Source: Acholoe squamosa
Lineage: Eukaryota; Annelida; Polychaeta; Phyllodocida; Polynoidae
Direction: 5' to 3'
Assembly (NCBI GenBank): GCA_949317995.1
Contig: OX439036.1
Span: forward strand, 103,399,891-103,463,890
Length of the DNA stretch: 64,000 bases
Shown one piece after another: positions 1 to 64,000 of this stretch. Position numbers and translations under genes: made by a program. Each line of letters opens with the position of its first letter. The first letter of the stretch is position 1. Below the pieces are notes generated by a model that ran no database searches, had not been told where the DNA came from, and worked only from the letters and a program-made list of their open reading frames with translations.

Positions 1-183
1 GCGCCGCAGACAGGAGCAAAGCGACAGGTCAACAACTTCTGCAGAGGGCCAACACAACAGCTAAGGGGTACATAAATGCAATTTCTCAGCCAAACAACAG
101 TATAGGTAAAGGATGTGCGCCAAAAAGGAGAAACCAGCAGAAGGGACGCGGAAGGCATCTCATACACCCTAAGAGCCGGGTGT
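1..183 (+). other. Flank left of SINE A copy 1, possible Polinton coding remnant
   Basis: This stretch has no long intact frame. One plus-strand frame near 110-175 reads as a short lysine/arginine-rich stretch, of the kind often seen at the ends of virion-associated proteins. The SINE A copy at 195-770 is bracketed by a near-perfect 11-bp duplication, so this DNA was originally continuous with the Polinton capsid remnant that resumes at about 782. It is therefore inferred to belong to the same degraded Polinton. I do not recognise a specific gene. Confidence 0.3.
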
Positions 184-194
184 GTGCCCTGGGA

Positions 195-770
195 TTGGTT
201 TGGTTGATTTTATGTCCACTAATAGTACTTAAAAGTTAACAGACATTTCTGTGGTTCACAGACATTAAGTCCTTTCTTTTCTGTTTGGACAGGTATTTCA
301 AAGCTGCTTGTCCAGACAGCTAGACAGGTATTTATATGCTGCTTGCCCGACACAGCAGTGACCGAATCTATGACCAAATCTATGAATTGAATGACCGCAT
401 CTATGAGGAGGGGTGAGGGGGAAAACCGCTACCGGGGCTTCATTCCCCTACTCTTTTCGAAGGATAGCAAGTGTTCTTATATTTGCCTGGTCCCATAGGC
501 AGGGCCAGACAAACCACGGCCTTTGATCACTCAGACGTGGTTCACTGAGGGGGAATCCCATAGCAAAAGACAAGAGGGTAGGCCCCGGCCTGCACATATG
601 GACAACAGCTGCCGACATGCTCACCCCAAGCCACAAGAAACCCCAAGTTTGTCGCCTTTTACGGATCTGGTATGCCCACTGGTAGAATGGAAGGAGAATT
701 CCTCCTATGTGGACTCCCAATGAAGTTATTTTGCTCCTCCATGCCTGCACATGAAGTCCCCACAGGGGGA
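195..770 (-). repeat. SINE family A, copy 1 (about 576 bp, minus orientation)
   Basis: The copy shares long near-identical sequence with 11144-11504, 27632-28226 and 50773-51110. It starts on the plus strand with a TTTGG-type tract followed by TTGATTTTATGTCC and ends with CACAGGGGGA. The flanks carry an 11-bp target-site duplication at 184-194 and 771-781 (CCCTGGGA core, two mismatches). Variable-length duplications and a simple-repeat tail mark a retroposon whose 3-prime end is at the left, so it sits on the minus strand. It has inserted into the Polinton remnant. Confidence 0.75.
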
Positions 771-781
771 GCACCCTGGGA

Positions 782-1962
782 GAGTTGGACCTTCACGCTC
801 TGCCTATCACTCAGAAGGACATCATCAAAAATCAAATCATCACCAAGGCCCGAACAACGCGCTCACTACACACGTGGAAAGTTTGGACTTTACATTCAAA
901 GCCAGCGCCCTGTACACAGACCTGAGCGAAGCTGAACTGTACCTGGAATTGGATATGGTAGACGCCGTGTCAACTACTCATCAACGGTGAAAAAGTGATG
1001 GGAAACAACGAGGATTACCTCCAGAACACCTTGACCAGAAACAAAGAAGCCAAAGAAACCCGCCTGCGGGATGTCAGAAATACTACAAGGACACCCAGGG
1101 TCACATAGAGGCGAGAACAGCCAACAACAAGGGATGGACGGCAAGGAGGGCCTAGTTTGTCGCTAGGAATAAACACGCGGTCATCATGCGGCCACACCTG
1201 GACCTAATCAGACAGTGCAAGAAGTTGCCCCAATGCGAAATAAAGTTCATCTTTGAGAAGAACGATCCCAAATTTTACATGATGCAAGTGGCCACCCAAG
1301 CCTTTTGGATCAAGATAACCAAAGCAGAAATGAGCATTAAGCAGATGACAGTCGAAGAAGAGGTGGTTGACACTCACAATAAATGTGTCGTCGATCCGCA
1401 GTTTGGGCCATTCAACTACTACATATGGAGGTGTAAAGTGACCAAGCACATGCTGGACGGCGATTCGCAAGACTACAGGTGGACTCAACCGGACACCAGT
1501 CAAATCCCCACCCGTGTGGTCTTGGCTATGGTCAACGAAACGGCTTTGGCAGGCAGGAAAACTGAAAAGCCTTTCAACCATAGGCACTTCAAACTGAAGG
1601 AGGTTGCTCTCAGATTCAAAGATCAAAATTTTGAACTGAGAATGGCTTTTGACATTGACAGCTGCGTGAAAGCTTACCAGCTAATGTACACCGACAGCTG
1701 TCTCTTAGCACTTGGGCAAAACTGCAAATCTCTCTGGAGAAGTTCATGGACAGCCGCTCGTTTTTTCATATTCGAACAAAACTTGGACAAAACTCCAGAA
1801 GATTCTCGCATCAACCTCATCGAACAAGGAAAACTAAGCATAGCGCTCAGGTTTGATACTCCCACCACCCAAGCCATTTCCGTCATCCTGTGTTCCTTCT
1901 ACGACAACAACATCCAACTCACAGCTGACCGCCTCACGATGACAGACTATCCCATGAACTAG
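782..1962 (+). pseudogene. Polinton/Maverick (adintovirus-like) major capsid protein remnant
   Basis: The C-terminal part is an open 258-codon stretch from 1186 to 1962. It has the signature of the hexon-like double jelly-roll capsid protein of Polintons: a TRVVLAMVNETALAG segment, a PFNHRHFKLKEV segment, and a tail with RINLIEQGKLSIALRF followed by an acidic DNN stretch and a terminal TDYPMN. The N-terminal half is still recognisable between about 850 and 1185, but in more than one frame and with at least one stop (TAG near 1153), so it is broken. In intact elements this protein forms the virion shell. The protease remnant follows directly downstream, the usual Polinton neighbour. Confidence 0.72.
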
Positions 1963-1964
1963 GA

Positions 1965-2229
1965 ATGAAAACTGGTGACATCACCGCCGTGTTGAAAAAC
2001 CACCCGCACACACGAAGACACTACCTGGGAACTTTTTCCAGTGACCAATGTCCTAAAACTCCGAAACCCTCTATGTGCTTCATAAGCAACACTGACCCTA
2101 CTTCTGAACCGGGTCAACATTGGGTGGCTTTCTGCGTGAAGGAAAACGGTCAAGTTTTCTACTTCGATCCCTATGGCATACCACCTCTAACTCTATATCA
2201 TCGCAAGTTCTTGTCAAAATCGTCAGACG
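1965..2229 (+). pseudogene. Polinton adenovirus-like cysteine protease, 3-prime truncated
   Basis: The frame starts right after the capsid stop (ATG 1965). It contains the hallmark block of the C5 (adenain) family, EPGQHWVAFCVKENGQ, with the catalytic His in HW and a following YFDPYG block that normally carries the acidic partner. In active elements the enzyme cleaves capsid precursors. Here the frame breaks off at about 2229, where SINE-like repeat D begins, and the region that should carry the catalytic Cys is missing, so it cannot be functional. The tandem order capsid then protease supports the Polinton assignment of both. Confidence 0.75.
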
Positions 2230-2520
2230 TTTGTTTGTTTGTTTAGTTTTACATGCGGGGGCCATCGAGGGACTCACACATTCAAAAATTTTAAACTATT
2301 CACTAGTAATGGTAGGCTGCAGGCCTACCTCGGGTTTGCGCATATGAGTGCATGGGTGTGTGTGTGCGCGTGTGCATATATTTATGAGTCTGCTTGTAGC
2401 AGTGGGACATGGCTCGTAGCAGTGAAATACCACTTGTGGCTCAAGGCCCCTCTTTATCTTGCTGCCTCACGCAGGTAACATGTCGCAAACTGTAGACACA
2501 TCACCCGGTAGGTCACATTA
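2230..2520 (-). repeat. SINE-like repeat D, single copy, right end approximate
   Basis: The segment begins on the plus strand with a (GTTT)n tract followed by AGTTTTACATGC. Read on the minus strand this is a tail of GCATGTAAAACTAAAC followed by (AAAC)n, matching the tail design of families A, B and C. It truncates the Polinton protease at about 2229. The right end is uncertain: no convincing duplication was found, and the sequence runs into AT-rich DNA at about 2520. Confidence 0.45.
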
Positions 2521-2622
2521 TCCTGACATCGACGGACCAGCCATTTTTCGATTTTATTTTTTTATCTATTTATTCATTTTTTTTTTTTTTTAGAAATTAT
2601 ATGTATATATGATATATATGTA

Positions 2623-3701
2623 CTAATATAAGTTTGATTCTTTGAGGAAGTTCAGGAGTTCTTTTGTTTCTATTGTGTTGAAGACACCTTTCAGTGTTGT
2701 TGCATTTTTAAGATATTTTCTTCTGCTGCTTGCAGTCCTTCGACAGTTGAGCAAGATATGCTTAACTGTGAGTTCAGTCTTGCATTGTTGGCACATTGGT
2801 TGGGCTTCACGTTTCAGGTGGTGTTCGTGTGTAAGCCTTGTGTGGCCAATTGGTAGACGTCTTAGTTTCACTTCGTCTGATCTGGATAGTTTTCTTTTTT
2901 CACCCTTTCCTTTCAGTTGAGGCTGAATGGAGTGTAGCTTGTTCTCATGCTGCTTATACCAGTCAGCTTGCCATTTCAGTTTCACATATTTCTTGATTGT
3001 TGATGTAAGGTCCGTGTGTTGGATTGGGACTTCTTGGGGGGTCAGTTTCAGTGCTGACTTTGCAGCTTCATCTGCTGCCTCATTTCCATCTATGCCAATA
3101 TGGCTCGGCAGCCAGCAAAAACCACTTCTTTCTTTGCTTTCTCAAGGTTGTTGGTTTTGTCCCTGATGTCTTGTATCAATGGATTGTTTGGTTCATATTG
3201 GTTCATTGCTTGAAAGCATGACTTGGAGTCTGACAGGGCAATGAATTTCTGGTGAGTTGATATCCTAGCATATTCTAGAGTGTGTAGCAAAGTGCTAGCC
3301 TCTGCCGTGAATATGCTGGCTTTGGGATAGAGGCCTCTTTTGAGGTTGCCATTTGGCGTGTGTACTTAATAGCCTACTTTGTCACCCTCCTTAGAACCAT
3401 CTGTGTACACCGCCAGGTGTTCACCATGGCGTTTTTCTATCCCTTGCAGTTGATTTTCAAAGGTGACTGAGTCTGTTTCTGCCTTTTTGTTTTTGCAGAG
3501 GGTGAAGATGATCTTTGGTTTCAGTTGTAGCCATGGGGGATTATCGGGTGGTTTTATCTCCCTGGTTTTGATCACATCTAATTTTGGTTGGGTCATGTTC
3601 GGTCTTTTCCTGTATACTGAATTGTTTTCTGTGAACAGTGTCTCATATGTTGGGTTTCTTTTGTTTGCTCTTACTTTAACTGCATACTGCATAGACAGCA
3701 T
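2623..3701 (-). pseudogene. RNase H and C-terminal zinc knuckle region of the I-clade LINE
   Basis: Three fragments lie in different frames. At 3701-3366 the frame contains AVYTDGSK, the first RNase H acidic block. At 3290-3090 it has ALSDSKSCFQA, the later acidic block. At 2985-2623 it has RLPIGHTRLTHEH followed by CQQCKTELTVKHILLNC, the C-x2-C-x8-H-x4-C knuckle typical of this clade. The domain removes RNA from the RNA:DNA hybrid during retrotransposition. Stops and frameshifts separate the parts. Confidence 0.7.
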
Positions 3702-3708
3702 TTCTCGC

Positions 3709-5293
3709 CTAAGCTCGAGGGGGGGGGGCGATGTTTGCCTCCACCTCTAGACTTTTTCCCGGAGATGTACGGAATGCCCCCAGGCACAATCTCATACCTT
3801 GGTTCTGGATAGGCTTCATCCTGTCCAAGTAGCTGGGGCATGCTAATCCATATACAATAGAGCCATAGTCTAGTCTTGACTGGATGTAGGCCCTGTATAA
3901 GATCAGTAATGTTTCTTTGTCGGCACCCCAGTCTGTGTGGGAAAGCAATTTCAGGAGATTCATGGCTTTTTGACATTTCCTCCTCAAGTATTCGATGTGT
4001 TGTTTGAAGTTGAGTATTCTGTCGAATATCAGGAACTTCACTTCTCCTTTGACTTAGAGTGCCGTGTTCTGGAGGTGGAGCGTTGGTTTTTCTTTACATC
4101 CATTTCTGCAACAGAAGTGGAAACAGGTAGTTTTGGTCTGTGAGAACTTGAAGCCGTTTTGGGAGCTACATGTTTCAAGGTGGTTCAGGGCCTGTTGAAG
4201 CTTTCTTTCAATAGTTTGAATATGCCTCGATCTGTAGCAAATGACAAAGTCATCCACATACAATGAGCAATTGATGCCATTTTGTAAATTTTTGGTTTTT
4301 TCATTAATCTTTATGCCAAACAGGGTTACAGAGAGGACACAGCCCTGGGGGACACCCATTTCTTGTTCTACTCTGTCTGAGAGTGTAGTGTCAAGGCGTA
4401 CACTGAATACTCTGTTGGCAAGAAATTTTGATACAAACAGGGGAAGCCTTCCACGGAGCCCTAGTTTGTGAATGTCTTTCAGGATTCCATGTTTCCATGT
4501 GGTGTCATAGGCCTTCTCTAGGTTGAGGAAGATAGCAACCACATGTTCATTATTTGCAAATCCCTTTGGATGTAACTTTCTAACCTGACAAGATGGTCTG
4601 TCGTGCTACGATTTTTCCGGAATCCTGACTGAAGTGGATTCATGAGTTACCACATCAGTCGGCTGTTCTTTCCATAGTTTTGACAAGGCAGCTTGTCATT
4701 GCTATGGGTCTGATGTTACAAGGTTGACTGTGGTCTTTTCCTGGTTTGGGGATGGGTACGATCAGTGCCTTTGCCCATGATGTGGGATATTTCCCATTTA
4801 CCCAGATATCATTGAAGATATCCAGTAGGAGAATGAGTTGATTGGCAGGGAGATGTTTCAGCATTTGGTAGTGGATCTTATCCGGGCTTGGGCTGGAGTC
4901 TTTTGAGCCATTTAATGCATGTTTCAATTCACGAATGTTAAAAGTTAGGTTATAGTTCTCTTTATCATCTGAAGAGAAGTTGGGTTTGTGTAATTCTTCT
5001 TTTTCTTTATGTCTCAGGATTGTGTGGGTGCAGTTTTCACTTGACGAGGTTTTGCAGAATTGGTTCACCAGCGCATTTGCAATCTTTTGCTTTGTTCTTT
5101 TGGATTCGCCCCCAACTCTCAGGTGGTGTATTGTTGGGTTGCTGGCCTTCCCTTTCATTCTATTCACCGCTTGCCAGACCTTTTTCATGGATTTAGACAA
5201 GGGGAGAGATTTAACATAATTTTGGAAAGATTTTCTTTTAGTCATTTTGAGCGTTAATTTGGTTTTCGCTCTTGTCTGGAGGAAGTTGTACAA
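3709..5293 (-). pseudogene. Reverse transcriptase region of the I-clade LINE
   Basis: Frame 5293-4655 carries SPSPDKIHYQMLKHLP and a PIPKPGKDHSQP segment followed by RPIAMTSC, the RT fingers of this clade. Frame 4542-4054 carries FLNLEKAYDTTW (first catalytic Asp position altered to Asn, FLNLEKAYD for the usual FFDLEKAYD), MGVPQGCVLS and the YVDDF active site. Frame 4041-3709 carries the thumb with DWGADKETLL and LDYGSIVYG. At least two frame breaks and the altered residue show it is inactive. Confidence 0.75.
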
Positions 5294-5679
5294 GTTTTCT
5301 GGGAATATGTGTTTGTTAAATTTTCTGAGGCCCCTCTTGCGTTCCTTTCAAGCTGCTTTGCATTTGTCGTTGTACCATGGAAGAGATTTTTTGGATAGCT
5401 TTTTTTATGTTATCGGGATGCTCATCTTGCTTATCTCTGTAAAGTATTGGATGGTATCCCTCTTCTGAGCCACATGTACCCATGGCAGGAAGGAAATTTC
5501 ACAGAGTTTCTGGAATTCATCCCATTCAGCTCTTTGTATTTTCCATGTTGGGTTCCTTTGGTTGTTGTTGTTATGTTTTTGAGTTTTTAGGATGATAGGA
5601 AAGTCATCACTTCCACAAAGATCATTATGGACAGTCCATCCATATTCAGCAAAGATGTTTGGATGACCTATGGTTAGAT

Positions 5680-6180
5680 CTATACAGCTGTGGCTGGGTG
5701 GAGGTATGTGGGTGTTTTATTGTTGAAGATGCATAATGATTTGCAGTCTAGTATCCTTTCAATAGTTGTCCCCCTTTCATCACATTTTTGGGATCCCCAG
5801 ATGGTGTTGTGGGCATTAAAGTCACCAATGAGGATGTAGGGAGTGTGAAGTTGTTGAATCACTTTGGTTATGTCAGTGTAGAGTATCTTCTCTTTGGGTG
5901 GGAGGTATATGCAGCAGATGGTGATTGGCTCATTGATAGCGATGTTGATTCCCACTGTCTGAAGCTCTGTGTTGAGACTAACCTCCCTTTGTGGGTAATT
6001 TACTGAGGCCATGATGGCTACTCCCCCTGATGGTGTTTCTGTTGGAGGTATCTTGGAGTTTATGTTGTAGCCCTTCAATTTTTGGTAAGCTAGAGTCTGC
6101 TACCTTAAGTTCTTGTAGGGATATTGCAGATTGAATTCTGCACGTTCAAGGTCTTCTCTATTGGCTCTAGCACCTCTACA
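5680..6180 (-). pseudogene. AP-endonuclease region of the I-clade LINE
   Basis: Frame 6078-5680 contains PSGGVAIMA, CCIYLPP and LIGDFNAHNTIWGS, which are the GG, YxPP and GDFNAH blocks of LINE endonucleases. The more upstream start block (QWNCRGARAN) is visible near 6195-6160 in another frame. The enzyme nicks the target DNA to prime reverse transcription. It is separated from the RT by broken frames. The upstream strand orientation and order match the rest of the element. Confidence 0.65.
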
Positions 6181-6672
6181 GTTCCATTGGAAGAAAATGA
6201 GGTCAATTATTATTACATTTTTTGTGGTAGTTTTGTGGTCGGCTGGGCCCGACGCTTCCTTCATTTCATTAGCGAGTACTTTAAACCTGATGTGTGGGTG
6301 ATATTTCTATTAATTTTGGTCTTTACCTGTGCTGTATTGGCTTTTTGTTGTTTTGTTTGTGTGGTCAGTTCATTTTGTGGTATGTTCATAGCTGCGAACC
6401 TCCCCTGAACCTCCTTGTTGACTCTGTGTTGAGAATTTGGGGGGGGAGGTGGTGGTGAGGCAGCCTTTGATGAGAAGGAGCTTGCGGGTGTAGGGATGTT
6501 TACCAAGCTTGGTCGAGGGGGATGGTGTTTATCCAATCGAGTACCTCCTGGGGTGGACATGGCCAACGACGTGCAACAAATAAATGTGGTAGAGGAACTA
6601 GTCCTAGAACTCCTGGGACAAGTTGGTGAACAAGGTGACCATGTAGGAGGAAAAAGTGTGCGTGTTGGAATG

Positions 6673-6791
6673 ATTGATTGATTGATTTGTGTTTTACAGC
6701 ACTGTAGCAGCACTAAGTGGTTATCCCGTGCTTCACAGGTTGATAATTTAACAGAGGAATGTGTCAGTGCCCACGCATATGTGCACCACAT
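6673..6791 (-). repeat. SINE family C, copy 1 (about 119 bp)
   Basis: The copy is nearly identical to 19426-19539. It is flanked by a perfect 13-bp target-site duplication, GCGTGTTGGAATG, at 6660-6672 and 6792-6804. The left edge is an (ATTG)n tract followed by ATTTGTGTTTTACAGC, so on the minus strand the tail is GCTGTAAAACACAAATC plus (CAAT)n. It is a short retroposon inserted in the 5-prime part of the I-clade LINE. Confidence 0.85.
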
Positions 6792-6990
6792 GCGTGTTGG
6801 AATGTAAAACACCACCAGCAACAAGAAAATCAGGATGTTCTTGGAACTGTACTAAAAACTCTATTAGCATGTAGCTGTAGAATGTGTGTGTGTAACCCCT
6901 TTTTTGTAGTGAAAATAAAAGTGAGAAAAAAACCTTCAAGTTGTTTTTCCCCATGTGTTAGAAGCATAGTAGAAATGTTGTAGGCGCAAA

Positions 6991-7343
6991 ACATATGGTG
7001 CAACCACACACCCCATGGCAAGTATAGAAATAAACAAGCTGCGGCAGCCGATGTGTGTACCTTGGGCGTTTTTTTTTGTTAACTTTTTTTGTTGTGATCA
7101 TGTGATCATCACCTGATGACATAGCTCTCAGCCAATCAGATCCGGTCTAAAAACTAGGTCACTTCCGGTTAATAAGTAGGTCAAATTAATTTCAGTAGCT
7201 GTTTCTATGTGCTGAGTTTACCCCTATATACTACTACTAAAAAAAAATTTAGCTAAACATGGCATGTTAGCTAAATTTTGATTAGTTTGGAAAGTAGAAA
7301 CATTGAATTCATGACAGAATCCCATAGAGTATACCACTTGGCA
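6991..7343. other. Non-coding stretch, nothing recognised
   Basis: The stretch is AT-rich with short T and A runs (7070-7090, 7240-7250). No coding frame, tRNA or clear repeat boundary was found. Part of 6990-7030 may still be the 5-prime end of the I-clade LINE. Confidence 0.4.
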
Positions 7344-7346
7344 TAA

Positions 7347-7592
7347 GGGACAAGTCATTTATTACCAACCAGCTGGGGGACTAGATGGATTTTGGCTGAT
7401 CGCCAGATTTTTTTCTGACCCCCCCCCCACCACTATGACGAAAATGATCGGGACCCCCCCCCCACTAAGAACTGATTTCGCAAAATGACCCCCAAAAATC
7501 GGATACATGTGTGGAATGATGCATTGCGATGAGTATTTGAATTGCCTCTCTATAACAAGCCCCCCCCCATCTGGCAATAAATGACATGTCCC
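7347..7592. mobile_element. Harbinger-type (Tourist-like) MITE, 246 bp
   Basis: The ends are inverted repeats, GGGACAAGTCATTTATTACC at the left and its complement with two mismatches at the right. A 3-bp TAA duplication lies on both sides (7344-7346 and 7593-7595). The TAA duplication and the short non-coding body are typical of PIF/Harbinger MITEs. The body has C-homopolymer runs (7419-7428, 7456-7464, 7559-7568). A Harbinger source is plausible because two Harbinger transposases are in this window, but their ends do not match this one. Confidence 0.7.
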
Positions 7593-7595
7593 TAA

Positions 7596-8182
7596 AACGA
7601 TTGTGACGTAAAAAAATCAACTTTTTATTAGGTTTCTTAGTTTGACAAATGGTTTCTTTCTATATTAAAACGTAGGAAAATCTCCCTAAAAGCACGTCAA
7701 AACATGTACTCAAAATAGATACAAAAAAATTGATGTTCTATAAATTTTATTTTCATACAATACATGTTATTGCCTTTCGGCCCCATGGAGTATTCTCACA
7801 TATACAGAATTATGTATGTATTTAAGTAACCCCCTTAAACACATGATATATCTAGCTTAAACTATGGCCAAGTTTGCAACATCTAGTGTATATAAGAAAC
7901 ACTTCTACACACCAGGTTATGTGATAATTTACAGTGAATTTCCTTCTGTTCTAAGGTATGACCCTAGTGTAAATGGATTATAACAGCTGTTTTCAATTTC
8001 TGACTCTCTCAATTTCTTTCTGTGTACAACAAACTATATAGACATTTGCAGGCCCTAAACTATAGGACAGTTTGTTGAGTGGATTGAAACATTTATGTGA
8101 CTGAGTGATAATCTTATACTAATGATGGAGTTAATTTGCCCTAAATGGAACAGTAAAGGTAGCTGGTCAGCCTATATTGAAC
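7596..8182. other. AT-rich non-coding stretch
   Basis: No open frame, RNA gene or repeat pair was recognised between the two inverted-repeat elements on either side. Base composition is AT-rich, like the introns elsewhere in the window. Confidence 0.4.
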
Positions 8183-8278
8183 AAGTAATTAATGGATAAT
8201 TCATGACGCGAGGGTGCAGCCCGAGTGTAATTATCCTTTGCTAACACACACAAGTCATGATTTATCCATTAACTACTT
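8183..8278. repeat. Foldback element with 25-bp arms
   Basis: The left arm at 8183-8207 (AAGTAATTAATGGATAATTC and on) pairs with the right arm at 8254-8278 with about three mismatches, leaving a 46-bp loop. It resembles a very short MITE or the end pair of one. No coding content and no certain duplication were found. Confidence 0.5.
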
Positions 8279-8446
8279 ATTTTATTACACATTATCAATA
8301 GAATATTAATAAATTCAAGTTAAAAACAAAAATTGTTCCCCTTCCCCGGGACTCAAAGCCTGTCATAGTGTGTGTACACACACTACACCTTGATGCCCGG
8401 CAGCCGTTGGTTTGGTCTGAACGCGAAAAAAAAAAGAAGTTTGCAT

Positions 8447-8515
8447 GGACCGGGACTCGTCCCGCCTACCTCTACAAGCTTAGCGCAATGCTCTACCCAC
8501 TAGACCGTCGGTACA
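8447..8515 (-). repeat. tRNA-like SINE head, minus strand
   Basis: On the minus strand the segment reads like a degenerate tRNA. A box A-like TAGTGGGTAGAGCATTGCG lies near 8504-8486, and a box B-like GGGACGAGTCCC lies near 8464-8453. Stem pairing is imperfect and the anticodon region is unclear, so it is more likely a tRNA-derived SINE head than a functional tRNA. Confidence 0.35.
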
Positions 8516-8665
8516 CACACCTCCGGCGCCCGGCTTGGCTTGGTTTGAAGGCGTCCAGCAGTCCTCTATAATGCTATTCTAACCTTGCGCATGTGAGAGT
8601 TGTGGGGGGGTCACAACCATATCAATGACTTATAGAGACTTGGTTCTAACCAAGCATTTCTCATC

Positions 8666-8736
8666 GGTCCCTGTGGCGCACTGCATAGGGAGTTGGATTT
8701 GGGATCAGGAGATGCAGGTTCGACCCATACCCTGGC
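8666..8736 (+). repeat. tRNA-like SINE head, plus strand
   Basis: A box A-like CTGTGGCGCACTGCATAGGG is followed about 45 bp later by a good box B, GGTTCGACCC (8717-8726). The acceptor stem is weak, so this is called a tRNA-derived SINE promoter rather than a gene. Confidence 0.4.
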
Positions 8737-8744
8737 AATGAAAA

Positions 8745-9430
8745 TTTCGTAGGTTTTAACATGTAACATATGTAGATTAGAGGTGAAAATAAGGGGACGA
8801 GAGATCTACGTCTGAAGCCATCACATGCTGGTGCTGAGCGCATTTATTGGTACAAACATGATGCCGTTCATGAGATAACGGTTACACGCTTGCCGCGCTG
8901 ATGACGTTCATGAAAACATAGGATTGTACATTTCTAACAACATATGACATGTAAGGAGGCATGTTATTCATGGATAACAGCACCGGGTGCCTGTTATCCT
9001 TGGCTAACCGCACACCTTACAAAACTTATGGTGCATGCATCATGGTGTGCAATTTCAACAGGTATGTGCATGGGAATATCTCGAAAAAGTACCCAAAATC
9101 ACAGAAGTCGTGTAATAATCAAAGTTATGATAAAGTGCTGACGTAACAAGATACTGGTCATAGTCTAGTTAATAACAGATTTTAATGCCAGACCCTAAAT
9201 CACTGAATAGAGTAAGTGACAGTTAATGTCAAATTCATGGTGAGAACTGCATTATGTAATTTCAGAGGAATGTGTTGGCGTCCACACCTATGTGTGTACC
9301 ACACACATCCGAGGGGATAGGAAGGATGAGATATAGACCATTTTAATTGGGCTAGGGAAGCCTGTAACAAATATGTATGTCATCAATGTCTATAGAGTTA
9401 CATGTTGAGTACTAATATTATGTTACAGGT
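8745..9430. other. Non-coding stretch with a small hairpin and a SINE C fragment
   Basis: The stretch contains a 9-bp-stem hairpin (GGATAACAG at 8971-8979 against CTGTTATCC at 8991-8999). Near 9264-9305 it has a diverged fragment of SINE C (CAGAGGAATGTGT block) in the same orientation as the two full copies. No gene is recognised. Confidence 0.4.
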
Positions 9431-9670
9431 ATGGCTGCAGCTCATTCACCCTCCCCCCCGGGGGTCACCTGCACTGCAAAGAAACCTTTTGCACTAAAAT
9501 GGGGACAGCCTTTGTACCTGTGCTACTGTGGAAAGATCTACATGTTCCAGAATCTACTGATGCATAGACGCAAACATGTTTGTGTCCCTGCATCAGTGAC
9601 AAAAGTCTCCCATTTATCATATTCCCACTTACAGCAAGAGCCCAAAACGTGCAGCACACTAACAAATTAA
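9431..9670 (+). CDS. Short open frame with a C2H2-like finger, doubtful
   Basis: This 79-codon frame contains LCYCGKIYMFQNLLMHRRKH, which resembles a C2H2 zinc finger with a shortened C-x-C spacing. The sequence before the ATG (TTACAG) could be a splice acceptor. There is no second finger and no neighbouring exon I can identify. It may be a remnant of a transposon protein or a chance frame. Confidence 0.2.
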   Translation: MAAAHSPSPPGVTCTAKKPFALKWGQPLYLCYCGKIYMFQNLLMHRRKHVCVPASVTKVSHLSYSHLQQEPKTCSTLTN

Positions 9671-10083
9671 CAGGGCAGCCGTCTCTAACCCTACCAACCC
9701 TACTTTTACTATGTTTCCTCCTTTCATTATATATAGTAGGATCTTATGACACTCATTAACCCCCGGTTATCATCCCTTGCCAACATAACGATTTTGCTGT
9801 CACATCTTTAGATACAACTAACACATCCATAGTATGGATCCATAGTTTTAGTTGACACTCTTCCATTGAGACAAAGAATACTTTTTGATATCAAATCCCT
9901 AGACCCAAAAGTAGATTCCTGTACTTCTGTGCCCTTTGTATTCTTATACATAATCCTACGCGTTTCTTAGGTCTTACCTGTCGGCAGGCAGAAGAGTACC
10001 TTGTGTTAGCCCTGGGGGTACCTCACACAGCTCTAAAGATATCCCCCTCATGTTCCAGCTCAGCTATAAGCCACCACCACACT
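9671..10083. other. Non-coding stretch, nothing recognised
   Basis: No frame, RNA gene or paired repeat stands out. It runs from a doubtful short frame into the motif cluster that starts at about 10094. Confidence 0.35.
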
Positions 10084-10093
10084 GTGCGGACAG

Positions 10094-10592
10094 GTACTAG
10101 GGTAACTGCAGTTACCCGATCCAATATGGTGGATATGGTCTACCAATGGGGAAATTACACTGTATTCCTGTGGAATTGAATGATGCTGAATTGTAGAGGT
10201 GTTATTGAGAAAATCCCCAATAATTGAGAAAATCCCCAATAGTCTAAAAATAAAATCCATAGGCTGACATGGTCTAGAACAGCAGTAATTAGTGATTTAC
10301 TCGGGAGTACTAGGGTAACTAAGTTGGTCAACAATAACAAGTACTAGGGTAACTACAACAGGGGTACTAGGGCTGTACTTTGGTACAAGGGATGTAAAGA
10401 CCTCAGATCACTAAATATAAGGTAATGTATGACAAAATCATGTTGTGGATGTTATCTGAATAGTAACTGGTAATAAGAACTAAAGAATCCCAATAGGATG
10501 GCCGAAAATAAGAAAAGTAGCTGATTACATAGACCATGTTGTCAGGTACTAGGGTACCTTCAAATTTCTGGAAGTGTTCCCTGTACTAGGGT
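10094..10592 (+). repeat. Cluster of the motif GTACTAGGGTAAC
   Basis: The 13-mer GTACTAGGGTAAC or a close variant occurs at about 10094, 10306, 10340, 10362, 10544 and 10582, all on the plus strand within 500 bp. The intervening DNA is not an obvious tandem array. A 20-bp tandem duplication (TTGAGAAAATCCCCAATA core) lies at about 10205-10244. It looks like an expanded interspersed minisatellite. Any function is unknown. Confidence 0.5.
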
Positions 10593-10663
10593 AACTACAG
10601 CCCTCTTACATGGAGAAATGTCACCTAGAAAGTACACTACTGGTAGCCTACCATTATAATGGC

Positions 10664-10996
10664 CCTAGACCCCTAAAATCGACACAGTGACATAGCCATT
10701 CTTAAAATCGACATGGCACATGGCTATGTTAGTGACAAATGACAGGGCCATTTCTTAAAATCGACATGTGACATGGAGCCTTAGTGACATCTCAGCTGTC
10801 CTCAAAGCCCAAGAATGCACATTTTGCTCGTGTAATAATATTATTCAAAATTTTTCTGGGGAGTCCCCTTGTACTTATATGTTGGGTATTATGGTACCAT
10901 AATTTGATTAGCCATGTTAGTCAAGTCAGTGACACTAGTGACATGGGTTTTCGCTTAGTCACATGGGCATTTCTTAAAATTTACATGTGACATTGG
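10664..10996 (+). repeat. Interspersed repeat of TTAAAATCGACATG
   Basis: A CTTAAAATCGACATG-type motif followed by a GACAT stretch recurs about four times (near 10675, 10702, 10756 and 10975, the last diverged). This suggests a degenerate tandem array with units of variable length. No coding potential was seen. Confidence 0.4.
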
Positions 10997-11143
10997 GGGC
11001 CCCCCATCAAGGGCCCCACTATACACCTTCTGTATCAAAGTTCAGGAACATTCTGTAAACCGCAGTGGGGCTCTGGTTCACCTATCATCATGAGGCCATG
11101 GCCTAATATAAAAGAAAAGACCACCATATTTTCATGCAGCAGT

Positions 11144-11504
11144 CTGGTTTTGGTTGATTATACGTCCACTTATAGTACTTAAAAGTAAGCAGACATTCTG
11201 TGGTCTGATCGGACATCAAGTCCTATCTTTCTCATTTGGGACAGATATTTAAAAAGCTGCTTGTCCTAAACAGCTAGACAGGTATTTATAATGCTGCTTG
11301 CCCGGCACAGCGGTGACTGCATCTATGGATGACTGAATCTATGAGATGAATGAGGGGGAAACCGCTACCGGGGCTTCATTCCCCTACTCTTTTCGAAGAA
11401 TAGCAAGTGTTCTTTTTTTTGCCTGGTCCCATAGACAGGGCCAGATAAACCACGGCCTGTGTTCACTCAGACGTGGTTCAACGAGGGGGAATCCCATGGC
11501 AAAA
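11144..11504 (-). repeat. SINE family A, copy 2, truncated by SINE B
   Basis: The copy matches the left (3-prime) part of copies 1 and 3, starting at TGGTTTTGGTTGATTATACG. It stops at 11504, where the (GTAG)n tract of repeat B begins in the middle of the conserved CCATGGCAAAAG segment. The part beyond is missing in this copy. Confidence 0.7.
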
Positions 11505-11643
11505 GTAGGTAGGTAGGTAAGTGGATGTTTTATGCCATTTCGACAGATATTCATGGCGATCAAACAAGATTAGTGTAGTGTTCGCGTAATCCGCCAGTCT
11601 GCACCACCTTACAATACCGAGATACGAACGTAATGACTTTTCT
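11505..11643 (-). repeat. SINE family B, copy 1, joined to dispersed repeat F
   Basis: The segment begins with (GTAG)n and GTGGATGTTTTATGCCATTT, matching 52866-52935. From 11571 to 11643 it matches 19748-19820 (GTGTTCGCGTAATCCGC, then CCGAGATACGAA, ending TTCTGGT). On the minus strand the left edge is the tail. No duplication was found at the right, so the full length is uncertain. Confidence 0.55.
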
Positions 11644-11644
11644 G

Positions 11645-11690
11645 GTGGGCATGGGCCAGCATGATGGTGATCATGCTGGCCCATGCCCAC
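11645..11690. repeat. Perfect 21-bp-arm hairpin
   Basis: Arm 11645-11665 (GTGGGCATGGGCCAGCATGA and one more base) is the exact complement of 11670-11690, with a 4-base loop. It sits directly before a CFKCG zinc-knuckle-like stretch of the gypsy element. It could be an inverted duplication made when the repeats on the left inserted. Confidence 0.75.
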
Positions 11691-11942
11691 ATAAAAAATC
11701 AAAGTGCTTCAAGTGTGGTATGATGTATTGTAAAAGCCTGTAAAACAAAAGTGGATGATAGCAACAAAAATGAGTCCAAATCGAAAGGTAGCTCGTAGCG
11801 AGGCAGAGGCTGCAGCAAAGGTCGCGGACAAGGTCATGCAAATAATGTTGATGATAACCCGAATGTTGAAGAGGAAGTAAGTTACGCGTCACTCTAAAAG
11901 GTGAACAGTGCTGGTAAATAGCGCGAGATAACGGTAAAAGCT

Positions 11943-12308
11943 ATGGTCGACAATCAAGAAATTACTTTCGCCTTAGATACAGCATCAGCAGTATTGATCA
12001 TCGGTGAAAGTGATTATGGGCAGTATTTCTCGCATCTTCAACTCCATGAAGCCAGTGTTAACTTGAAGTCGTACACCGGACATCGGGTAGAGCTACTTGG
12101 TGAAATCGACGTAACAGTGAAGTATGGTAATCAGGAAAACTGGTTGCCATTGGTCATCGCAAAAGGTCAACATACTCCATTATTTGGTCGTACATGGTTA
12201 AAAGTCATACACTTTCACTGGCCAAGTATATTCGCAGTAAATGAAACTTCAACACTAGATCAAGAAGAAGGTATTGGGGAAATTAAAAAAGTGACTGGGC
12301 ATCACTAG
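11943..12308 (+). pseudogene. Retropepsin-like protease of the gypsy element
   Basis: The frame contains FALDTASAVLIIGE, the retropepsin active-site segment with the catalytic Asp. The usual DTG is DTA here, a change that would be expected to impair the enzyme. The flap-like and LFGRTWLK segments near the C-terminus match the protease-RT junction of gypsy pol. The next frame overlaps its end at 12308, so pol is split by a frame change. Confidence 0.6.
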
Positions 12309-12967
12309 TGGTAGTGGTTCCAAAAGGGATTGGAAAGTTACACTTGTGCCAGGATTATAAAGTCTTGATAAACAGTGCAGTTATAAATCAGCCATACACA
12401 CTCCCAACGGCTGATGATATATTTACTACGCTCGCTGGAGAATGTGAGTTTACAAAGTTAGATTTATCGAATGCTTATGCACAAGTTGATGAAAAGTAAA
12501 GGAAAAATCTCACTATAAACACTGTGAAAGGACTGTATGAGGTAGTCAGACTACCATATGGTGTAAAAACAGCTCCACACATATTCCAGGCGATCATGGA
12601 TCAGATCCTGCAAGGGATTCCTGGAGTTTGCTGGTATATTGATGATATACTCATCACATATCTGGGACACATACTCAGCAAAGATGGCAGCAGGCCCGTA
12701 CCAGAGAAAATCACAGCAGTCAAAGAAGCGAAGGGCCCAGAAAATGTCTCAGAACTCTGTACATTCTTAGGAATGGTCAATTATAATGGATCATTCATAA
12801 AGGACCTATCGACCATAATTGCACCACTAAATAATCTGCTGAAAGATGATGTGCCATGGAGATGGTCAGCTGGGTGTAAAAAGTCATTCGAGAAAGTGAA
12901 GGAGGCACTGACAGATAAAACTGTCCTGACGCATTATGATGTCAACAAAAGGTTGCTACTAGCATGT
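12308..12967 (+). pseudogene. Reverse transcriptase of the gypsy element, with internal deletion
   Basis: Visible blocks are CQDYKVLINSAV, FTKLDLSNAYAQ, RLPYGVKTAPHIFQAIMDQI and the YIDD active site (WYIDDILIT). The frame then jumps straight to YLGHILSKDG. In complete gypsy RTs about 40 residues separate these two blocks, so roughly 120 bp are deleted in frame. A stop at 12499 breaks the first half. The connection to RNase H is interrupted by the insertion at 12969. Confidence 0.75.
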
Positions 12968-12968
12968 G

Positions 12969-13499
12969 TAGGGGCCAGCTCTGCCGTAAGGCCAGCAGCC
13001 CCGTTACTGGAAATCCCAGCCCCCAGGGGCTGGCATCCGGTGGTAGCTCCCCCCTACGTGTGTGTCATACCAATCCAGGTGTAGGTGCCTGGAACGGTAT
13101 AATACAGATACGCTTCGACCCTGGCAGTACTGTGTACTGGTAGGTCAACTGGGAAGTCAGGAGTGCCTCACACTGCTTGATAAAGCCCAATCGATCTGGT
13201 TGGGAGGAATGCTTGGTGTTGGTTGGCCATGGTTGAAGCTGGTTGGGAGGAGTGTAGGGGCCAGCTCTGGCTGTAAGTCCATGGCGGTAGGCCATCTGCC
13301 CCGTTCCGGTTGCACCAGCCCTCAGGGGCTGGTCAGCTGGTATAAGCTGCCCCCCTTGTGTATTATACCGATCCAGATGTAGGTGGAAGGTAGAGAATGT
13401 CAGACGGGGAAGTAGCTCAGCGGTAGAGCTTCCGCCTGCAGGTTGGAGGGTCCCGGGTTCGACTCCCGGTTTCTCCAGGACATTTTCCACCGACCTCTA
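12969..13499. mobile_element. Inverted-repeat element carrying a tRNA-Cys-like gene
   Basis: This insert splits the gypsy RNase H codons. The left end TGTAGGGGCCAG and right end CCGACCTCTACA are imperfect inverted repeats (10 of 12), with CATG on both sides as a possible duplication. Inside are two diverged tandem units that each begin GTAGGGGCCAGCTCTG (12969 and 13253) and share a GTATTATACCGATCCAG-type segment. The second unit is followed by the tRNA-like gene. Boundaries are accurate to a few bases. Confidence 0.6.
13406..13477 (+). tRNA. tRNA-Cys (GCA) or tRNA-Cys-like pseudogene
   Basis: The 72-nt cloverleaf folds completely. The acceptor is GGGGAAG with TTTCTCC plus discriminator A, the D-stem is GCTC/GAGC, and the T-stem is CCGGG/CCCGG with loop TTCGACT. 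The anticodon loop CTGCAGG gives anticodon GCA, which reads Cys codons. The length of 72 is usual for eukaryotic tRNA-Cys. Position 31-39 is a C-T mismatch and 30-40 is G-T, so the anticodon stem is weak. It lies within a mobile inverted-repeat element, so it may be one of many dispersed copies rather than the housekeeping gene. Confidence 0.65.
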
Positions 13500-13503
13500 C
13501 ACA

Positions 13504-13947
13504 TGCAATGCATCACCCTATGGGATTGGAGTTGTGCTGTCGCATGTAGATGAAAATGGTGAAGAAAGACCCATAGCATATGGGTCTTGCACTCTGATTA
13601 CAGCCGAGCAGAAATATGCTCAAATAAAACGTGAAGCTTTAGGAATAATAGTCGGCGTGAAAAAGTTTCACAAGTACCTGTACAGTAGAAAGTTTGATCT
13701 CTTAACGGACCATAAGCCGTTACCCAAAATCTTCGGTCCAAAGACGGTTGTACCAACATTAGCAGCTCTTAGACTACAAAGATGGGCGCTGATTCTTATG
13801 ACTTATGACTATGAGGTGAGCTACAAGAGATCATCAGATCATGCTAATGCGGACTATCTTAGTCGGATGCCAGTTGAAAAAGCAAAAAGTGATATCAAGG
13901 CGGATAAACTACCCATCCATGCCAGACATAAAAGAAGCAACTCTTAA
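13504..13947 (+). pseudogene. RNase H of the gypsy element
   Basis: The frame resumes after the insertion with ASPYGIGVVLSHVDENGEER, then CTLITAEQKYAQIKREALGI, LLTDHKPL and DHANADYLSRMP. These are the standard blocks of the gypsy RNase H domain, including the EAL and TDHKPL motifs and the DYLSR end. The first catalytic Asp lies at the insertion junction. The frame ends with a stop at 13945, before any integrase. Confidence 0.75.
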
Positions 13948-14010
13948 AGACAAAATAGTCAAGGGTTCCTAGGGGAAATTATACACGCTGTCAATTCATT
14001 AGGAAAGCGA

Positions 14011-14915
14011 ATGACTGCACAGGAAACCCTAGCTTCAACTACTCTACAAACCCTGATGAACATTCAGACCAGCATAAAAGAATGTACCTCTTCAAATACA
14101 AAGGTAAATGATACTTTAGAAGAAGTCAACATCAAACTAGCAGAAAATTCAGCGGTAGTCAATGGAGACAAAGACACACTGTCAAGTTTGACAGCAACCG
14201 CAGCGGCCTCAACTCGCATTATCCAAACACATCAAAACAAACTGGAAGAAATGGACAAACTAGAGTCCCAGAAAATAGTTATTATTCAAGGGGTAGAGGA
14301 AACAGAAGGAGAGAATTTATATGAGAAAATGGGTCAGTTATTCCATGATACGAAACTGGAATGGAGTCAAGAAATGATAGCCTCTGTAAGACGGGATGGT
14401 CCGAAACTACGGAGACAAAACAAACATGGCGTCGAAGAAGGTAAACATCAACCGGTTAGACTGACATTTCTCAATTTTCAATGTAAATCTGAGCTCATGA
14501 AAGGTCTCAAACACCTAAAGCATAACAGAATGTGGGACCATGTATCTGTAGGCGATGAACTAAATGAGAAGGAAACTAGTCCTTAAAGCAAACCCCCCAA
14601 TGGGGCAAAGAGGCTGAAAAAATCATGTACAGACTAAATGCCACCAAATTTGCTATACCTGCACTCAAAGATTTCCTGATCTCTACTGGAAACCTCAACC
14701 TATATGAAGGAAATTTTCACCCAGTTTATGGTACAGGATATCACCTAGGTCAAGCAAACCTATGCCGCATTGACAATCTAAGAGGAGAAAATGTACAGGG
14801 AAAGCTCCTGATGCTCGCACAGACGCGAGGTATAGAACATGTCGCTGACCAGCATCCAAATGTCGACCCACCACCTGGTCAACCTCTGCAACAAACTCCT
14901 CCACACAGAGACTGA
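14011..14915 (+). pseudogene. LINE ORF1 protein, coiled-coil RNA-binding type, frame-shifted
   Basis: The first frame (14011-14586) has a long heptad-like N-terminal half (TSIKECTSSNTKVNDTLEEV) followed by an RRM-like block with KIVIIQGVEE and RLTFLNFQCKSELMKGLK. This matches the architecture of L1/CR1-type ORF1 nucleic-acid chaperones. A second frame (14625-14915) continues the C-terminal part with FHPVYGTGYHLG. They are separated by a stop and frame change. Confidence 0.55.
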
Positions 14916-15296
14916 ATAAAACTGCGCTATAGAAATGTATATTTGTACTGTACATCATATTTAACTGTATAAATTCATCAAAAGAATTTGTCTTATAACA
15001 CTCACCTATATAATCTGATATAAGTAGAAAAACTATAATGTTATTGAAACTGGAGAGCTCCAAGCTAAATTCTAGCAGCTATTCTTCTACCCTAGGGCGG
15101 CCATCAGAGCTGTATGCCCCGTTGGGTTTTTTCTTCTTTTCTTTATTATTATTTTTTCTATTCTCATCACATGTGTTACATAGTAGATTTGTATTCATGG
15201 TATCAATTGATACAGGAAAAATTATTATAAAGGTGTCGAACTACAATACCTAACATAAACCTGTATAATACTCCCAACTTTAAATCAGGTTTTTCA

Positions 15297-15959
15297 GTGG
15301 TCCACCTCAATGCTAGATCTATCAAAAACAAACCAGCTGGACTAAAAGACGAGTTAGATAATAAAAACATTGATGTATTATTATTTTCTGAAACTTTCCT
15401 TAACAATACTGATGAGGATGCATTATATCGATTATCCAGGTATAACATGTATAGACATGATAGAATAAGTGAATTTAGAGGAGGAGGCCTGATTGCACAT
15501 ATACTTGATACTGTTACATGTTCTGCCACTACATACCAGCATTTGAATAGAGGTTACCCTAATATTGAAACTCAATGGCTTCTTATACAAAAGGGCATGG
15601 CAAAGAAAACTCTAATCTGCAATGTATATAGACCACCAAACGGAAACCTAGCCTCATTCTGTGATACAATGCTTGCAACTTTGCTACAGATTGAAAATTT
15701 CGATGAATTTGATATTATTTGCATAGGTGACTTCAACGTCGATATACTTATAGAGGATAATGACAGAACCATGTTATATGAAATGATGGAAAATTTTAAC
15801 CTGAGACAACTTATAAACTGTGTTACTACTACGGCAGGCTATAACACGTGCTTGGATTTAATTTTCACAAACTGTAACAATGTCTTATCTTATGGTCCAC
15901 TAAATATTCACTTAAGTGACCATCTTCCTATCTATATAATACGAAAAATGCATCGATAA
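15297..15959 (+). pseudogene. LINE endonuclease domain of the CR1-like element
   Basis: Endonuclease blocks appear in order: HLNARSIKNK, LFSETFLN, RGGGLIAHI, CNVYRPPNG, CIGDFNVDIL and HLSDHLPIYI. They supply the metal-binding Asn and Glu and the catalytic Asp/Asn and SDH motifs, so the domain itself looks complete. The frame stops at 15957, before the RT, so ORF2 as a whole is broken. The enzyme would nick target DNA. Confidence 0.7.
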
Positions 15960-16019
15960 AGGCTGGTCATAGATATTTTACCGGGAGGTCTTATAAAAAT
16001 TATAACAGTGCAGTTTTTC

Positions 16020-17340
16020 TTGATAAACTTAAGAACTTAGACTGGACTAATTTTGAAAATTCACGATCCTCCGAAACTTGCTGGAATATCTTTGAAAAAA
16101 ACCTATACGATACTTTAGACAGCATGTGTCCCATTAGAGAATTTAAAATCAAAGACCAAAGTTTGCCTTGGATGACAAATTATTTATTAGAACGGATTAA
16201 TGAAAAAAATGAAATGCTAAAAACAGCTAGGAAGTCCGGGTCTGTCCTCGATTGGTACAGAGCTAGAACTATTAGAAACCAGGTTAACATGGAGAAAGAG
16301 ACTGCAAGGCAAAATTTCTTCAAAAAGGAATGTGATGATAACATCAAAGAAACCAAAGCATTTTGGAGAAGTATAAAAAAGGTTATTCCATCAAAAAATT
16401 CGGACAATTGTATAATAAATTTGATAAATGAAAACAAGAACTCAGTAGAATTACCTGACACTGCCTCATTTATTAATGAATTTTTTGTCAATATAGGACC
16501 AAGCCTAGCCAGCAAACATACCGATCAATGGTATCCAGAGATGTAATAATCAAATGTCTAAAAGACATCGACACATCGAAATCTTCTTGTCTCAATTATA
16601 TACCTACTAATATATTTAAGGAAGCAACTCTGTGTATGATTGAAAAATTTGAAAAAATAATCAAATTATGTATCGAAACTAGTAAAATTCCTAGCAGCTG
16701 GAAAATTGCTGTAGTCACCCCCCTACCAAAAGGAGGAGACAATACAAATGTATCTAATTATTGTCCAATCAGTGTTCTTCCTGTACCAGGTAAAATTTTC
16801 GAAAGGTTAATACATAATGCAATCTCCCAGCATTTAGCCACGAACTCAATATTAACTGAACGCCAAGAAGGATACCAGAGAGATAAGTCTACTACAGACT
16901 CCATAAGTTCCTTTGTAAATGATGTATTAAGAAATCGGAACATTGGATATATAACTTTAGCAGCATTTATTGACATCAAGAAGGCTTTTGACTCAGTTAA
17001 TTATCTAATATTACTGGAAAAACTTGAACGCTACGGTATAAGGAGAAAAAACTTAGAATTAATCAGGAATTATTTGACAAATAGAAAACAATGTACCATG
17101 GCAAATAATATTAAGTCAGCAGAATTACCCCTAACCTGTGGAGTACCCCAAGACAAACTCGCCTACATGATGCTCCAGTACTTTTCTATAGTAATATAAA
17201 CTGTAAAGCATATGAAAAAGGTCCCGAAGTAAGATGTGCCCAATTGTGGAATGCCTTACCTACAAATACTAGAAATATAAGAGAAATAGGTACTTTCAAA
17301 GACCTGATGAAATTGGATTTAATGAAAACCATCCCATGAA
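16020..17340 (+). pseudogene. LINE reverse transcriptase fragment of the CR1-like element
   Basis: Fragments run from a linker (16124-16546) through SSCLNYIPTNIFKEA, VVTPLPKGGDNTNVSNYCPI, AAFIDIKKAFDSVNY and LTCGVPQ. The sequence then jumps to an unrelated DKLAYMMLQYF stretch and, in a new frame, to EVRCAQLWNALPTNTRNI, the far C-terminus. The YADD active site and everything between are deleted. Stops at 16544 and 17197 also break it. Confidence 0.7.
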
Positions 17341-17690
17341 AAGAACATGAGTAAAGTTTCTTATTTATATATGGTTATTTGTATCTATGTAACACTGTTG
17401 ATTAGTATTTAACAATTCTTTTTTTGAACTCACTTACTATTGCTTAAATACAATTATATACACTGCCATGTACCACATCATAATGTCAAACTATTCTCAG
17501 GACTCTATACATGTAATGCTATATACCATGGGGAGAGGCATAATAATATCTTTTGATACGCCTCGACCCATGAACTTATTGGTCTTTATACACACGATGG
17601 AATACTTTCTACTACATAACTCTGTATGATCTGCTCGTTAACTCATATGTCTATGACCAATAAAGTTCAAAGTTGTTCAAAAAAAGTCGC

Positions 17691-19035
17691 TAGGCGGGAA
17701 AGGTTTTGCTGTAATCTCCTTTCTACCGTTGCCTTGGAGGTGCCCCGATAGGCAGCACTCAACATTGTGGGCAAGGGTTTTCGCTATTCCGTTGATTTTA
17801 ATGCCGAAAAGGGTCACACAGAGAGGACACAGCCCTGGGGGACTCCAGTTTCTTGGTCAACTCTCGTGGAGTGTGAGGCACCAAGTTGGACATTAAACAT
17901 TCTGTTTGCAAGGAAGCCTTCCACAAATTGTGGCAGTCTGCCTCGCAGTCCCAATTTTTCCATGTCTTGGAGAATGCCAAATTTCCATGTTGTGTTGTAA
18001 GCCTTTTCAAGGTAATAAAATACAGCAACAACATGTTCCTTGTTGGTGAATCATTTCCGGATAAAACTCTCAAGACGGTCTAGGTGGTCAGTTGTACTGC
18101 GACCTTTTCTGAATCTAATCTGGTACTGGTTTAGAAGATCATTCGACTCCAGGTACCATACCAGTCTGTTGTTGACCATCCTTTCCATTGTCTTGGCCAG
18201 ACAGCTGGTCATAGCAATGGGTCTGTAGCTCGAGGGCATAGATGGATCCTTTCCAGGTTTTGGAATCGGTACAACTAAGGCCTCCAACCAGGATGATGGG
18301 TATTGACCGGTGGTCCAGGTGTTGTTAAAGATGTCCAGGAGCAAACTCAGTTGGTGCTCTGGGAGATGCTTTAACATCTGGTAATGAATCTCATCAGGGC
18401 CTGGAGATGAGTCTTTTGCCTGCTCGAGAGCATGGTGTAACCCAGCCATTGTGAACAGCTTGTTGTATGCTTCCATGTTGTCAGAGTGCAGGTTTAATGG
18501 GTTCATCTCCTCCCTTTCTTTATGTTGGTGGAATTTGTCTTGGTAGTTGGCACTGGAGGAGACTTTGCTGAAGTGATCAGCAAGAGAATTCGCAATCTCT
18601 TGTGTCGTCTCCAAAGTCTCATCACCAACCTTGATGTGGGTTGCTGTGGGAGTCAGTTGTCCATTGAGCTTCTTCACCTTTTGATATACCCTTTTCAGGG
18701 GGGTGGAGGTGTCGATGGTGTTGACATACTCACGGAATGACTCACGCTTCACGTTGTTGTACACCAGTTTGGTTCTGGCTTGTTCTTGGTAATATGCTAG
18801 CATATTTCCCAAGTTCATGTTGCTCTCCAATTTCCTCAGTGCCTTCCTTCTGAGTCTTTTTGACTCGCGACACTCGTCGTTAAACCAGTACGCCCGTTTG
18901 GCACAAGGTTGTTTGGAGGTTTTCGGGATGCACATAGCACTCACCTCCCTGAGGGTTTCTGTGAAGTACTGTGTCGGGTTGTTTTTCTCTTTGACCAGTT
19001 CCCAGGGTAAGAAGGACCTACTACAGGTGTCCTGG
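17691..19035 (-). mobile_element. I-clade LINE fragment, RT portion, second copy
   Basis: On the minus strand this carries HIKVGDETLETTQEIANSLA, SSPGPDEIHYQMLKHLP, PIPKPGKDPSMPSSYRPIAM, FRKGRSTTDHLDRL and a shifted VPHTPRELTKK region. It is the same family as 2579-6990, but closer to the canonical sequence. It begins inside the endonuclease-RT linker and ends before the YVDD motif, so it is truncated at both ends. It lies between the CR1-like LINE and a gypsy pol tail. Confidence 0.7.
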
Positions 19036-19039
19036 AATT

Positions 19040-19249
19040 AACAAGGGTCTGCACAACCTACTATCCAATAATATAACAGTGCCAATTGATGTGCCTGTTG
19101 AACAGCAGACTGTTCCACACCAAGTGATACAGACCCCACCACCTGTGGTGTCCTCACCCAGAAGAGCTGGCCCTGTGCCACCAAACAGAAGAGCATCTAC
19201 TAGAGCTAGAAAGGCTCCAGTGAAATTGAATGACTATGGCCCAAAATAA
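19040..19249 (+). pseudogene. LTR-retrotransposon pol C-terminal tail (gypsy type)
   Basis: A 69-codon frame ends with RRASTRARKAPVKLNDYG and a stop. A basic RxSTRxRKxPxKLxDY tail is typical of the end of gypsy pol after the integrase. It is preceded by a proline/valine-rich spacer. It could be the far end of the gypsy element at 11696-13950, separated from it by two LINE insertions and loss of the integrase. That link is inference. Confidence 0.5.
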
Positions 19250-19425
19250 CTGTTCATTCTATTTCAGAGAGTTGATACTGATATTCTTATTTCAGAGACA
19301 TCTAAGGTTTATGGTAACAGTAACTTGAAATAAGTGACTTGACATTTGATATACATTTGATATGCAAAAGACTTTTATGAGAACTCAAGGTATCTAAAGA
19401 TATGATATCTTTATTCATGGTATTG

Positions 19426-19539
19426 TTGTTGTTGATTTGTGTTTTACAGCACTTTAGCGGCACTAAGTGGCTATCCCGTGCTTCACAGGTTGATAATCTA
19501 ACAGAGGAATGTGTCAGTGCCCGCACATATGTGCACCAT
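19426..19539 (-). repeat. SINE family C, copy 2 (114 bp)
   Basis: The copy matches 6673-6791 and is flanked by a perfect 13-bp duplication, ATTCATGGTATTG, at 19413-19425 and 19540-19552. The left edge is a (TTG)n tract then ATTTGTGTTTTACAGC, so the tail lies on the minus strand, as in copy 1. Confidence 0.85.
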
Positions 19540-19552
19540 ATTCATGGTATTG

Positions 19553-19555
<3 letters not shown>

Positions 19556-19608
<53 letters not shown>
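19556..19608. repeat. (TA)n microsatellite
   Basis: An almost pure TA tract of about 50 bp, followed by a short (CTA)n tract. Confidence 0.95.
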
Positions 19609-19609
<1 letters not shown>

Positions 19610-19747
19610 TACTACTACTACTAAAGACTCAACATATTATCTAAGAAGAGACTGAAGACTTTATGATTCAAAGACTCAAAGGAACTGATATGTTCTAATA
19701 TGTTTATTCAAGTATCATATATCAACAAAACCATTTAGTGTGGAGGA

Positions 19748-19820
19748 GTGTAGTGTTCACGTAATCCGCTAGTTGGCGCCACCTTACGATACCGAGATAC
19801 GAATGTAATGACTATTCTGG
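19748..19820. repeat. Dispersed repeat F, copy 2 (about 73 bp)
   Basis: The segment matches 11571-11643 closely over its length, including GTGTTCACGTAATCCGC, CCACCTTACGATACCGAG and the end ATTCTGGT. It may be the 5-prime part of SINE family B without the B tail. Confidence 0.6.
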
Positions 19821-20127
19821 TCTACTCCTGATTAAGACATCATTAAGACATGTATTTGGTCAATTGTGACATCATACAATGCAGCAGAATGGCCCGCTGT
19901 TCTCCCTCATACATTTTAGTAGTGCATATTTCAGTTTATCTCAAGATTCTGGCCTCTACAATGTTTTTTGGTCATAGCCCAGTTCCGTTATCAGGGTTTA
20001 TCCATACTCTGAGACCTTTGATTTTTTTCTAAGACAACTTTGGTGTGAATCTGGACATGTTAATAAATTGAAGAAGTACACAAAGTCAACCTTGCCATAC
20101 ATTCCCAATTAAAACCGTTCAGGACTC

Positions 20128-20200
20128 AATGGGAATCGTACCCCCGCCGCTGTGGTAATAGACAGACTAGCTATCCATTACACCAAGCCGAGCGGTACTA
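20128..20200 (-). repeat. tRNA-like SINE head, minus strand
   Basis: On the minus strand a box A-like CTTGGTGTAATGGATAGCTA lies near 20195-20175 and a box B-like GGGGGTACGATTCCC lies near 20144-20130. The spacing is tRNA-like but the stems pair poorly, so it is taken as a SINE head or tRNA pseudogene. Confidence 0.4.
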
Positions 20201-20209
20201 GAAACCAAT

Positions 20210-21004
20210 GCAGCCGTCGTATTTGACAAGAGTTCACTCACCGGTTCACCTATGCACCCAAATTTTGAATGGAATCTAAGCTTGCAATGTCGAGTTATTA
20301 AAATGTATACATCCTTAGGTTTAGATATCCTAGATGATCCCTCCATGCTAAATGACTCCATTATATTCAAAATAAGGAAGAATCCAATCTTCAGGGATGT
20401 AAGTCAGGCATGGGAAAAAAATCAGGAAGCCATATATTTACTTGATATAAAAGCTTTCTATTTTTCTAAACAGCCCTCCTTGCCACTCATATAAGGAAAA
20501 TACATGTCATTCAAAATTTTCAGAAATCAGGAAATCCTGATGAAACCTGAAGACTTACGTCCCTGAATCTTTTTCGATAGCGATACGTCTCGGCACCTTC
20601 TGCTGGCGGGGGTTTGACCTAGTTCCAGCCGAAAGTATGTCAGGTTACATCCGGGCACCTCCCCGCTTCGTCAACAAGAAGAAATGGCCGGTGGCGATGG
20701 ATCGCTGTGTAAATTCATTGGATTCTCATTTATTTTTAATGTAATGGAGCCAAAATGTATGCAAATAGCAAGTAAGGATCATATATTTGTTGGTGGTAGG
20801 AGTACAGGACTTGACATGCTTGGATAATATACGAAAAATGTGTGTTAAGGCGAAGGTATGATGGGCAGAGTGACAACAATGGCTACGGCAACTTGGCAAA
20901 GCGTGTGGATCGCATGCACTTACAAAATGTCTTCTCCTGTATTTATTCTCGGGTTATAAGGTATGAAATTAATACAAAATGGAGAAATAGGTGTGATAAG
21001 CGCA
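20210..21004. other. Non-coding stretch upstream of the phosphatase exons
   Basis: Only short frames are present. A 48-codon frame at 20684-20827 begins MAGGDGS after a GC-richer stretch (20590-20690), but it shows no clear signal peptide. It is not accepted as the missing first phosphatase exon. No other signal was recognised. Confidence 0.35.
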
Positions 21005-21082
21005 TTAATGTATCTTTAACCCAGGCATCAGTGGGGTTATTCCCAGCAAACCCCAATGAGTCCTGGGTTAAAGATACATTAA
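21005..21082. repeat. 78-bp foldback with perfect 21-bp arms
   Basis: Arm 21005-21025 (TTAATGTATCTTTAACCCAG plus G) is the exact complement of 21062-21082. A nested TGGGGTT/AACCCCA pair lies in the loop. Perfect arms suggest a recent or constrained hairpin, either a tiny MITE or a structured RNA. It lies about 250 bp before the first recognised phosphatase exon. Confidence 0.75.
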
Positions 21083-21326
21083 AAGCTTAATAAAAGTATG
21101 CCAAAATCAACATGAAAATAGGGTGGTCTTTTCTTTTAAATGCAGCAGTTTATGGTAGTGTGTGCCTGATATTGTGTCCCTAAATTCAGTAACAACAAAT
21201 TGGTTTTCAGTAAAAAGACACGTTTGTTGCAGAAGCATAATCTGGAGTAACCAGACAGGTGAAGTTAGGGTGCATAATCAATGAATCCGCACAATGATAA
21301 TCATATAATTCATTCTTTTATTTCAG

Positions 21327-21550
21327 AACCAAGAGTAGATTGGTTTCAGCAAACAAAAGAAGAACTGAGGGAGGCATTAAAGTATCGCCCCAATTTGAAG
21401 CAAGCTAAGAATGTCATCTTCTTTATGGGTGATGGAATGGGTGTTTCAACCCTGACAGCCGCCAGAACCTACAATGCACAAAACAGAGATTTGAGCTTCA
21501 AAGATGCTCGGCTTTCATTTGAGAAGTTGCCACATGGTGGTCTACTGAGG
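21327..21550 (+). CDS. ALP: Alkaline phosphatase exon with first metal-binding Asp
   Basis: Acceptor TTTCAG and donor GTAAGA frame this exon. It encodes [13 protein letters not shown] and [21 protein letters not shown], whose Asp in GDG is the first zinc/magnesium ligand of the family. It begins in codon phase 1 (completing a Glu codon) and ends in phase 0. Confidence 0.92.
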
Positions 21551-24500
21551 GTAAGATTATTAGAAGCTTTTTCATCGATTTCCTCTAATCAGAACTATTT
21601 ACAGCACATCAACAGTTTACACAGCTATAGCTTTTTGAACTGTATTCAAATTAACACTTTTTAGCTTTTATGATTCATTGAGATGATACTACACTAGTAC
21701 AGGCATGATATATCATACTGTTTTGTCAAGGATTATAGTTGACAGGGAAACAAAGTGAATGGATTCCCAATTTAGTTATAGCCTTCATTGGTACCAACAA
21801 CTCTATTGGTTTTGCAGACATACAGTGTTGATGATATGGTAGCTGAGTCAGCCTGTGCAGCAGGAGCGATGTTATTTGGAGAGAAAGTTAGATCAAATAC
21901 AATTGGAGTGAACCAGAATGTATATGTTAACCGATGTGATCAAGTGGAGGGAAACACTCTGACATCAACCTTGAAGCATGCCCATAAAGCAGGTAGGGAC
22001 ATCTTTAAGTTAGTAGTGAGTTAGTAAGCAGTCAAGACAGGAAGGAAGACAATGATGTGTGGGAGCGACTTAAAGTGTCTATGACTGGGGTAGACACTGT
22101 CACTGACAAAGAAAGTAAAGAGGACAGTGGAGCATGGGAAAAAGTGACAAGGTCAAAAGACAGAGCCACAAACAGTACAGAACCTGCTTCTGATGTAAAG
22201 ACCAAGACTCAGACCAATGAAACCAAAGATGAAAAAGGCAGAGAAGCTCAAGTGCATACAGTACCATCAAAATCACCATGCAAACCCACCAACATGAAAA
22301 CAAAACAGAACCACAAGCGAAGACCCGTATTCTGCTTCCGGGGTAAACATTCTCCACTGTCAAACTTCTATCCTGTAACTCTTCGCTACAGGGGAGTTGA
22401 TTACCTCTGTGTTGAGCAGGCGTATCAACATCTTAAAGCCGTCCACGCAGACAACGAGGAAAAAGCAGAGCGTATCATGAACTCAACCAGTCCATACTGG
22501 ATGAAACGGCATGGAGATACAATCTCCAAGAATGGTGAATGGGAACGCAGAAAAGTGGCAATCATGCGTGAGCTGCTCCTTCTAAAGGTCGACAAATGCC
22601 CTGAGGTCAGGGCAATGCTCTCCAGATACAAGGACACAATACTGGTTGAGGCGGTATGTGATGACTTCTGGGGTTCAGGGCATGAGGAGGATGACACTAA
22701 CCGCATACACCCAGAGGAATGGCGGGGAGAGAATATGATGGGCCAACTTTGGATGGACATCCAGAAGATGGTAACAAAGGAATCCCCACACACTAACAAG
22801 AGTGGTCCCACTAGAGGACAAGATGTCTGTCAGGGTGCATCAAGGGACGTGGCATCAGATGATCAAGCCACCAGTGTAAGAAACGAGATAACGCCAGACT
22901 ACCTAATAATTGGCAATAGTAACGCAAGAGGCATGGCTGGCCTCCTAGTACGCAAAGGGCTCTCTGCAACGAGTGTTGTCATGCCAGGCGCCAACATCGA
23001 TGCCATTGCGGATGCAGTCAGCACCATGAAAAGCAAACCCAAATATGTGGTTGTTCATGCCTTGGACATTGATGTACACACCCATCTACCCCTACCTAGG
23101 CTTTTCAATTCTATAGATCATCTTCTAGAGAATATGAGACAAGCCTTCCCCAGTGCACATATCATGATATCTGGTCTTCCAAAATATAACAACTTCAGGT
23201 TGGACACAGTACGAGCACACCTAGAGGCATACATTAAACATCGTCTCACAAAAGACCCTAAGAGCTGCCTCATTAACAATAGTGACCTCGCCTTACAAGA
23301 CAAAATCCATCTCACCTGGCATGCCAAACAATCCCTCTGCGAGCGGCTTGCACACCTTGCCTTCCCTAATAAATAGGACAGGAGGCATGCATACCCCCTG
23401 CGGAGTACCCTTAGCAATGATGCCCTCGAGAATATAACAATAGTATACTGGAACATCCATGGTCTGGGGGACAAACTCACCTACCCTCATATTCAGTCTA
23501 TCATATCTAGTCACAATATCATAATATTTAGTGAAATTTGGAAAAAAAAGGATTTTCAACCATGCATCCCAGGGTACAAATATTTCCAGGTTAACCGCAA
23601 GCAGAGACATCCAAATGCCAGAAGGGCTTCTGGTGGTTTAGGGGTTTTTATCTCTAAAGAAATTGAAGGTGCTATACAACTCGAAGCTGTATCTGACTTT
23701 TCTGTATGGATCCATCTTAACTCTAAATACTTTGGTTTTGTACGTGATGTGGTGGTAGGTGCTTTATATATACCACCAGAAGGATCAACATATACAGCTG
23801 AAAATGATAACTTCTTTGACATTATATGTGAGCAGATTGCTGAAATGGAGCATAAAGATGTTGATTTACTGTTCTGTGGTGACTTAAATGCACGCACTTC
23901 ATCTGTTAATGAGCTTAGTTCAGACTCACTTACACTAGTCACAGGTACCTTACCAACCGTAAGAAAGTCTGATGATCAAACTGTAAATAGTAATGGCAAA
24001 GAGCTGATCCAACTATGTAAAGATACAGACCTAGTAGTACTTAATGGCAGGTTAGGAGATGTAGATAATACAGGTGGCTTTACATGTTACACTGCAAATG
24101 GGCAGAGTGTGGTTGATTACTTATTATGTAAGGCAAGCTCTGTTGGTATATGTAAACATATGAAAATAGGTGATCTGTTACCAGATTCTGACCACAAGCC
24201 ATTAATCTTTACACTAAGAGGTGCTAATCTTAACTTTGATACTAGTCAAAACAAAACTGAACAGTATATGGCATATAAATGGAATGGGACGAAAAAAGAA
24301 TTATACAAGGAGAATCTCAGAGGCAAAGAGTGTAACCAACTTAGAGATCATATAATATTTCTGGCTGCTGACCCAACCCTTAACAGTAAGGAAATAATTG
24401 ATACATACTACACACTTCTTGACTCTGCAATCCCTGTCCAAAAAAGTTCAAGGTCTAAAACAACTAAATTCCCTCAAAATCCGTGGTTTAATGCTGAGTG

Positions 24501-27500
24501 CAAGTTAGCAAAGAGGAATGTGCATGACTATGGTAAGAATTATGACCTCAAGGTTGAATTCAATAAAGAAATGTATAACATGCTTAAGAGGGAATACAAT
24601 AGACTAGTCCAGAAATGTAAAAGGAGTGATAAAAGAAGAAAGGGTCTTGAGTTTGAAAGAATGTTGGAGATAGAAAATAGTAATAGGTTCTGGAAGTCGT
24701 GGAAACAAATACAAGGTAAAATGACCCAATGTGATATCAACATAGCGGAGTTTGTTGAATACTTCAAGAAACAGCAGACTCCTCCACATATTGACTATTT
24801 TGATTATGATAATATGAAAGAAATAGAAACATTTGTCGATAACTTTGAGTTTAGCTATGGTTCAGAGGATATAGATGCATTGATACAATCCCTACTAGAC
24901 TCCCCTATCACTATAGAAGAGGTAGAAGATGCAATAAGATCTCTAAAAAATAAGAAAGCAGCCGGAACAGATGGTATACCTGCTGAATACTTAAAACAAG
25001 GAGGGAAGGTTTTTGCTGAGGTGATTCAAATTATGTTTAACTGCATATGGGACACTGCTGAATTTCCAGAGAGATGGGCAGAAGGAATAATAAGTCCCTT
25101 ACATAAGAAAGGTGATACAAACGATCCTGATAACTATAGAAAAATTACTATTATGAACAGTACATGCAAACTTTTTGAAATAATTATTAATAAAAGACTG
25201 AAATTCAATAATGATATGCTGAATCAGAATGACCCTCTACAGAACGGGTTCGTAGATAAAGGTAGGACAACCGATAATGTATTTGTACTATATACTGCTG
25301 TGAAAATGGTGCAGGCTGAAGGTAAATCTCTCTTCTGTTGTTTTATTGACTTTACTAAGGCCTTTGATTATATTAACAGGAAGGCATTATTCTATAAGTT
25401 GATATCTGGGCAGGTAAAAGGGAAAGCACTTAAAGTTCTAATGAATCTTTACAAGAAGTCTCACTCAAAGGTACGGGTCAACTCTGAATTAAGTGAGAAC
25501 ATAGATAGTTTATACGGTGTGTTACAAGGTGGAGTACTCAGTCCTAAATTATTCAATGCTTTTCTCTTAGATATTGGTGAACATCTTGACCCTAATCTTG
25601 GAATTGATGTTTGTGGTATGAGTCTTGCTTATCTGCTATATGCAGATGACTTGGTTATAATGTCCACCTCAGCTAGGGGTCTGCAGAATCAGCTAAACAA
25701 TTTGTTTCAGTATTGTAGAAAATGGCATCTACTAGTAAATATAAATAAGTCAAACATCATGATATTTAATCACAAAAAGAAGGATATTACTAACACCTTC
25801 AAGTATGGTGACACGCAGCTAGTAAGAGTAGAAAATTATAAGTACTTAGGGTTTATACTAACAACTAATCATAAAGACATCTTCTTTGATGCATACAATC
25901 AGCTTTATGACAAGGGTAGAAAAGCTGCCTATCAATCATATTCATGTTGCTATCAACATATTGGAAAACCAGATCCCAGGATGGCGCTCAAGTTATTTGA
26001 TAGCCAGATAAGACCCTGCCTTGACTATGGCTGTGAGGTATGGGGCCTGACTAAGGGAAATAAGGTGGAGAAACTAGAGTCCATACACCTAAGGTACTTA
26101 AAATCAATGTTGAGTGTTAGAAAGCAGACAACAACAGCTGCAGTATATGCAGATACAGGGAGGGTACCTCTAAAAGCGCAATGGGAAATTCAAGCACTCA
26201 GATACTGGGAAAGAATTGTAAACCTCCCAGAGTCACACATACTACGTAAGTGTTACAAGAAGCTAACTTTGCTTGAAGTTTCTGGTCAGATAAATTGGTG
26301 CAGTAATATTAAATGCTTGTTGCACTCACTAGGTGAGCGTTATATTCAACTCTGGATTAACCAGACAACTTCCGACGACCCTAAAGCTATCACTGCTGTA
26401 ACTGGACCGATAAATAGGAAATATATAGAACAAACAATGAATGAAATAACATCAGCTGGTGAAGGAAAAAAACTAAGAACATACAAAATATTCAAAACTG
26501 AGTTTAGGCTTGAAAGTTACCTATTCTGTATCCCTAACCAAGCCCATCGTACAGCATTAGCTCGTTTTAGACTCAGCTCTCATAACCTGGGTATAGAAAC
26601 AGGAAGGCATTGCCGGCCCCCAAAACCTGTGTGTGATCGGATTTGTCTATATTGTTCTAGTGGCCTTGTAGATGATGAAATACATTTTCTTATCCGATGT
26701 GACTCTCATAGTGTATCAAGACAGTTGTTTGACAATGTTATGAATGAAAAAAATCAAAACTATCATGAATTGAATGATGTAGAGAAATTCATTTCTGCTA
26801 TGAACAATACTAATACTGACGTCATCAAAGCTCTCGCCAAGTTTATATACAATGCATTTAGACAGAGACAGGAACTCTAATTGCTAGCCTATGTAACAGA
26901 TGTGTATACTATGATATTCATGTAATCACCACTGTAACAAAGAGTGGGTATGTGTGCCAGGAGAGAGAGGGATGGAGAAAGAGAGAGAATTAGTGTGCGT
27001 ATGTGTGTGTGAGAGGGAGAGAGAGCGAAAGAGAGTGATAGTAAGCCTTAGACTTAGTCGTAGAGTAGAGTAGTGGACATATTATATATATATATATATA
27101 CATGCTATATATGTAAAGAACCATTTATGTATGACACATAGGTCAGTAATGACCTCTTTTTTGCTGTCAATAAAATATATTATTATTATTTAAAGAAAAC
27201 CGTAAGTGAACCAAAAAGGTAAAATGTAACGTATCCCATCACTTACAAAGGTTTCAGACTGAGCCTAAAGATTACAGAGTTCAGGGCTCTAGATAGGTAT
27301 CTTCGGAGAAAAACATGTTTGTGTATAATCTGACACAGTGTTGATGGATATATATGTATCATACATCAATTTGACCATATTCATTGCCTCTATCAAATTT
27401 GCTGCATTTTATGAGGATTCGGTTGCCATGGAGAGAAAATGGAACAAAAACGGTCTCTTGTTGTTCCTTTTCATTTGAACCGCACTATAGTATAGACATA

Positions 27501-30500
27501 AAACACCCATGTAGTAAGCCCGCTTAGGGCCAATTCAGTTTTAGCTCAAATAAGCTGGTTCAAAGCAGGCAGAATACTATTCATGGTTTTAGGTTGGGCA
27601 AATGGTGGGTTTCCAGTCAGGGCCACATTGGTTTGGTTTGGTTTGGTTGATTTTACGTCCACTAATAGTACTTAAAAGTTAGCAGACATTTCTGTGGTTC
27701 GCGGACAACAAGTCCTTTCTTTTCTTTTTGGACAGGTTTTTAAAAGCTGCTTGTCCAAACAGCTAGACAGGTATTTATATACTGCTTGCCTGACACAGCA
27801 GTGACCGACTCTATGAATGATCGAATCTATGAGATGAATGACCGCATCTATGAGGAGGGGTGAGGGGGAAAACCGATACCGGGGCTTCATTCCCCTACTC
27901 TTTTCGAAGGATAGCAAGTGTTCTTTTATTTGCCTGGTCCCATAGACAGGGCCAGACAAACCACGGCCTTTGATCACTCAGACGTGGTTCACTGAGGGGG
28001 AATCCCATGGCAAAAGGCAAGCATGTACGCCCGGGCCCGCGCATATGGACACCAGCTGCCCACATGCTCACCCCAAGACACAAGAAACCCCAAGTTTGTC
28101 GCCTTTTACGAATCTGGTATGACCACTGGTAGAATGGAAGGAGGAAAATTCCTCCTTCGTGGACTCCCAATGAAGTTATTCTGCTCCTCCATGCCCTCAC
28201 ATGAAGGTCCCCACTGCACAGGGGGAGGGCCACATTGGGTTGCCCTAATAGGGCAAACTGAACTAAGACTGTTGGGCTCCTGACAGTTTTTGTCCTCAGC
28301 AATCAGGCTAACTGATTTAGGCCCAGAGCAGCTTCAAAATGGGCAAACACTCTGGGCACAGATTGGTTTCAAAGTGGGCACCCCGAATCAGGCATAGATC
28401 AGTTCCAAAGATAATTCCCCAGACAGGGCTGAGGATGGGTTTGCACAAGGCATACTGAGCTGGGAGTTCTGAACTTTGACACTAGATGACCCCACTATGT
28501 CTGATGTACAGCTTTCCCCCCGAGTCAGTATTGATTTTCTTTAGTATGATATAACAGAAATAGGCTAATGAATCATATAAATCATAACAATACACAGATT
28601 TTCTCATAGTTTGGATCTACTTGCAAAATACATTTGGAATGTGCAAAGTTAGGTGATGTCAGCAGTTTTTACTGTGACTTCACCATTCCTGTGGTAATCA
28701 TTTTATATTGAAATATGCTACCCATTGGGAGGCACTATGAACTTGAAGGCTAGCATGTTACTGGACTAGGTCTGGTTGACATGCCTTGGCCAACTAAGTT
28801 CGAATTGATGATTCTACTGTATTATGATGATGGGAAGAGTAATGCAGTATGTTTAGTCTCCTTCCCACTATGGAGGCCAAGAGGAGGGGCTAGCACCTGG
28901 AGGCTAGCAGAGCAATTACAGGGTTCAAAATTTTAGAAAATGAGGAAAAGATAGATTTTCTATAAAATCTATCTCAGCTTTTTTTGTAATATCTATCCTA
29001 GATGGCGCCACCTGATCAAAGTGGTCAGCTCACTTTCAGCCACATCAAAAACCCATGTTGGCCCCAAAATGATAAATTTTGACCAGATGGCACCATGTGA
29101 TCAAAGTGGGCAGCCCACTTTCAGCCACACCAAAAAACCCATGTTGAACCCAAACCCACTCTGAGACTGGTCTGTGCCCATATTGGTTAGCCCATTGTGG
29201 CCCACACACCTCACTGAGGACAGAAACTGTCAGCAGCCCATCGGTTAGACCCTTGCGGCCCACATCTAAAGCCACACCAAATAAAGTGTGGGCCACGGTA
29301 GGGCCACACCACCTTTGCTACCTGGGCATAATTTCTGCCTGATGATTGGAAATGAAAAAAGAAGTCAATATCCGGAGACCTTTTATTTGTTTGTGGATAT
29401 TCCATTTATTAAAGGGGGGCTAGCATGGCGAATGCACGCCCGCATTAAAAGGTCACGTGACCACCCATTGACCAATCAGATCGTTGCAATATTTCCGTCG
29501 GTTCCCATGGATTTGTACATGATCTTTTGGCAGGTACCCATGTTGTTAAAAGTCCGTGCTATGCCCCCTACCAGGTCTACAGAGCTGTTCAAAATTGCAT
29601 AGTTCTTTTTTTTATTTTTTTTGGGAAAATGGGCGAAAATAAGCATTTTTTTTTTAACTATGCAACTTTGAAGACCTTAATAATTGGAATATCCACAAAA
29701 AAGGACTGCAGATATTGACTTAGTTTCAATTCCAATAGTTAAATGTGGTAAGCATAATATTATCTTACTTCTATCCTATAATGCTGTTCAAACTAAAAGG
29801 AGCCAAAAATGAACGTTTTTGTTCCATTTTCATTCCATGGCAACGGAATCTTCATAAAATGCAGCACATTTGATAGAGGCAATAAACATGGTCAAATTGA
29901 TATATGATACATATACAGGGGTGTGAACTCCCGAAACCCATTTTCTCTGAAGTGTAATATACGGCTTGCTAGTTAATGTTTTTTATGTAGGATAAAGCTT
30001 AACAAAAGTTGTTCTAATGTTATTTGAGCAGAATATAACACACTGTTACAGGGATTTTCGAAATAACCATTTGGAGGCCAAGAATTCTCAATCTGGAATG
30101 ACATTGGCAGAAATTTTAAGTCAGACCCCTTCCCCCCTACAAATGGTAATTTCTTTTCTCAGTGGATTTGCATAGATCTCAAGAATGGTCTTTCTGAGCA
30201 TCAAGATGCGGATTTCCGCGTTTCCGCAGAGATTTCACACCCCTGATATATATCCATCAATTCTGTGTAAGATTATACACAAAAATATTTTTCTCTGAAC
30301 AAACCTATCTATAGCCCTTTACACAAATGCTTAAAGGGAAACACTACACTATTTTCATAACAGCATGTTTTTATCAGTAGTGCTCGCACATCACTAGTAG
30401 GTGATCAGCTGGTGATGTACAGATGCTGTTTGTAATTTTTTTCTTGCATGATTTATTTGTTCTTTCAATAAGTACCATTACATAACCGTACAGAAGTATC

Positions 30501-33500
30501 CTAAACAATATCATGATGGCGTGAACTTCACTTTTCCAATCAAATCACATTTTGTAAAACCTTCTATACATAAACAGTGCAGCACCTGATGCAATTTGTG
30601 CAATAATGACGTCATCAAATGCATCACATAATACTTCTGTAAAATGATTGGCACTTCACGATGTTAGACTGTTTTTATTTGATCTAAAGGCTATCCAAAT
30701 ACGTTATCATGAAAATAGGGTATTGTTTCCCTTTAAGGTAGCCACCTCATTATGATGAGCCTCATTAAGGTCTCGGAATCGGATTAGCGTCCTGTACATA
30801 GAAACTGAACAAACTTTGTTGCCTCTGGAAACCAGATACCTGTTTTTTTTTTCATAATCCTTCCAGAATCCGAATACTATTTTATTACACTCATATAATA
30901 AATGTATTTCTTGTGTTTCTAGGGAAATGGACTGGTCTTGTGACTGACACAATTGTAACAGATGCTTCCCCTGCTCAGACCTATGGGTTTGCCCCCAACA
31001 GGAAATGGGAGGCAGATGGTGCCATACCCATTGATGCAAGAGGTAAATGCAAGGACCTGGCCAGTCAGCTAATAGAAGACAATGACTATATTAGAGTGAG
31101 TTGATTGTTTTGATGCATTGTGTGTATAATCTGTCCTCATGATTCCCACAAAAAAATTCCCTGACCATAGTCATTTTCCTGACCAAATTATAGCACAGCA
31201 GAATATTAAATACCAACGTTTACCAATATCTATACCAAGGGTCTAATTTTGAATAGCAATTACAAGTTTTATTATAAGTTATCAATAGTAAATCAAACCT
31301 TACTTTCAGAAAAAAAACTGCAATCATTGGAAATAATATTTGAATGCCTCAGCAGGCTGTTTCACAGTGTTCATCAATCAAATATGGACATCCGTCTCTG
31401 CAACATGGACCTTCGTATCTGCAACACAGACCTCCGTCTTTGCAACACGGACCTCCGTCTTTGCAACATGGACCTCCGTCTTTGCAAAGACGGACGTCCG
31501 TGTCTCTGTCTTAGGGATACGGAGGGGGTAGGGGGCAGTAGGTATTCAAAAATGTGATACACGGACGTCTATGTTTATTTAATAAAACACGGTGAAACCG
31601 CCTCCAGGAGGCCGTTTCACCGCGAACTTTATTTTATTTAAGAACACGGACTAAAAAGGCGGACCCTGACGCGGACTCCGCCTTATTTTATTTCATAACT
31701 GTTTCTGTTCGTACTCCGTCACCCCTCCGTTAAAAAAAAGAACACGGACCCTTTTATCAGAAGGCGGACTCTTGAACACGGACGTCCGCGTTTTACCCTC
31801 GCCTTCATTTAATTTATTATTTTTCATGTAAGGTACTTGCGCCTCATCCGTGATTTTTGGCGGGGTTTCTCCGGGAATCCCCTGTGACGTCATGAATTAT
31901 GGGATGTCAATGGCCGTTTTCTTTCGACAATAAAATAAAATGCCGAAAGCTGCTCAAAAGGTGAGTTAAAGTCAGCCAATTTTGTGTGCAAGATGTACCC
32001 TGACACGTAGGGTATGGTAATCTGTCGAACTAAGTGTGTCAGTCAGTTTATAGTGTATATAGAATGTGTTTTTTGGTCGGCGTTCAGCGTCTAGCATTTG
32101 TAGTGAATAAAGGGCTACAGTTTTCCAGAAATGAGTTCAGCTTTTTTATTATTTATTTTTTTCAGTCGTCCCGCCAGGCGGAGGAGGATGAAGACCTGTA
32201 CTATGACGAAGACGAGGAAGTAGATGAGTTCGAGGAAAACTATGATGAGGATCTACTAAAACCCGGTGACTTTCCCGGAATGGGTGCAGATCAGGACATC
32301 GCTTATATGGTATATAAATTCAAAAAATCACTCCTCCGCAAGAAAGCTCAGGGGGAAATCGGGGTAGAGGCAGACATTGATTACCTGGTGTATAAGTACC
32401 GCAGAAATCTTCTCCGCGAGCAGTCTCAAGGTGGAATATCTGAAAAAAGACAGAAAGGTAAAGCTCCTAGTTCAGAGCACCCATCTCATTTTGGTTTAAG
32501 ACCCAGCAGACCTGTTGTACCTCCTCTCAAGGAGGACGATGTTTTGTGTGACCCTGACTATGTCCCTACAGACGATGAAGAATGTTTCTCTGCTCCTTCT
32601 GGTCGGGGACAATCTGTGAGAGGCCGTGGTGGGGCAACAAGGCCAAGGGGTAGGCCTCGAGGCTCTGGCAGTACAGGGAGGGGAGCTACTCGAGGTGCAA
32701 GAGGAACCAGAGGAAGTAGAGGCTCACAAGGTGCTAGAGGAACCCGAGGTCGTGGACGTGGCGGTAACATTTCTGGAAATGTTTCTACTGCTTCTTCCAC
32801 CGATTCCACAGTTAAGAAATGGAACAAACTTGAACTTAAGGCTCTTATCTGGGGAGCCAACCACCTGAAACCTATATTAAAAGGAAAGTTCAAGGCAAGC
32901 TCAGACGGAAGGACGATGAAGAAGTTAGCATGGGAGGAGTTAGCGGGTAACTATAATTTTTTATTTTCTGTTTTGACATGGGTATCCACTTATAAATCAT
33001 ATATTTTGTTTCATGTTTTATACTTCATAAAAAGAAAAGGTATTTATTGTCATTTAAGATTTGCCTTGTATACAGTTGTGACTGTACATTTTTTTAGTGT
33101 ATTCTTGACCATACAGTTTAACTTAATCAGACATTTTCTGTTACTGTAACAAATTTTTTTTTTCAGAATATGTCGAGTCCATAGGAAAATGTGAGTGGAA
33201 GGTCAAACAATGCAAAGATAAGCTGTTGTATTTCAGCCAAGACGCCAAAAGAAAGGTAGGTCTGCTGTGAATTATATATATGTATGTATGTATATATATA
33301 TATAATATATATTTACATTATACGTTATACCATAAAAGCATATATTAACCTGTTAACTCTTCTCCCCATTATATACTGTATGTGTTAACATGTATATATA
33401 TCATCTTCTTATATTTATGAAATTAAAAGGCACCATATCATCTAAACTTCTACTTCTTTTTTGTTTCCGAGTCCCTAAATGCTATGCTATTTCTCTATTT

Positions 33501-36500
33501 TTTTTGGACAGAGGCAGTACGTCGACAATAAATACAGAAGTGGTAGTGGGCAACGAGAGGAAAAGGACTACTTAACCGATTTCGAAGAGGCTATACTGGA
33601 TTGGGTAGGGGAGGATGTAGTACTAGGTAAGCTAATATCAAAGTACTTGGCCTTCTGGCATACATTTTTATTTTCCTATGGAAAAATCTATTAACTATAT
33701 GTCCATATATTTATGAAAAAACAAATCCTAATTCCTCTTTCATCCGCCAACACTCTTCATAAGAAAAACAAATTAAATGTACAATTCTTTTATGTTTCAT
33801 ATTTATATTGCGAAAATGGGTCTTTGTTGTTCTGACACTTCTTACATGTCCAAGTACATGAAAAGATGATTCATTTATTTCAAGGGATACCCGGCATGCA
33901 GCCGCCTAACCTCAAAGGGGGAGGGAGGACCGACCAGGCGTGGTCATGTTACGATCCTGAGAGAGACAACCGGGAGGACTATGGGAATCTAGCCATGCCC
34001 AGTGATGCCATGAAGGCTGTGATGGAGGGCGATCTACTGGCCACGGACGAGGAAGGCGGTGAGTAATTTTTTCTGTCCTATATCATAAAATGGGTCCACC
34101 TTCTGTATTTTATTTCTTCACGGAGAAGAATATGATATATTTTCATACAGCCTATGATATAATACAATGTGTATATGTGTTATAATAGAACATAGGAACA
34201 TGGATTGCCATTTCTATGTAGATACTTGTTAGTCTGAGAAAATGTTACATGCTTTTAGTTAAAAACAAATAAATAAATACTGTTTGTCACTTTATTCCTT
34301 CAGATCCACTGATGGATGAGGAGGATTACAATGAACCTGTGGAGGAGGAGGACGTTTTCCAATCAGTGGATCATTACAGACATGAAGACGGGGAATCCCT
34401 TCTACCTCGGGTAGTCGTTGAGCAACCCAATACCTCGTTGGCAGATGACGACGACCTCAGAACTCCCCCGCCCGCTAGTGTTACAAGACAAAAAATGCTT
34501 CTTTTCAACAAAAGAGAGAATGATAAGAAAAAGGGTATTCAGTCTAAGAAAAAGCCACCAGAGGAGGACCTGTCTCCCCACGCTAGAGAGAGAGTTGACA
34601 GACGAAATGAGCTTTTAAAGGAGGTGAAGAAAATAGTTACTAGAAATACCCCAAAGAAACCACCTACTTCTTCTATACCAAAGAACATTGAGAAGCCTTC
34701 TTCCTCTGTATACAAACAGGTATTAGAAAAACCTCCACCTCGAAAAGAACCTGAAAAAGTGGTCCCTATATCTGAGCCAAAGCCTGTTGACGATACCTCT
34801 GAACCCGCCACCAAAAGACAGCGTACTAGGCCACCGTCTTTCACTGAACTTATGGCAGAAGGGGATATATCGGGGGTAGAAATGCAGATGTCTCCTGTCT
34901 TTAAGACCAGCACCCCAGCAGTCAATTACAAGGAAGGCATGGACAAAAGTCCTGGCAATAAAAGGAAAACAGATTCCATAGTAGACCTGACAGCGGAAAC
35001 ATCAGACAGTAAAAGGAGAAAACTTGATTATGGTAACCCAGATGATTCCCTCCCATCGTTAAATAACATGTCAAAAAATAGGTGTGATGCCATGTTCAGG
35101 TCTGATTTAAAAAATAAAATCCAGTTAGATATGGAGGAAACAAGGAACCTTATCATGGACCACAACAAAAAACTGTGTGAAGCTCTTATGAAACATCAGG
35201 ACGAGTTGGCACAAAATACCCAAGAAACTGCCTCTATTATGGTCAAGTCCCTCAAAGGAGTTACGAGTGGAATAACTGCGGCCCTCCGTGAGCATTCACA
35301 TGAGACAGCACGCTGTGTGAGGGAACAAAGAGATTCTATGTTAAAGGCCCAAGAAAAATATATTGAGGAGCAGAGGAAAGAAGCTGAAGAAGATACCATT
35401 GCTTTAGGAAATGTGCACACTCAATTAACCAATGCCATTGTAACTAAACAGGTTCAACTTGTAAAGGCCTTGGAAAAATTGAGTGAGAAAATGGTAGAAA
35501 ATACAGAGAAGGTCGCTGAGTCTCAAGGAAAGATGAACGCTGAGGTGGTCCACATGCAGGGCTCCGTCGCCTCCCTCTCACAGTCTTTCAGTGGTTTAAT
35601 AATTAATGTTGACCACTTGCAGCAAAGATGTTCCACAGGTATGAGAACAGTACAGACTGTGGATGATATCCTGAAGGAAGTCACCACGACTGTTCACAAG
35701 TTGAACCAGGCTGTGACTTACTCTTTTGACCACAACCTAATACGAGGTGAGATAACATAATTTTCGTTGACTTTAACAGGTATACCTTTTTATATCAAGA
35801 ACATTTTAAAAACAGAAAATGAATTTAATTAATAGTTTCACTTTGAATTAAATCGCCTTCAAACAATACAGAAAATAATTATTTGGTTAAATTATAGTTA
35901 AGGTGGATATTAAGTGACTGTCTTTCTCTTTCAGCTCCGTCCGTCCGCAGTGTCGGAACCGAAACAGAGGAAGGAACATTGCAGACTCCAGGTCGCGTGT
36001 CAGAGAAGTCGACTGATTTACCTCAGGAGGGGACCGATAAGCCTGGACAGGGGACTGAAAACCATGAGGAGGGTACTGAAAGGCCCGAGGAAGATACTAC
36101 TTCAGAGAATAACGGCGTGTCTGCCTTCCTGACTCACCCATACACAGGTAAAAATTAAGAACTATTTGATAACCCATGCCCACATTAAACATGTAACCAA
36201 AATAATTTACTGTAAGAGTATCATAAAAAGTAATTGAATGATAAGTTTCCTACAGCTATGTGCTGGATATTATAATATGCTTTTATGTTGCAAAAAATAA
36301 TCCGTCATAGCTTGCTGAATCCAAGTCATGAAAGACTGAAATTAATAATTAAGTAAAGGCTGATACCACCATCACATAGACCATGATATAAATGCAAATG
36401 TCCATGAGCAGGGAACAAATTTCCCTCGTCTTCACCTAGGTGAGGCCTCTCTGCTTTCAACTCCGTCTATAAGGCCTTGTTGGATACGGACTACCTCACC

Positions 36501-39500
36501 TCGTTTGAATAGAATGGGAATTTATTTTCTTCTAATAGATATTTGGTACTTTATCTGTAAAGCTATACTATGTTGTATCATCTGATATTGCAGAAGAGGG
36601 AGTCGCCAACTACCACACAACAGAGCAGGTGTTTGAAGAGACAGGTTCTATTTCAAGAAATATTTCCGCTCCTCTCATTATTCCAGGCGCAGGTGAGTCA
36701 ATATATATAATTATCTGCACATGACACATAGTTAGATTCTTCTCTGTTTTACGTAGAACGTAGAACATAAAAAGATTTGAAAATAGTATGAGAATTTATT
36801 ATTAAAATGTTCATCTACATTTGATGTCTTAAAAACAAACTGAAGATGCACATCTAGCCCTTCTGGACCCCTTTGTGATATTACTTTTCAATACAAGGAT
36901 CATGTGTTCCTAATTGTTTTTATTTGCAGCTATATGTCAGGAGGCCACAGAGAGCAACGACGGCCTTGGTCTACCCACGTTCACAGTTAAATCGAGCGAT
37001 GACTTCGTTATAGTCCAAGACACCGCTATGGAACAAGTACAATTTGAGGGAAGGGACAAGGAACAGACTGAAACACGAGCAGAAGAACCTACAGAAGGAG
37101 GGGACACAAACACAAGAGGTGACACGAAAGCTGCAGGGGAAGGAAGTGGACACATAGAGGAAGATGCAAAGTCTGCAGGGGGAGTGGAATCTACGGATGA
37201 TGCTGGGTCAGTTTCTGACCGGGACGAAATGCCTATGCGTAAGTCCAAAAGGCTCCGCATAAAAAAACAACTGCATGACTTCCAAATGTGAACATGGACA
37301 TCCGCGATCATGTTATGAAGACTCATATTTGTTAAAGGTTTAACTGCTTTACCACGTTAAGGTTCATATATGTGAAGCCAAAAAGGTGCTTATTCTTGTC
37401 TGTGCCAAAAAGGATTACGTTCGTTGACAATTTCAAAGAAAAAAAGGATAACTGTAAGTCAATATTATACTCAGGTTTTATGTCCATGTCCTGAAGTAAG
37501 GTTGTTCACCTCAGTGTGACGATGTAGTATTAGTAAAAGTGTATGTATGATAGACAGAACATGTCACTTTTCTCCAGAATAAATAATGCTTAGTCTGTCA
37601 ATAAGAAGATAACATTTTGTATTCTTATGCATGTGGGCGTTATTTTAATGTAAGAAAAAGGTGAAGCTGTATCAGAGTTTACAGACAAGGAGAGATGGGA
37701 TAGTCTAGAAATATATAGATAACAGGAACAGCCGACAAATAATTGATTATTAAAAGTGCATTTAATTTTTATCTTGTTCCATTTAACCCAAACGTATGTA
37801 AAAGACCTAGGACATGGAGAAAATATGTACATATCATTTGTTAAGATGTTTCACGTCTAAGTGTACTAAAAACATATCCACATTAATTTATTATATAGCA
37901 TATAGACAAGGAGTATTTCATTCTTGGCTCGACATGCCTTAAATACATGGAGAATCTCTTTAAAAAAAACCAATCTATATAAGGTTATTGTTGTGCTTCT
38001 CAGTTCATTTAAACATTTCTAGGTTAAAAGGAAAATATTTCAGCGCCTCCCAAAATGATCCTGAATGTATTCCTCTCTCAAGTTTTTGAAGGTGACTCGT
38101 GGCTTGGGGCCTACGTTTTCAGGTTGATCTATGGGGGGAAACTTCCTCTTGAAGTTGTCCTTAGCCGGGAAGTCCCGCAGGAGTTTGATCTTGGCGATCC
38201 TGGCGACATTATGCAGGGCCACACACGATTCAATTATGCAGGCTGCCCGGAAAGGACAGTGCATCAGGTATCCCCCGCTCGAGTCCAGACACCTAGAAAA
38301 ATTAATTTTTTTAAAGTATTGAGTCAGTTGCAAGAGGGAAAAAAGAATTGTTTTTTGACCATAGCCTTCAATAAATTAGAAACTGATATGGTTAAATAAA
38401 TAAAGGTACAGTGATATCTTACCTCCACCTCTGCTTAAGTTGGCCTATTGTCCTCTCTACCTTGGAACGTGTCTTCTTGTGCCACTTATTGTATTTCACA
38501 TCCTCCTCTGTCACCTCTGGTTTGACGGGGGTGTAGAGGTAGTCTGTCAAAGTGTACCTTTGGAAAAAAGAAATAACATTAAGAGGATATCCCTAATAAG
38601 GAACAGAAATAAATATATTTCATTATAATATACACTGCATAAATTTCAGTCTTCTGTAGAATTTGTTTTTTATAGTTACGACACAGTGCAAAGGTAAAGA
38701 ACAGCTTAATAATATCTTACCCTCCATCTCCCAGTAGGAAGAACCCACTGAAGTCTCCCCTCTCACCCAGGTATTTGACTTGTGATCCATTCATGACATA
38801 CACATCGTTGCACGACCCAGGGTTGCTCGCATTGACGTGCATTATAATGCAGTCCCAGTCACAGATGATCTTCACAAAGAAAAGAACAACAAGATAGAGA
38901 AAAGGACTGTACATCATGCTATATCAGTTCATGGCTAAGTTCAAAAACCCGAAGAAGAAAGTTTTTGTATACTCTCAGAAAGACTGTAACATGTTAAAAT
39001 TAAATAAAATCTCACCATGGTATTTATGGAGTAGTACCCCTTGTAGCAGTAGTACTGATTTTCATCAGAAACCACTCCTTTAGGGCATTCGATAGGAACA
39101 TGGGTACCATCCACCAACCCGAAGACCCCTGGCTTACGTTTCTCACGAAGGAAGAGAACAGACTTGTTGTTCTTGTCTAGGACTGTGTCAGGCCATACCA
39201 CATAGTCCTCCAGGGCGTCATGGAAGTAATCCGTGATCTCCTGCACGGACCTGCACACGGTAGAACGGGAAACTCCGTGGCAGTCTCCTATGGTGCAATA
39301 GTTGGCCCCAGTAGCAAAATACCGAATTGCTATACAGAACTGAAAAAAAGAATTAACTTAAATAATTTCTGAATTTAAAAAATATAACAAGAAGAAGGGG
39401 TATAGAGCTATGAAATTGAAGAGGAAAATAAACATGAAATATTATACTTGCTTCTTTAGGTTAACGGGAGAAAAAGACAGGGGGAAACTAGTTAGAAAGT

Positions 39501-42500
39501 TGGAGGTTAAACACATTTACATTAAAAATGTATTTCTTCTTAGAATGGCCTTAAGAAAAGAAGGGAAAGGAGGAGGGCTTTATTTTAAAGACATGAAAAC
39601 AGTAGAAGTAAAACAATGTATGAGCACTCACTCGAATCCTATGTGGGACAGCATGGACCCCTCTCAAGATCCTACGCTTTGGTGGAAGGTAGGCCACATA
39701 GTTCTTTATCAGTTGTCTGGTGACTGCTTTCGTGAGCCTATATCTCTGCAGGAATTTCTTTTCTGTGTAGAAGGAGAGTGGATCTCGCCTCTCGTAGAAT
39801 TCCCGTTTGACACAAAGAACATAATACCTCCCCATGTTGTGACAGCCAGTTGAATGTTCTGCGACTGAGGGTCAGGGGTCAAAGGTCGGGTCAAGGTCGC
39901 TCCCATCAAGTTCAGGGAGGGTGGGTAAAATGTAAGGCGGACATAAAATTAGATATTTTGGTTGTCACGGACATGAAAGTGGCTTAAATAGGGTCCGTCT
40001 TGGGTCACCTACTGGTACCTTACCCCTCCGCCTTTTTCTGTCATAAGACGGACTGGAGGTGGACTTTGTTAGGGTCCGCGTTGTGAGCTGAAACGGTGAA
40101 AAGTCCGCGAAAAAAGACGGAGGTCCGTGGTTTTTCGCGGAGGTCCGTGTAGGGTAATATATTTAATTAAAATAATGAGCAGAAACGGTTTTTCAGAAGA
40201 CGGACTCCGTCAAAGGAATGCGGACGTCCACCTGGACGCGGTGAAATGGCCTCCAGGGGAGACTTGTATGGAATCAAACAAAAGTGCTGTATTTTGGCAG
40301 ATTTTCCCTGACTTTGTGCAAAACTTTGTAAAATTCCCTGACCATTAATTTTCCCTGACTTTTCCTGACCCCTGGGCCGAAATACCTGCCTGCTGTAAGC
40401 CTACCTGGGCCCTGTGTCCTTTATAAAATGATTCATGGGCCCACTTCTTGAAGAGTGCAGTTTTAAATAGCTTGATAGGAAATAAGGACATATTAGGTTA
40501 GTTTGTGGTAGCCAGATAAAGAGAATGACTGTGCAAATGATGGGCAGTCAGAGGTAGCATACTAAAACTGATCAACCCTAAATCAATTTTCATTGTTTTT
40601 TTTTTTTATTATTTTACTAGGTTGTCCTTGGAGGTGGGAGGAAAAAGTTTTCCCCTAAGGAGACCCCTGACCCTGAATACTCTGATCAAACTGGTGAGAG
40701 AGAAGATGGACGAGACCTCCGACAGGTGAGCAATTTCAATGTTGGGTAAACTGGCATACTCTTAAAATTTGGCAATCTGTAGAAGTTAGATGTACAAGTT
40801 AAAAGTAGTTGTGATTTGAGCTCTTATACCCTAATACTACTCCTTTCAAAGAAAGTTCTAATTTTGGTATATAGCAAAAAATTCATTTGTTCCAAAGGTT
40901 GTAAAATACACAGAATTATTCTACCTTTAACAACAGAGCCTATGGAAGATGTATATTTACAGCACTGGAACTCATATATGCCCACAATCATGTCACACAA
41001 TACATGTCGCCATCTCCCCTTAACCATGCTCACAAACGGCCTATTCTGATTCTATTTTCACTGTACATTTCCCATAACTTTTAGCTCTTAAGAAGAGTTT
41101 ATTTTTTTAGTTGATTTAAAATTTGCAAAACCAAAACAATGAAAGAGGATAATGAAGACAATGGAATTAATATTATTTAGAAATTTGTATTTCTTCATTG
41201 TTTATATGGCGTCGATAGATGACCATCAGTAACCAGTAGGCAAAAATGCCGGACCATCTCAAGAAGCCAGGCACCTACAGCTTATATTTTCTCAGTTTTG
41301 TAAAACACCATTTGCTGTTGTTTTTATAGGTAGAATAAAAACAAACAAAAATACTTGTGGGGCTTATGCTAATGAGTGGGCAGCAGGAGCAACCCATTTA
41401 TGGGCATACAACCTCTGTATGCCCAACTTGTGGTGTTTTTGGTTATTACCTAATACATGGATCTCTGAATTATCACATTAAATAGGAATGGCAAGACAAG
41501 AAGGCTGCATCACTCAATCATGCCAGATATGCCTATGTTGAAAACAAAGAGGAATTTGATAGAGCTGATGGAAACTCTCTGGACTACTTACTTGGTAAGC
41601 ATTGGATTTCAAAGCACATTATTTGTTATTCTAATATAATTATTCTATAGAATTATAGAACAAACCACCCAGCCATTTATGCCCCAGACATCCTCTCAGG
41701 ACATCCACCCCCTAGAATGATACCAGCCCATATCAATGGGATAGGATTTTTGAGATCATGGTGGGGTTTTTCAATCCTATCCCACTAATTCCTCCCGCCA
41801 ACTGTAATTCTCCCACCCCTGCAGCAGATTTAACAGTTCAAATCTTTTACCAACCCTAACCATTATGTCCAGGGTTTACTTGTCCTAACACCATACTGTC
41901 ATGGTAGAAGCTGCCATCCTTGATGGAGGATTACTTTGGGGATTACTTAGAAAAAGGCAAATAGTCAACAACAAATCCTTCTTCTTGCTGTGTCACGACT
42001 TCCGCGATCATCTGAGCCCAGACCGGAAGTTACCGAAGGTTCTACTCCCAGAATGCACTTCTTTATTTACTTTAGTTCAGTCTCTCACTACAGAGGGTGC
42101 CACATGCACCATTTCCCCACCCATACATCGAGGATTCATTATCGTAAGGTTACAATCTAACACCCCCACTTAAACTTATGATCGATACATTACTAATGTA
42201 TACAACTTTGAATGAAATATTTATGATATGATCAATACACACTCATGATCAATACAACTTGTTGATAACACATGGTTATAAAACATACTTATGATCAATA
42301 CATGGTTTACACTTATGTACCCATTAGTACACTCAGGAATTTCACAACCCTAGGTTTTGCAACTGGCTTTGTGAAAACATCAGTAATGTTTTCTGCTGTA
42401 GGTACATACTCTATTTTGAGAGTATTATTCTGGACTTCATTTCTCACAAAATGATATCTGATATCAATATGTTTAGACCTTTGATGGTGTACTGGGTTTT

Positions 42501-45500
42501 TCACTAGTGCCAGTGCACCCTGGTTGTCCCATACAAAACAACACTCTTTGTTTGCTTAATACCAGTCATGTCGGTAAAAAGTTGATTTAGAAACTTTACC
42601 TCTTGGGTAGCAGCTGACAGAGCCATATAAATTTAGCTTCATAAGTGGACAATGCAACAGTCTGTTGCTTTCTACTTTTGTAAGAAATGAGTGGACCATT
42701 GTTGGTCAACCTAAATGCATAAGATGCTCTCCAATCGGCATTACAAAAGCCACTTCTAACTCAGAATCTGATTTTCGGAATGTTAATCCATAATCAAGTG
42801 TAATGTATGTGGTGTGACGACGCGCGAAATGCGTAGAAGCTACCCTAGTGTGTAGTATCTGAACTAATATGTAAAAGTTGCAACCTGCTGCTACAGTTGC
42901 ACAACACCTCTGAAAATAGCCGGTATGGCGCGAGGTCGTTCTACGCTTTACAAGACTGTAGGGGGCAGTATGGTTACCCTGCACCTCCTAGTGACCGACC
43001 TGTACAAGGTCCCCAAGTATGGAAAGTAGACCAGCCAGATTAGTGTAGTGGTTAGCACACTGAGATCCAGATGGAGGTAGTGCAGGTTCGAGTCCCGCAT
43101 CGGGTGAAACACTTTTCACTTGGTGCCTTTACAGTACCTTTGATGTGCCTCAGTACCTGCTTGGCTCTACCAATATCAGCTTTGGTGGGATTCACCATAT
43201 GTTGAGATAGCTAGGAACCTAGAGATTTCTTAAGCTTGAAATACAACTTCTCACCATTTTTACCTTTTACCTCATAGCCTTTTGGTTGTTCGATATAAAG
43301 TTCACAGTATATAGGAGCATTCAGAAAGGCTGTCTTAACATCCATCTGATGAACAACCATGTCTTCTTGGACGGCCAATTGCATGAGCATGCGAATCGAT
43401 GTGACAATGTGATGCGGGCAGTGGGTGAAAAAGTCTCATAATAGTCAATATTTGGGACCTGAGAATAACCTTTGGCCACAAACAGAGCCTTGTACTGTTC
43501 GTCAGCGTTTCGTCCCATTTTCACTGCATACCCCCCACTGCAGATCTACCCTCAGGTAGTGTGGTGAGTTCAAAAGTGTCATTGTCCCTCAATGCATCCA
43601 TCTCAATATCTATTGCGTTCTGCATTTGCGCATTAAGTTTATAGCATCAGTATATGTATTTGGGATGTGTGACATGTGGTAGCAATAATCAACAGTAGTG
43701 GTGACATAATCCTGCAAATAACCAGGTGGCTTACATCCTTTGTGGGGATACCTGGCATTGTCCCTATTGTCCTGCAGGTTTTGACTAAGTTCACCACCTA
43801 CCACATTTTGAGAATCATCACCAGCTACATCCAGAGCTGGGTAATATTCAGGATCTACCTGAGGTGCAGCACACACTGGTTCATCACTATTGTCTGTTAC
43901 CTCCTTAAACTTGTCAAGGAACTTCACATATCTTACTCTACATACAGTGTTATGCTTGGGGATATACACAAGATATGCTGGGCTAAATTTATCATAACCA
44001 ATAAAAATACCTTTCTCACCGCAGTCATCCAGCTTCTTCTTCTCCTGTATATAAGCATAACATACAGTACCAAGTACATGCATACCGCTCAGGTCTGGTT
44101 TCTTACCTGTGAATGCTTCTAACAACAAACATCTTGCCATTTCAAATATTGTGCGCCATGATCTTTCTACTGTACCATTTTGGTGAGGTAAATAGTGAGC
44201 TGTTTTCTCATGTTTGATCTGATTTTTGATCAATAGATTTTCATAATTTTCACTAGTAAATTCTCCTCCATTGTCCTAACGAATTAATACATTTCACCTT
44301 ACAATATGGAGCAGTCAGCAAGGAACTTCTCTGTCGCTGTTAAGGTGTCACTCTTCTGCTTCAGAAAATAGACCATGTTTACCCCTGAAAAGTCATCTAC
44401 AAAAGATAAGGCATACTTGAAACCATCTCTTGCAGTAGGATCAATTGGGCCTGCGAGATCACAATATACATCAAGCGGGGCTTCTGCCTTTTTATCGGGG
44501 TCATGATTTCTGAATGGAGACATTTTACCTTTAACACAGGTATCACAATCGAACTTGTTCTTATCGGTGATTTTCATACCATCAACAACTGATGTAATCT
44601 TTTACATTACAGTGACCAAGGATTTTATGCCACTCTTCCACTGTGTGGGATCGAAACCTAGATTTACCAGTTTTGTTGAGAAAATGAAATCTACCATGTT
44701 TTTCTATTTCAAGACAAGTACCGTCTGGAGCGTTTAATTCAGCCGAGTCAGGACTGAACCTAACAAAATATATCCTGTTTATAGGATGGGACATAGAGGG
44801 CATTCTCCGAAAGAATGTTTTGTGGCCTACCTTCACTGTCCTCAATTAGTACACTGGCTGTACCTTTACCTGCCACAACACCGTTTGTACGGCTGCCATC
44901 TGCCAACTCTATGTAGTGCTTCTCTGGAATGAAACTTTCATCAAATTGTACAAATTTGGATTTTTCAGTAACAATGCACCACAATCAACCAACAAACTGT
45001 ACAGGCTAGCAGGATAACAAACATCATCATAATCTACGCTAACCTTGAATGCAAATGAATGAAGTGGTTTCGAACTATCGTCGCTAGCTACCTTAGCCGA
45101 GTCTTTCTTTCTACACTGGTTTGTGTAATGAGTTTTGGTTTTAGTTATTACACCACTTGTTACCCTGCTTTTTATTTTTGCACTCAAAAGATCTGTGTCC
45201 TGGTTTTCCACACGCATAACACATATTTATATAACTGGGTTTGCTGGGCTGTCACTCTTCCCGGCATCCGACACAGTTTTCATCACGTTCTCCTGTTTGG
45301 ACTCTGTGTCACTTGACCGGCACTTTTCTGCCTCCTCAAAGTTTCTAAGTATCACTTTAAAGTCACTAAACCTACGGTCATCCCTTTAGGTGATTACAGT
45401 TCCAAAAGTATTATATTCAGCTGGAAGACCTTTCAGAACCAAAACAATAAAGAAACTGTCACTCACATCTTCCCCTGCTTCTTTCAGTGCATTTAAAGCG

Positions 45501-48500
45501 GTCTCCGCATGTATGACATAGTCGATGATACACTCATCGGTACCTTTTCTCAGTGATGTCGATTCAGTGTATAGGGAAATAACCCTGGGCTTACTTTTGC
45601 CTCAGTAGTGGTCTCTGAGAATTTTAAGAGCCTGTCTGCCATCATCCTTAGCATCTCTAATGATAAGGGATAAGCTCCTGTCATCCAAAAACAATTTCTG
45701 CATATGCCTCAGCCTTTTTGTCTGCAGCTGCTATACCATTGCCAGCAATAACTTCCAATAACTTGAGTTTCCTGCAATGACTCAAAAATCTAACATCCCA
45801 AAGTTCATACCTGCTCTCATCACCATCAAAATATGGGTGTTTCGGCCCATTACCTGTCATGGTGGAAGCTGCCATCCTTGATGGAGGATTACTTTGGGGA
45901 TTACTTAGAAAAAGGCAAATGGTCAACAACAAATCCTTCTTCTGGTCCAGAGGGCGCTGTCATATCCCGAAAGTCGTGCATCCCAGAAGTTGGTCGTAAT
46001 TTTCAAAATAACTTTACCCATTTCATATTTTTATGGCGTAGGGACAGTATCATTAGGGTTGTTGTCCTTTCAAATTCTATAAGAAGAGAGGGATGTTATC
46101 ATGGTTTTTATGTTTTCAAAAAATTATTTATTTTCATTGATGTTTGTGGCCCATGAGCAATAATAGGCTTAAAACATGGATTGCACATGTGCAGCCAACT
46201 TCTGGGATGCGCCAACTTCTGGGATACGACAGCGCCACATGCACCATTTTCCCACCCATACATTGAGGATTCACGATCGTAAGGTTACAATCTAACACAT
46301 ATCAATTCATGTCAATTCTGCTACTTGAACAACAGTGTTTGTTTTAATTCCACCTTTTACTTTTATGATGGATTGTGGCACTAAAATTATACACTTCAGG
46401 TTTGTTTGAACCTGAGGACATGAAATATGAGCATGACAGACTTAATAAAAGTCAGAGTAAGTGGGATGAACCTTCACTCGTAGATATGACTGTTAAAGCT
46501 CTTCAAATGCTGAAACGTTCTAAGGAGGGTTTCTTTCTTTTTGTGGAAGGTGAGTAGGCTTAAGCAGTTAAGTACTCATAATTATATAAGTGATTATAAG
46601 AGATCAACATCAGAGTAGAGAGAGGTTTGTTTCCAAAAATTGCTTGGTTATTTATAGTTATCTTTCAAAAGAAATTATCTTGATTTATAGGTGAGTAGGT
46701 TTGAAATTCTTAATAATAATTTACTGGTTTGGATTCTTCTTGTTTACCATACATCATGCTAAATATAGAATGTCCTGTTTTCTTTTTACCAAGCTTATAA
46801 CAAAAATAGAGAAGGACCCTGCATTATCTATCTTTCACTTGTTATTCCTATCACCTCAATACGTGAATTTCTAATGAGTTTACATTGATCTTTTGCAGCT
46901 GGTCGAATTGATCACGCTCACCACTATAACAATGCTTTCAAGTCGCTGAATAATACTGTAGTATTTTCCGATGCCATCCAGGCAGCATTAGACATGGTGG
47001 ATGTGGAGGATACACTGATCCTTGTTACGGCAGATCACTCCCATCCATTCACAATCGGTGGTTATGCAGTAATCGATAACCCCATCTATGGTACAGTGCG
47101 TTATTATTACCTTCTCATGGTTATAGTGTTGTCAGAAAAATACATTATTTGGGATTTATAACACTGCTGGGCGATGTCAGAGTGCATTATCCTGAATACT
47201 GCATTCTGATTGGCTGTTTGACCGTGCATTATCTAGATGGATAATGCACTCCCAATACAGGAGGTTAACTTTATCTCTCCTTTAGACTTCACAATTGATG
47301 TCCCTATGCTATTAGGTGGCTAATATGTGATTTTTATGTGTTATAACGGGAATAAGGCACTTGGTCATGGCTGTGGGAGTGCTCTAGACTGTATTGGCTC
47401 CGAGATGTCTCAATACAGTCTAGAGCACTCCCACAGCCATGCCCCGTACCTTATTCCCTAAATAAAAATAACTATAAATTGGTATTTGCAGGGTCGGGTT
47501 GAAAAGGAGGGCACACGCCACTAATTTTGGCTAAATGTAGACTATAAAGTAAACTCTTTAAGTACAGGAAAAAGGAGGGGCGCACGCCCCCCACCTAAAT
47601 CCACCACTGATTTGGGGTCATTAGTGGTTGGTGAATATTTGCTGTGATCTGCACAAAACTGCACAGATCCATTCCTCCAGGATATAAATATTGATAAGAA
47701 ATAGTGGAACTAATGCATTTAACCTAAAGCCAAAGGCAAGACCTTATAAAGTCCCAGCTATCGGCTACCTAATAAGGGATATTTTCAGAATATTTGGGCA
47801 GTAAGCCCGAATTCAAATTAAGCATTTCTCCATGAAGTATCTATGCCAATGATAGCAAAACATCATCTTGGCATTTGCCCACCTCAACATAAACTTAAGA
47901 CAGTAACATCCTCTAAGATATCTCCTCTTTTCATGGTCCCTTAAATACAAATTCAATTCTTCACATTACAGGAAATGTTCACAGCATTGTCGACAATGAG
48001 GTGAAGGAACAGCGAGCAGATGATGGTTTGCCATATACTGTTCTAAGCTATGCTAATGGACCCAGTTGGTACTACCATTATGCAGAGAATGGCACAGGCG
48101 TTGCTAGACGTAGGAACGTGACCCAGGAGGAGGTCCTGGGTAAGTTGCGCATTATATATATGAAACACTGAATCACTCAGTAATGACCATTTGTAAAAAG
48201 AATGAGGAGAGCAACTACTGTAAACATAGATATTTTGCGTGTAAAAATCTTTTGCGCATTTATCAAAAATGATAATTTTGTGTGTATTTTAATTAAATTA
48301 AAGGTTAAAGTTATATAGAGGTAAAATGATTTTCTAGCAGTCATTGTCATTAGCTTAGAGCAATAGACTAAATCCACAGAAGTGCTGAAACAACAGCATT
48401 TTGCACATTATTGTGGTGGATCTTTTTGAATCATGGACATGAAGGTGTAAAACCTCCACATACAAACTATCAGTGGGAAACTTAATGCATATTCACATCG

Positions 48501-48636
48501 AGGTTGTTAGTTATAACCCCCCCCCCTCCCCTATCCCACCTACTCAATGTAAAATCATTTCCATGAGAGAAATTTTCAATACTAGGTTTAAGTTCGCAAA
48601 TTTTTAATTTCCGAAAGATTCGCGAAAATATATACA

Positions 48637-48716
<80 letters not shown>

Positions 48717-49550
48717 GTCACTGCTTTCCACCCCCTCAAAATATGCTTGAGTGCTTGCTGGGAACAGATTAACTAAAAGAGGCCACTTAAATGTATGGAC
48801 TTCTTTTAAAGTTAACTTGATTCTTCTCCAAAATTTCAATGTTTATAGGCTAACGTTTTCAGGGGATGAAGGAGAATTATATTTGATACATTAATCTCTT
48901 TTGAGTTGGCATAGCAAGTCAATACAAGTTCTGAAAATCCGTTATTGTTTTCTCCATAAACCGGGCACTAAAATAGTGTTGTCCAGAACTTATTGATACG
49001 ATCACGCCATTCCAGATTCATGATGTAATATCTCCAAGACCAGAATGGTTATTCTGCATTCTAAAGCTGATGAATTCCATTCTAAATAATAGATTTTTAT
49101 TTGGAGGACCCTTTCCCCTTATCTGTGAACATGCTGCCTCAATGATATCAATTGCCAAGAGAAATTCTCATGATTATTTGAAATGGCCAGTTGTTTGAAT
49201 ATCTACATTTCATACTTAATCATCTATCGCTTTTTTTTGCAGGTGACCCAAATTTCAGACAGCAGGCCCCAGTACCCCTCCAGTATGACGATCATGCAGG
49301 AGAAGATGTGAGCATCCATGCCATTGGTCCCTGGTCCCACCTTTTCACAGGCGTCCATGAGAACACCTATGTGGCACATGTCATGAATTATGCTATGTGT
49401 GTGGGGCCAGGTCTAACAATGTGCTCTGATGAGCCGATGTCCCCACCCTGGCCCTCCAAGCCTTGTCCTGCTGCAGTATCTGGTGTTGGTGAGAAAACAA
49501 GCAACTGGATGATATTGTTAGCAATACTGCTTGTACGGTCACTGATGTAA
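21327..49550 (+). CDS. ALP: Alkaline phosphatase (ALP family), nine recognised exons, 5-prime exon missing
   Basis: The gene encodes a metal-dependent phosphomonoesterase, normally GPI-anchored on the cell surface. Exons are 21327-21550, 21818-21992, 30923-31095, 40621-40725, 41486-41594, 46400-46549, 46899-47090, 47972-48139 and 49243-49550. All junctions are GT-AG and phases match, giving about 534 codons, close to the family length. Metal ligands are present in [26 protein letters not shown] and DDHAGED. The catalytic Ser lies in AESACAAGA. The C-terminus ends in a hydrophobic segment ([14 protein letters not shown]), which suggests a GPI-anchor signal. No start codon or signal peptide exon was found, so the gene begins left of 21327. 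Introns of up to 9.5 kb are filled with transposons, but no exon is broken, so it is probably functional. Confidence 0.92.
21818..21992 (+). CDS. ALP: Alkaline phosphatase exon with the catalytic serine
   Basis: The exon encodes [21 protein letters not shown]. The Ser after AE is the expected phosphorylated nucleophile. Most relatives have Asp-Ser here; this one has Glu-Ser, and the usual Thr/Ala after it also differs. The donor GTAGGG is followed at once by the LINE-bearing intron. Confidence 0.9.
22081..23376 (+). CDS. LINE ORF1: NADAR domain fused to an SGNH-esterase-like domain
   Basis: The first in-frame ATG is 22081; the frame is open from 22009. Residues below are counted from 22057. 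A charged, low-complexity N-terminus (1-88) leads to a NADAR/YbiA-like domain at about 90-238. It shows [34 protein letters not shown] and [10 protein letters not shown], the ordered blocks of that family. NADAR enzymes remove ADP-ribose from nucleotides or nucleic acid bases. After a linker, about 280-435 looks like an SGNH hydrolase: GNSNARG (Ser block, with Asn where Asp is usual), [12 protein letters not shown] and DKIHLT with the Asp-x-x-His pair. Esterase domains are known in ORF1 of several LINE clades; a NADAR domain there is unusual. The stop is TAG at 23374. Confidence 0.82.
   Translation: MTGVDTVTDKESKEDSGAWEKVTRSKDRATNSTEPASDVKTKTQTNETKDEKGREAQVHTVPSKSPCKPTNMKTKQNHKRRPVFCFRGKHSPLSNFYPVTLRYRGVDYLCVEQAYQHLKAVHADNEEKAERIMNSTSPYWMKRHGDTISKNGEWERRKVAIMRELLLLKVDKCPEVRAMLSRYKDTILVEAVCDDFWGSGHEEDDTNRIHPEEWRGENMMGQLWMDIQKMVTKESPHTNKSGPTRGQDVCQGASRDVASDDQATSVRNEITPDYLIIGNSNARGMAGLLVRKGLSATSVVMPGANIDAIADAVSTMKSKPKYVVVHALDIDVHTHLPLPRLFNSIDHLLENMRQAFPSAHIMISGLPKYNNFRLDTVRAHLEAYIKHRLTKDPKSCLINNSDLALQDKIHLTWHAKQSLCERLAHLAFPNK
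23377..26880 (+). CDS. LINE ORF2: endonuclease-reverse transcriptase, same frame as ORF1 after TAG
   Basis: The open frame starts directly after the ORF1 stop and has no ATG until about 23847, inside the endonuclease. Endonuclease blocks are VYWNIHG (23440s), [21 protein letters not shown] and SDHKPL. RT blocks are [30 protein letters not shown] and [10 protein letters not shown] (YADD at 25639-25650). The C-terminus has [19 protein letters not shown], a C-x2-C-x9-H-x4-C knuckle. All catalytic residues are present and no break is seen over 1168 codons. Expression must use readthrough of TAG or reinitiation at a non-ATG codon. Confidence 0.88.
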   Translation, partial: DRRHAYPLRSTLSNDALENITIVYWNIHGLGDKLTYPHIQSIISSHNIIIFSEIWKKKDFQPCIPGYKYFQVNRKQRHPNARRASGGLGVFISKEIEGAIQLEAVSDFSVWIHLNSKYFGFVRDVVVGALYIPPEGSTYTAENDNFFDIICEQIAEMEHKDVDLLFCGDLNARTSSVNELSSDSLTLVTGTLPTVRKSDDQTVNSNGKELIQLCKDTDLVVLNGRLGDVDNTGGFTCYTANGQSVVDYLLCKASSVGICKHMKIGDLLPDSDHKPLIFTLRGANLNFDTSQNKTEQYMAYKWNGTKKELYKENLRGKECNQLRDHIIFLAADPTLNSKEIIDTYYTLLDSAIPVQKSSRSKTTKFPQNPWFNAECKLAKRNVHDYGKNYDLKVEFNKEMYNMLKREYNRLVQKCKRSDKRRKGLEFERMLEIENSNRFWKSWKQIQGKMTQCDINIAEFVEYFKKQQTPPHIDYFDYDNMKEIETFVDNFEFSYGSEDIDALIQSLLDSPITIEEVEDAIRSLKNKKAAGTDGIPAEYLKQGGKVFAEVIQIMFNCIWDTAEFPERWAEGIISPLHKKGDTNDPDNYRKITIMNSTCKLFEIIINKRLKFNNDMLNQNDPLQNGFVDKGRTTDNVFVLYTAVKMVQAEGKSLFCCFIDFTKAFDYINRKALFYKLISGQVKGKALKVLMNLYKKSHSKVRVNSELSENIDSLYGVLQGGVLSPKLFNAFLLDIGEHLDPNLGIDVCGMSLAYLLYADDLVIMSTSARGLQNQLNNLFQYCRKWHLLVNINKSNIMIFNHKKKDITNTFKYGDTQLVRVENYKYLGFILTTNHKDIFFDAYNQLYDKGRKAAYQSYSCCYQHIGKPDPRMALKLFDSQIRPCLDYGCEVWGLTKGNKVEKLESIHLRYLKSMLSVRKQTTTAAVYADTGRVPLKAQWEIQALRYWERIVNLPESHILRKCYKKLTLLEVSGQINWCSNIKCLLHSLGERYIQLWINQTTSDDPKAITAVTGPINRKYIEQTMNEITSAGEGKKLRTYKIFKTEFRLESYLFCIPNQAHRTALARFRLSSHNLGIETGRHCRPPKPVCDRICLYCSSGLVDDEIHFLIRCDSHSVSRQLFDNVMNEKNQNYHELNDVEKFISAMNNTNTDVIKALAKFIYNAFRQRQEL
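27126..27192 (+). other. Conserved LINE 3-prime end: hairpin plus ATT tail
   Basis: AGGTCA-GTAA-TGACCT forms a 6-bp stem at 27140-27155, followed by GCTGTCAATAAAATAT and an ATT-repeat tail. The same arrangement occurs in reverse at 56476-56546. This is probably the site that the element's RT recognises on its own RNA. Confidence 0.65.
27285..27492 (+). repeat. Repeat E, copy 1 (uninterrupted)
   Basis: The segment is an inverted match to 29783-30325 minus the 330-bp MITE there. Shared blocks include AGATAGGT, TGTGTATAATCT, GATGGATATATAT and CATTTTATGA, then GTTGCCATGGA. The family is not identified and it shows no coding potential. Confidence 0.65.
27632..28226 (-). repeat. SINE family A, copy 3 (595 bp, complete)
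   Basis: The copy is bounded by a perfect 12-bp duplication, GGGCCACATTGG, at 27620-27631 and 28227-28238, which fixes both ends. The plus-strand start is a (TTTGG)n tract with TTGATTTTACGTCC and the end is CACAGGGGGA. On the minus strand it has a tail of GGACGTAAAATCAACC plus (CCAAA)n, and a roughly 100-codon open frame that ends near 27895. Confidence 0.9.
28239..29330. repeat. Diverged repeats flanking and following SINE A copy 3
   Basis: Two tandem units of about 67 bp lie at about 28999-29065 and 29085-29152 (both with GATCAAAGTGG and CACTTTCAGCCACA). An inverted match pairs CTGACAGTTTTTGTCCTCAG near 28279 with its complement near 29215. The region may be one old element with inverted ends, but clear boundaries were not found. 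No gene is present. Confidence 0.4.
29331..29782. other. Intronic stretch, nothing recognised
   Basis: Mixed composition with T runs near 29606 and 29647. No gene or paired repeat was recognised. Confidence 0.35.
29783..30325 (-). repeat. Repeat E, copy 2 (minus), interrupted by a MITE
   Basis: This is an inverted copy of 27285-27492. It is split at 29915/30246 by the CAGGGGTGTGAA-ended MITE. Copy 1 shows the site before insertion. Confidence 0.65.
29916..30245. mobile_element. hAT-like MITE, 330 bp
   Basis: The ends are perfect 12-bp inverted repeats, CAGGGGTGTGAA at the left and TTCACACCCCTG at the right. The ends resemble hAT elements. The flanks are AT-dinucleotide sequence, so the duplication (5-8 bp of TATA type) cannot be placed exactly. 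It is inserted in repeat E copy 2. Confidence 0.75.
30335..30732. mobile_element. TTAA-flanked MITE, 398 bp
   Basis: The inverted ends start AGGGAAACACTACACTATTT and pair with the right end with about two mismatches over some 22 bp. TTAA lies on both sides (30331-30334 and 30733-30736), as for piggyBac-type insertions. The body has no coding frame. It ends about 190 bp before a phosphatase exon. Confidence 0.7.
30923..31095 (+). CDS. ALP: Alkaline phosphatase exon after the LINE-bearing intron
   Basis: The exon encodes [20 protein letters not shown] and then a [13 protein letters not shown] stretch. The block before ASPA reads VTD, whereas vertebrate enzymes have QHASPA. The Asp is the state known for the bacterial enzyme at the equivalent position (Asp153 in E. 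coli). The phase 1 acceptor follows TTTCTAG and the donor is GTGAGT. Confidence 0.9.
31385..31489 (+). repeat. 21-bp tandem repeat, about five units
   Basis: The unit is GGACCTCCGTCTTTGCAACA plus one base, with a few changes between units. Its GGACCTCCGT core recurs, in both strands, in the end regions of the adjacent Harbinger transposon (for example near 31748 and 40110), so it is probably derived from that family. Confidence 0.8.
31940..37291 (+). CDS. Harbinger Myb/SANT-like accessory protein, nine exons
   Basis: Exons are 31940-31960, 32166-32946, 33167-33255, 33512-33626, 33885-34058, 34304-35746, 35935-36147, 36594-36692 and 36930-37291. All are GT-AG and phase-consistent. The protein has an acidic N-terminus, an RG/GR-rich stretch near codons 160-210, and a Myb/SANT-like segment spanning exons 2-3 ([18 protein letters not shown], then [19 protein letters not shown]). 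A long helical, coiled-coil-like region in exon 6 ([20 protein letters not shown]) leads to an acidic tail ending with basic KKQLHDFQM. In Harbinger elements the Myb-like partner binds the ends and carries the transposase to the nucleus. No break was seen. Confidence 0.8.
38040..39835 (-). CDS. Harbinger DDE transposase (DDE_Tnp_4 type), five exons
   Basis: On the minus strand the exons are 39835-39632, 39339-39016, 38869-38721, 38557-38423 and 38292-38040, totalling 354 codons with matching phases. The catalytic triad is visible: Asp in [15 protein letters not shown], Asp in [15 protein letters not shown] and Glu in [13 protein letters not shown]. The N-terminus has an HTH-like [18 protein letters not shown] segment. 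It cuts and joins element ends at TA-rich 3-bp targets. No stop or frameshift was seen, so it may be active. It is convergent with the Myb-like gene. Confidence 0.88.
40258..40620. other. Intronic remainder right of the Harbinger element
   Basis: The stretch contains repeated TTCCCTGAC words (40326-40376). Similar words occur at 31155-31185, left of the element. These may be two halves of one older repeat that the transposon split. No coding content was seen. Confidence 0.4.
40621..40725 (+). CDS. ALP: Alkaline phosphatase exon (LGGGR segment)
   Basis: The exon encodes [20 protein letters not shown], the conserved GGGR and DPEY segment, in 35 codons of phase 0. It follows the intron that holds the Harbinger transposon. 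Confidence 0.9.
41486..41594 (+). CDS. ALP: Alkaline phosphatase exon ([15 protein letters not shown])
   Basis: The short 109-bp exon encodes the [18 protein letters not shown] segment, corresponding to the W..R..ARYVWN region of relatives. It ends in phase 1 at a GTAAGC donor. The copia element lies in the next intron. Confidence 0.85.
41737..41784. repeat. Small hairpin, 10-bp arms
   Basis: TGGGATAGGA at 41737-41746 pairs exactly with TCCTATCCCA at 41775-41784. Confidence 0.5.
41897..42162 (-). repeat. copia 3-prime LTR (266 bp)
   Basis: The LTR starts TGTCATGGTAGAAGCTGCC and ends TTACAATCTAACA on the plus strand (TG...CA ends). About 90 bp at the left and 70 bp at the right match the other LTR closely. 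The middle differs because the other LTR carries a foldback insertion and has lost some sequence. Confidence 0.8.
42313..43560 (-). pseudogene. copia reverse transcriptase and RNase H remnants
   Basis: Minus frame 43524-43321 contains [20 protein letters not shown] and TFSPTARI, the start of copia RT. Around 42984-42706 a [15 protein letters not shown] stretch belongs to the RT-RNase H junction. Frame 42504-42313 contains [15 protein letters not shown] and [13 protein letters not shown], the end of copia RNase H. The YVDD part is not recognisable, and the region is split by the tRNA-like insert. Confidence 0.7.
42800..43130 (+). repeat. tRNA-derived SINE inserted in the copia element
   Basis: The right part has a tRNA-like head with box A TTAGTGTAGTGGTTAGCACA (43050-43069) and box B GGTTCGAGTCCC (43085-43096). 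The left part carries a GTGACGACGCGCGAAATGCG sequence absent from the copia frames. Limits are estimated from where copia coding sequence stops and resumes; no duplication was settled. Confidence 0.45.
43610..44845 (-). pseudogene. copia GAG-pre-integrase and integrase remnants
   Basis: Frame 44845-44582 contains [12 protein letters not shown], the GAG-pre-integrase zinc-binding block. Frame 44577-44299 contains [15 protein letters not shown], then VYCDLAGPI and [15 protein letters not shown] with two catalytic Asp. Frame 44233-43610 contains [16 protein letters not shown] with the catalytic Glu, then [10 protein letters not shown]. The three frames are split by stops or frame changes, so no integrase could be made. 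Confidence 0.78.
44760..45850 (-). pseudogene. copia gag, zinc knuckle and protease remnants
   Basis: The gag start region (minus strand from about 45850) reads [20 protein letters not shown], a typical copia gag opening. A knuckle-like [10 protein letters not shown] segment lies near 45215-45180. The protease region near 44984-44760 has [19 protein letters not shown] and [13 protein letters not shown]. Frames change several times. Confidence 0.65.
45855..46297 (-). repeat. copia 5-prime LTR (443 bp) with a foldback insertion
   Basis: The LTR starts TGTCATGGTGGAAGCTGCC and ends TTACAATCTAACA on the plus strand. It is longer than its partner because of the element at 45953-46236, which replaced part of the LTR middle. 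Confidence 0.78.
45953..46236. mobile_element. Foldback/MITE inside the copia 5-prime LTR, 284 bp
   Basis: The left end GGCGCTGTCATATCCCGAAA and following bases to 45993 pair with the right end, which finishes GGGATACGACAGCGCC at 46236. The arms are about 40 bp with several mismatches. The right arm contains a local duplication of CCAACTTCTGGGAT. There is no coding frame. Confidence 0.7.
46400..46549 (+). CDS. ALP: Alkaline phosphatase exon (LFEP and FFLFVE)
   Basis: The exon encodes [14 protein letters not shown] and KEGFFLFVE, ending just after the Glu that is a magnesium ligand. The donor is GTGAGT. Confidence 0.92.
46899..47090 (+). CDS. ALP: Alkaline phosphatase exon with most zinc ligands
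   Basis: The exon encodes [14 protein letters not shown] with the Asp and His ligands, then [16 protein letters not shown] with the Asp-His pair. This is the best conserved part of the family. It ends in phase 1. Confidence 0.93.
47181..47253. repeat. Hairpin-rich repeat around GTGCATTATC
   Basis: GTGCATTATC at 47224-47233 pairs exactly with GATAATGCAC at 47240-47249. A further AGAGTGCATTATCC copy lies at 47180. It is probably the end region of a small foldback element in the phosphatase intron. Confidence 0.5.
47348..47458. repeat. Foldback element with long near-perfect arms
   Basis: Arms 47348-47396 and 47411-47458 pair over nearly 49 bp. The inner 31 bp (47366-47396 with 47411-47441) are perfect, and the outer parts (GGGAATAAGGCAC against GTACCTTATTCCC) have one mismatch. 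The loop is 14 bases. It lies in the phosphatase intron after the exon with the zinc ligands. Confidence 0.8.
47470..47950. other. Intronic stretch, nothing recognised
   Basis: No frame, RNA gene or paired repeat was seen. Confidence 0.35.
47972..48139 (+). CDS. ALP: Alkaline phosphatase exon ([12 protein letters not shown])
   Basis: The exon encodes [19 protein letters not shown] and a possible N-glycosylation site (ENGTG). The phases at both ends match the neighbours. Confidence 0.9.
48639..48712. repeat. (TA)n microsatellite
   Basis: A pure AT-dinucleotide tract of about 74 bp in the last phosphatase intron. Confidence 0.95.
49243..49550 (+). CDS. ALP: Alkaline phosphatase terminal exon
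   Basis: The exon encodes [20 protein letters not shown] with the last zinc-binding His, then [12 protein letters not shown] and a hydrophobic C-terminal end ([14 protein letters not shown]) before the TAA at 49548. The end suggests a GPI-attachment signal. Possible poly(A) signals downstream are ATTAAA at 49724 and AATAAA at 50151, the latter inside a MITE. Confidence 0.92.
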
Positions 49551-49559
49551 AATTTTTAC

Positions 49560-50030
49560 ATGTGCCCGTCCCCCAGACCCCGAGAAAATGGGCCAAGCTG
49601 TTACTCTTAACTATAGGAAATTGGTTTCAGGACCCCAGCTGGCCCCCACCCCCCCCCTAGACAGAATTTTCCTTGCTGTGCCCAGGCATGGGACTGGGTT
49701 TCGAAGAAACTTCCAAGAGGGTGATTAAATTCCTCTTCTGGGTGGTATTTTAGAGCAATATTATGGGATGAGGCCCTTCAAACATCTAAGACCCCCCCCC
49801 CCCCGCCGCCCCGATTAATGTTATATTTTCTCAGTGGATCTGTGCAAGTCACAAAAGTGACCTTTAGACTACCTTCAAATTTCAGAAATTCCGGAAGAAT
49901 CCCATGCCTGTGTGCCCCTCCCCCCCCCCAGACCAGCCCTTCAGGATCCGCCCCTGGTCATCCTACACACTGTTCCAGGGCTAGCATGAATGAAGTCCTG
50001 ATAAAGTTGCATTCATGCATCATGTTAGCT
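49560..50030. other. Phosphatase 3-prime flank or UTR with C runs
   Basis: The stretch contains C homopolymers near 49650, 49790 and 49920, and an ATTAAA at 49724 that could act as a poly(A) signal for the phosphatase. No frame was recognised. Confidence 0.4.
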
Positions 50031-50032
50031 AA

Positions 50033-50260
50033 TACCGTAAATCCCCGGTCATAAGCCGGATTTTTTTTTCTATTTTGGGCCCAAACCGGCTTCTAAATTT
50101 TTCCCAAAGTCCCCTCCCCCCGGCTTATGACCAGGTTTTTTTTACTATAGAATAAAGAGAAAATGGGAAAAATTTGACACCAAAACCGGCTTATAGGATT
50201 TCTCTGAACTCACCCCCCGGCTTATGACCGGGGCCGGCTTATGACCGGGGATTTACGGTA
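50033..50260. mobile_element. TA-flanked MITE with 25-bp perfect ends, 228 bp
   Basis: After a TA, the left end CCGTAAATCCCCGGTCATAA continuing to CCGG is exactly mirrored at the right (CCGGCTTATGACCGGGGATT onward, then ACGG and TA). TA on both sides indicates a Tc1/mariner-type target. Further CCGGCTTATGACC copies occur inside, suggesting subterminal binding sites. Perfect ends suggest it is young. It contains the AATAAA at 50151. Confidence 0.85.
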
Positions 50261-50269
50261 GGCATGATA

Positions 50270-50772
50270 CACTAATGCACTACATGACCCTTAATGGGTC
50301 AATGAACTTTGTTGTCTTGGACTATCTGGGGAACTGTTGTCACTGTTAGTATGCATATACAATATTGTATTGGACTATAGTCAGATCATTATCATCGACT
50401 GATCATTGTCACGTTAATCTGTGGCTCGACTTAACCCTCTGATTTTATAAAGCATCATAACCCCTTAAAATGTGTATTGCTGATTAATGGTCACAATTAT
50501 ATACTGTGTAGAACTAATGACAAGCAGTGTCAATGGATATTACACCAAAAAATGTTTACTAAATGGAGCAACCAGGCTCAATGGGAGAGAACCGTGGTAG
50601 AGTCCATATTCAAGAATCTAATTATAGCTTTGCTCATGGTTAATGAAAAACATCTCATGTCTCTCTGAAACGCATCTGCTAAATAAAAATCAATACGTCA
50701 AACTCAACATATTTTCTGGTTGTGAACGATGTGTGAATATGAGTATGAAACCTCATATTTCTGTCTAATTGG
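50270..50772. other. Non-coding stretch downstream of the phosphatase
   Basis: No gene or repeat was recognised. AATAAA occurs near 50680. Confidence 0.35.
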
Positions 50773-51110
50773 GGAGACTTCATTCCCCCACTCTTTTCGA
50801 AGGATAGCAAGTGTTCTTTTATTTGCCTGGTCCCATAGACAGGGCCAGACAAACCACGGCCTTTGATCACTCAGACGTGATTCACTGAGGGGGAATCCCA
50901 TGGCAAATGACAAGCATGTGGGCCCGTGCCCGTGCATATGGACACCATTTGCCCACATGCTCACCCCAAGCCACCCCGAGTTTGTCGCCTTTTACGAATC
51001 TGGTATGCCCACTGGTAGAATGGAAGGAGAATACCTCCTTCATGGACTCCCAATGAAGTTATTCTGCTGCTTCATGCCCTCACATGAAGGTCCCCACTCC
51101 ACAGGGGGAG
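50773..51110 (-). repeat. SINE family A, copy 4, missing its tail
   Basis: The copy matches the right half of copies 1 and 3 (from ACTTCATTCCCCCACTCTTT to CACAGGGGGA). The tail half is absent, so this copy is truncated at what would be its 3-prime end. The minus-strand frame conserved in copies 1 and 3 is also open here. Confidence 0.75.
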
Positions 51111-52675
51111 ATTTGCTCTCTTGTCTCTTAACTCCCATAGGAATTTAGTGTTAATGTTGTATTAAAAAACCTTCATGAAAGGTATGGTGGCCTCAAGTAA
51201 ACCAAAGGATTCCATGTTGTCTCGCCAAGCAGTTATAGCAGAGTGAGTTGTTTTTGAAAACTTGGCACTGATGAAAACTGGATGCTGACCTGCATCTTTC
51301 TTTGTTATAGTGTAAAGTAAGGACAAAGAATATTAATGTATTTGTTTTACAACATTTTGGGCTCTTTTTTTTCTTGTTTTTCACTTTCATGGTGGCAGAA
51401 ATATTGATTTTAGCTTAAATATTGACACTTTTTTTAAGTATAAGGTTTAAAAAAATCATTTTTAATGGGTTTTTTTAACTTAGTTTACAATAAATTTGTT
51501 TGGCCTCATGTAAGGCGTCATGTTTGTTTTGAAATCATGTAGGGAGCGCCTTTAGCAAATTGCTGACCAGTGGTCATCCCATGTCCTTAGTAAGGTCAGC
51601 ATAGCTTAGGGCTAAAGCTGACCGCTGTTGACCATTTTTATGAAGGACTCTACGACATAGCTCCAGGTAGTTGTTTTTGCAGTAATTACATGCAACCTTT
51701 TAAGCTTTTGCTTTAACTCATGTTCAGATTTTAGATGCCAACTTTAATTTAAATCGTTTGGACATTGCATTATGGTATAGTATTTCGTTATAATTAAATA
51801 TAAATAAAACACTATTTTGTTTCCTTGATAGCATTTATTTTACCTAAAAGATTCATATCATGTATGAGTGCTATCTTAGTAAGACAACACAAATATAACA
51901 TCTGAGTAAGTTAAGGAGAGCTAGAGACTATGGTATATAATATAGTACAGCATTTTGCAATGCAAGTAACTCGAACGGGCACTTAATCTCTACTTTTTGG
52001 CCCCTTCTGATACTAACCTCATGTTTTCTTCGAGCATTATCACTGTCAATGGTTAAGCCTATGGAGAATGCATCCATTATCGCCCATATGTTTCATTAGC
52101 AAAAAACTCCTCTCCTGGCGAGTTAAGCATTGCACAATACCAGCAGGTCTTGAATAATGATCCATATTAACTATAAAAATGCATGAGACAGTGTAATTCT
52201 CCTCCATTTTGTTATAATCCAGCACTTTCGATGGCACCGTGAGTTGATCGTCTCGCTGTCTGCCATTTTGGATTTAAATGTTCTGTGCGCATGCGCAACC
52301 CCTCCTTGCCGGAAGTAGCATTTTCAACGGAGAAATGATAGATTCTATCAATTTAACTTGCACGACCACGGCTTTGTGATGCAAATTAACGACAGGGTGA
52401 ACATGTAATTTTTTACATTTTTAATGAAACACATCGATTCAAATCATATCCTTTTGCCATTCTGTATCATATCTATATATTATAACACTGAATAATTGAA
52501 AAAAATAATAATCACTTTTACGACAATAGAGACGTGCGAACGGATCAAATGACGGCAAATTCATCAACATTCATCATTATTTGCACCACTCCACACCAAA
52601 AATGCGGGAACGTTGAATCTATTCGCACCTCTTATGGGATTTAACATAGACCGGAAAAGTGTCTTACTTTTTCTC
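51111..52675. other. Long non-coding stretch
   Basis: The stretch is AT-rich with no convincing frame over 70 codons and no tRNA. Short words such as TGACCA recur near 51560-51640, but no boundaries could be drawn. It separates the phosphatase region from the second Harbinger transposase. Confidence 0.35.
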
Positions 52676-53160
52676 TGTTAAAGCGGTAAATCCACTAGGA
52701 CGCACGGCTTATGCGTCAGCGATGCGTCTGTTTTTGGGGCAATCACATGCATCTCGGTCGTGCTTCTTAAAAAAAAAATTCAGCTTCATGGGTCTGCGTC
52801 TACAGACGCAGACGCATGAGTCGCTTCCACTGGCCGTGAGTGTGCGTCTACAGCAGACGCATGGGTAGGTAGGTAGGTAAGTAGTTGTTTTACGCCATTT
52901 CGACAGCTAGGGTCATATCCATGGCGGTCAAACATGTTTTAGGGAACTATTTTAGTTAAGTTTTATACTCAAATAGTAATGGTTTAAGTCATTGTTTTAA
53001 GAAGAAGGAAATAGAGAATAACATAAATAAGGATTGAAGACTGACGCATGGGAGACGCAGGCCTGAAACTACTTCCACTACGCATGCGTCTGTCTGTGTG
53101 CGTGGTCACGTGACCTCTGTTTGGGTCTTTGTCAGAGAGGAAAGTCGGTGGTGTTAGGAA
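52676..53160. repeat. GACGCA-rich 5-prime flank of the second Harbinger transposase
   Basis: The words GACGCA and TGCGTC recur at 52699-52735, 52790-52865 and 53043-53100 in both orientations. This resembles a subterminal region with many transposase-binding sites. The region was continuous before SINE B copy 2 inserted at 52866-53042. A matching inverted end on the right side of the transposase was not found. Confidence 0.45.
52866..53042 (-). repeat. SINE family B, copy 2 (177 bp)
   Basis: The copy is bounded by a perfect 10-bp duplication, GACGCATGGG, at 52856-52865 and 53043-53052. The left edge is (TAGG)n then AGTAGTTGTTTTACGCCATT, so the minus-strand tail is GGCGTAAAACAACTAC plus (ACCT)n. 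The body beyond about 52935 is AT-rich and differs from copy 1. Confidence 0.85.
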
Positions 53161-53181
53161 ATCTTTCCTACTCGAAACATC

Positions 53182-55076
53182 ATGTCACGCAAAAGAAAAC
53201 AGGTTGAGATGGAGGCACAGGCGCAGTCTATAGAAGAGGAACGTCTGCAGAATCTGAGGAACCTGGCAGCCTATGTCATCATGGATGACGACTTGGATGA
53301 TGACTACATCTTGCGTAACCACAAGGTGCAGAGGTCACACATGTATTGGATGCACCCATATCTGCGTTCAAGGAAGGAGGAAAGGATGAAAAGATCCCTT
53401 GCCAGGCTGGAAGAGGATTTCCTGAGGGTGAGAAATTTTTATGCTGTTTTAACCGTACATTTATTATCATTCCCATGTCACAGGTCAATGTCTACATAAG
53501 GCCTAGTCTCATGCCTCTGTTATTTTTTATTTTCATGGAATTAAAACATATCAATAAAAATAATTGGCTATGTGCTGAAAAACAATTTCAGAAGCACACT
53601 CATGAGATGAAGTGTATATGGACCCCTATGTAAAAAAGTGTCATCTCTTTAAAAAACCAGATTCCTAAAAAAAAGAAATTTTCTGGCCTTAATATATTTT
53701 TTGCCTTATTTCCAGCTCGGTTGCATTTCTGAGTTCAAGAAGACCACACGCATGTCACCAGAGGTGTACAAGGACCTGCTAGAGATGGTGCGACCGTACA
53801 TCACATACCAGGACACATCTTTCCGTGATGCAGTCACAGCTGAGGAGAGGTTGAGCTTGACTATCAGGTATCTGACACGAGGTAAGAAGTTTGAGTCTGT
53901 GCAGACACAAAAGTGTGAAATTTTTCCTTCTCGTTTATATCTAGTTCAAAAACAGAAGAATACATTTTGTTTGATTTATGGCCAAAAAGTTTTGAGTTGC
54001 TTAATATAAAAATAATTTAATTAACTTTACAAAACATTTCAGTCAATAATTTTTAATTATGTGTTTTCCTCTCCAGGAGACAGTGTTACGACTCTTCACC
54101 AGGGTTACCTGGTAGGTGAGTCGACGGTGCTACCCATGGTGAGAGACACTTGCAAAGCCATCTTCAGAGCCCTTCATGAAACATACTTGAAGGTATGTGT
54201 CTTTAGACTAACTTTATGATCCCCCCCCCAAAAAAAAAGAAAATAAAGTACATCTCTGCTAAAAAAGAAATATTAAAGGAACCACTTTAATACTGTCTGT
54301 GACATGATAATAGACGTTTCATTACATATAGAACTCTTCTGTAAAAAAAAATTCCTGAAGTATGAGTGTGTAAGTAAAAGAATTACCCTTCTGCAGAAGC
54401 GCAAGTCTAAGCCTGCTTCTATCTGACTGTAATTTTGTTTATGTTTCAGCCGCCTACCACGAGGGATGAGTGGTTAGCCATAGCCAAAGGGTACCACGAC
54501 AAGTGGAACATGCCACATGTTCTGGGTTCTTTGGATGGGAAGCATATCCGCATTAAGAAACCAAACAAGTCTGGTTCGAACTATTACAATTACAAAGGAT
54601 ATTACAGCATAATTCTGTTTGCCTTAGTTGATGCAGACTATAAGTTCACATATGTGGATGTCGGAGCGGAAGGTAAAGCATCAGATAGCACTATTTGGAA
54701 GTACTCCTCTTTCGCTCAGGATATTGATGCCCCAGGTAACCCCCTTAATGTGCCAGAACCCTCAACTTTTCCAGGCTTCAACGGGGACTTGCCCTATCAT
54801 TTTCTTGCTGATGACGCATTCGAGATGAGTGAGAGACTTATGAAGCCATATCCCTCCACCAAACTCACTCCCAAGCAGAGGATATTCAACTACCGCCTGA
54901 GCAGGTCTAGACGGTGTGTGGAGAACGCCTTTGGGATCCTGGCCACTCGTTTCAGGATTTTCCGCCGAGAAATAGAAATGGCTCCTGAAAATGTGGACAT
55001 TATAGTACTGGCATGTGTGGCTCTGCATAATTACCTTAGAACGGTGGCCCCAGGAGCATACGGTCAAAAACCATAG
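53182..55076 (+). CDS. PIF/Harbinger DDE transposase, four exons, second family
   Basis: Exons are 53182-53427, 53716-53881, 54077-54192 and 54450-55076. Donors and acceptors are GT-AG and phases match, giving about 384 codons. The triad is Asp in VLGSLDGKHIRIKKP, Asp in HFLADDAFEMSERL and Glu in RCVENAFGILATRF. An HTH-like QGYLVGESTVLPMVRDTC lies in exon 3. It ends ACVALHNYLRTV, typical of this family. It is not closely similar to the transposase at 38040-39835. No break was seen. No Myb-like partner gene is next to it, so it may be a one-gene subfamily, a damaged element, or a domesticated HARBI1-like gene. Confidence 0.87.
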
Positions 55077-55079
55077 AAA

Positions 55080-55620
55080 CAGAGCATATCCTATTTTTGG
55101 CACTTCCGTCGGCCCCTGTACTTAGATTTTTGATTTTTTCTTGGATTTTTTTTTGCTAATATCATCGGGCTCGATGAGTTCTTGATGTTACATATAGGTT
55201 TTTGGGGTGGGAAATTGATATTTTAGTCTCCAGGGCCTCAAAATAGGCCAAAATTGACCCTAATTGAGCAAAATAATCCCCCAAAATATATATAAAAAAA
55301 AAATTTTTTTCGGGAAATCGTACCAAATATGTGAGTTTCCATTTAAGTTACATACATTTGGTGGTTGGACATTGTATCAGAGCCAAACACCCCCCACCTG
55401 GCCTCATTTCTTGTATATTATGGGAGCATTTGAAGTTTGGTGAATGTCTGTGTCTTGGCGAGTGTTTCAGCCTTATACCCCCCCTAAAAAAATCACAGAG
55501 GTCAATGGGTTCAAAAATGCCTTTAAAAATTAGAATAAGGTTATATTTAATGCGTGTGAAAAAAAAAAAATCCATTGATAAACATGGAAATAATAGACCC
55601 ATACCTAATTTCTGTAAGAG
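55080..55620. other. Non-coding stretch between the two transposase regions
   Basis: The stretch has A and T runs (55290-55310, 55558-55571) and a C run near 55479. No gene was recognised. The right end of the Harbinger-type element and the left end of the next element must lie here, but neither was found. Confidence 0.35.
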
Positions 55621-55919
55621 AAGGCAGTCTCGCCAAGACATTTTCGACAAGACAGAATATAATAATTTTTTTCTCCTACCTTTTAGGGTTAATATATTTA
55701 ACTATCCAAAGTATGTGGGTTATGTACCCCCCAGACATGCCTAACCATCCATGCCATACACCACTCACCTACCCTCCGTAGTATCAAACCATGGCGGCAA
55801 AATATATAATGTCTTGCCGAAGCCAGCGTCTTCCCGAGTGACATCTGGTGTTTCGAATTGGAACTAACACGCCAGGCGGCTTCCTATTGGCTGAGCGCTA
55901 TCATGTGACATGCCGTTTG

Positions 55920-55960
55920 GGCGTACGAAGCTGCCGGCTGCAGACGACAACGCAACAACG
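55920..55960 (+). other. Probable 5-prime untranslated exon of the repeat-protein gene
   Basis: A GC-richer stretch ends in CAACAACG followed by a good GTAAGA donor at 55961. The acceptor before the ATG at 56578 (TTTTTAAG) would join to it. CCTATTGGC at about 55886 contains an inverted CCAAT box that could serve the promoter. The exon start is not defined. Confidence 0.35.
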
Positions 55961-56475
55961 GTAAGAAAGCGATGTCTTTTTCATTTCTTGATGGTTTTAA
56001 TGAGAAATTATGGTAAAATAATAACAAATATGGGTTGAAACAGAATAGATAATAGCCCCAAAGTAGCGGAGCATGTGTTTTTTGCCGAAAAATCGAAAAT
56101 GACTTCGTACGGCATCCCCGCGCTGTCAATTTCTTCAGCATTCCCTACATTTGTATATATTTTCTCGAAGGTAGTCTGTGTGTATGTTTGCCTATGGGAT
56201 TTAGGTTGAATTAATCACTCGCCAAGACAATCCTTAATATGTGCAGGTGTACAAAGCAGTGGGACAGCGAATTTCCAACGAAAGATCCATAATAACACCA
56301 TAGAAACTAAGTGCGCAGTGTCAAAATGTTCAGCCTTCCATACATTTCTATACTTTTAGGGAGTGATCATTACTTATGAAGGGGGGGGGGGTCGTCTGAA
56401 AATTGAACACCCCCCAATGTAATTTGTGGAATGATCCAAATATGGGGGAGGTTGGTTTAAAATCACATTTATTTA

Positions 56476-56546
56476 TTAATAATAATAATAATATTTTTTA
56501 TTGACAACAAAGACGGTCAGTACTGACCCAGGTGTCATACATGAAA
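56476..56546 (-). mobile_element. Truncated 3-prime end of the NADAR-type LINE family
   Basis: Read on the minus strand it carries ATGTATGACACCTGGGTCAG, the TGACC hairpin arm, TGTCAATAAAAAATATT and an ATT-repeat tail, matching 27126-27192. The hairpin is GGTCA-GTAC-TGACC at 56515-56528. Only about 70 bp remain, as expected for a 5-prime-truncated insertion. It lies just before the acceptor of the first coding exon of the repeat-protein gene. Confidence 0.75.
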
Positions 56547-56577
56547 ATTTATTTATTTATTTATTTTGATTTTTAAG

Positions 56578-59500
56578 ATGCCGTTGACTCCAGAAGAGAA
56601 GTCAGAAAGAGCAAAGGAGAGCACATCCACATGGAGGGAGAAGGTCAAAAACACACAAGAGTATAAAGACTGGGATAAAAAGTCTAAGGAGGTAATTTCA
56701 ATATATATATATTTAATTATCATATTGTGCCAAAATAAACAACCCAAAAAAAGTACTGGAGCTGCAGTACAGCAGTGTCTTCCCGAGTGATACTCATTGG
56801 AGGGTAATGCCAAAAGAAATGACCAAAATTTGATGTCTTCCCGAGTGATGCTATACATTATATGGATATGTATTCTAATTTTTTCCTAGGATTACGAGAA
56901 GAGAAACCCAGACAGGAAAGTGAGAAGGCTCATGCCGGAAGATAAACTTGAGACAAACTTGCAAGGAGGGAGGCAAGGAGGCTCCTAAAAGAAGGAAAAC
57001 CTACTGGCAAGGCTAAAGGCACAGGTATGTATTATACATGTACATGTACATGCTAACATGTATAATAACATAGTTCTTGTGAGTTAAACATTTCCGATAT
57101 CTGAGAAGAAAATTATATGGAGGGTTATGCCCAAAGAAATAATCAAATTTTATGAAATACAAAGTCAATAGTAAAAGCCAATTACAAGTTATAATTTAAT
57201 TCATTTTACAGATAAGCAGGCAGACCCTAACCCAGGCACTTCAGGAAGGTCTTCTCACCGCCTTGCAGGTGTGAGTGCAGACACACCAGCCAAGCTGCCT
57301 GTCAAGCGCAGAAAGCCTGCAAGTCCAGATGTAAATGCAAAGATAAGTCCCTCACAGTCACGGATGGACTTCTACAAGTCCACACCTAAGAAGGCCCCTC
57401 CTGCAAAGAAGGCCCCCTCTGCAGCAGCCTCTGTGCCACCACCGGAGTCTGTGCCACCACCGGAGTCTGTGCCACCACAGGAGTCTGTCCCACCACCGGA
57501 GTCTCCAGGGTCCAAGGCCACTCCTGCTAGGAAGGTCCTGAAGGTCCGGAAGGCCCCCTCTGCAGCAGCCTCTGTGCCACCACCGGAGTCTGTGCCACCA
57601 CCGGAGTCTCCAGGGTCCAAGACCACTCCTGCTAAGAAGGTCCGGAAGGCCCCCTCTGCAGCAGCCTCTGTGCCACCACCGGAGTCTGTGCCACCACCGG
57701 AGTCTGTGCCACCACAGGAGTCTGTCCCACCACCGGAGTCTCCAGGGTCCAAGGCCACTCCTGCTAGGAAGGACCTGAAGGTCCGGAAGGCCCCCTCTGC
57801 AGCAGCCTCTGTGCCACCACCGGAGTCTGTGCCACCACCGGAGTCTGTGCCACCACCGGAGTCTCCAGGGTCCAAGGCCACTCCTGCTAGGAAGGTCCGG
57901 AAGGCCCCCTCTGCAGCAGCCTCTGTGCCACCACCGGAGTCTGTGCCACCACAGGAGTCTGTCCCACCACCGGAGTCTCCAGGGTCCAAGGCCACTCCTG
58001 CTAGGAAGGTCCGGAAGGCCCCCTCTGCAGCAGCCTCTGTGCCACCACCGGAGTCTGTGCCACCACCGGAGTCTCCAGGGTCCAAGACCACTCCTGCTAG
58101 GAAGGTCCGGAAGGCCCCCTCTGCAGCAGCCTCTGTGCCACCACCGGAGTCTGTGCCACCACCGGAGTCTGTGCCACCACCGGAGTCTCCAGGGTCCAAG
58201 GCCACTCCTGCTAGGAAGGTCCGGAAGGCCCCCTCTGCAGCAGCCTCTGTGCCACCAACGGAGTCTGTGCCACCACCGGAGTCTGTGCCACCACCGGAGT
58301 CTCCAGGGTCCAAGGCCACTCCTGCTAGGAAGGTCCGGAAGGCCCCCTCTGCAGCAGCCTCTGTGCCACCAACGGAGTCTGTGCCACCACCGGAGTCTCC
58401 AGGGTCCGAGGCCAGTCCTGCTAGGAAGGTCCGGAAGGCCCCCTCTGCAGCAGCCTCTGTGCCACCACCGTAGTCTGTGCCACCACCGGAGTCTCCAGGG
58501 TCCAAGACCACTCCTGCTAGGAAGGTCCGGAAGGCCCCCTCTCCAGCAGCCTCTGTGCCACCACCGGAGTCTGTGCCACCACCGGAGTCTGTGCCACCAC
58601 CGGAGTCTCCAGGGTCCAAGGCCACTCCTGCTAGGAAGGTCCGGAAGGCCCCCTCTGCAGCAGCCTCTGTGCCACCACCGGAGTCTGTGCCACCACCTGA
58701 GTCTGTGCCACCACAGGAGTCTGTCCCACCACCGGAGTCTCCAGGGTCCAAGGCCACTCCTGCTAGGAAGGTCCGGAAGGCCCCCTCTGCAGCAGCCTCT
58801 GTGCCACCACCGGAGTCTGTGCCACCACCGGAGTCTGTGCCACCACCGGAGTCTGTGCCACCACAGGAGTCTGTGCCACCACCGGAGTCTGTGCCACCAC
58901 AGGAGTCTGTGCCACCACAGGAGTCTGTCCCACCACAGGAGTCTGTGCCACCACCGAAGTCTCCAACCACTACCACATCCCCAACCACTGAGGTGCATGT
59001 AGAAGTTCATGCAGAGATGGATAAGTAAGTCTATTGCATCATTTCTTTGGGCATCACATTTCCTGTATGAACCTAGTATAATATAGAATAACTCATGAAG
59101 ACAAGTACTTTTTGGCCATTTCTTTGGGCATAGCCCTCCTTCACATTTCTTCTATGGGTCCTATGAGCTTTAAAAATTTACGTTGTTGAAAATAAAAAAT
59201 GTGTTATTCATTCTTTTTTCAGACCTACATCTATGGCAGTCGTTCCCTTGCCCACCCAACAGAGGCCCAAACCACCACAGCAGCAGGAGGACCTAGACTC
59301 CATTGATTTTTTGGGATCAGTAGATGTCTCTCCACCCCCGACCCGTTCTCAAAGAGACAGAATTAGGAGGAACTTGAACTTGACCTTTGAAGCCTCGTAA
59401 GTACAGTTATAATTTGGATGAACTTTATAAATGCTATATATTCAATTCTCAATTATCTAAAAATTTAATAAATATCCTGACAAATTAGATAACACAAAAC

Positions 59501-60451
59501 TATATAATGTATGTCTATATATCTGTATTTAAATATGCTGACACACAACAACCTGCTTGTGGTGACTATGTAGTCATTCCCTTATAAGGTCCACAGTCCA
59601 GCCTGCTGTGAAGCCTGCTGTCCAGCCCGCTGTGAAGCCTGGTGTCGAGCCTCCTCAGGAGAGCTCCACCCCTTCACCTTCACCACAGAGTGAGTATTAA
59701 AAAGACATTTTATTTTCCATTTCTCCTATATATATATCCAACATGTCTTCCCGAGTGATACTCATTGGAGGGTTATGCCCAAAGAAATGACCAAAATACT
59801 CATTTAATAAATAAATGTAGAATAAATAACTATACTCAATTATTGAATTGTTTTTATTCCTCAGCAACCACAACTGCAACCACACCCGCAACCACACCGT
59901 CATCTTCCCAGAGTAAGTAGTTTAATCTATTTTCCTGACTACTATTTGAAATATGATTGCAATACCATTGTGTCTTGCCGAGTGATGCAGGGCAATGGCA
60001 TTCTACTACTAATCTATAGAATACTATATGACTAAATGATTTTAATTTTTTTACATGTATGTTCATTAAAATTACAGCAAGGATGTCACGTCCCACCAGA
60101 CGGAGGAGTCTGGAGCAGGTTGTGGAAACCCTCCAGCAGTCAGCCACAGACTCCCCTGTGAGTGCTGCATCTTCCCAAGTCTCTCCCCAAGGCTCACCTG
60201 TCTCACCTGTTAGAAGATCCAGCAGGTAAGGCAAAAGAACTTTCTTCCCTAACAGCTGGCATTAAATTTGTTTTTAAAGATTGTACTTTGTATTAATATT
60301 TAACTTGGTGTTCCTTCCTACTTACATCATACTTCTGTTTAATTTTACCGTTCTGTTCTCACATTTTTATATCACATTTTTTTACAGGAGGAAGAGTGAC
60401 CCCAAAAAGTTGACCGTTGCTTTTAAGTGGTGTAAGGGCGGCAAGAAGTAG
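56578..60451 (+). pseudogene. Proline-rich repeat protein gene with HMG-like N-terminus, eight exons, one frameshift and one stop
   Basis: Exons are 56578-56691, 56890-57024, 57212-59024, 59223-59396, 59589-59689, 59865-59912, 60078-60225 and 60388-60451, all GT-AG. The N-terminus (MPLTPEEKSERAKESTSTWR) is basic and helical, like the start of many proteins of the DDE-like family next door. Exon 3 encodes 13 units of a repeat built from VPPPES hexapeptides and a basic PGSKATPARKVRKAPSAAAS linker, reminiscent of H1-like tails. Exon 2 needs a one-base shift near 56950 to reach the phase of exon 3. Codon 58471-58473 is TAG where other units have GAG. The end is basic (KWCKGGKK). AATAAA lies at 60537. 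The defects may be real, allelic or sequencing errors. Confidence 0.65.
57409..58966 (+). repeat. Nested coding minisatellite, 13 units
   Basis: Units of about 96-141 bp each contain two to nine copies of the 18-mer GTGCCACCACCGGAGTCT (VPPPES) and one basic linker. Units are almost identical, with variants PPQES, PPTES, SKTTPAK and DLKVR shared by some units, a pattern of recent homogenisation by unequal exchange or slippage. The tract also keeps long frames open on the opposite strand, which are not genes. Confidence 0.9.
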
Positions 60452-61095
60452 ACTATATATGAAAAAGTAAAAGTGCATGATCAAAAACTGTTAAACAAAG
60501 ATATCATTATTCCAGAAGTCATTGTAACATTATAAAAATAAAGCATTTTGTATTAACCATGACTCACAAGTTTCTTGTTTTTTGTAAAAGATTATCTCTC
60601 ACTAGTCTCCACAAAATACGTTACAGCACACCATGCCTTGCATCAGCAACTCCTTGCAACACTGAGGGACATGAAAGTCGGCTGGAAGGCATTATTTCAA
60701 AGTGTGTACACATGTATTTCTTAACATTTATACATATATATTATATATATATTGATGAACATGTCAATTCTTTTTCCAAATAAAGAATTCACTTCTTGTC
60801 ATATATCTAAGACTTTGTATTCCATTTGGGCCACTCTAACTCATCCAATTGCATCATTTCTTTGGGCATAGCCTTCCATCACATTTTCTCTATGGAGTTT
60901 ATACATAGGATCACTCGGGAAGACACAGTAGTAGTGTTACGTCTATGGTACAAAGTGGACGGTCCTAACAAGTATTTGGGACCGTTCTTTATCACTCGGG
61001 AAGACACAGGGGGTAGTGTAATAGTGTTAGTAAGGTATTTGAGATACTACTTCTAAAAAAAATAGATATGAACATACTTTTAAAGAGAGAGACTT
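60452..61095. other. Spacer between the two genes, with modules G and H
   Basis: The spacer holds poly(A) signals of the upstream gene (AATAAA at 60537) and module H reversed at 60850-60880. Two reversed module G copies lie at 60910-60924 and 60991-61005, each followed by an ACA-GTAG-type sequence, so the downstream gene's upstream region has a duplicated segment. Confidence 0.55.
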
Positions 61096-63372
61096 ATGGT
61101 AGATACTTGTACATTTGATGACAGAAGCAAGAGAGCCTGGTCCCAAGAGCCAGCTACACGTGCCCTCCAAAGAGAGATAGAGCGGCTCTCTAAGCAACTG
61201 AAGCAGGAAAGAGACAAAAATGTAAAGTTGCTGAGAAAACAGACACTCGCAGCACCTAACCCTGACACTCCTGCTCCTGCACCCAACCCAAGCCCAACAC
61301 CACACAGGGAAAGAGGCAGGCCCAAAAAACGAGGGAGGCGACTGTCCTCCTCTCTGTCTGCGTCCCCAGTCAGAGACCCCCCACCACAAGCCATCAATGT
61401 GGAGAGAGACTACTTGGGCCCTGATGCCACACCTAGGAGGAGTGCCAGCCATCTAATGAGGAATGAGCGGATGACCCCAAGGACCCGCAAGAATGTTGAG
61501 AACAGGGTAAAACCATATATGGTCCTGAAAAAACAATTGTCAACACTCGGAAAGAAGGAAAAGATGAAGCTGTTATCCGAAAACAGCATGGACGCCAAGC
61601 TTAAGGAGCAAAAGTTACCACGGGGGACCAAAAGTGTGCTCGCCAAGGAACTCAGGGTAAACCGTAGTAGGGTCTTCTCTGACCTCCAGCTCCGTGAGGC
61701 AAGGAGGCAAGACGGAATCAGAAAGGCAGAGGTTGTCCGTGCATGGATGCGCGACCCTGCGAACAGTGCCATGTTACCTGGAAAGAGAGACGGGGCGAAT
61801 AAGAAAAAGAACAAGGATGGGATAGAGCAGCAGAAGGTGGTGCTCATGGACACCCTCACCAACAGTTACAGAAAGTATACCTCCCAATGTGCCTCCAGTG
61901 ACATGGTGTCCGAGAGCACCTTTGTGCGCGCCAGGCCAAATGACGTGAAATTGTTTCACGTCATGAAGCGTCAGTCGTGTCTCTGTAAGGCACATAGCAA
62001 CATTGCATACATGTGTCAGGCTGTTTCTTCTTTACCTAAGTCCACCACCAGCCTCCTAGAACTCAGTGACGAAAGAATCAAAGAAATAGTGGAGGAGTAC
62101 CCCGCTACACACATGAAGTACTACGTATGGGATAAGCCACAGAAAACTGAGGTGGAGGGTGGGAAAAGTGCACGCCAACAGCGGGAGCAAGGGAAAAAGA
62201 ACAAAGATGAGGATGCAGAGGAGGAAGTCACCATGTGTGGCCAGCGACTGTTTCAACGTATAGCAACCAAGGCTGTGTTCAAGGCTAAACTGGTGGCCCT
62301 CCTACCCTCCTTTAGGGCCCACTGTCGGAGAGTAGAAAATCAGAACTCCCAGGTAAAGCTTCTGAAAGACCGCCTCCTCATGCATCAGTCCGTAGTCCAA
62401 GTTGACTACGCTGAAAACTGGACTACGGACTATGCCAAACAAATCCAGTCAGCGTACTATTCTAAACCTCAGATCACTCTCAAGGCCATGGTGGCCAAGG
62501 TCAAGGACTTTTCAAACTTGCCAGTTGACCGGGAGGATCCCGACTGGGTCTCAGAGGAGGGAGATGAAGGTACCATGTACCACTACAACTTTGTTGGGGT
62601 CTCTGATGACCATACCCATGGTTTTGAGGAGACGTTTACCTTTGTTGAGGCCCTGATAAAAGAGCTCCGGCTTAACCACCCCCAGTTGCAGTTCGTTTGG
62701 TTCGTGTCCGACTCCCCCTCGTCGCAGTACCGTAACCGATACATATGCCAGATGCTGCTGGACAGCCCCACTCTCTTCCACGTCCGCTGTGCCTGGACCT
62801 GGCTAGAGAGTGGTCATGGTAAGGGCCCCTGCGACGGGGTGGGAGGGGCAATCAAGCGGATTGCTTCTCGGGAGACCAAGAAGGAGCAAATTATACAGAA
62901 TGCAGAGGATTTCATGGATAAAGTCTCCTCCGAGAAAATTCAACTCATCCATCGGAGTAAGAAGGATATCGATGCAAACCGGAAGAGCAAGAAGTGCCGC
63001 AAGATCCGGGCTACCGGTGAAGTGACCGGCATATCCAAAGCACACCAAGCGGTCACCATCGGCAGTGTGCTTCACATCCAGCCACTCTCCTGCTTCGGTC
63101 CATGCTGCATGCGGGAGGATGGGCGGATGTTGAAGGGCTGCCCAGGCTGGACCCCCGTCATCAACCTCGGAGTCAGCTACAGCGACGACGAGTTGTCCGA
63201 GGAGGAGGACAACAGGACGGAGCAAGAGATCATTGATGAGATGCCCTTCGCAGACGAAGTCCTGGAACCGGATGTGGAAGAGGCAAGACCCCCCCGCTTC
63301 TACGGACAGAGAGCTACCTCCCGCGCTGTCCGTAAAGTGGCCAAGAGGCTCGTCAGGAAGAGGAAGAACTAG
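61096..63372 (+). CDS. DDE-like (RNase H-fold) transposase-like protein, 758 codons
   Basis: A single uninterrupted frame starts at ATG 61096. Residues 10-50 form a coiled coil (REIERLSKQLKQERDKNVKL), followed by a proline-rich basic linker and a helical region to about 290. A cysteine/histidine cluster lies around FHVMKRQSCLCKAHSNIAYM (about 290-310). Then come three blocks that look like a DDE triad: VVQVDYAENW (about 435), WFVSDSPSSQYRNRY (about 540) and WLESGHGKGPCDGVGGAIKR (about 575-595). A CFGPCCMRE cysteine group follows, then an acidic tail with a basic end. Proteins with this DYAENW-SDSPSSQYRN-GHGKGPCDG order are common, uncharacterised, multi-copy genes in invertebrates. A transposase role is inferred, not proven. 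Confidence 0.7.
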   Translation: MVDTCTFDDRSKRAWSQEPATRALQREIERLSKQLKQERDKNVKLLRKQTLAAPNPDTPAPAPNPSPTPHRERGRPKKRGRRLSSSLSASPVRDPPPQAINVERDYLGPDATPRRSASHLMRNERMTPRTRKNVENRVKPYMVLKKQLSTLGKKEKMKLLSENSMDAKLKEQKLPRGTKSVLAKELRVNRSRVFSDLQLREARRQDGIRKAEVVRAWMRDPANSAMLPGKRDGANKKKNKDGIEQQKVVLMDTLTNSYRKYTSQCASSDMVSESTFVRARPNDVKLFHVMKRQSCLCKAHSNIAYMCQAVSSLPKSTTSLLELSDERIKEIVEEYPATHMKYYVWDKPQKTEVEGGKSARQQREQGKKNKDEDAEEEVTMCGQRLFQRIATKAVFKAKLVALLPSFRAHCRRVENQNSQVKLLKDRLLMHQSVVQVDYAENWTTDYAKQIQSAYYSKPQITLKAMVAKVKDFSNLPVDREDPDWVSEEGDEGTMYHYNFVGVSDDHTHGFEETFTFVEALIKELRLNHPQLQFVWFVSDSPSSQYRNRYICQMLLDSPTLFHVRCAWTWLESGHGKGPCDGVGGAIKRIASRETKKEQIIQNAEDFMDKVSSEKIQLIHRSKKDIDANRKSKKCRKIRATGEVTGISKAHQAVTIGSVLHIQPLSCFGPCCMREDGRMLKGCPGWTPVINLGVSYSDDELSEEEDNRTEQEIIDEMPFADEVLEPDVEEARPPRFYGQRATSRAVRKVAKRLVRKRKN

Positions 63373-64000
63373 CCGTCCTGTTGTCCTTGCATTCCTGCTT
63401 TTCCTGCTGTTACATCTCATTCTTATTACCTGAGTTCATTTTGGTCATACCTGTGGGCATGTCCTCCTTACACTGGCTGACTCTATGTCTTTCCGAGTGA
63501 AGGAGGGCTATACCCAAAGAAATGACCAAAAGATAACTGTAAAATAATGCAGGTGAATGCATGGTAAATAACAGTTGATTATAGTATGCCATGTAGAAAA
63601 GATTAATGAATTATTGTAGACAGTATAACTTTTACCATAGTTAATCAAAACTGGTAGATACACACTAAAGTTGTGTACATGTATGTATGTACATGTATGT
63701 GCACACATTCTATGTTACTATGAAAATAAGGCTTAATATTAACTAAAAACGCCTTTATAATGGTAAGGGAAATATTAAAGGGGTAGGGGCGGGGAAGGGA
63801 TAATAAAGAAATACTTTTGAAACGTTCACATGTGTTATATATACTTTATTCCTACAATTGTCTTCCTGAGTGATTTAAACCCCTCTCAGATATATGAAAG
63901 AGATAATTAACACTCACAACCACCTTCAGACATAAGGGGGGAATAATTAGTGTCAAAATAAAACAATTTCTATTGTTCACATGCATTATGATACTCTCAC
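63373..64000. other. 3-prime flank with further G and H modules
   Basis: Module G-H composites occur at 63487-63529, a diverged H at 63444-63470 and a diverged G at 63860-63874. No gene was seen. The sequence leaves the window without a recognisable element end. Confidence 0.5.

Follow-up and report, generated by a model that had tools for sequence, protein, structure and literature searches.

The window analysed here, a 64,000-nucleotide stretch of the genome of the annelid Acholoe squamosa, contains a non-LTR retrotransposon (LINE) on the + strand, with its 5′ limit within 21995-22081 and its 3′ limit at ~27190. Its ORFs are open, and in the ORF1 product an SGNH domain of the LINE-esterase kind lies C-terminal to a NADAR domain. 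An AP endonuclease and a reverse transcriptase (RT) in ORF2, a 3′ tail and the lack of an LTR mark the element as a LINE, and the longest direct repeat detected in 20500-28500 was 30 bases. The features of the locus are:

21326-21550 and 21818-21994: two alkaline phosphatase exons directly 5′ of the LINE (Pfam Alk_phosphatase, 6.9e-12 and 8.6e-7)
22057..23376, + strand: ORF1, 439 codons when counted from a GTG and 431 when counted from the ATG at 22081, the first in frame, with a TAG stop at 23374-23376
22345..22767, + strand: NADAR (YbiA-like) domain, ORF1 residues 97-237, from Pfam, PDB profile, model fold match and ligand residues
22786..22884, + strand: linker, ORF1 residues 244-276, corresponding to residues 156-188 of the structure model, where the pLDDT is <50
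22885..23370, + strand: SGNH (GDSL esterase-like) domain, ORF1 residues 277-438, from profile against the PDB, fold match and residues
23377..26880, + strand: ORF2, a stop-free open frame in the frame of ORF1, with Exo_endo_phos (AP endonuclease) and RVT_1 at ~25105-25860; first in-frame ATG at 23845
26881..27190, + strand: 3′ UTR with a palindrome-like GGTCAGTAATGACC at 27141-27154, an AATAAA and an (ATT)n tail
56481..56563, − strand: second, 5′-truncated 3′-end copy of the same or a close family, identical to 27106-27190 at 68 of 85 aligned positions

The segments 27106-27190 and 56481-56563 have a common 3′ end with GGTCAGTA(A/C)TGACC and an (ATT)n tail, and this shared motif, allowing at most one mismatch, occurs at 2 sites (4 matches over both strands) against 0.09 expected. 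RNA folding of the LINE 3′ end gave nothing notable (z −1.1 and −0.7), and a search for a target-site duplication between 21986-22085 and 27161-27260 found no identical stretch of at least 7 bases, the 5′ end of the element being uncertain. A motif scan of 19-40 kb for more alkaline phosphatase exons recovered only the motif of the first exon, so a LINE lying inside an intron of a whole alkaline phosphatase gene is unsupported. Elsewhere in the window, further LINE remnants, 22-24% similar to the ORF2 described here (36% in one 25-residue piece), lie at 16555-17271 (+), 17799-18941 (−) and 4566-5497 (−), and Pol-like pieces of an LTR retrotransposon, with protease-, RT- and RNase H-like stretches, were read by eye at 11943-13947. 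Tandem PPPESVPPPESPGSKATPARKVRKAPSAAAS-like repeats form long open frames at 57271-59028, and an inverted repeat at 21005-21082 has 34-base arms that are 91% complementary with 10 bases between them.

The ORF2 product matches Pfam Exo_endo_phos (1.2e-9) and RVT_1 (1.5e-29), and among solved chains it matches human L1 ORF2p best (2.1e-26), ahead of R2 (7.8e-19). ORF1 and ORF2 share a frame with a single TAG between them (23374-23845 region), and the first ATG of ORF2 lies inside the endonuclease domain. The TAG looks genuine because the ORF1s of relatives terminate at a similar place. The start of ORF2 is a loose end, since no in-frame ATG precedes 23845 whereas, of the 22 ORF2 relatives closest to it (P0011-P0032), 18 have their predicted start before the endonuclease motif; translation may proceed by readthrough of the stop, by reinitiation or from a non-AUG start, or else the start was lost in this copy.

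Architecture of ORF1 and its relatives

The ORF1 product runs from a charged N-terminal stretch through the NADAR domain and a low-confidence linker to the SGNH domain, and no RRM was detected in it by Pfam. The NADAR domain scores 96.3 bits in Pfam against a gathering score of 35.1 and is also supported by a profile search against the PDB, and the NADAR half of the ORF1 model adopts the YbiA fold and matches an ADP-ribose complex in fold, as determined by VIA-align on Foldseek's 1000 best chains. The SGNH domain has an SGNH fold and a profile match to the ZfL2-1 esterase 4c1b (7.4e-12). The initial annotation had named both domains, placed NADAR first and assigned the protein to a LINE, all of which these matches bear out, including the structural match to a NADAR fold on which it had made its reading depend.

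A first search yielded 10 proteins related to ORF1 and a profile search 3 more; as the latter scored the 8000 best candidates, these counts are lower bounds. At least ten relatives (P0001-P0009, P0131) combine a Pfam NADAR with an SGNH part carrying the GNSNAR motif, in the same domain order, which answers the objection that the fusion might be confined to a single copy, and their identity to the two-domain part of the window's protein is 26-43%. In P0002 the start of the NADAR and the end of the SGNH domain are absent. Sub-threshold Lipase_GDSL_2 matches were observed in P0003, P0004, P0006, P0007, P0009 and P0131 (best 7.5e-5), and also in P0008. The remaining three proteins, P0010, P0132 and P0133, carry the NADAR behind a different N-terminal part, with Pfam scores of 76.5, 104.4 and 32.8 bits, respectively, the last being cut short and under the cut-off of 35.1. 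A joint profile of these three (A5) matches the NADAR 8bau (8.8e-15) and, over positions 58-214, the L1 ORF1p 2ykp (5.9e-5), and by these matches they are L1-type ORF1s (coiled coil, RRM-like) with a C-terminal NADAR. The two profile patterns therefore place the NADAR N-terminal of the SGNH domain in one ORF1 kind and C-terminal of an L1-like ORF1 in the other. Searches of viral contigs with the ORF1 and L1-type profiles each found one distant NADAR (L001, L002), and the ORF1 search of bacterial and archaeal contigs gave no match.

The NADAR trees do not separate a single capture from multiple captures. A 14-row tree, which omits P0002, P0133 and 8bau, grouped the window, P0001, P0132 and P0010 at 78/88 (not starred), and in it a clade of all ten SGNH-linked rows was not rejected (p-AU 0.137) and long branches meet; the deep forks of an earlier 15-row tree, whose window row extended to residue 439, were likewise without resolution.

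The ORF2 protein search gave 190 matches, of which 120 were listed. A quick 51-row tree was built from the window and 50 picked from the matches listed, with SH-aLRT as the only support; in it the window clusters with 23 others at support 97, P0020 included. The ORF2 P0020 and the ORF1 relative P0007 each lie on a contig of 6928 bases, and from the equal size we infer that P0020 and the NADAR-SGNH protein P0007 probably share one contig. Comparing the sizes of 10 ORF1 contigs and 110 ORF2 contigs (leaving out 3 ORF1 contigs of more than 600 kb, nine ORF2 contigs of more than 100 kb and one ORF2 without a size) gave a single exact coincidence, where shifted sizes gave 0.145 on average, and contigs of more than 6000 bases only (2 × 14) gave one against 0.011. 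ORF2 searches found no match in viral contigs and two stray contigs (L003, L004) among bacterial and archaeal ones. L003, which is filed under a cyanobacterial MAG and is probably misbinned eukaryotic DNA, encodes a distant ORF2 (26% identity) and a coiled-coil ORF1 that, inspected by eye, looks L1-type and free of NADAR motifs. On the evidence of this contig, the wider ORF2 group seems not to be tied to a single ORF1 kind, as the exchange of ORF1s described in PMC4120745 would lead one to expect.

Ligand and active sites of the two domains

We named NADAR residues after the P. nicotianae protein (PMC11543638), whose numbering differs by 2 from that of the 8bau chain; we set this shift from the alignment, and it reproduces the published letter at 11 of 11 positions looked up. 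The window's counterparts of the published ADP-ribose contacts are E120, K127, K150, W162, K166 (for Arg), E198, D202 and W205, the positions of K127 and K166 having been counted by hand from the alignment. Seven sites have the identical letter (E43, K50, K75, W89, E125, D130 and W133), among them the last-strand glutamate E125, named as a NADAR residue in PMC11543638 and PMC11125620, which is E198 in the window. The departures are a Lys for R93 and the loss of R79 (Asp in the window), Y84 and D86. E. coli YbiA likewise keeps seven identical letters, lacks K75, Y84 and D86, and has a Lys for R93.

These sites were compared across the 12 complete LINE-type NADARs (the window, P0001, P0003-P0010, P0131 and P0132, omitting the incomplete P0002 and P0133). 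E43, K75, W89 and D130 are each present in 12/12, and W133 in 11/12, with a Ser in P0010. The E125 site, which is E, D or H according to subfamily (PMC11543638), is E in four (the window, P0001, P0010 and P0132) and H in the other eight; these eight (P0003-P0009 and P0131) are all SGNH-linked, and His is also the state of phage NADARs, one of which is active (PMC11125620). At the K50 site we found K in 8/12, R in 1/12 and M in 3/12 (P0003, P0007, P0131); the equivalent residue is essential in the E. coli C7 NADAR, with R tolerated in vitro (PMC11543638). The R93 site is K or R in 10/12, the exceptions being P0010 and P0132, and R79 and the adenine and ribose contacts Y84 and D86 are found in 0/12. 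By the published rules for the E125 site and the K50 equivalent (PMC11543638), the window's predicted NADAR looks competent and those of P0003, P0007 and P0131 may not be. The constancy of pocket sites at 26-43% identity suggests that selection acts on the NADAR ligand pocket.

The SGNH domain of the window retains S288, G311, D415 and H418, the first two placed by alignment and the last two by the DxxH motif, which lies beyond the end of the 4c1b alignment, and the oxyanion Asn is replaced by I338. In the 10-row SGNH alignment A1, from which P0131 is absent, and with residue names from PMC3905857, the equivalents of Ser143 and Gly165 are present in 10/10 rows, and the DxxH motif, read as the equivalent of Asp279 and His282, in 9/9 rows extending that far. 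The equivalent of the oxyanion Asn195 (block III) is present in 0/10, with Ile, Val or Ser instead; the SGNH part is thus kin by fold, and the status of an active hydrolase is unsupported. The transposon-specific H191 and S228 both have equivalents in the window, P0004, P0006, P0008 and P0009, S228 alone in P0001, and neither in P0002, P0003, P0005 and P0007.

Possible roles of the NADAR domain and known systems

We propose, with about an even chance of being right, that the NADAR-SGNH ORF1p is a guanine ADP-ribose eraser that guards the RNA or cDNA of its element. Removal of ADP-ribose would accord with the ligand residues that are retained and with guanine ADP-ribose in DNA and RNA as the published NADAR substrate: in DNA, NADARs free the amino group of guanine from ADP-ribose (PMC11543638, PMC11125620), and they also act on guanine ADP-ribose in RNA but show no activity towards ADP-ribose on phosphate ends (PMC11833690). 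ORF1p would associate with the element RNA (RNA binding is assumed). Its SGNH part would act as a module for assembly or for association with membranes, the role proposed for ZfL2-1, while its NADAR part would hydrolyse ADP-ribose from guanines of the RNA or the first-strand cDNA. A host or environmental guanine-specific ADP-ribosyltransferase of the pierisin/CARP-1 kind would then be unable to block reverse transcription or translation, and ORF1p would carry the eraser to the RNP of the element as a cis counterpart of the NADAR antitoxin in DarT1-NADAR. The occurrence of NADAR in two LINE ORF1 kinds, SGNH-type and L1-type, and in Gypsy Pol (PMC12477816) supports this proposal, and clams have a guanine-N2 DNA ADP-ribosyltransferase activity, CARP-1 (PMC11209040); the removal of CARP-1 and pierisin marks by NADARs is an untested assumption of PMC11543638. 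Against it, NADARs from outside DarT1 operons cleave the mark in vitro but protect cells poorly from DarT1 (PMC11125620), ZfL2-1 ORF1 is dispensable in HeLa cells (PMC3905857), and the LINE-type NADARs depart from the reference at R79, Y84 and D86 throughout, at K50 (Met) in 3/12 and at R93 (neither Lys nor Arg) in 2/12.

These same departures would also fit a NADAR that serves for binding alone, whether of ADP-ribose, of groups derived from NAD or of nucleic acid, and aids RNA packaging in place of an RRM with no need for hydrolysis, a reading that we consider possible though well short of probable. The window's ORF1 has no RRM in Pfam, R79, Y84 and D86 are lost in 12/12 with K50 replaced by Met in three, and the SGNH half offers an example of a fold retained with altered chemistry, having no oxyanion Asn in 10/10 rows. 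Mere binding is, however, at odds with the presence of E43, D130, W89 and K75 in 12/12 and with a catalytic site that is always E or H (12/12), and the profile match that places a NADAR beside an L1-like ORF1 core in P0010, P0132 and P0133 indicates that the domain does not simply substitute for an RRM. It is rather unlikely that the NADAR is an N-glycosidase on another substrate, be it a small metabolite or the NAD-derived caps or ends of RNA, which would connect the element with translation or the processing of RNA in the way suggested for SNA-3 of nematodes: YbiA does cleave riboflavin intermediates (PMC11543638), but the NADARs tested in PMC11543638 and PMC11125620 cleave guanine-ADP-ribose, and no sequence feature in the window's ORF1 suggests caps or riboflavin. 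A passenger captured by chance and tolerated with no part in retrotransposition would be in keeping with the swapping of ORF1s described among LINEs (PMC4120745) and with the by-eye L1-type ORF1 without NADAR on L003, yet appears improbable given that the window's ORF1 and 9 other untruncated ones, the most diverged at 26% identity, have open frames with pocket residues retained, and that the domain is present in two ORF1 kinds.

Target-primed reverse transcription makes nicks, and nicks trigger PARP1, so that a NADAR erasing PARP-made ADP-ribose at the nicked target site could damp PARP signalling. This idea, which the initial annotation had raised, is disfavoured by NADAR specificity and seems very improbable, as PARP products sit on proteins or phosphate ends and NADARs are inactive on phosphate-end ADP-ribosylated RNA (PMC11833690).

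Returning to the eraser proposal, its broader implication is that certain jumping genes may shield the nucleic acid of their own element from ADP-ribosylation. The physiological role of NADARs is called unclear in PMC11125620, and if the LINE NADAR is active, it would be evidence for guanine ADP-ribosylation as a real pressure on animal retroelements. A more speculative reading, in our view doubtful, is that animals would turn guanine-specific ADP-ribosylation of nucleic acid, of the CARP-1/pierisin kind, on mobile elements, and that LINEs would have acquired NADAR in ORF1 more than once as a counter-defence, like the DarT1/NADAR antitoxin pair with the eraser on the side of the parasite.

A NADAR in a LINE ORF1 is already in print, in the one report that we found: several Tx1 LINEs of Crassostrea gigas, from Repbase, carry NADAR in ORF1 (PMC12477816, Genome Biology 2025), and thus resemble the window's LINE in having the domain in an animal LINE ORF1. 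The passage of that report on these elements names NADAR alone, with neither an SGNH partner nor a second ORF1 kind, and the oyster proteins could belong to either of the two ORF1 kinds. The same report describes a NADAR in the Gypsy Pol of Ectocarpus and closest blastp matches that are mostly bacterial; the Gypsy case is alike in that a retroelement has taken up a NADAR, but differs in being an LTR element, in Pol, in a brown alga. Among the papers listed in our searches of the open PMC literature, we found none that names NADAR and SGNH together in one ORF1, or NADAR on an L1-type ORF1. The present analysis takes a brief printed remark on oyster LINEs to a defined ORF1 architecture that is common to diverged proteins and has a predicted substrate.

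As in the SGNH-esterase ORF1s (type IV; ZfL2-1, 4c1b; PMC3905857, PMC4120745), the SGNH domain of the window lies on the C-terminal side of ORF1. It shares with ZfL2-1 the Ser, the Gly, the DxxH motif and the H191 and S228 equivalents, but the protein adds a NADAR and has the Asn195 equivalent replaced. L1-type ORF1s (type II) are matched by P0132, P0010 and P0133, with their C-terminal NADAR, whereas the window's ORF1 is not of type II. With DarT1-NADAR, YbiA and the P. nicotianae NADAR (8bau), the window's NADAR has in common the fold, most ligand residues and the proposed chemistry; those are stand-alone or operon proteins, whereas here the domain lies inside the mobile element's own protein.
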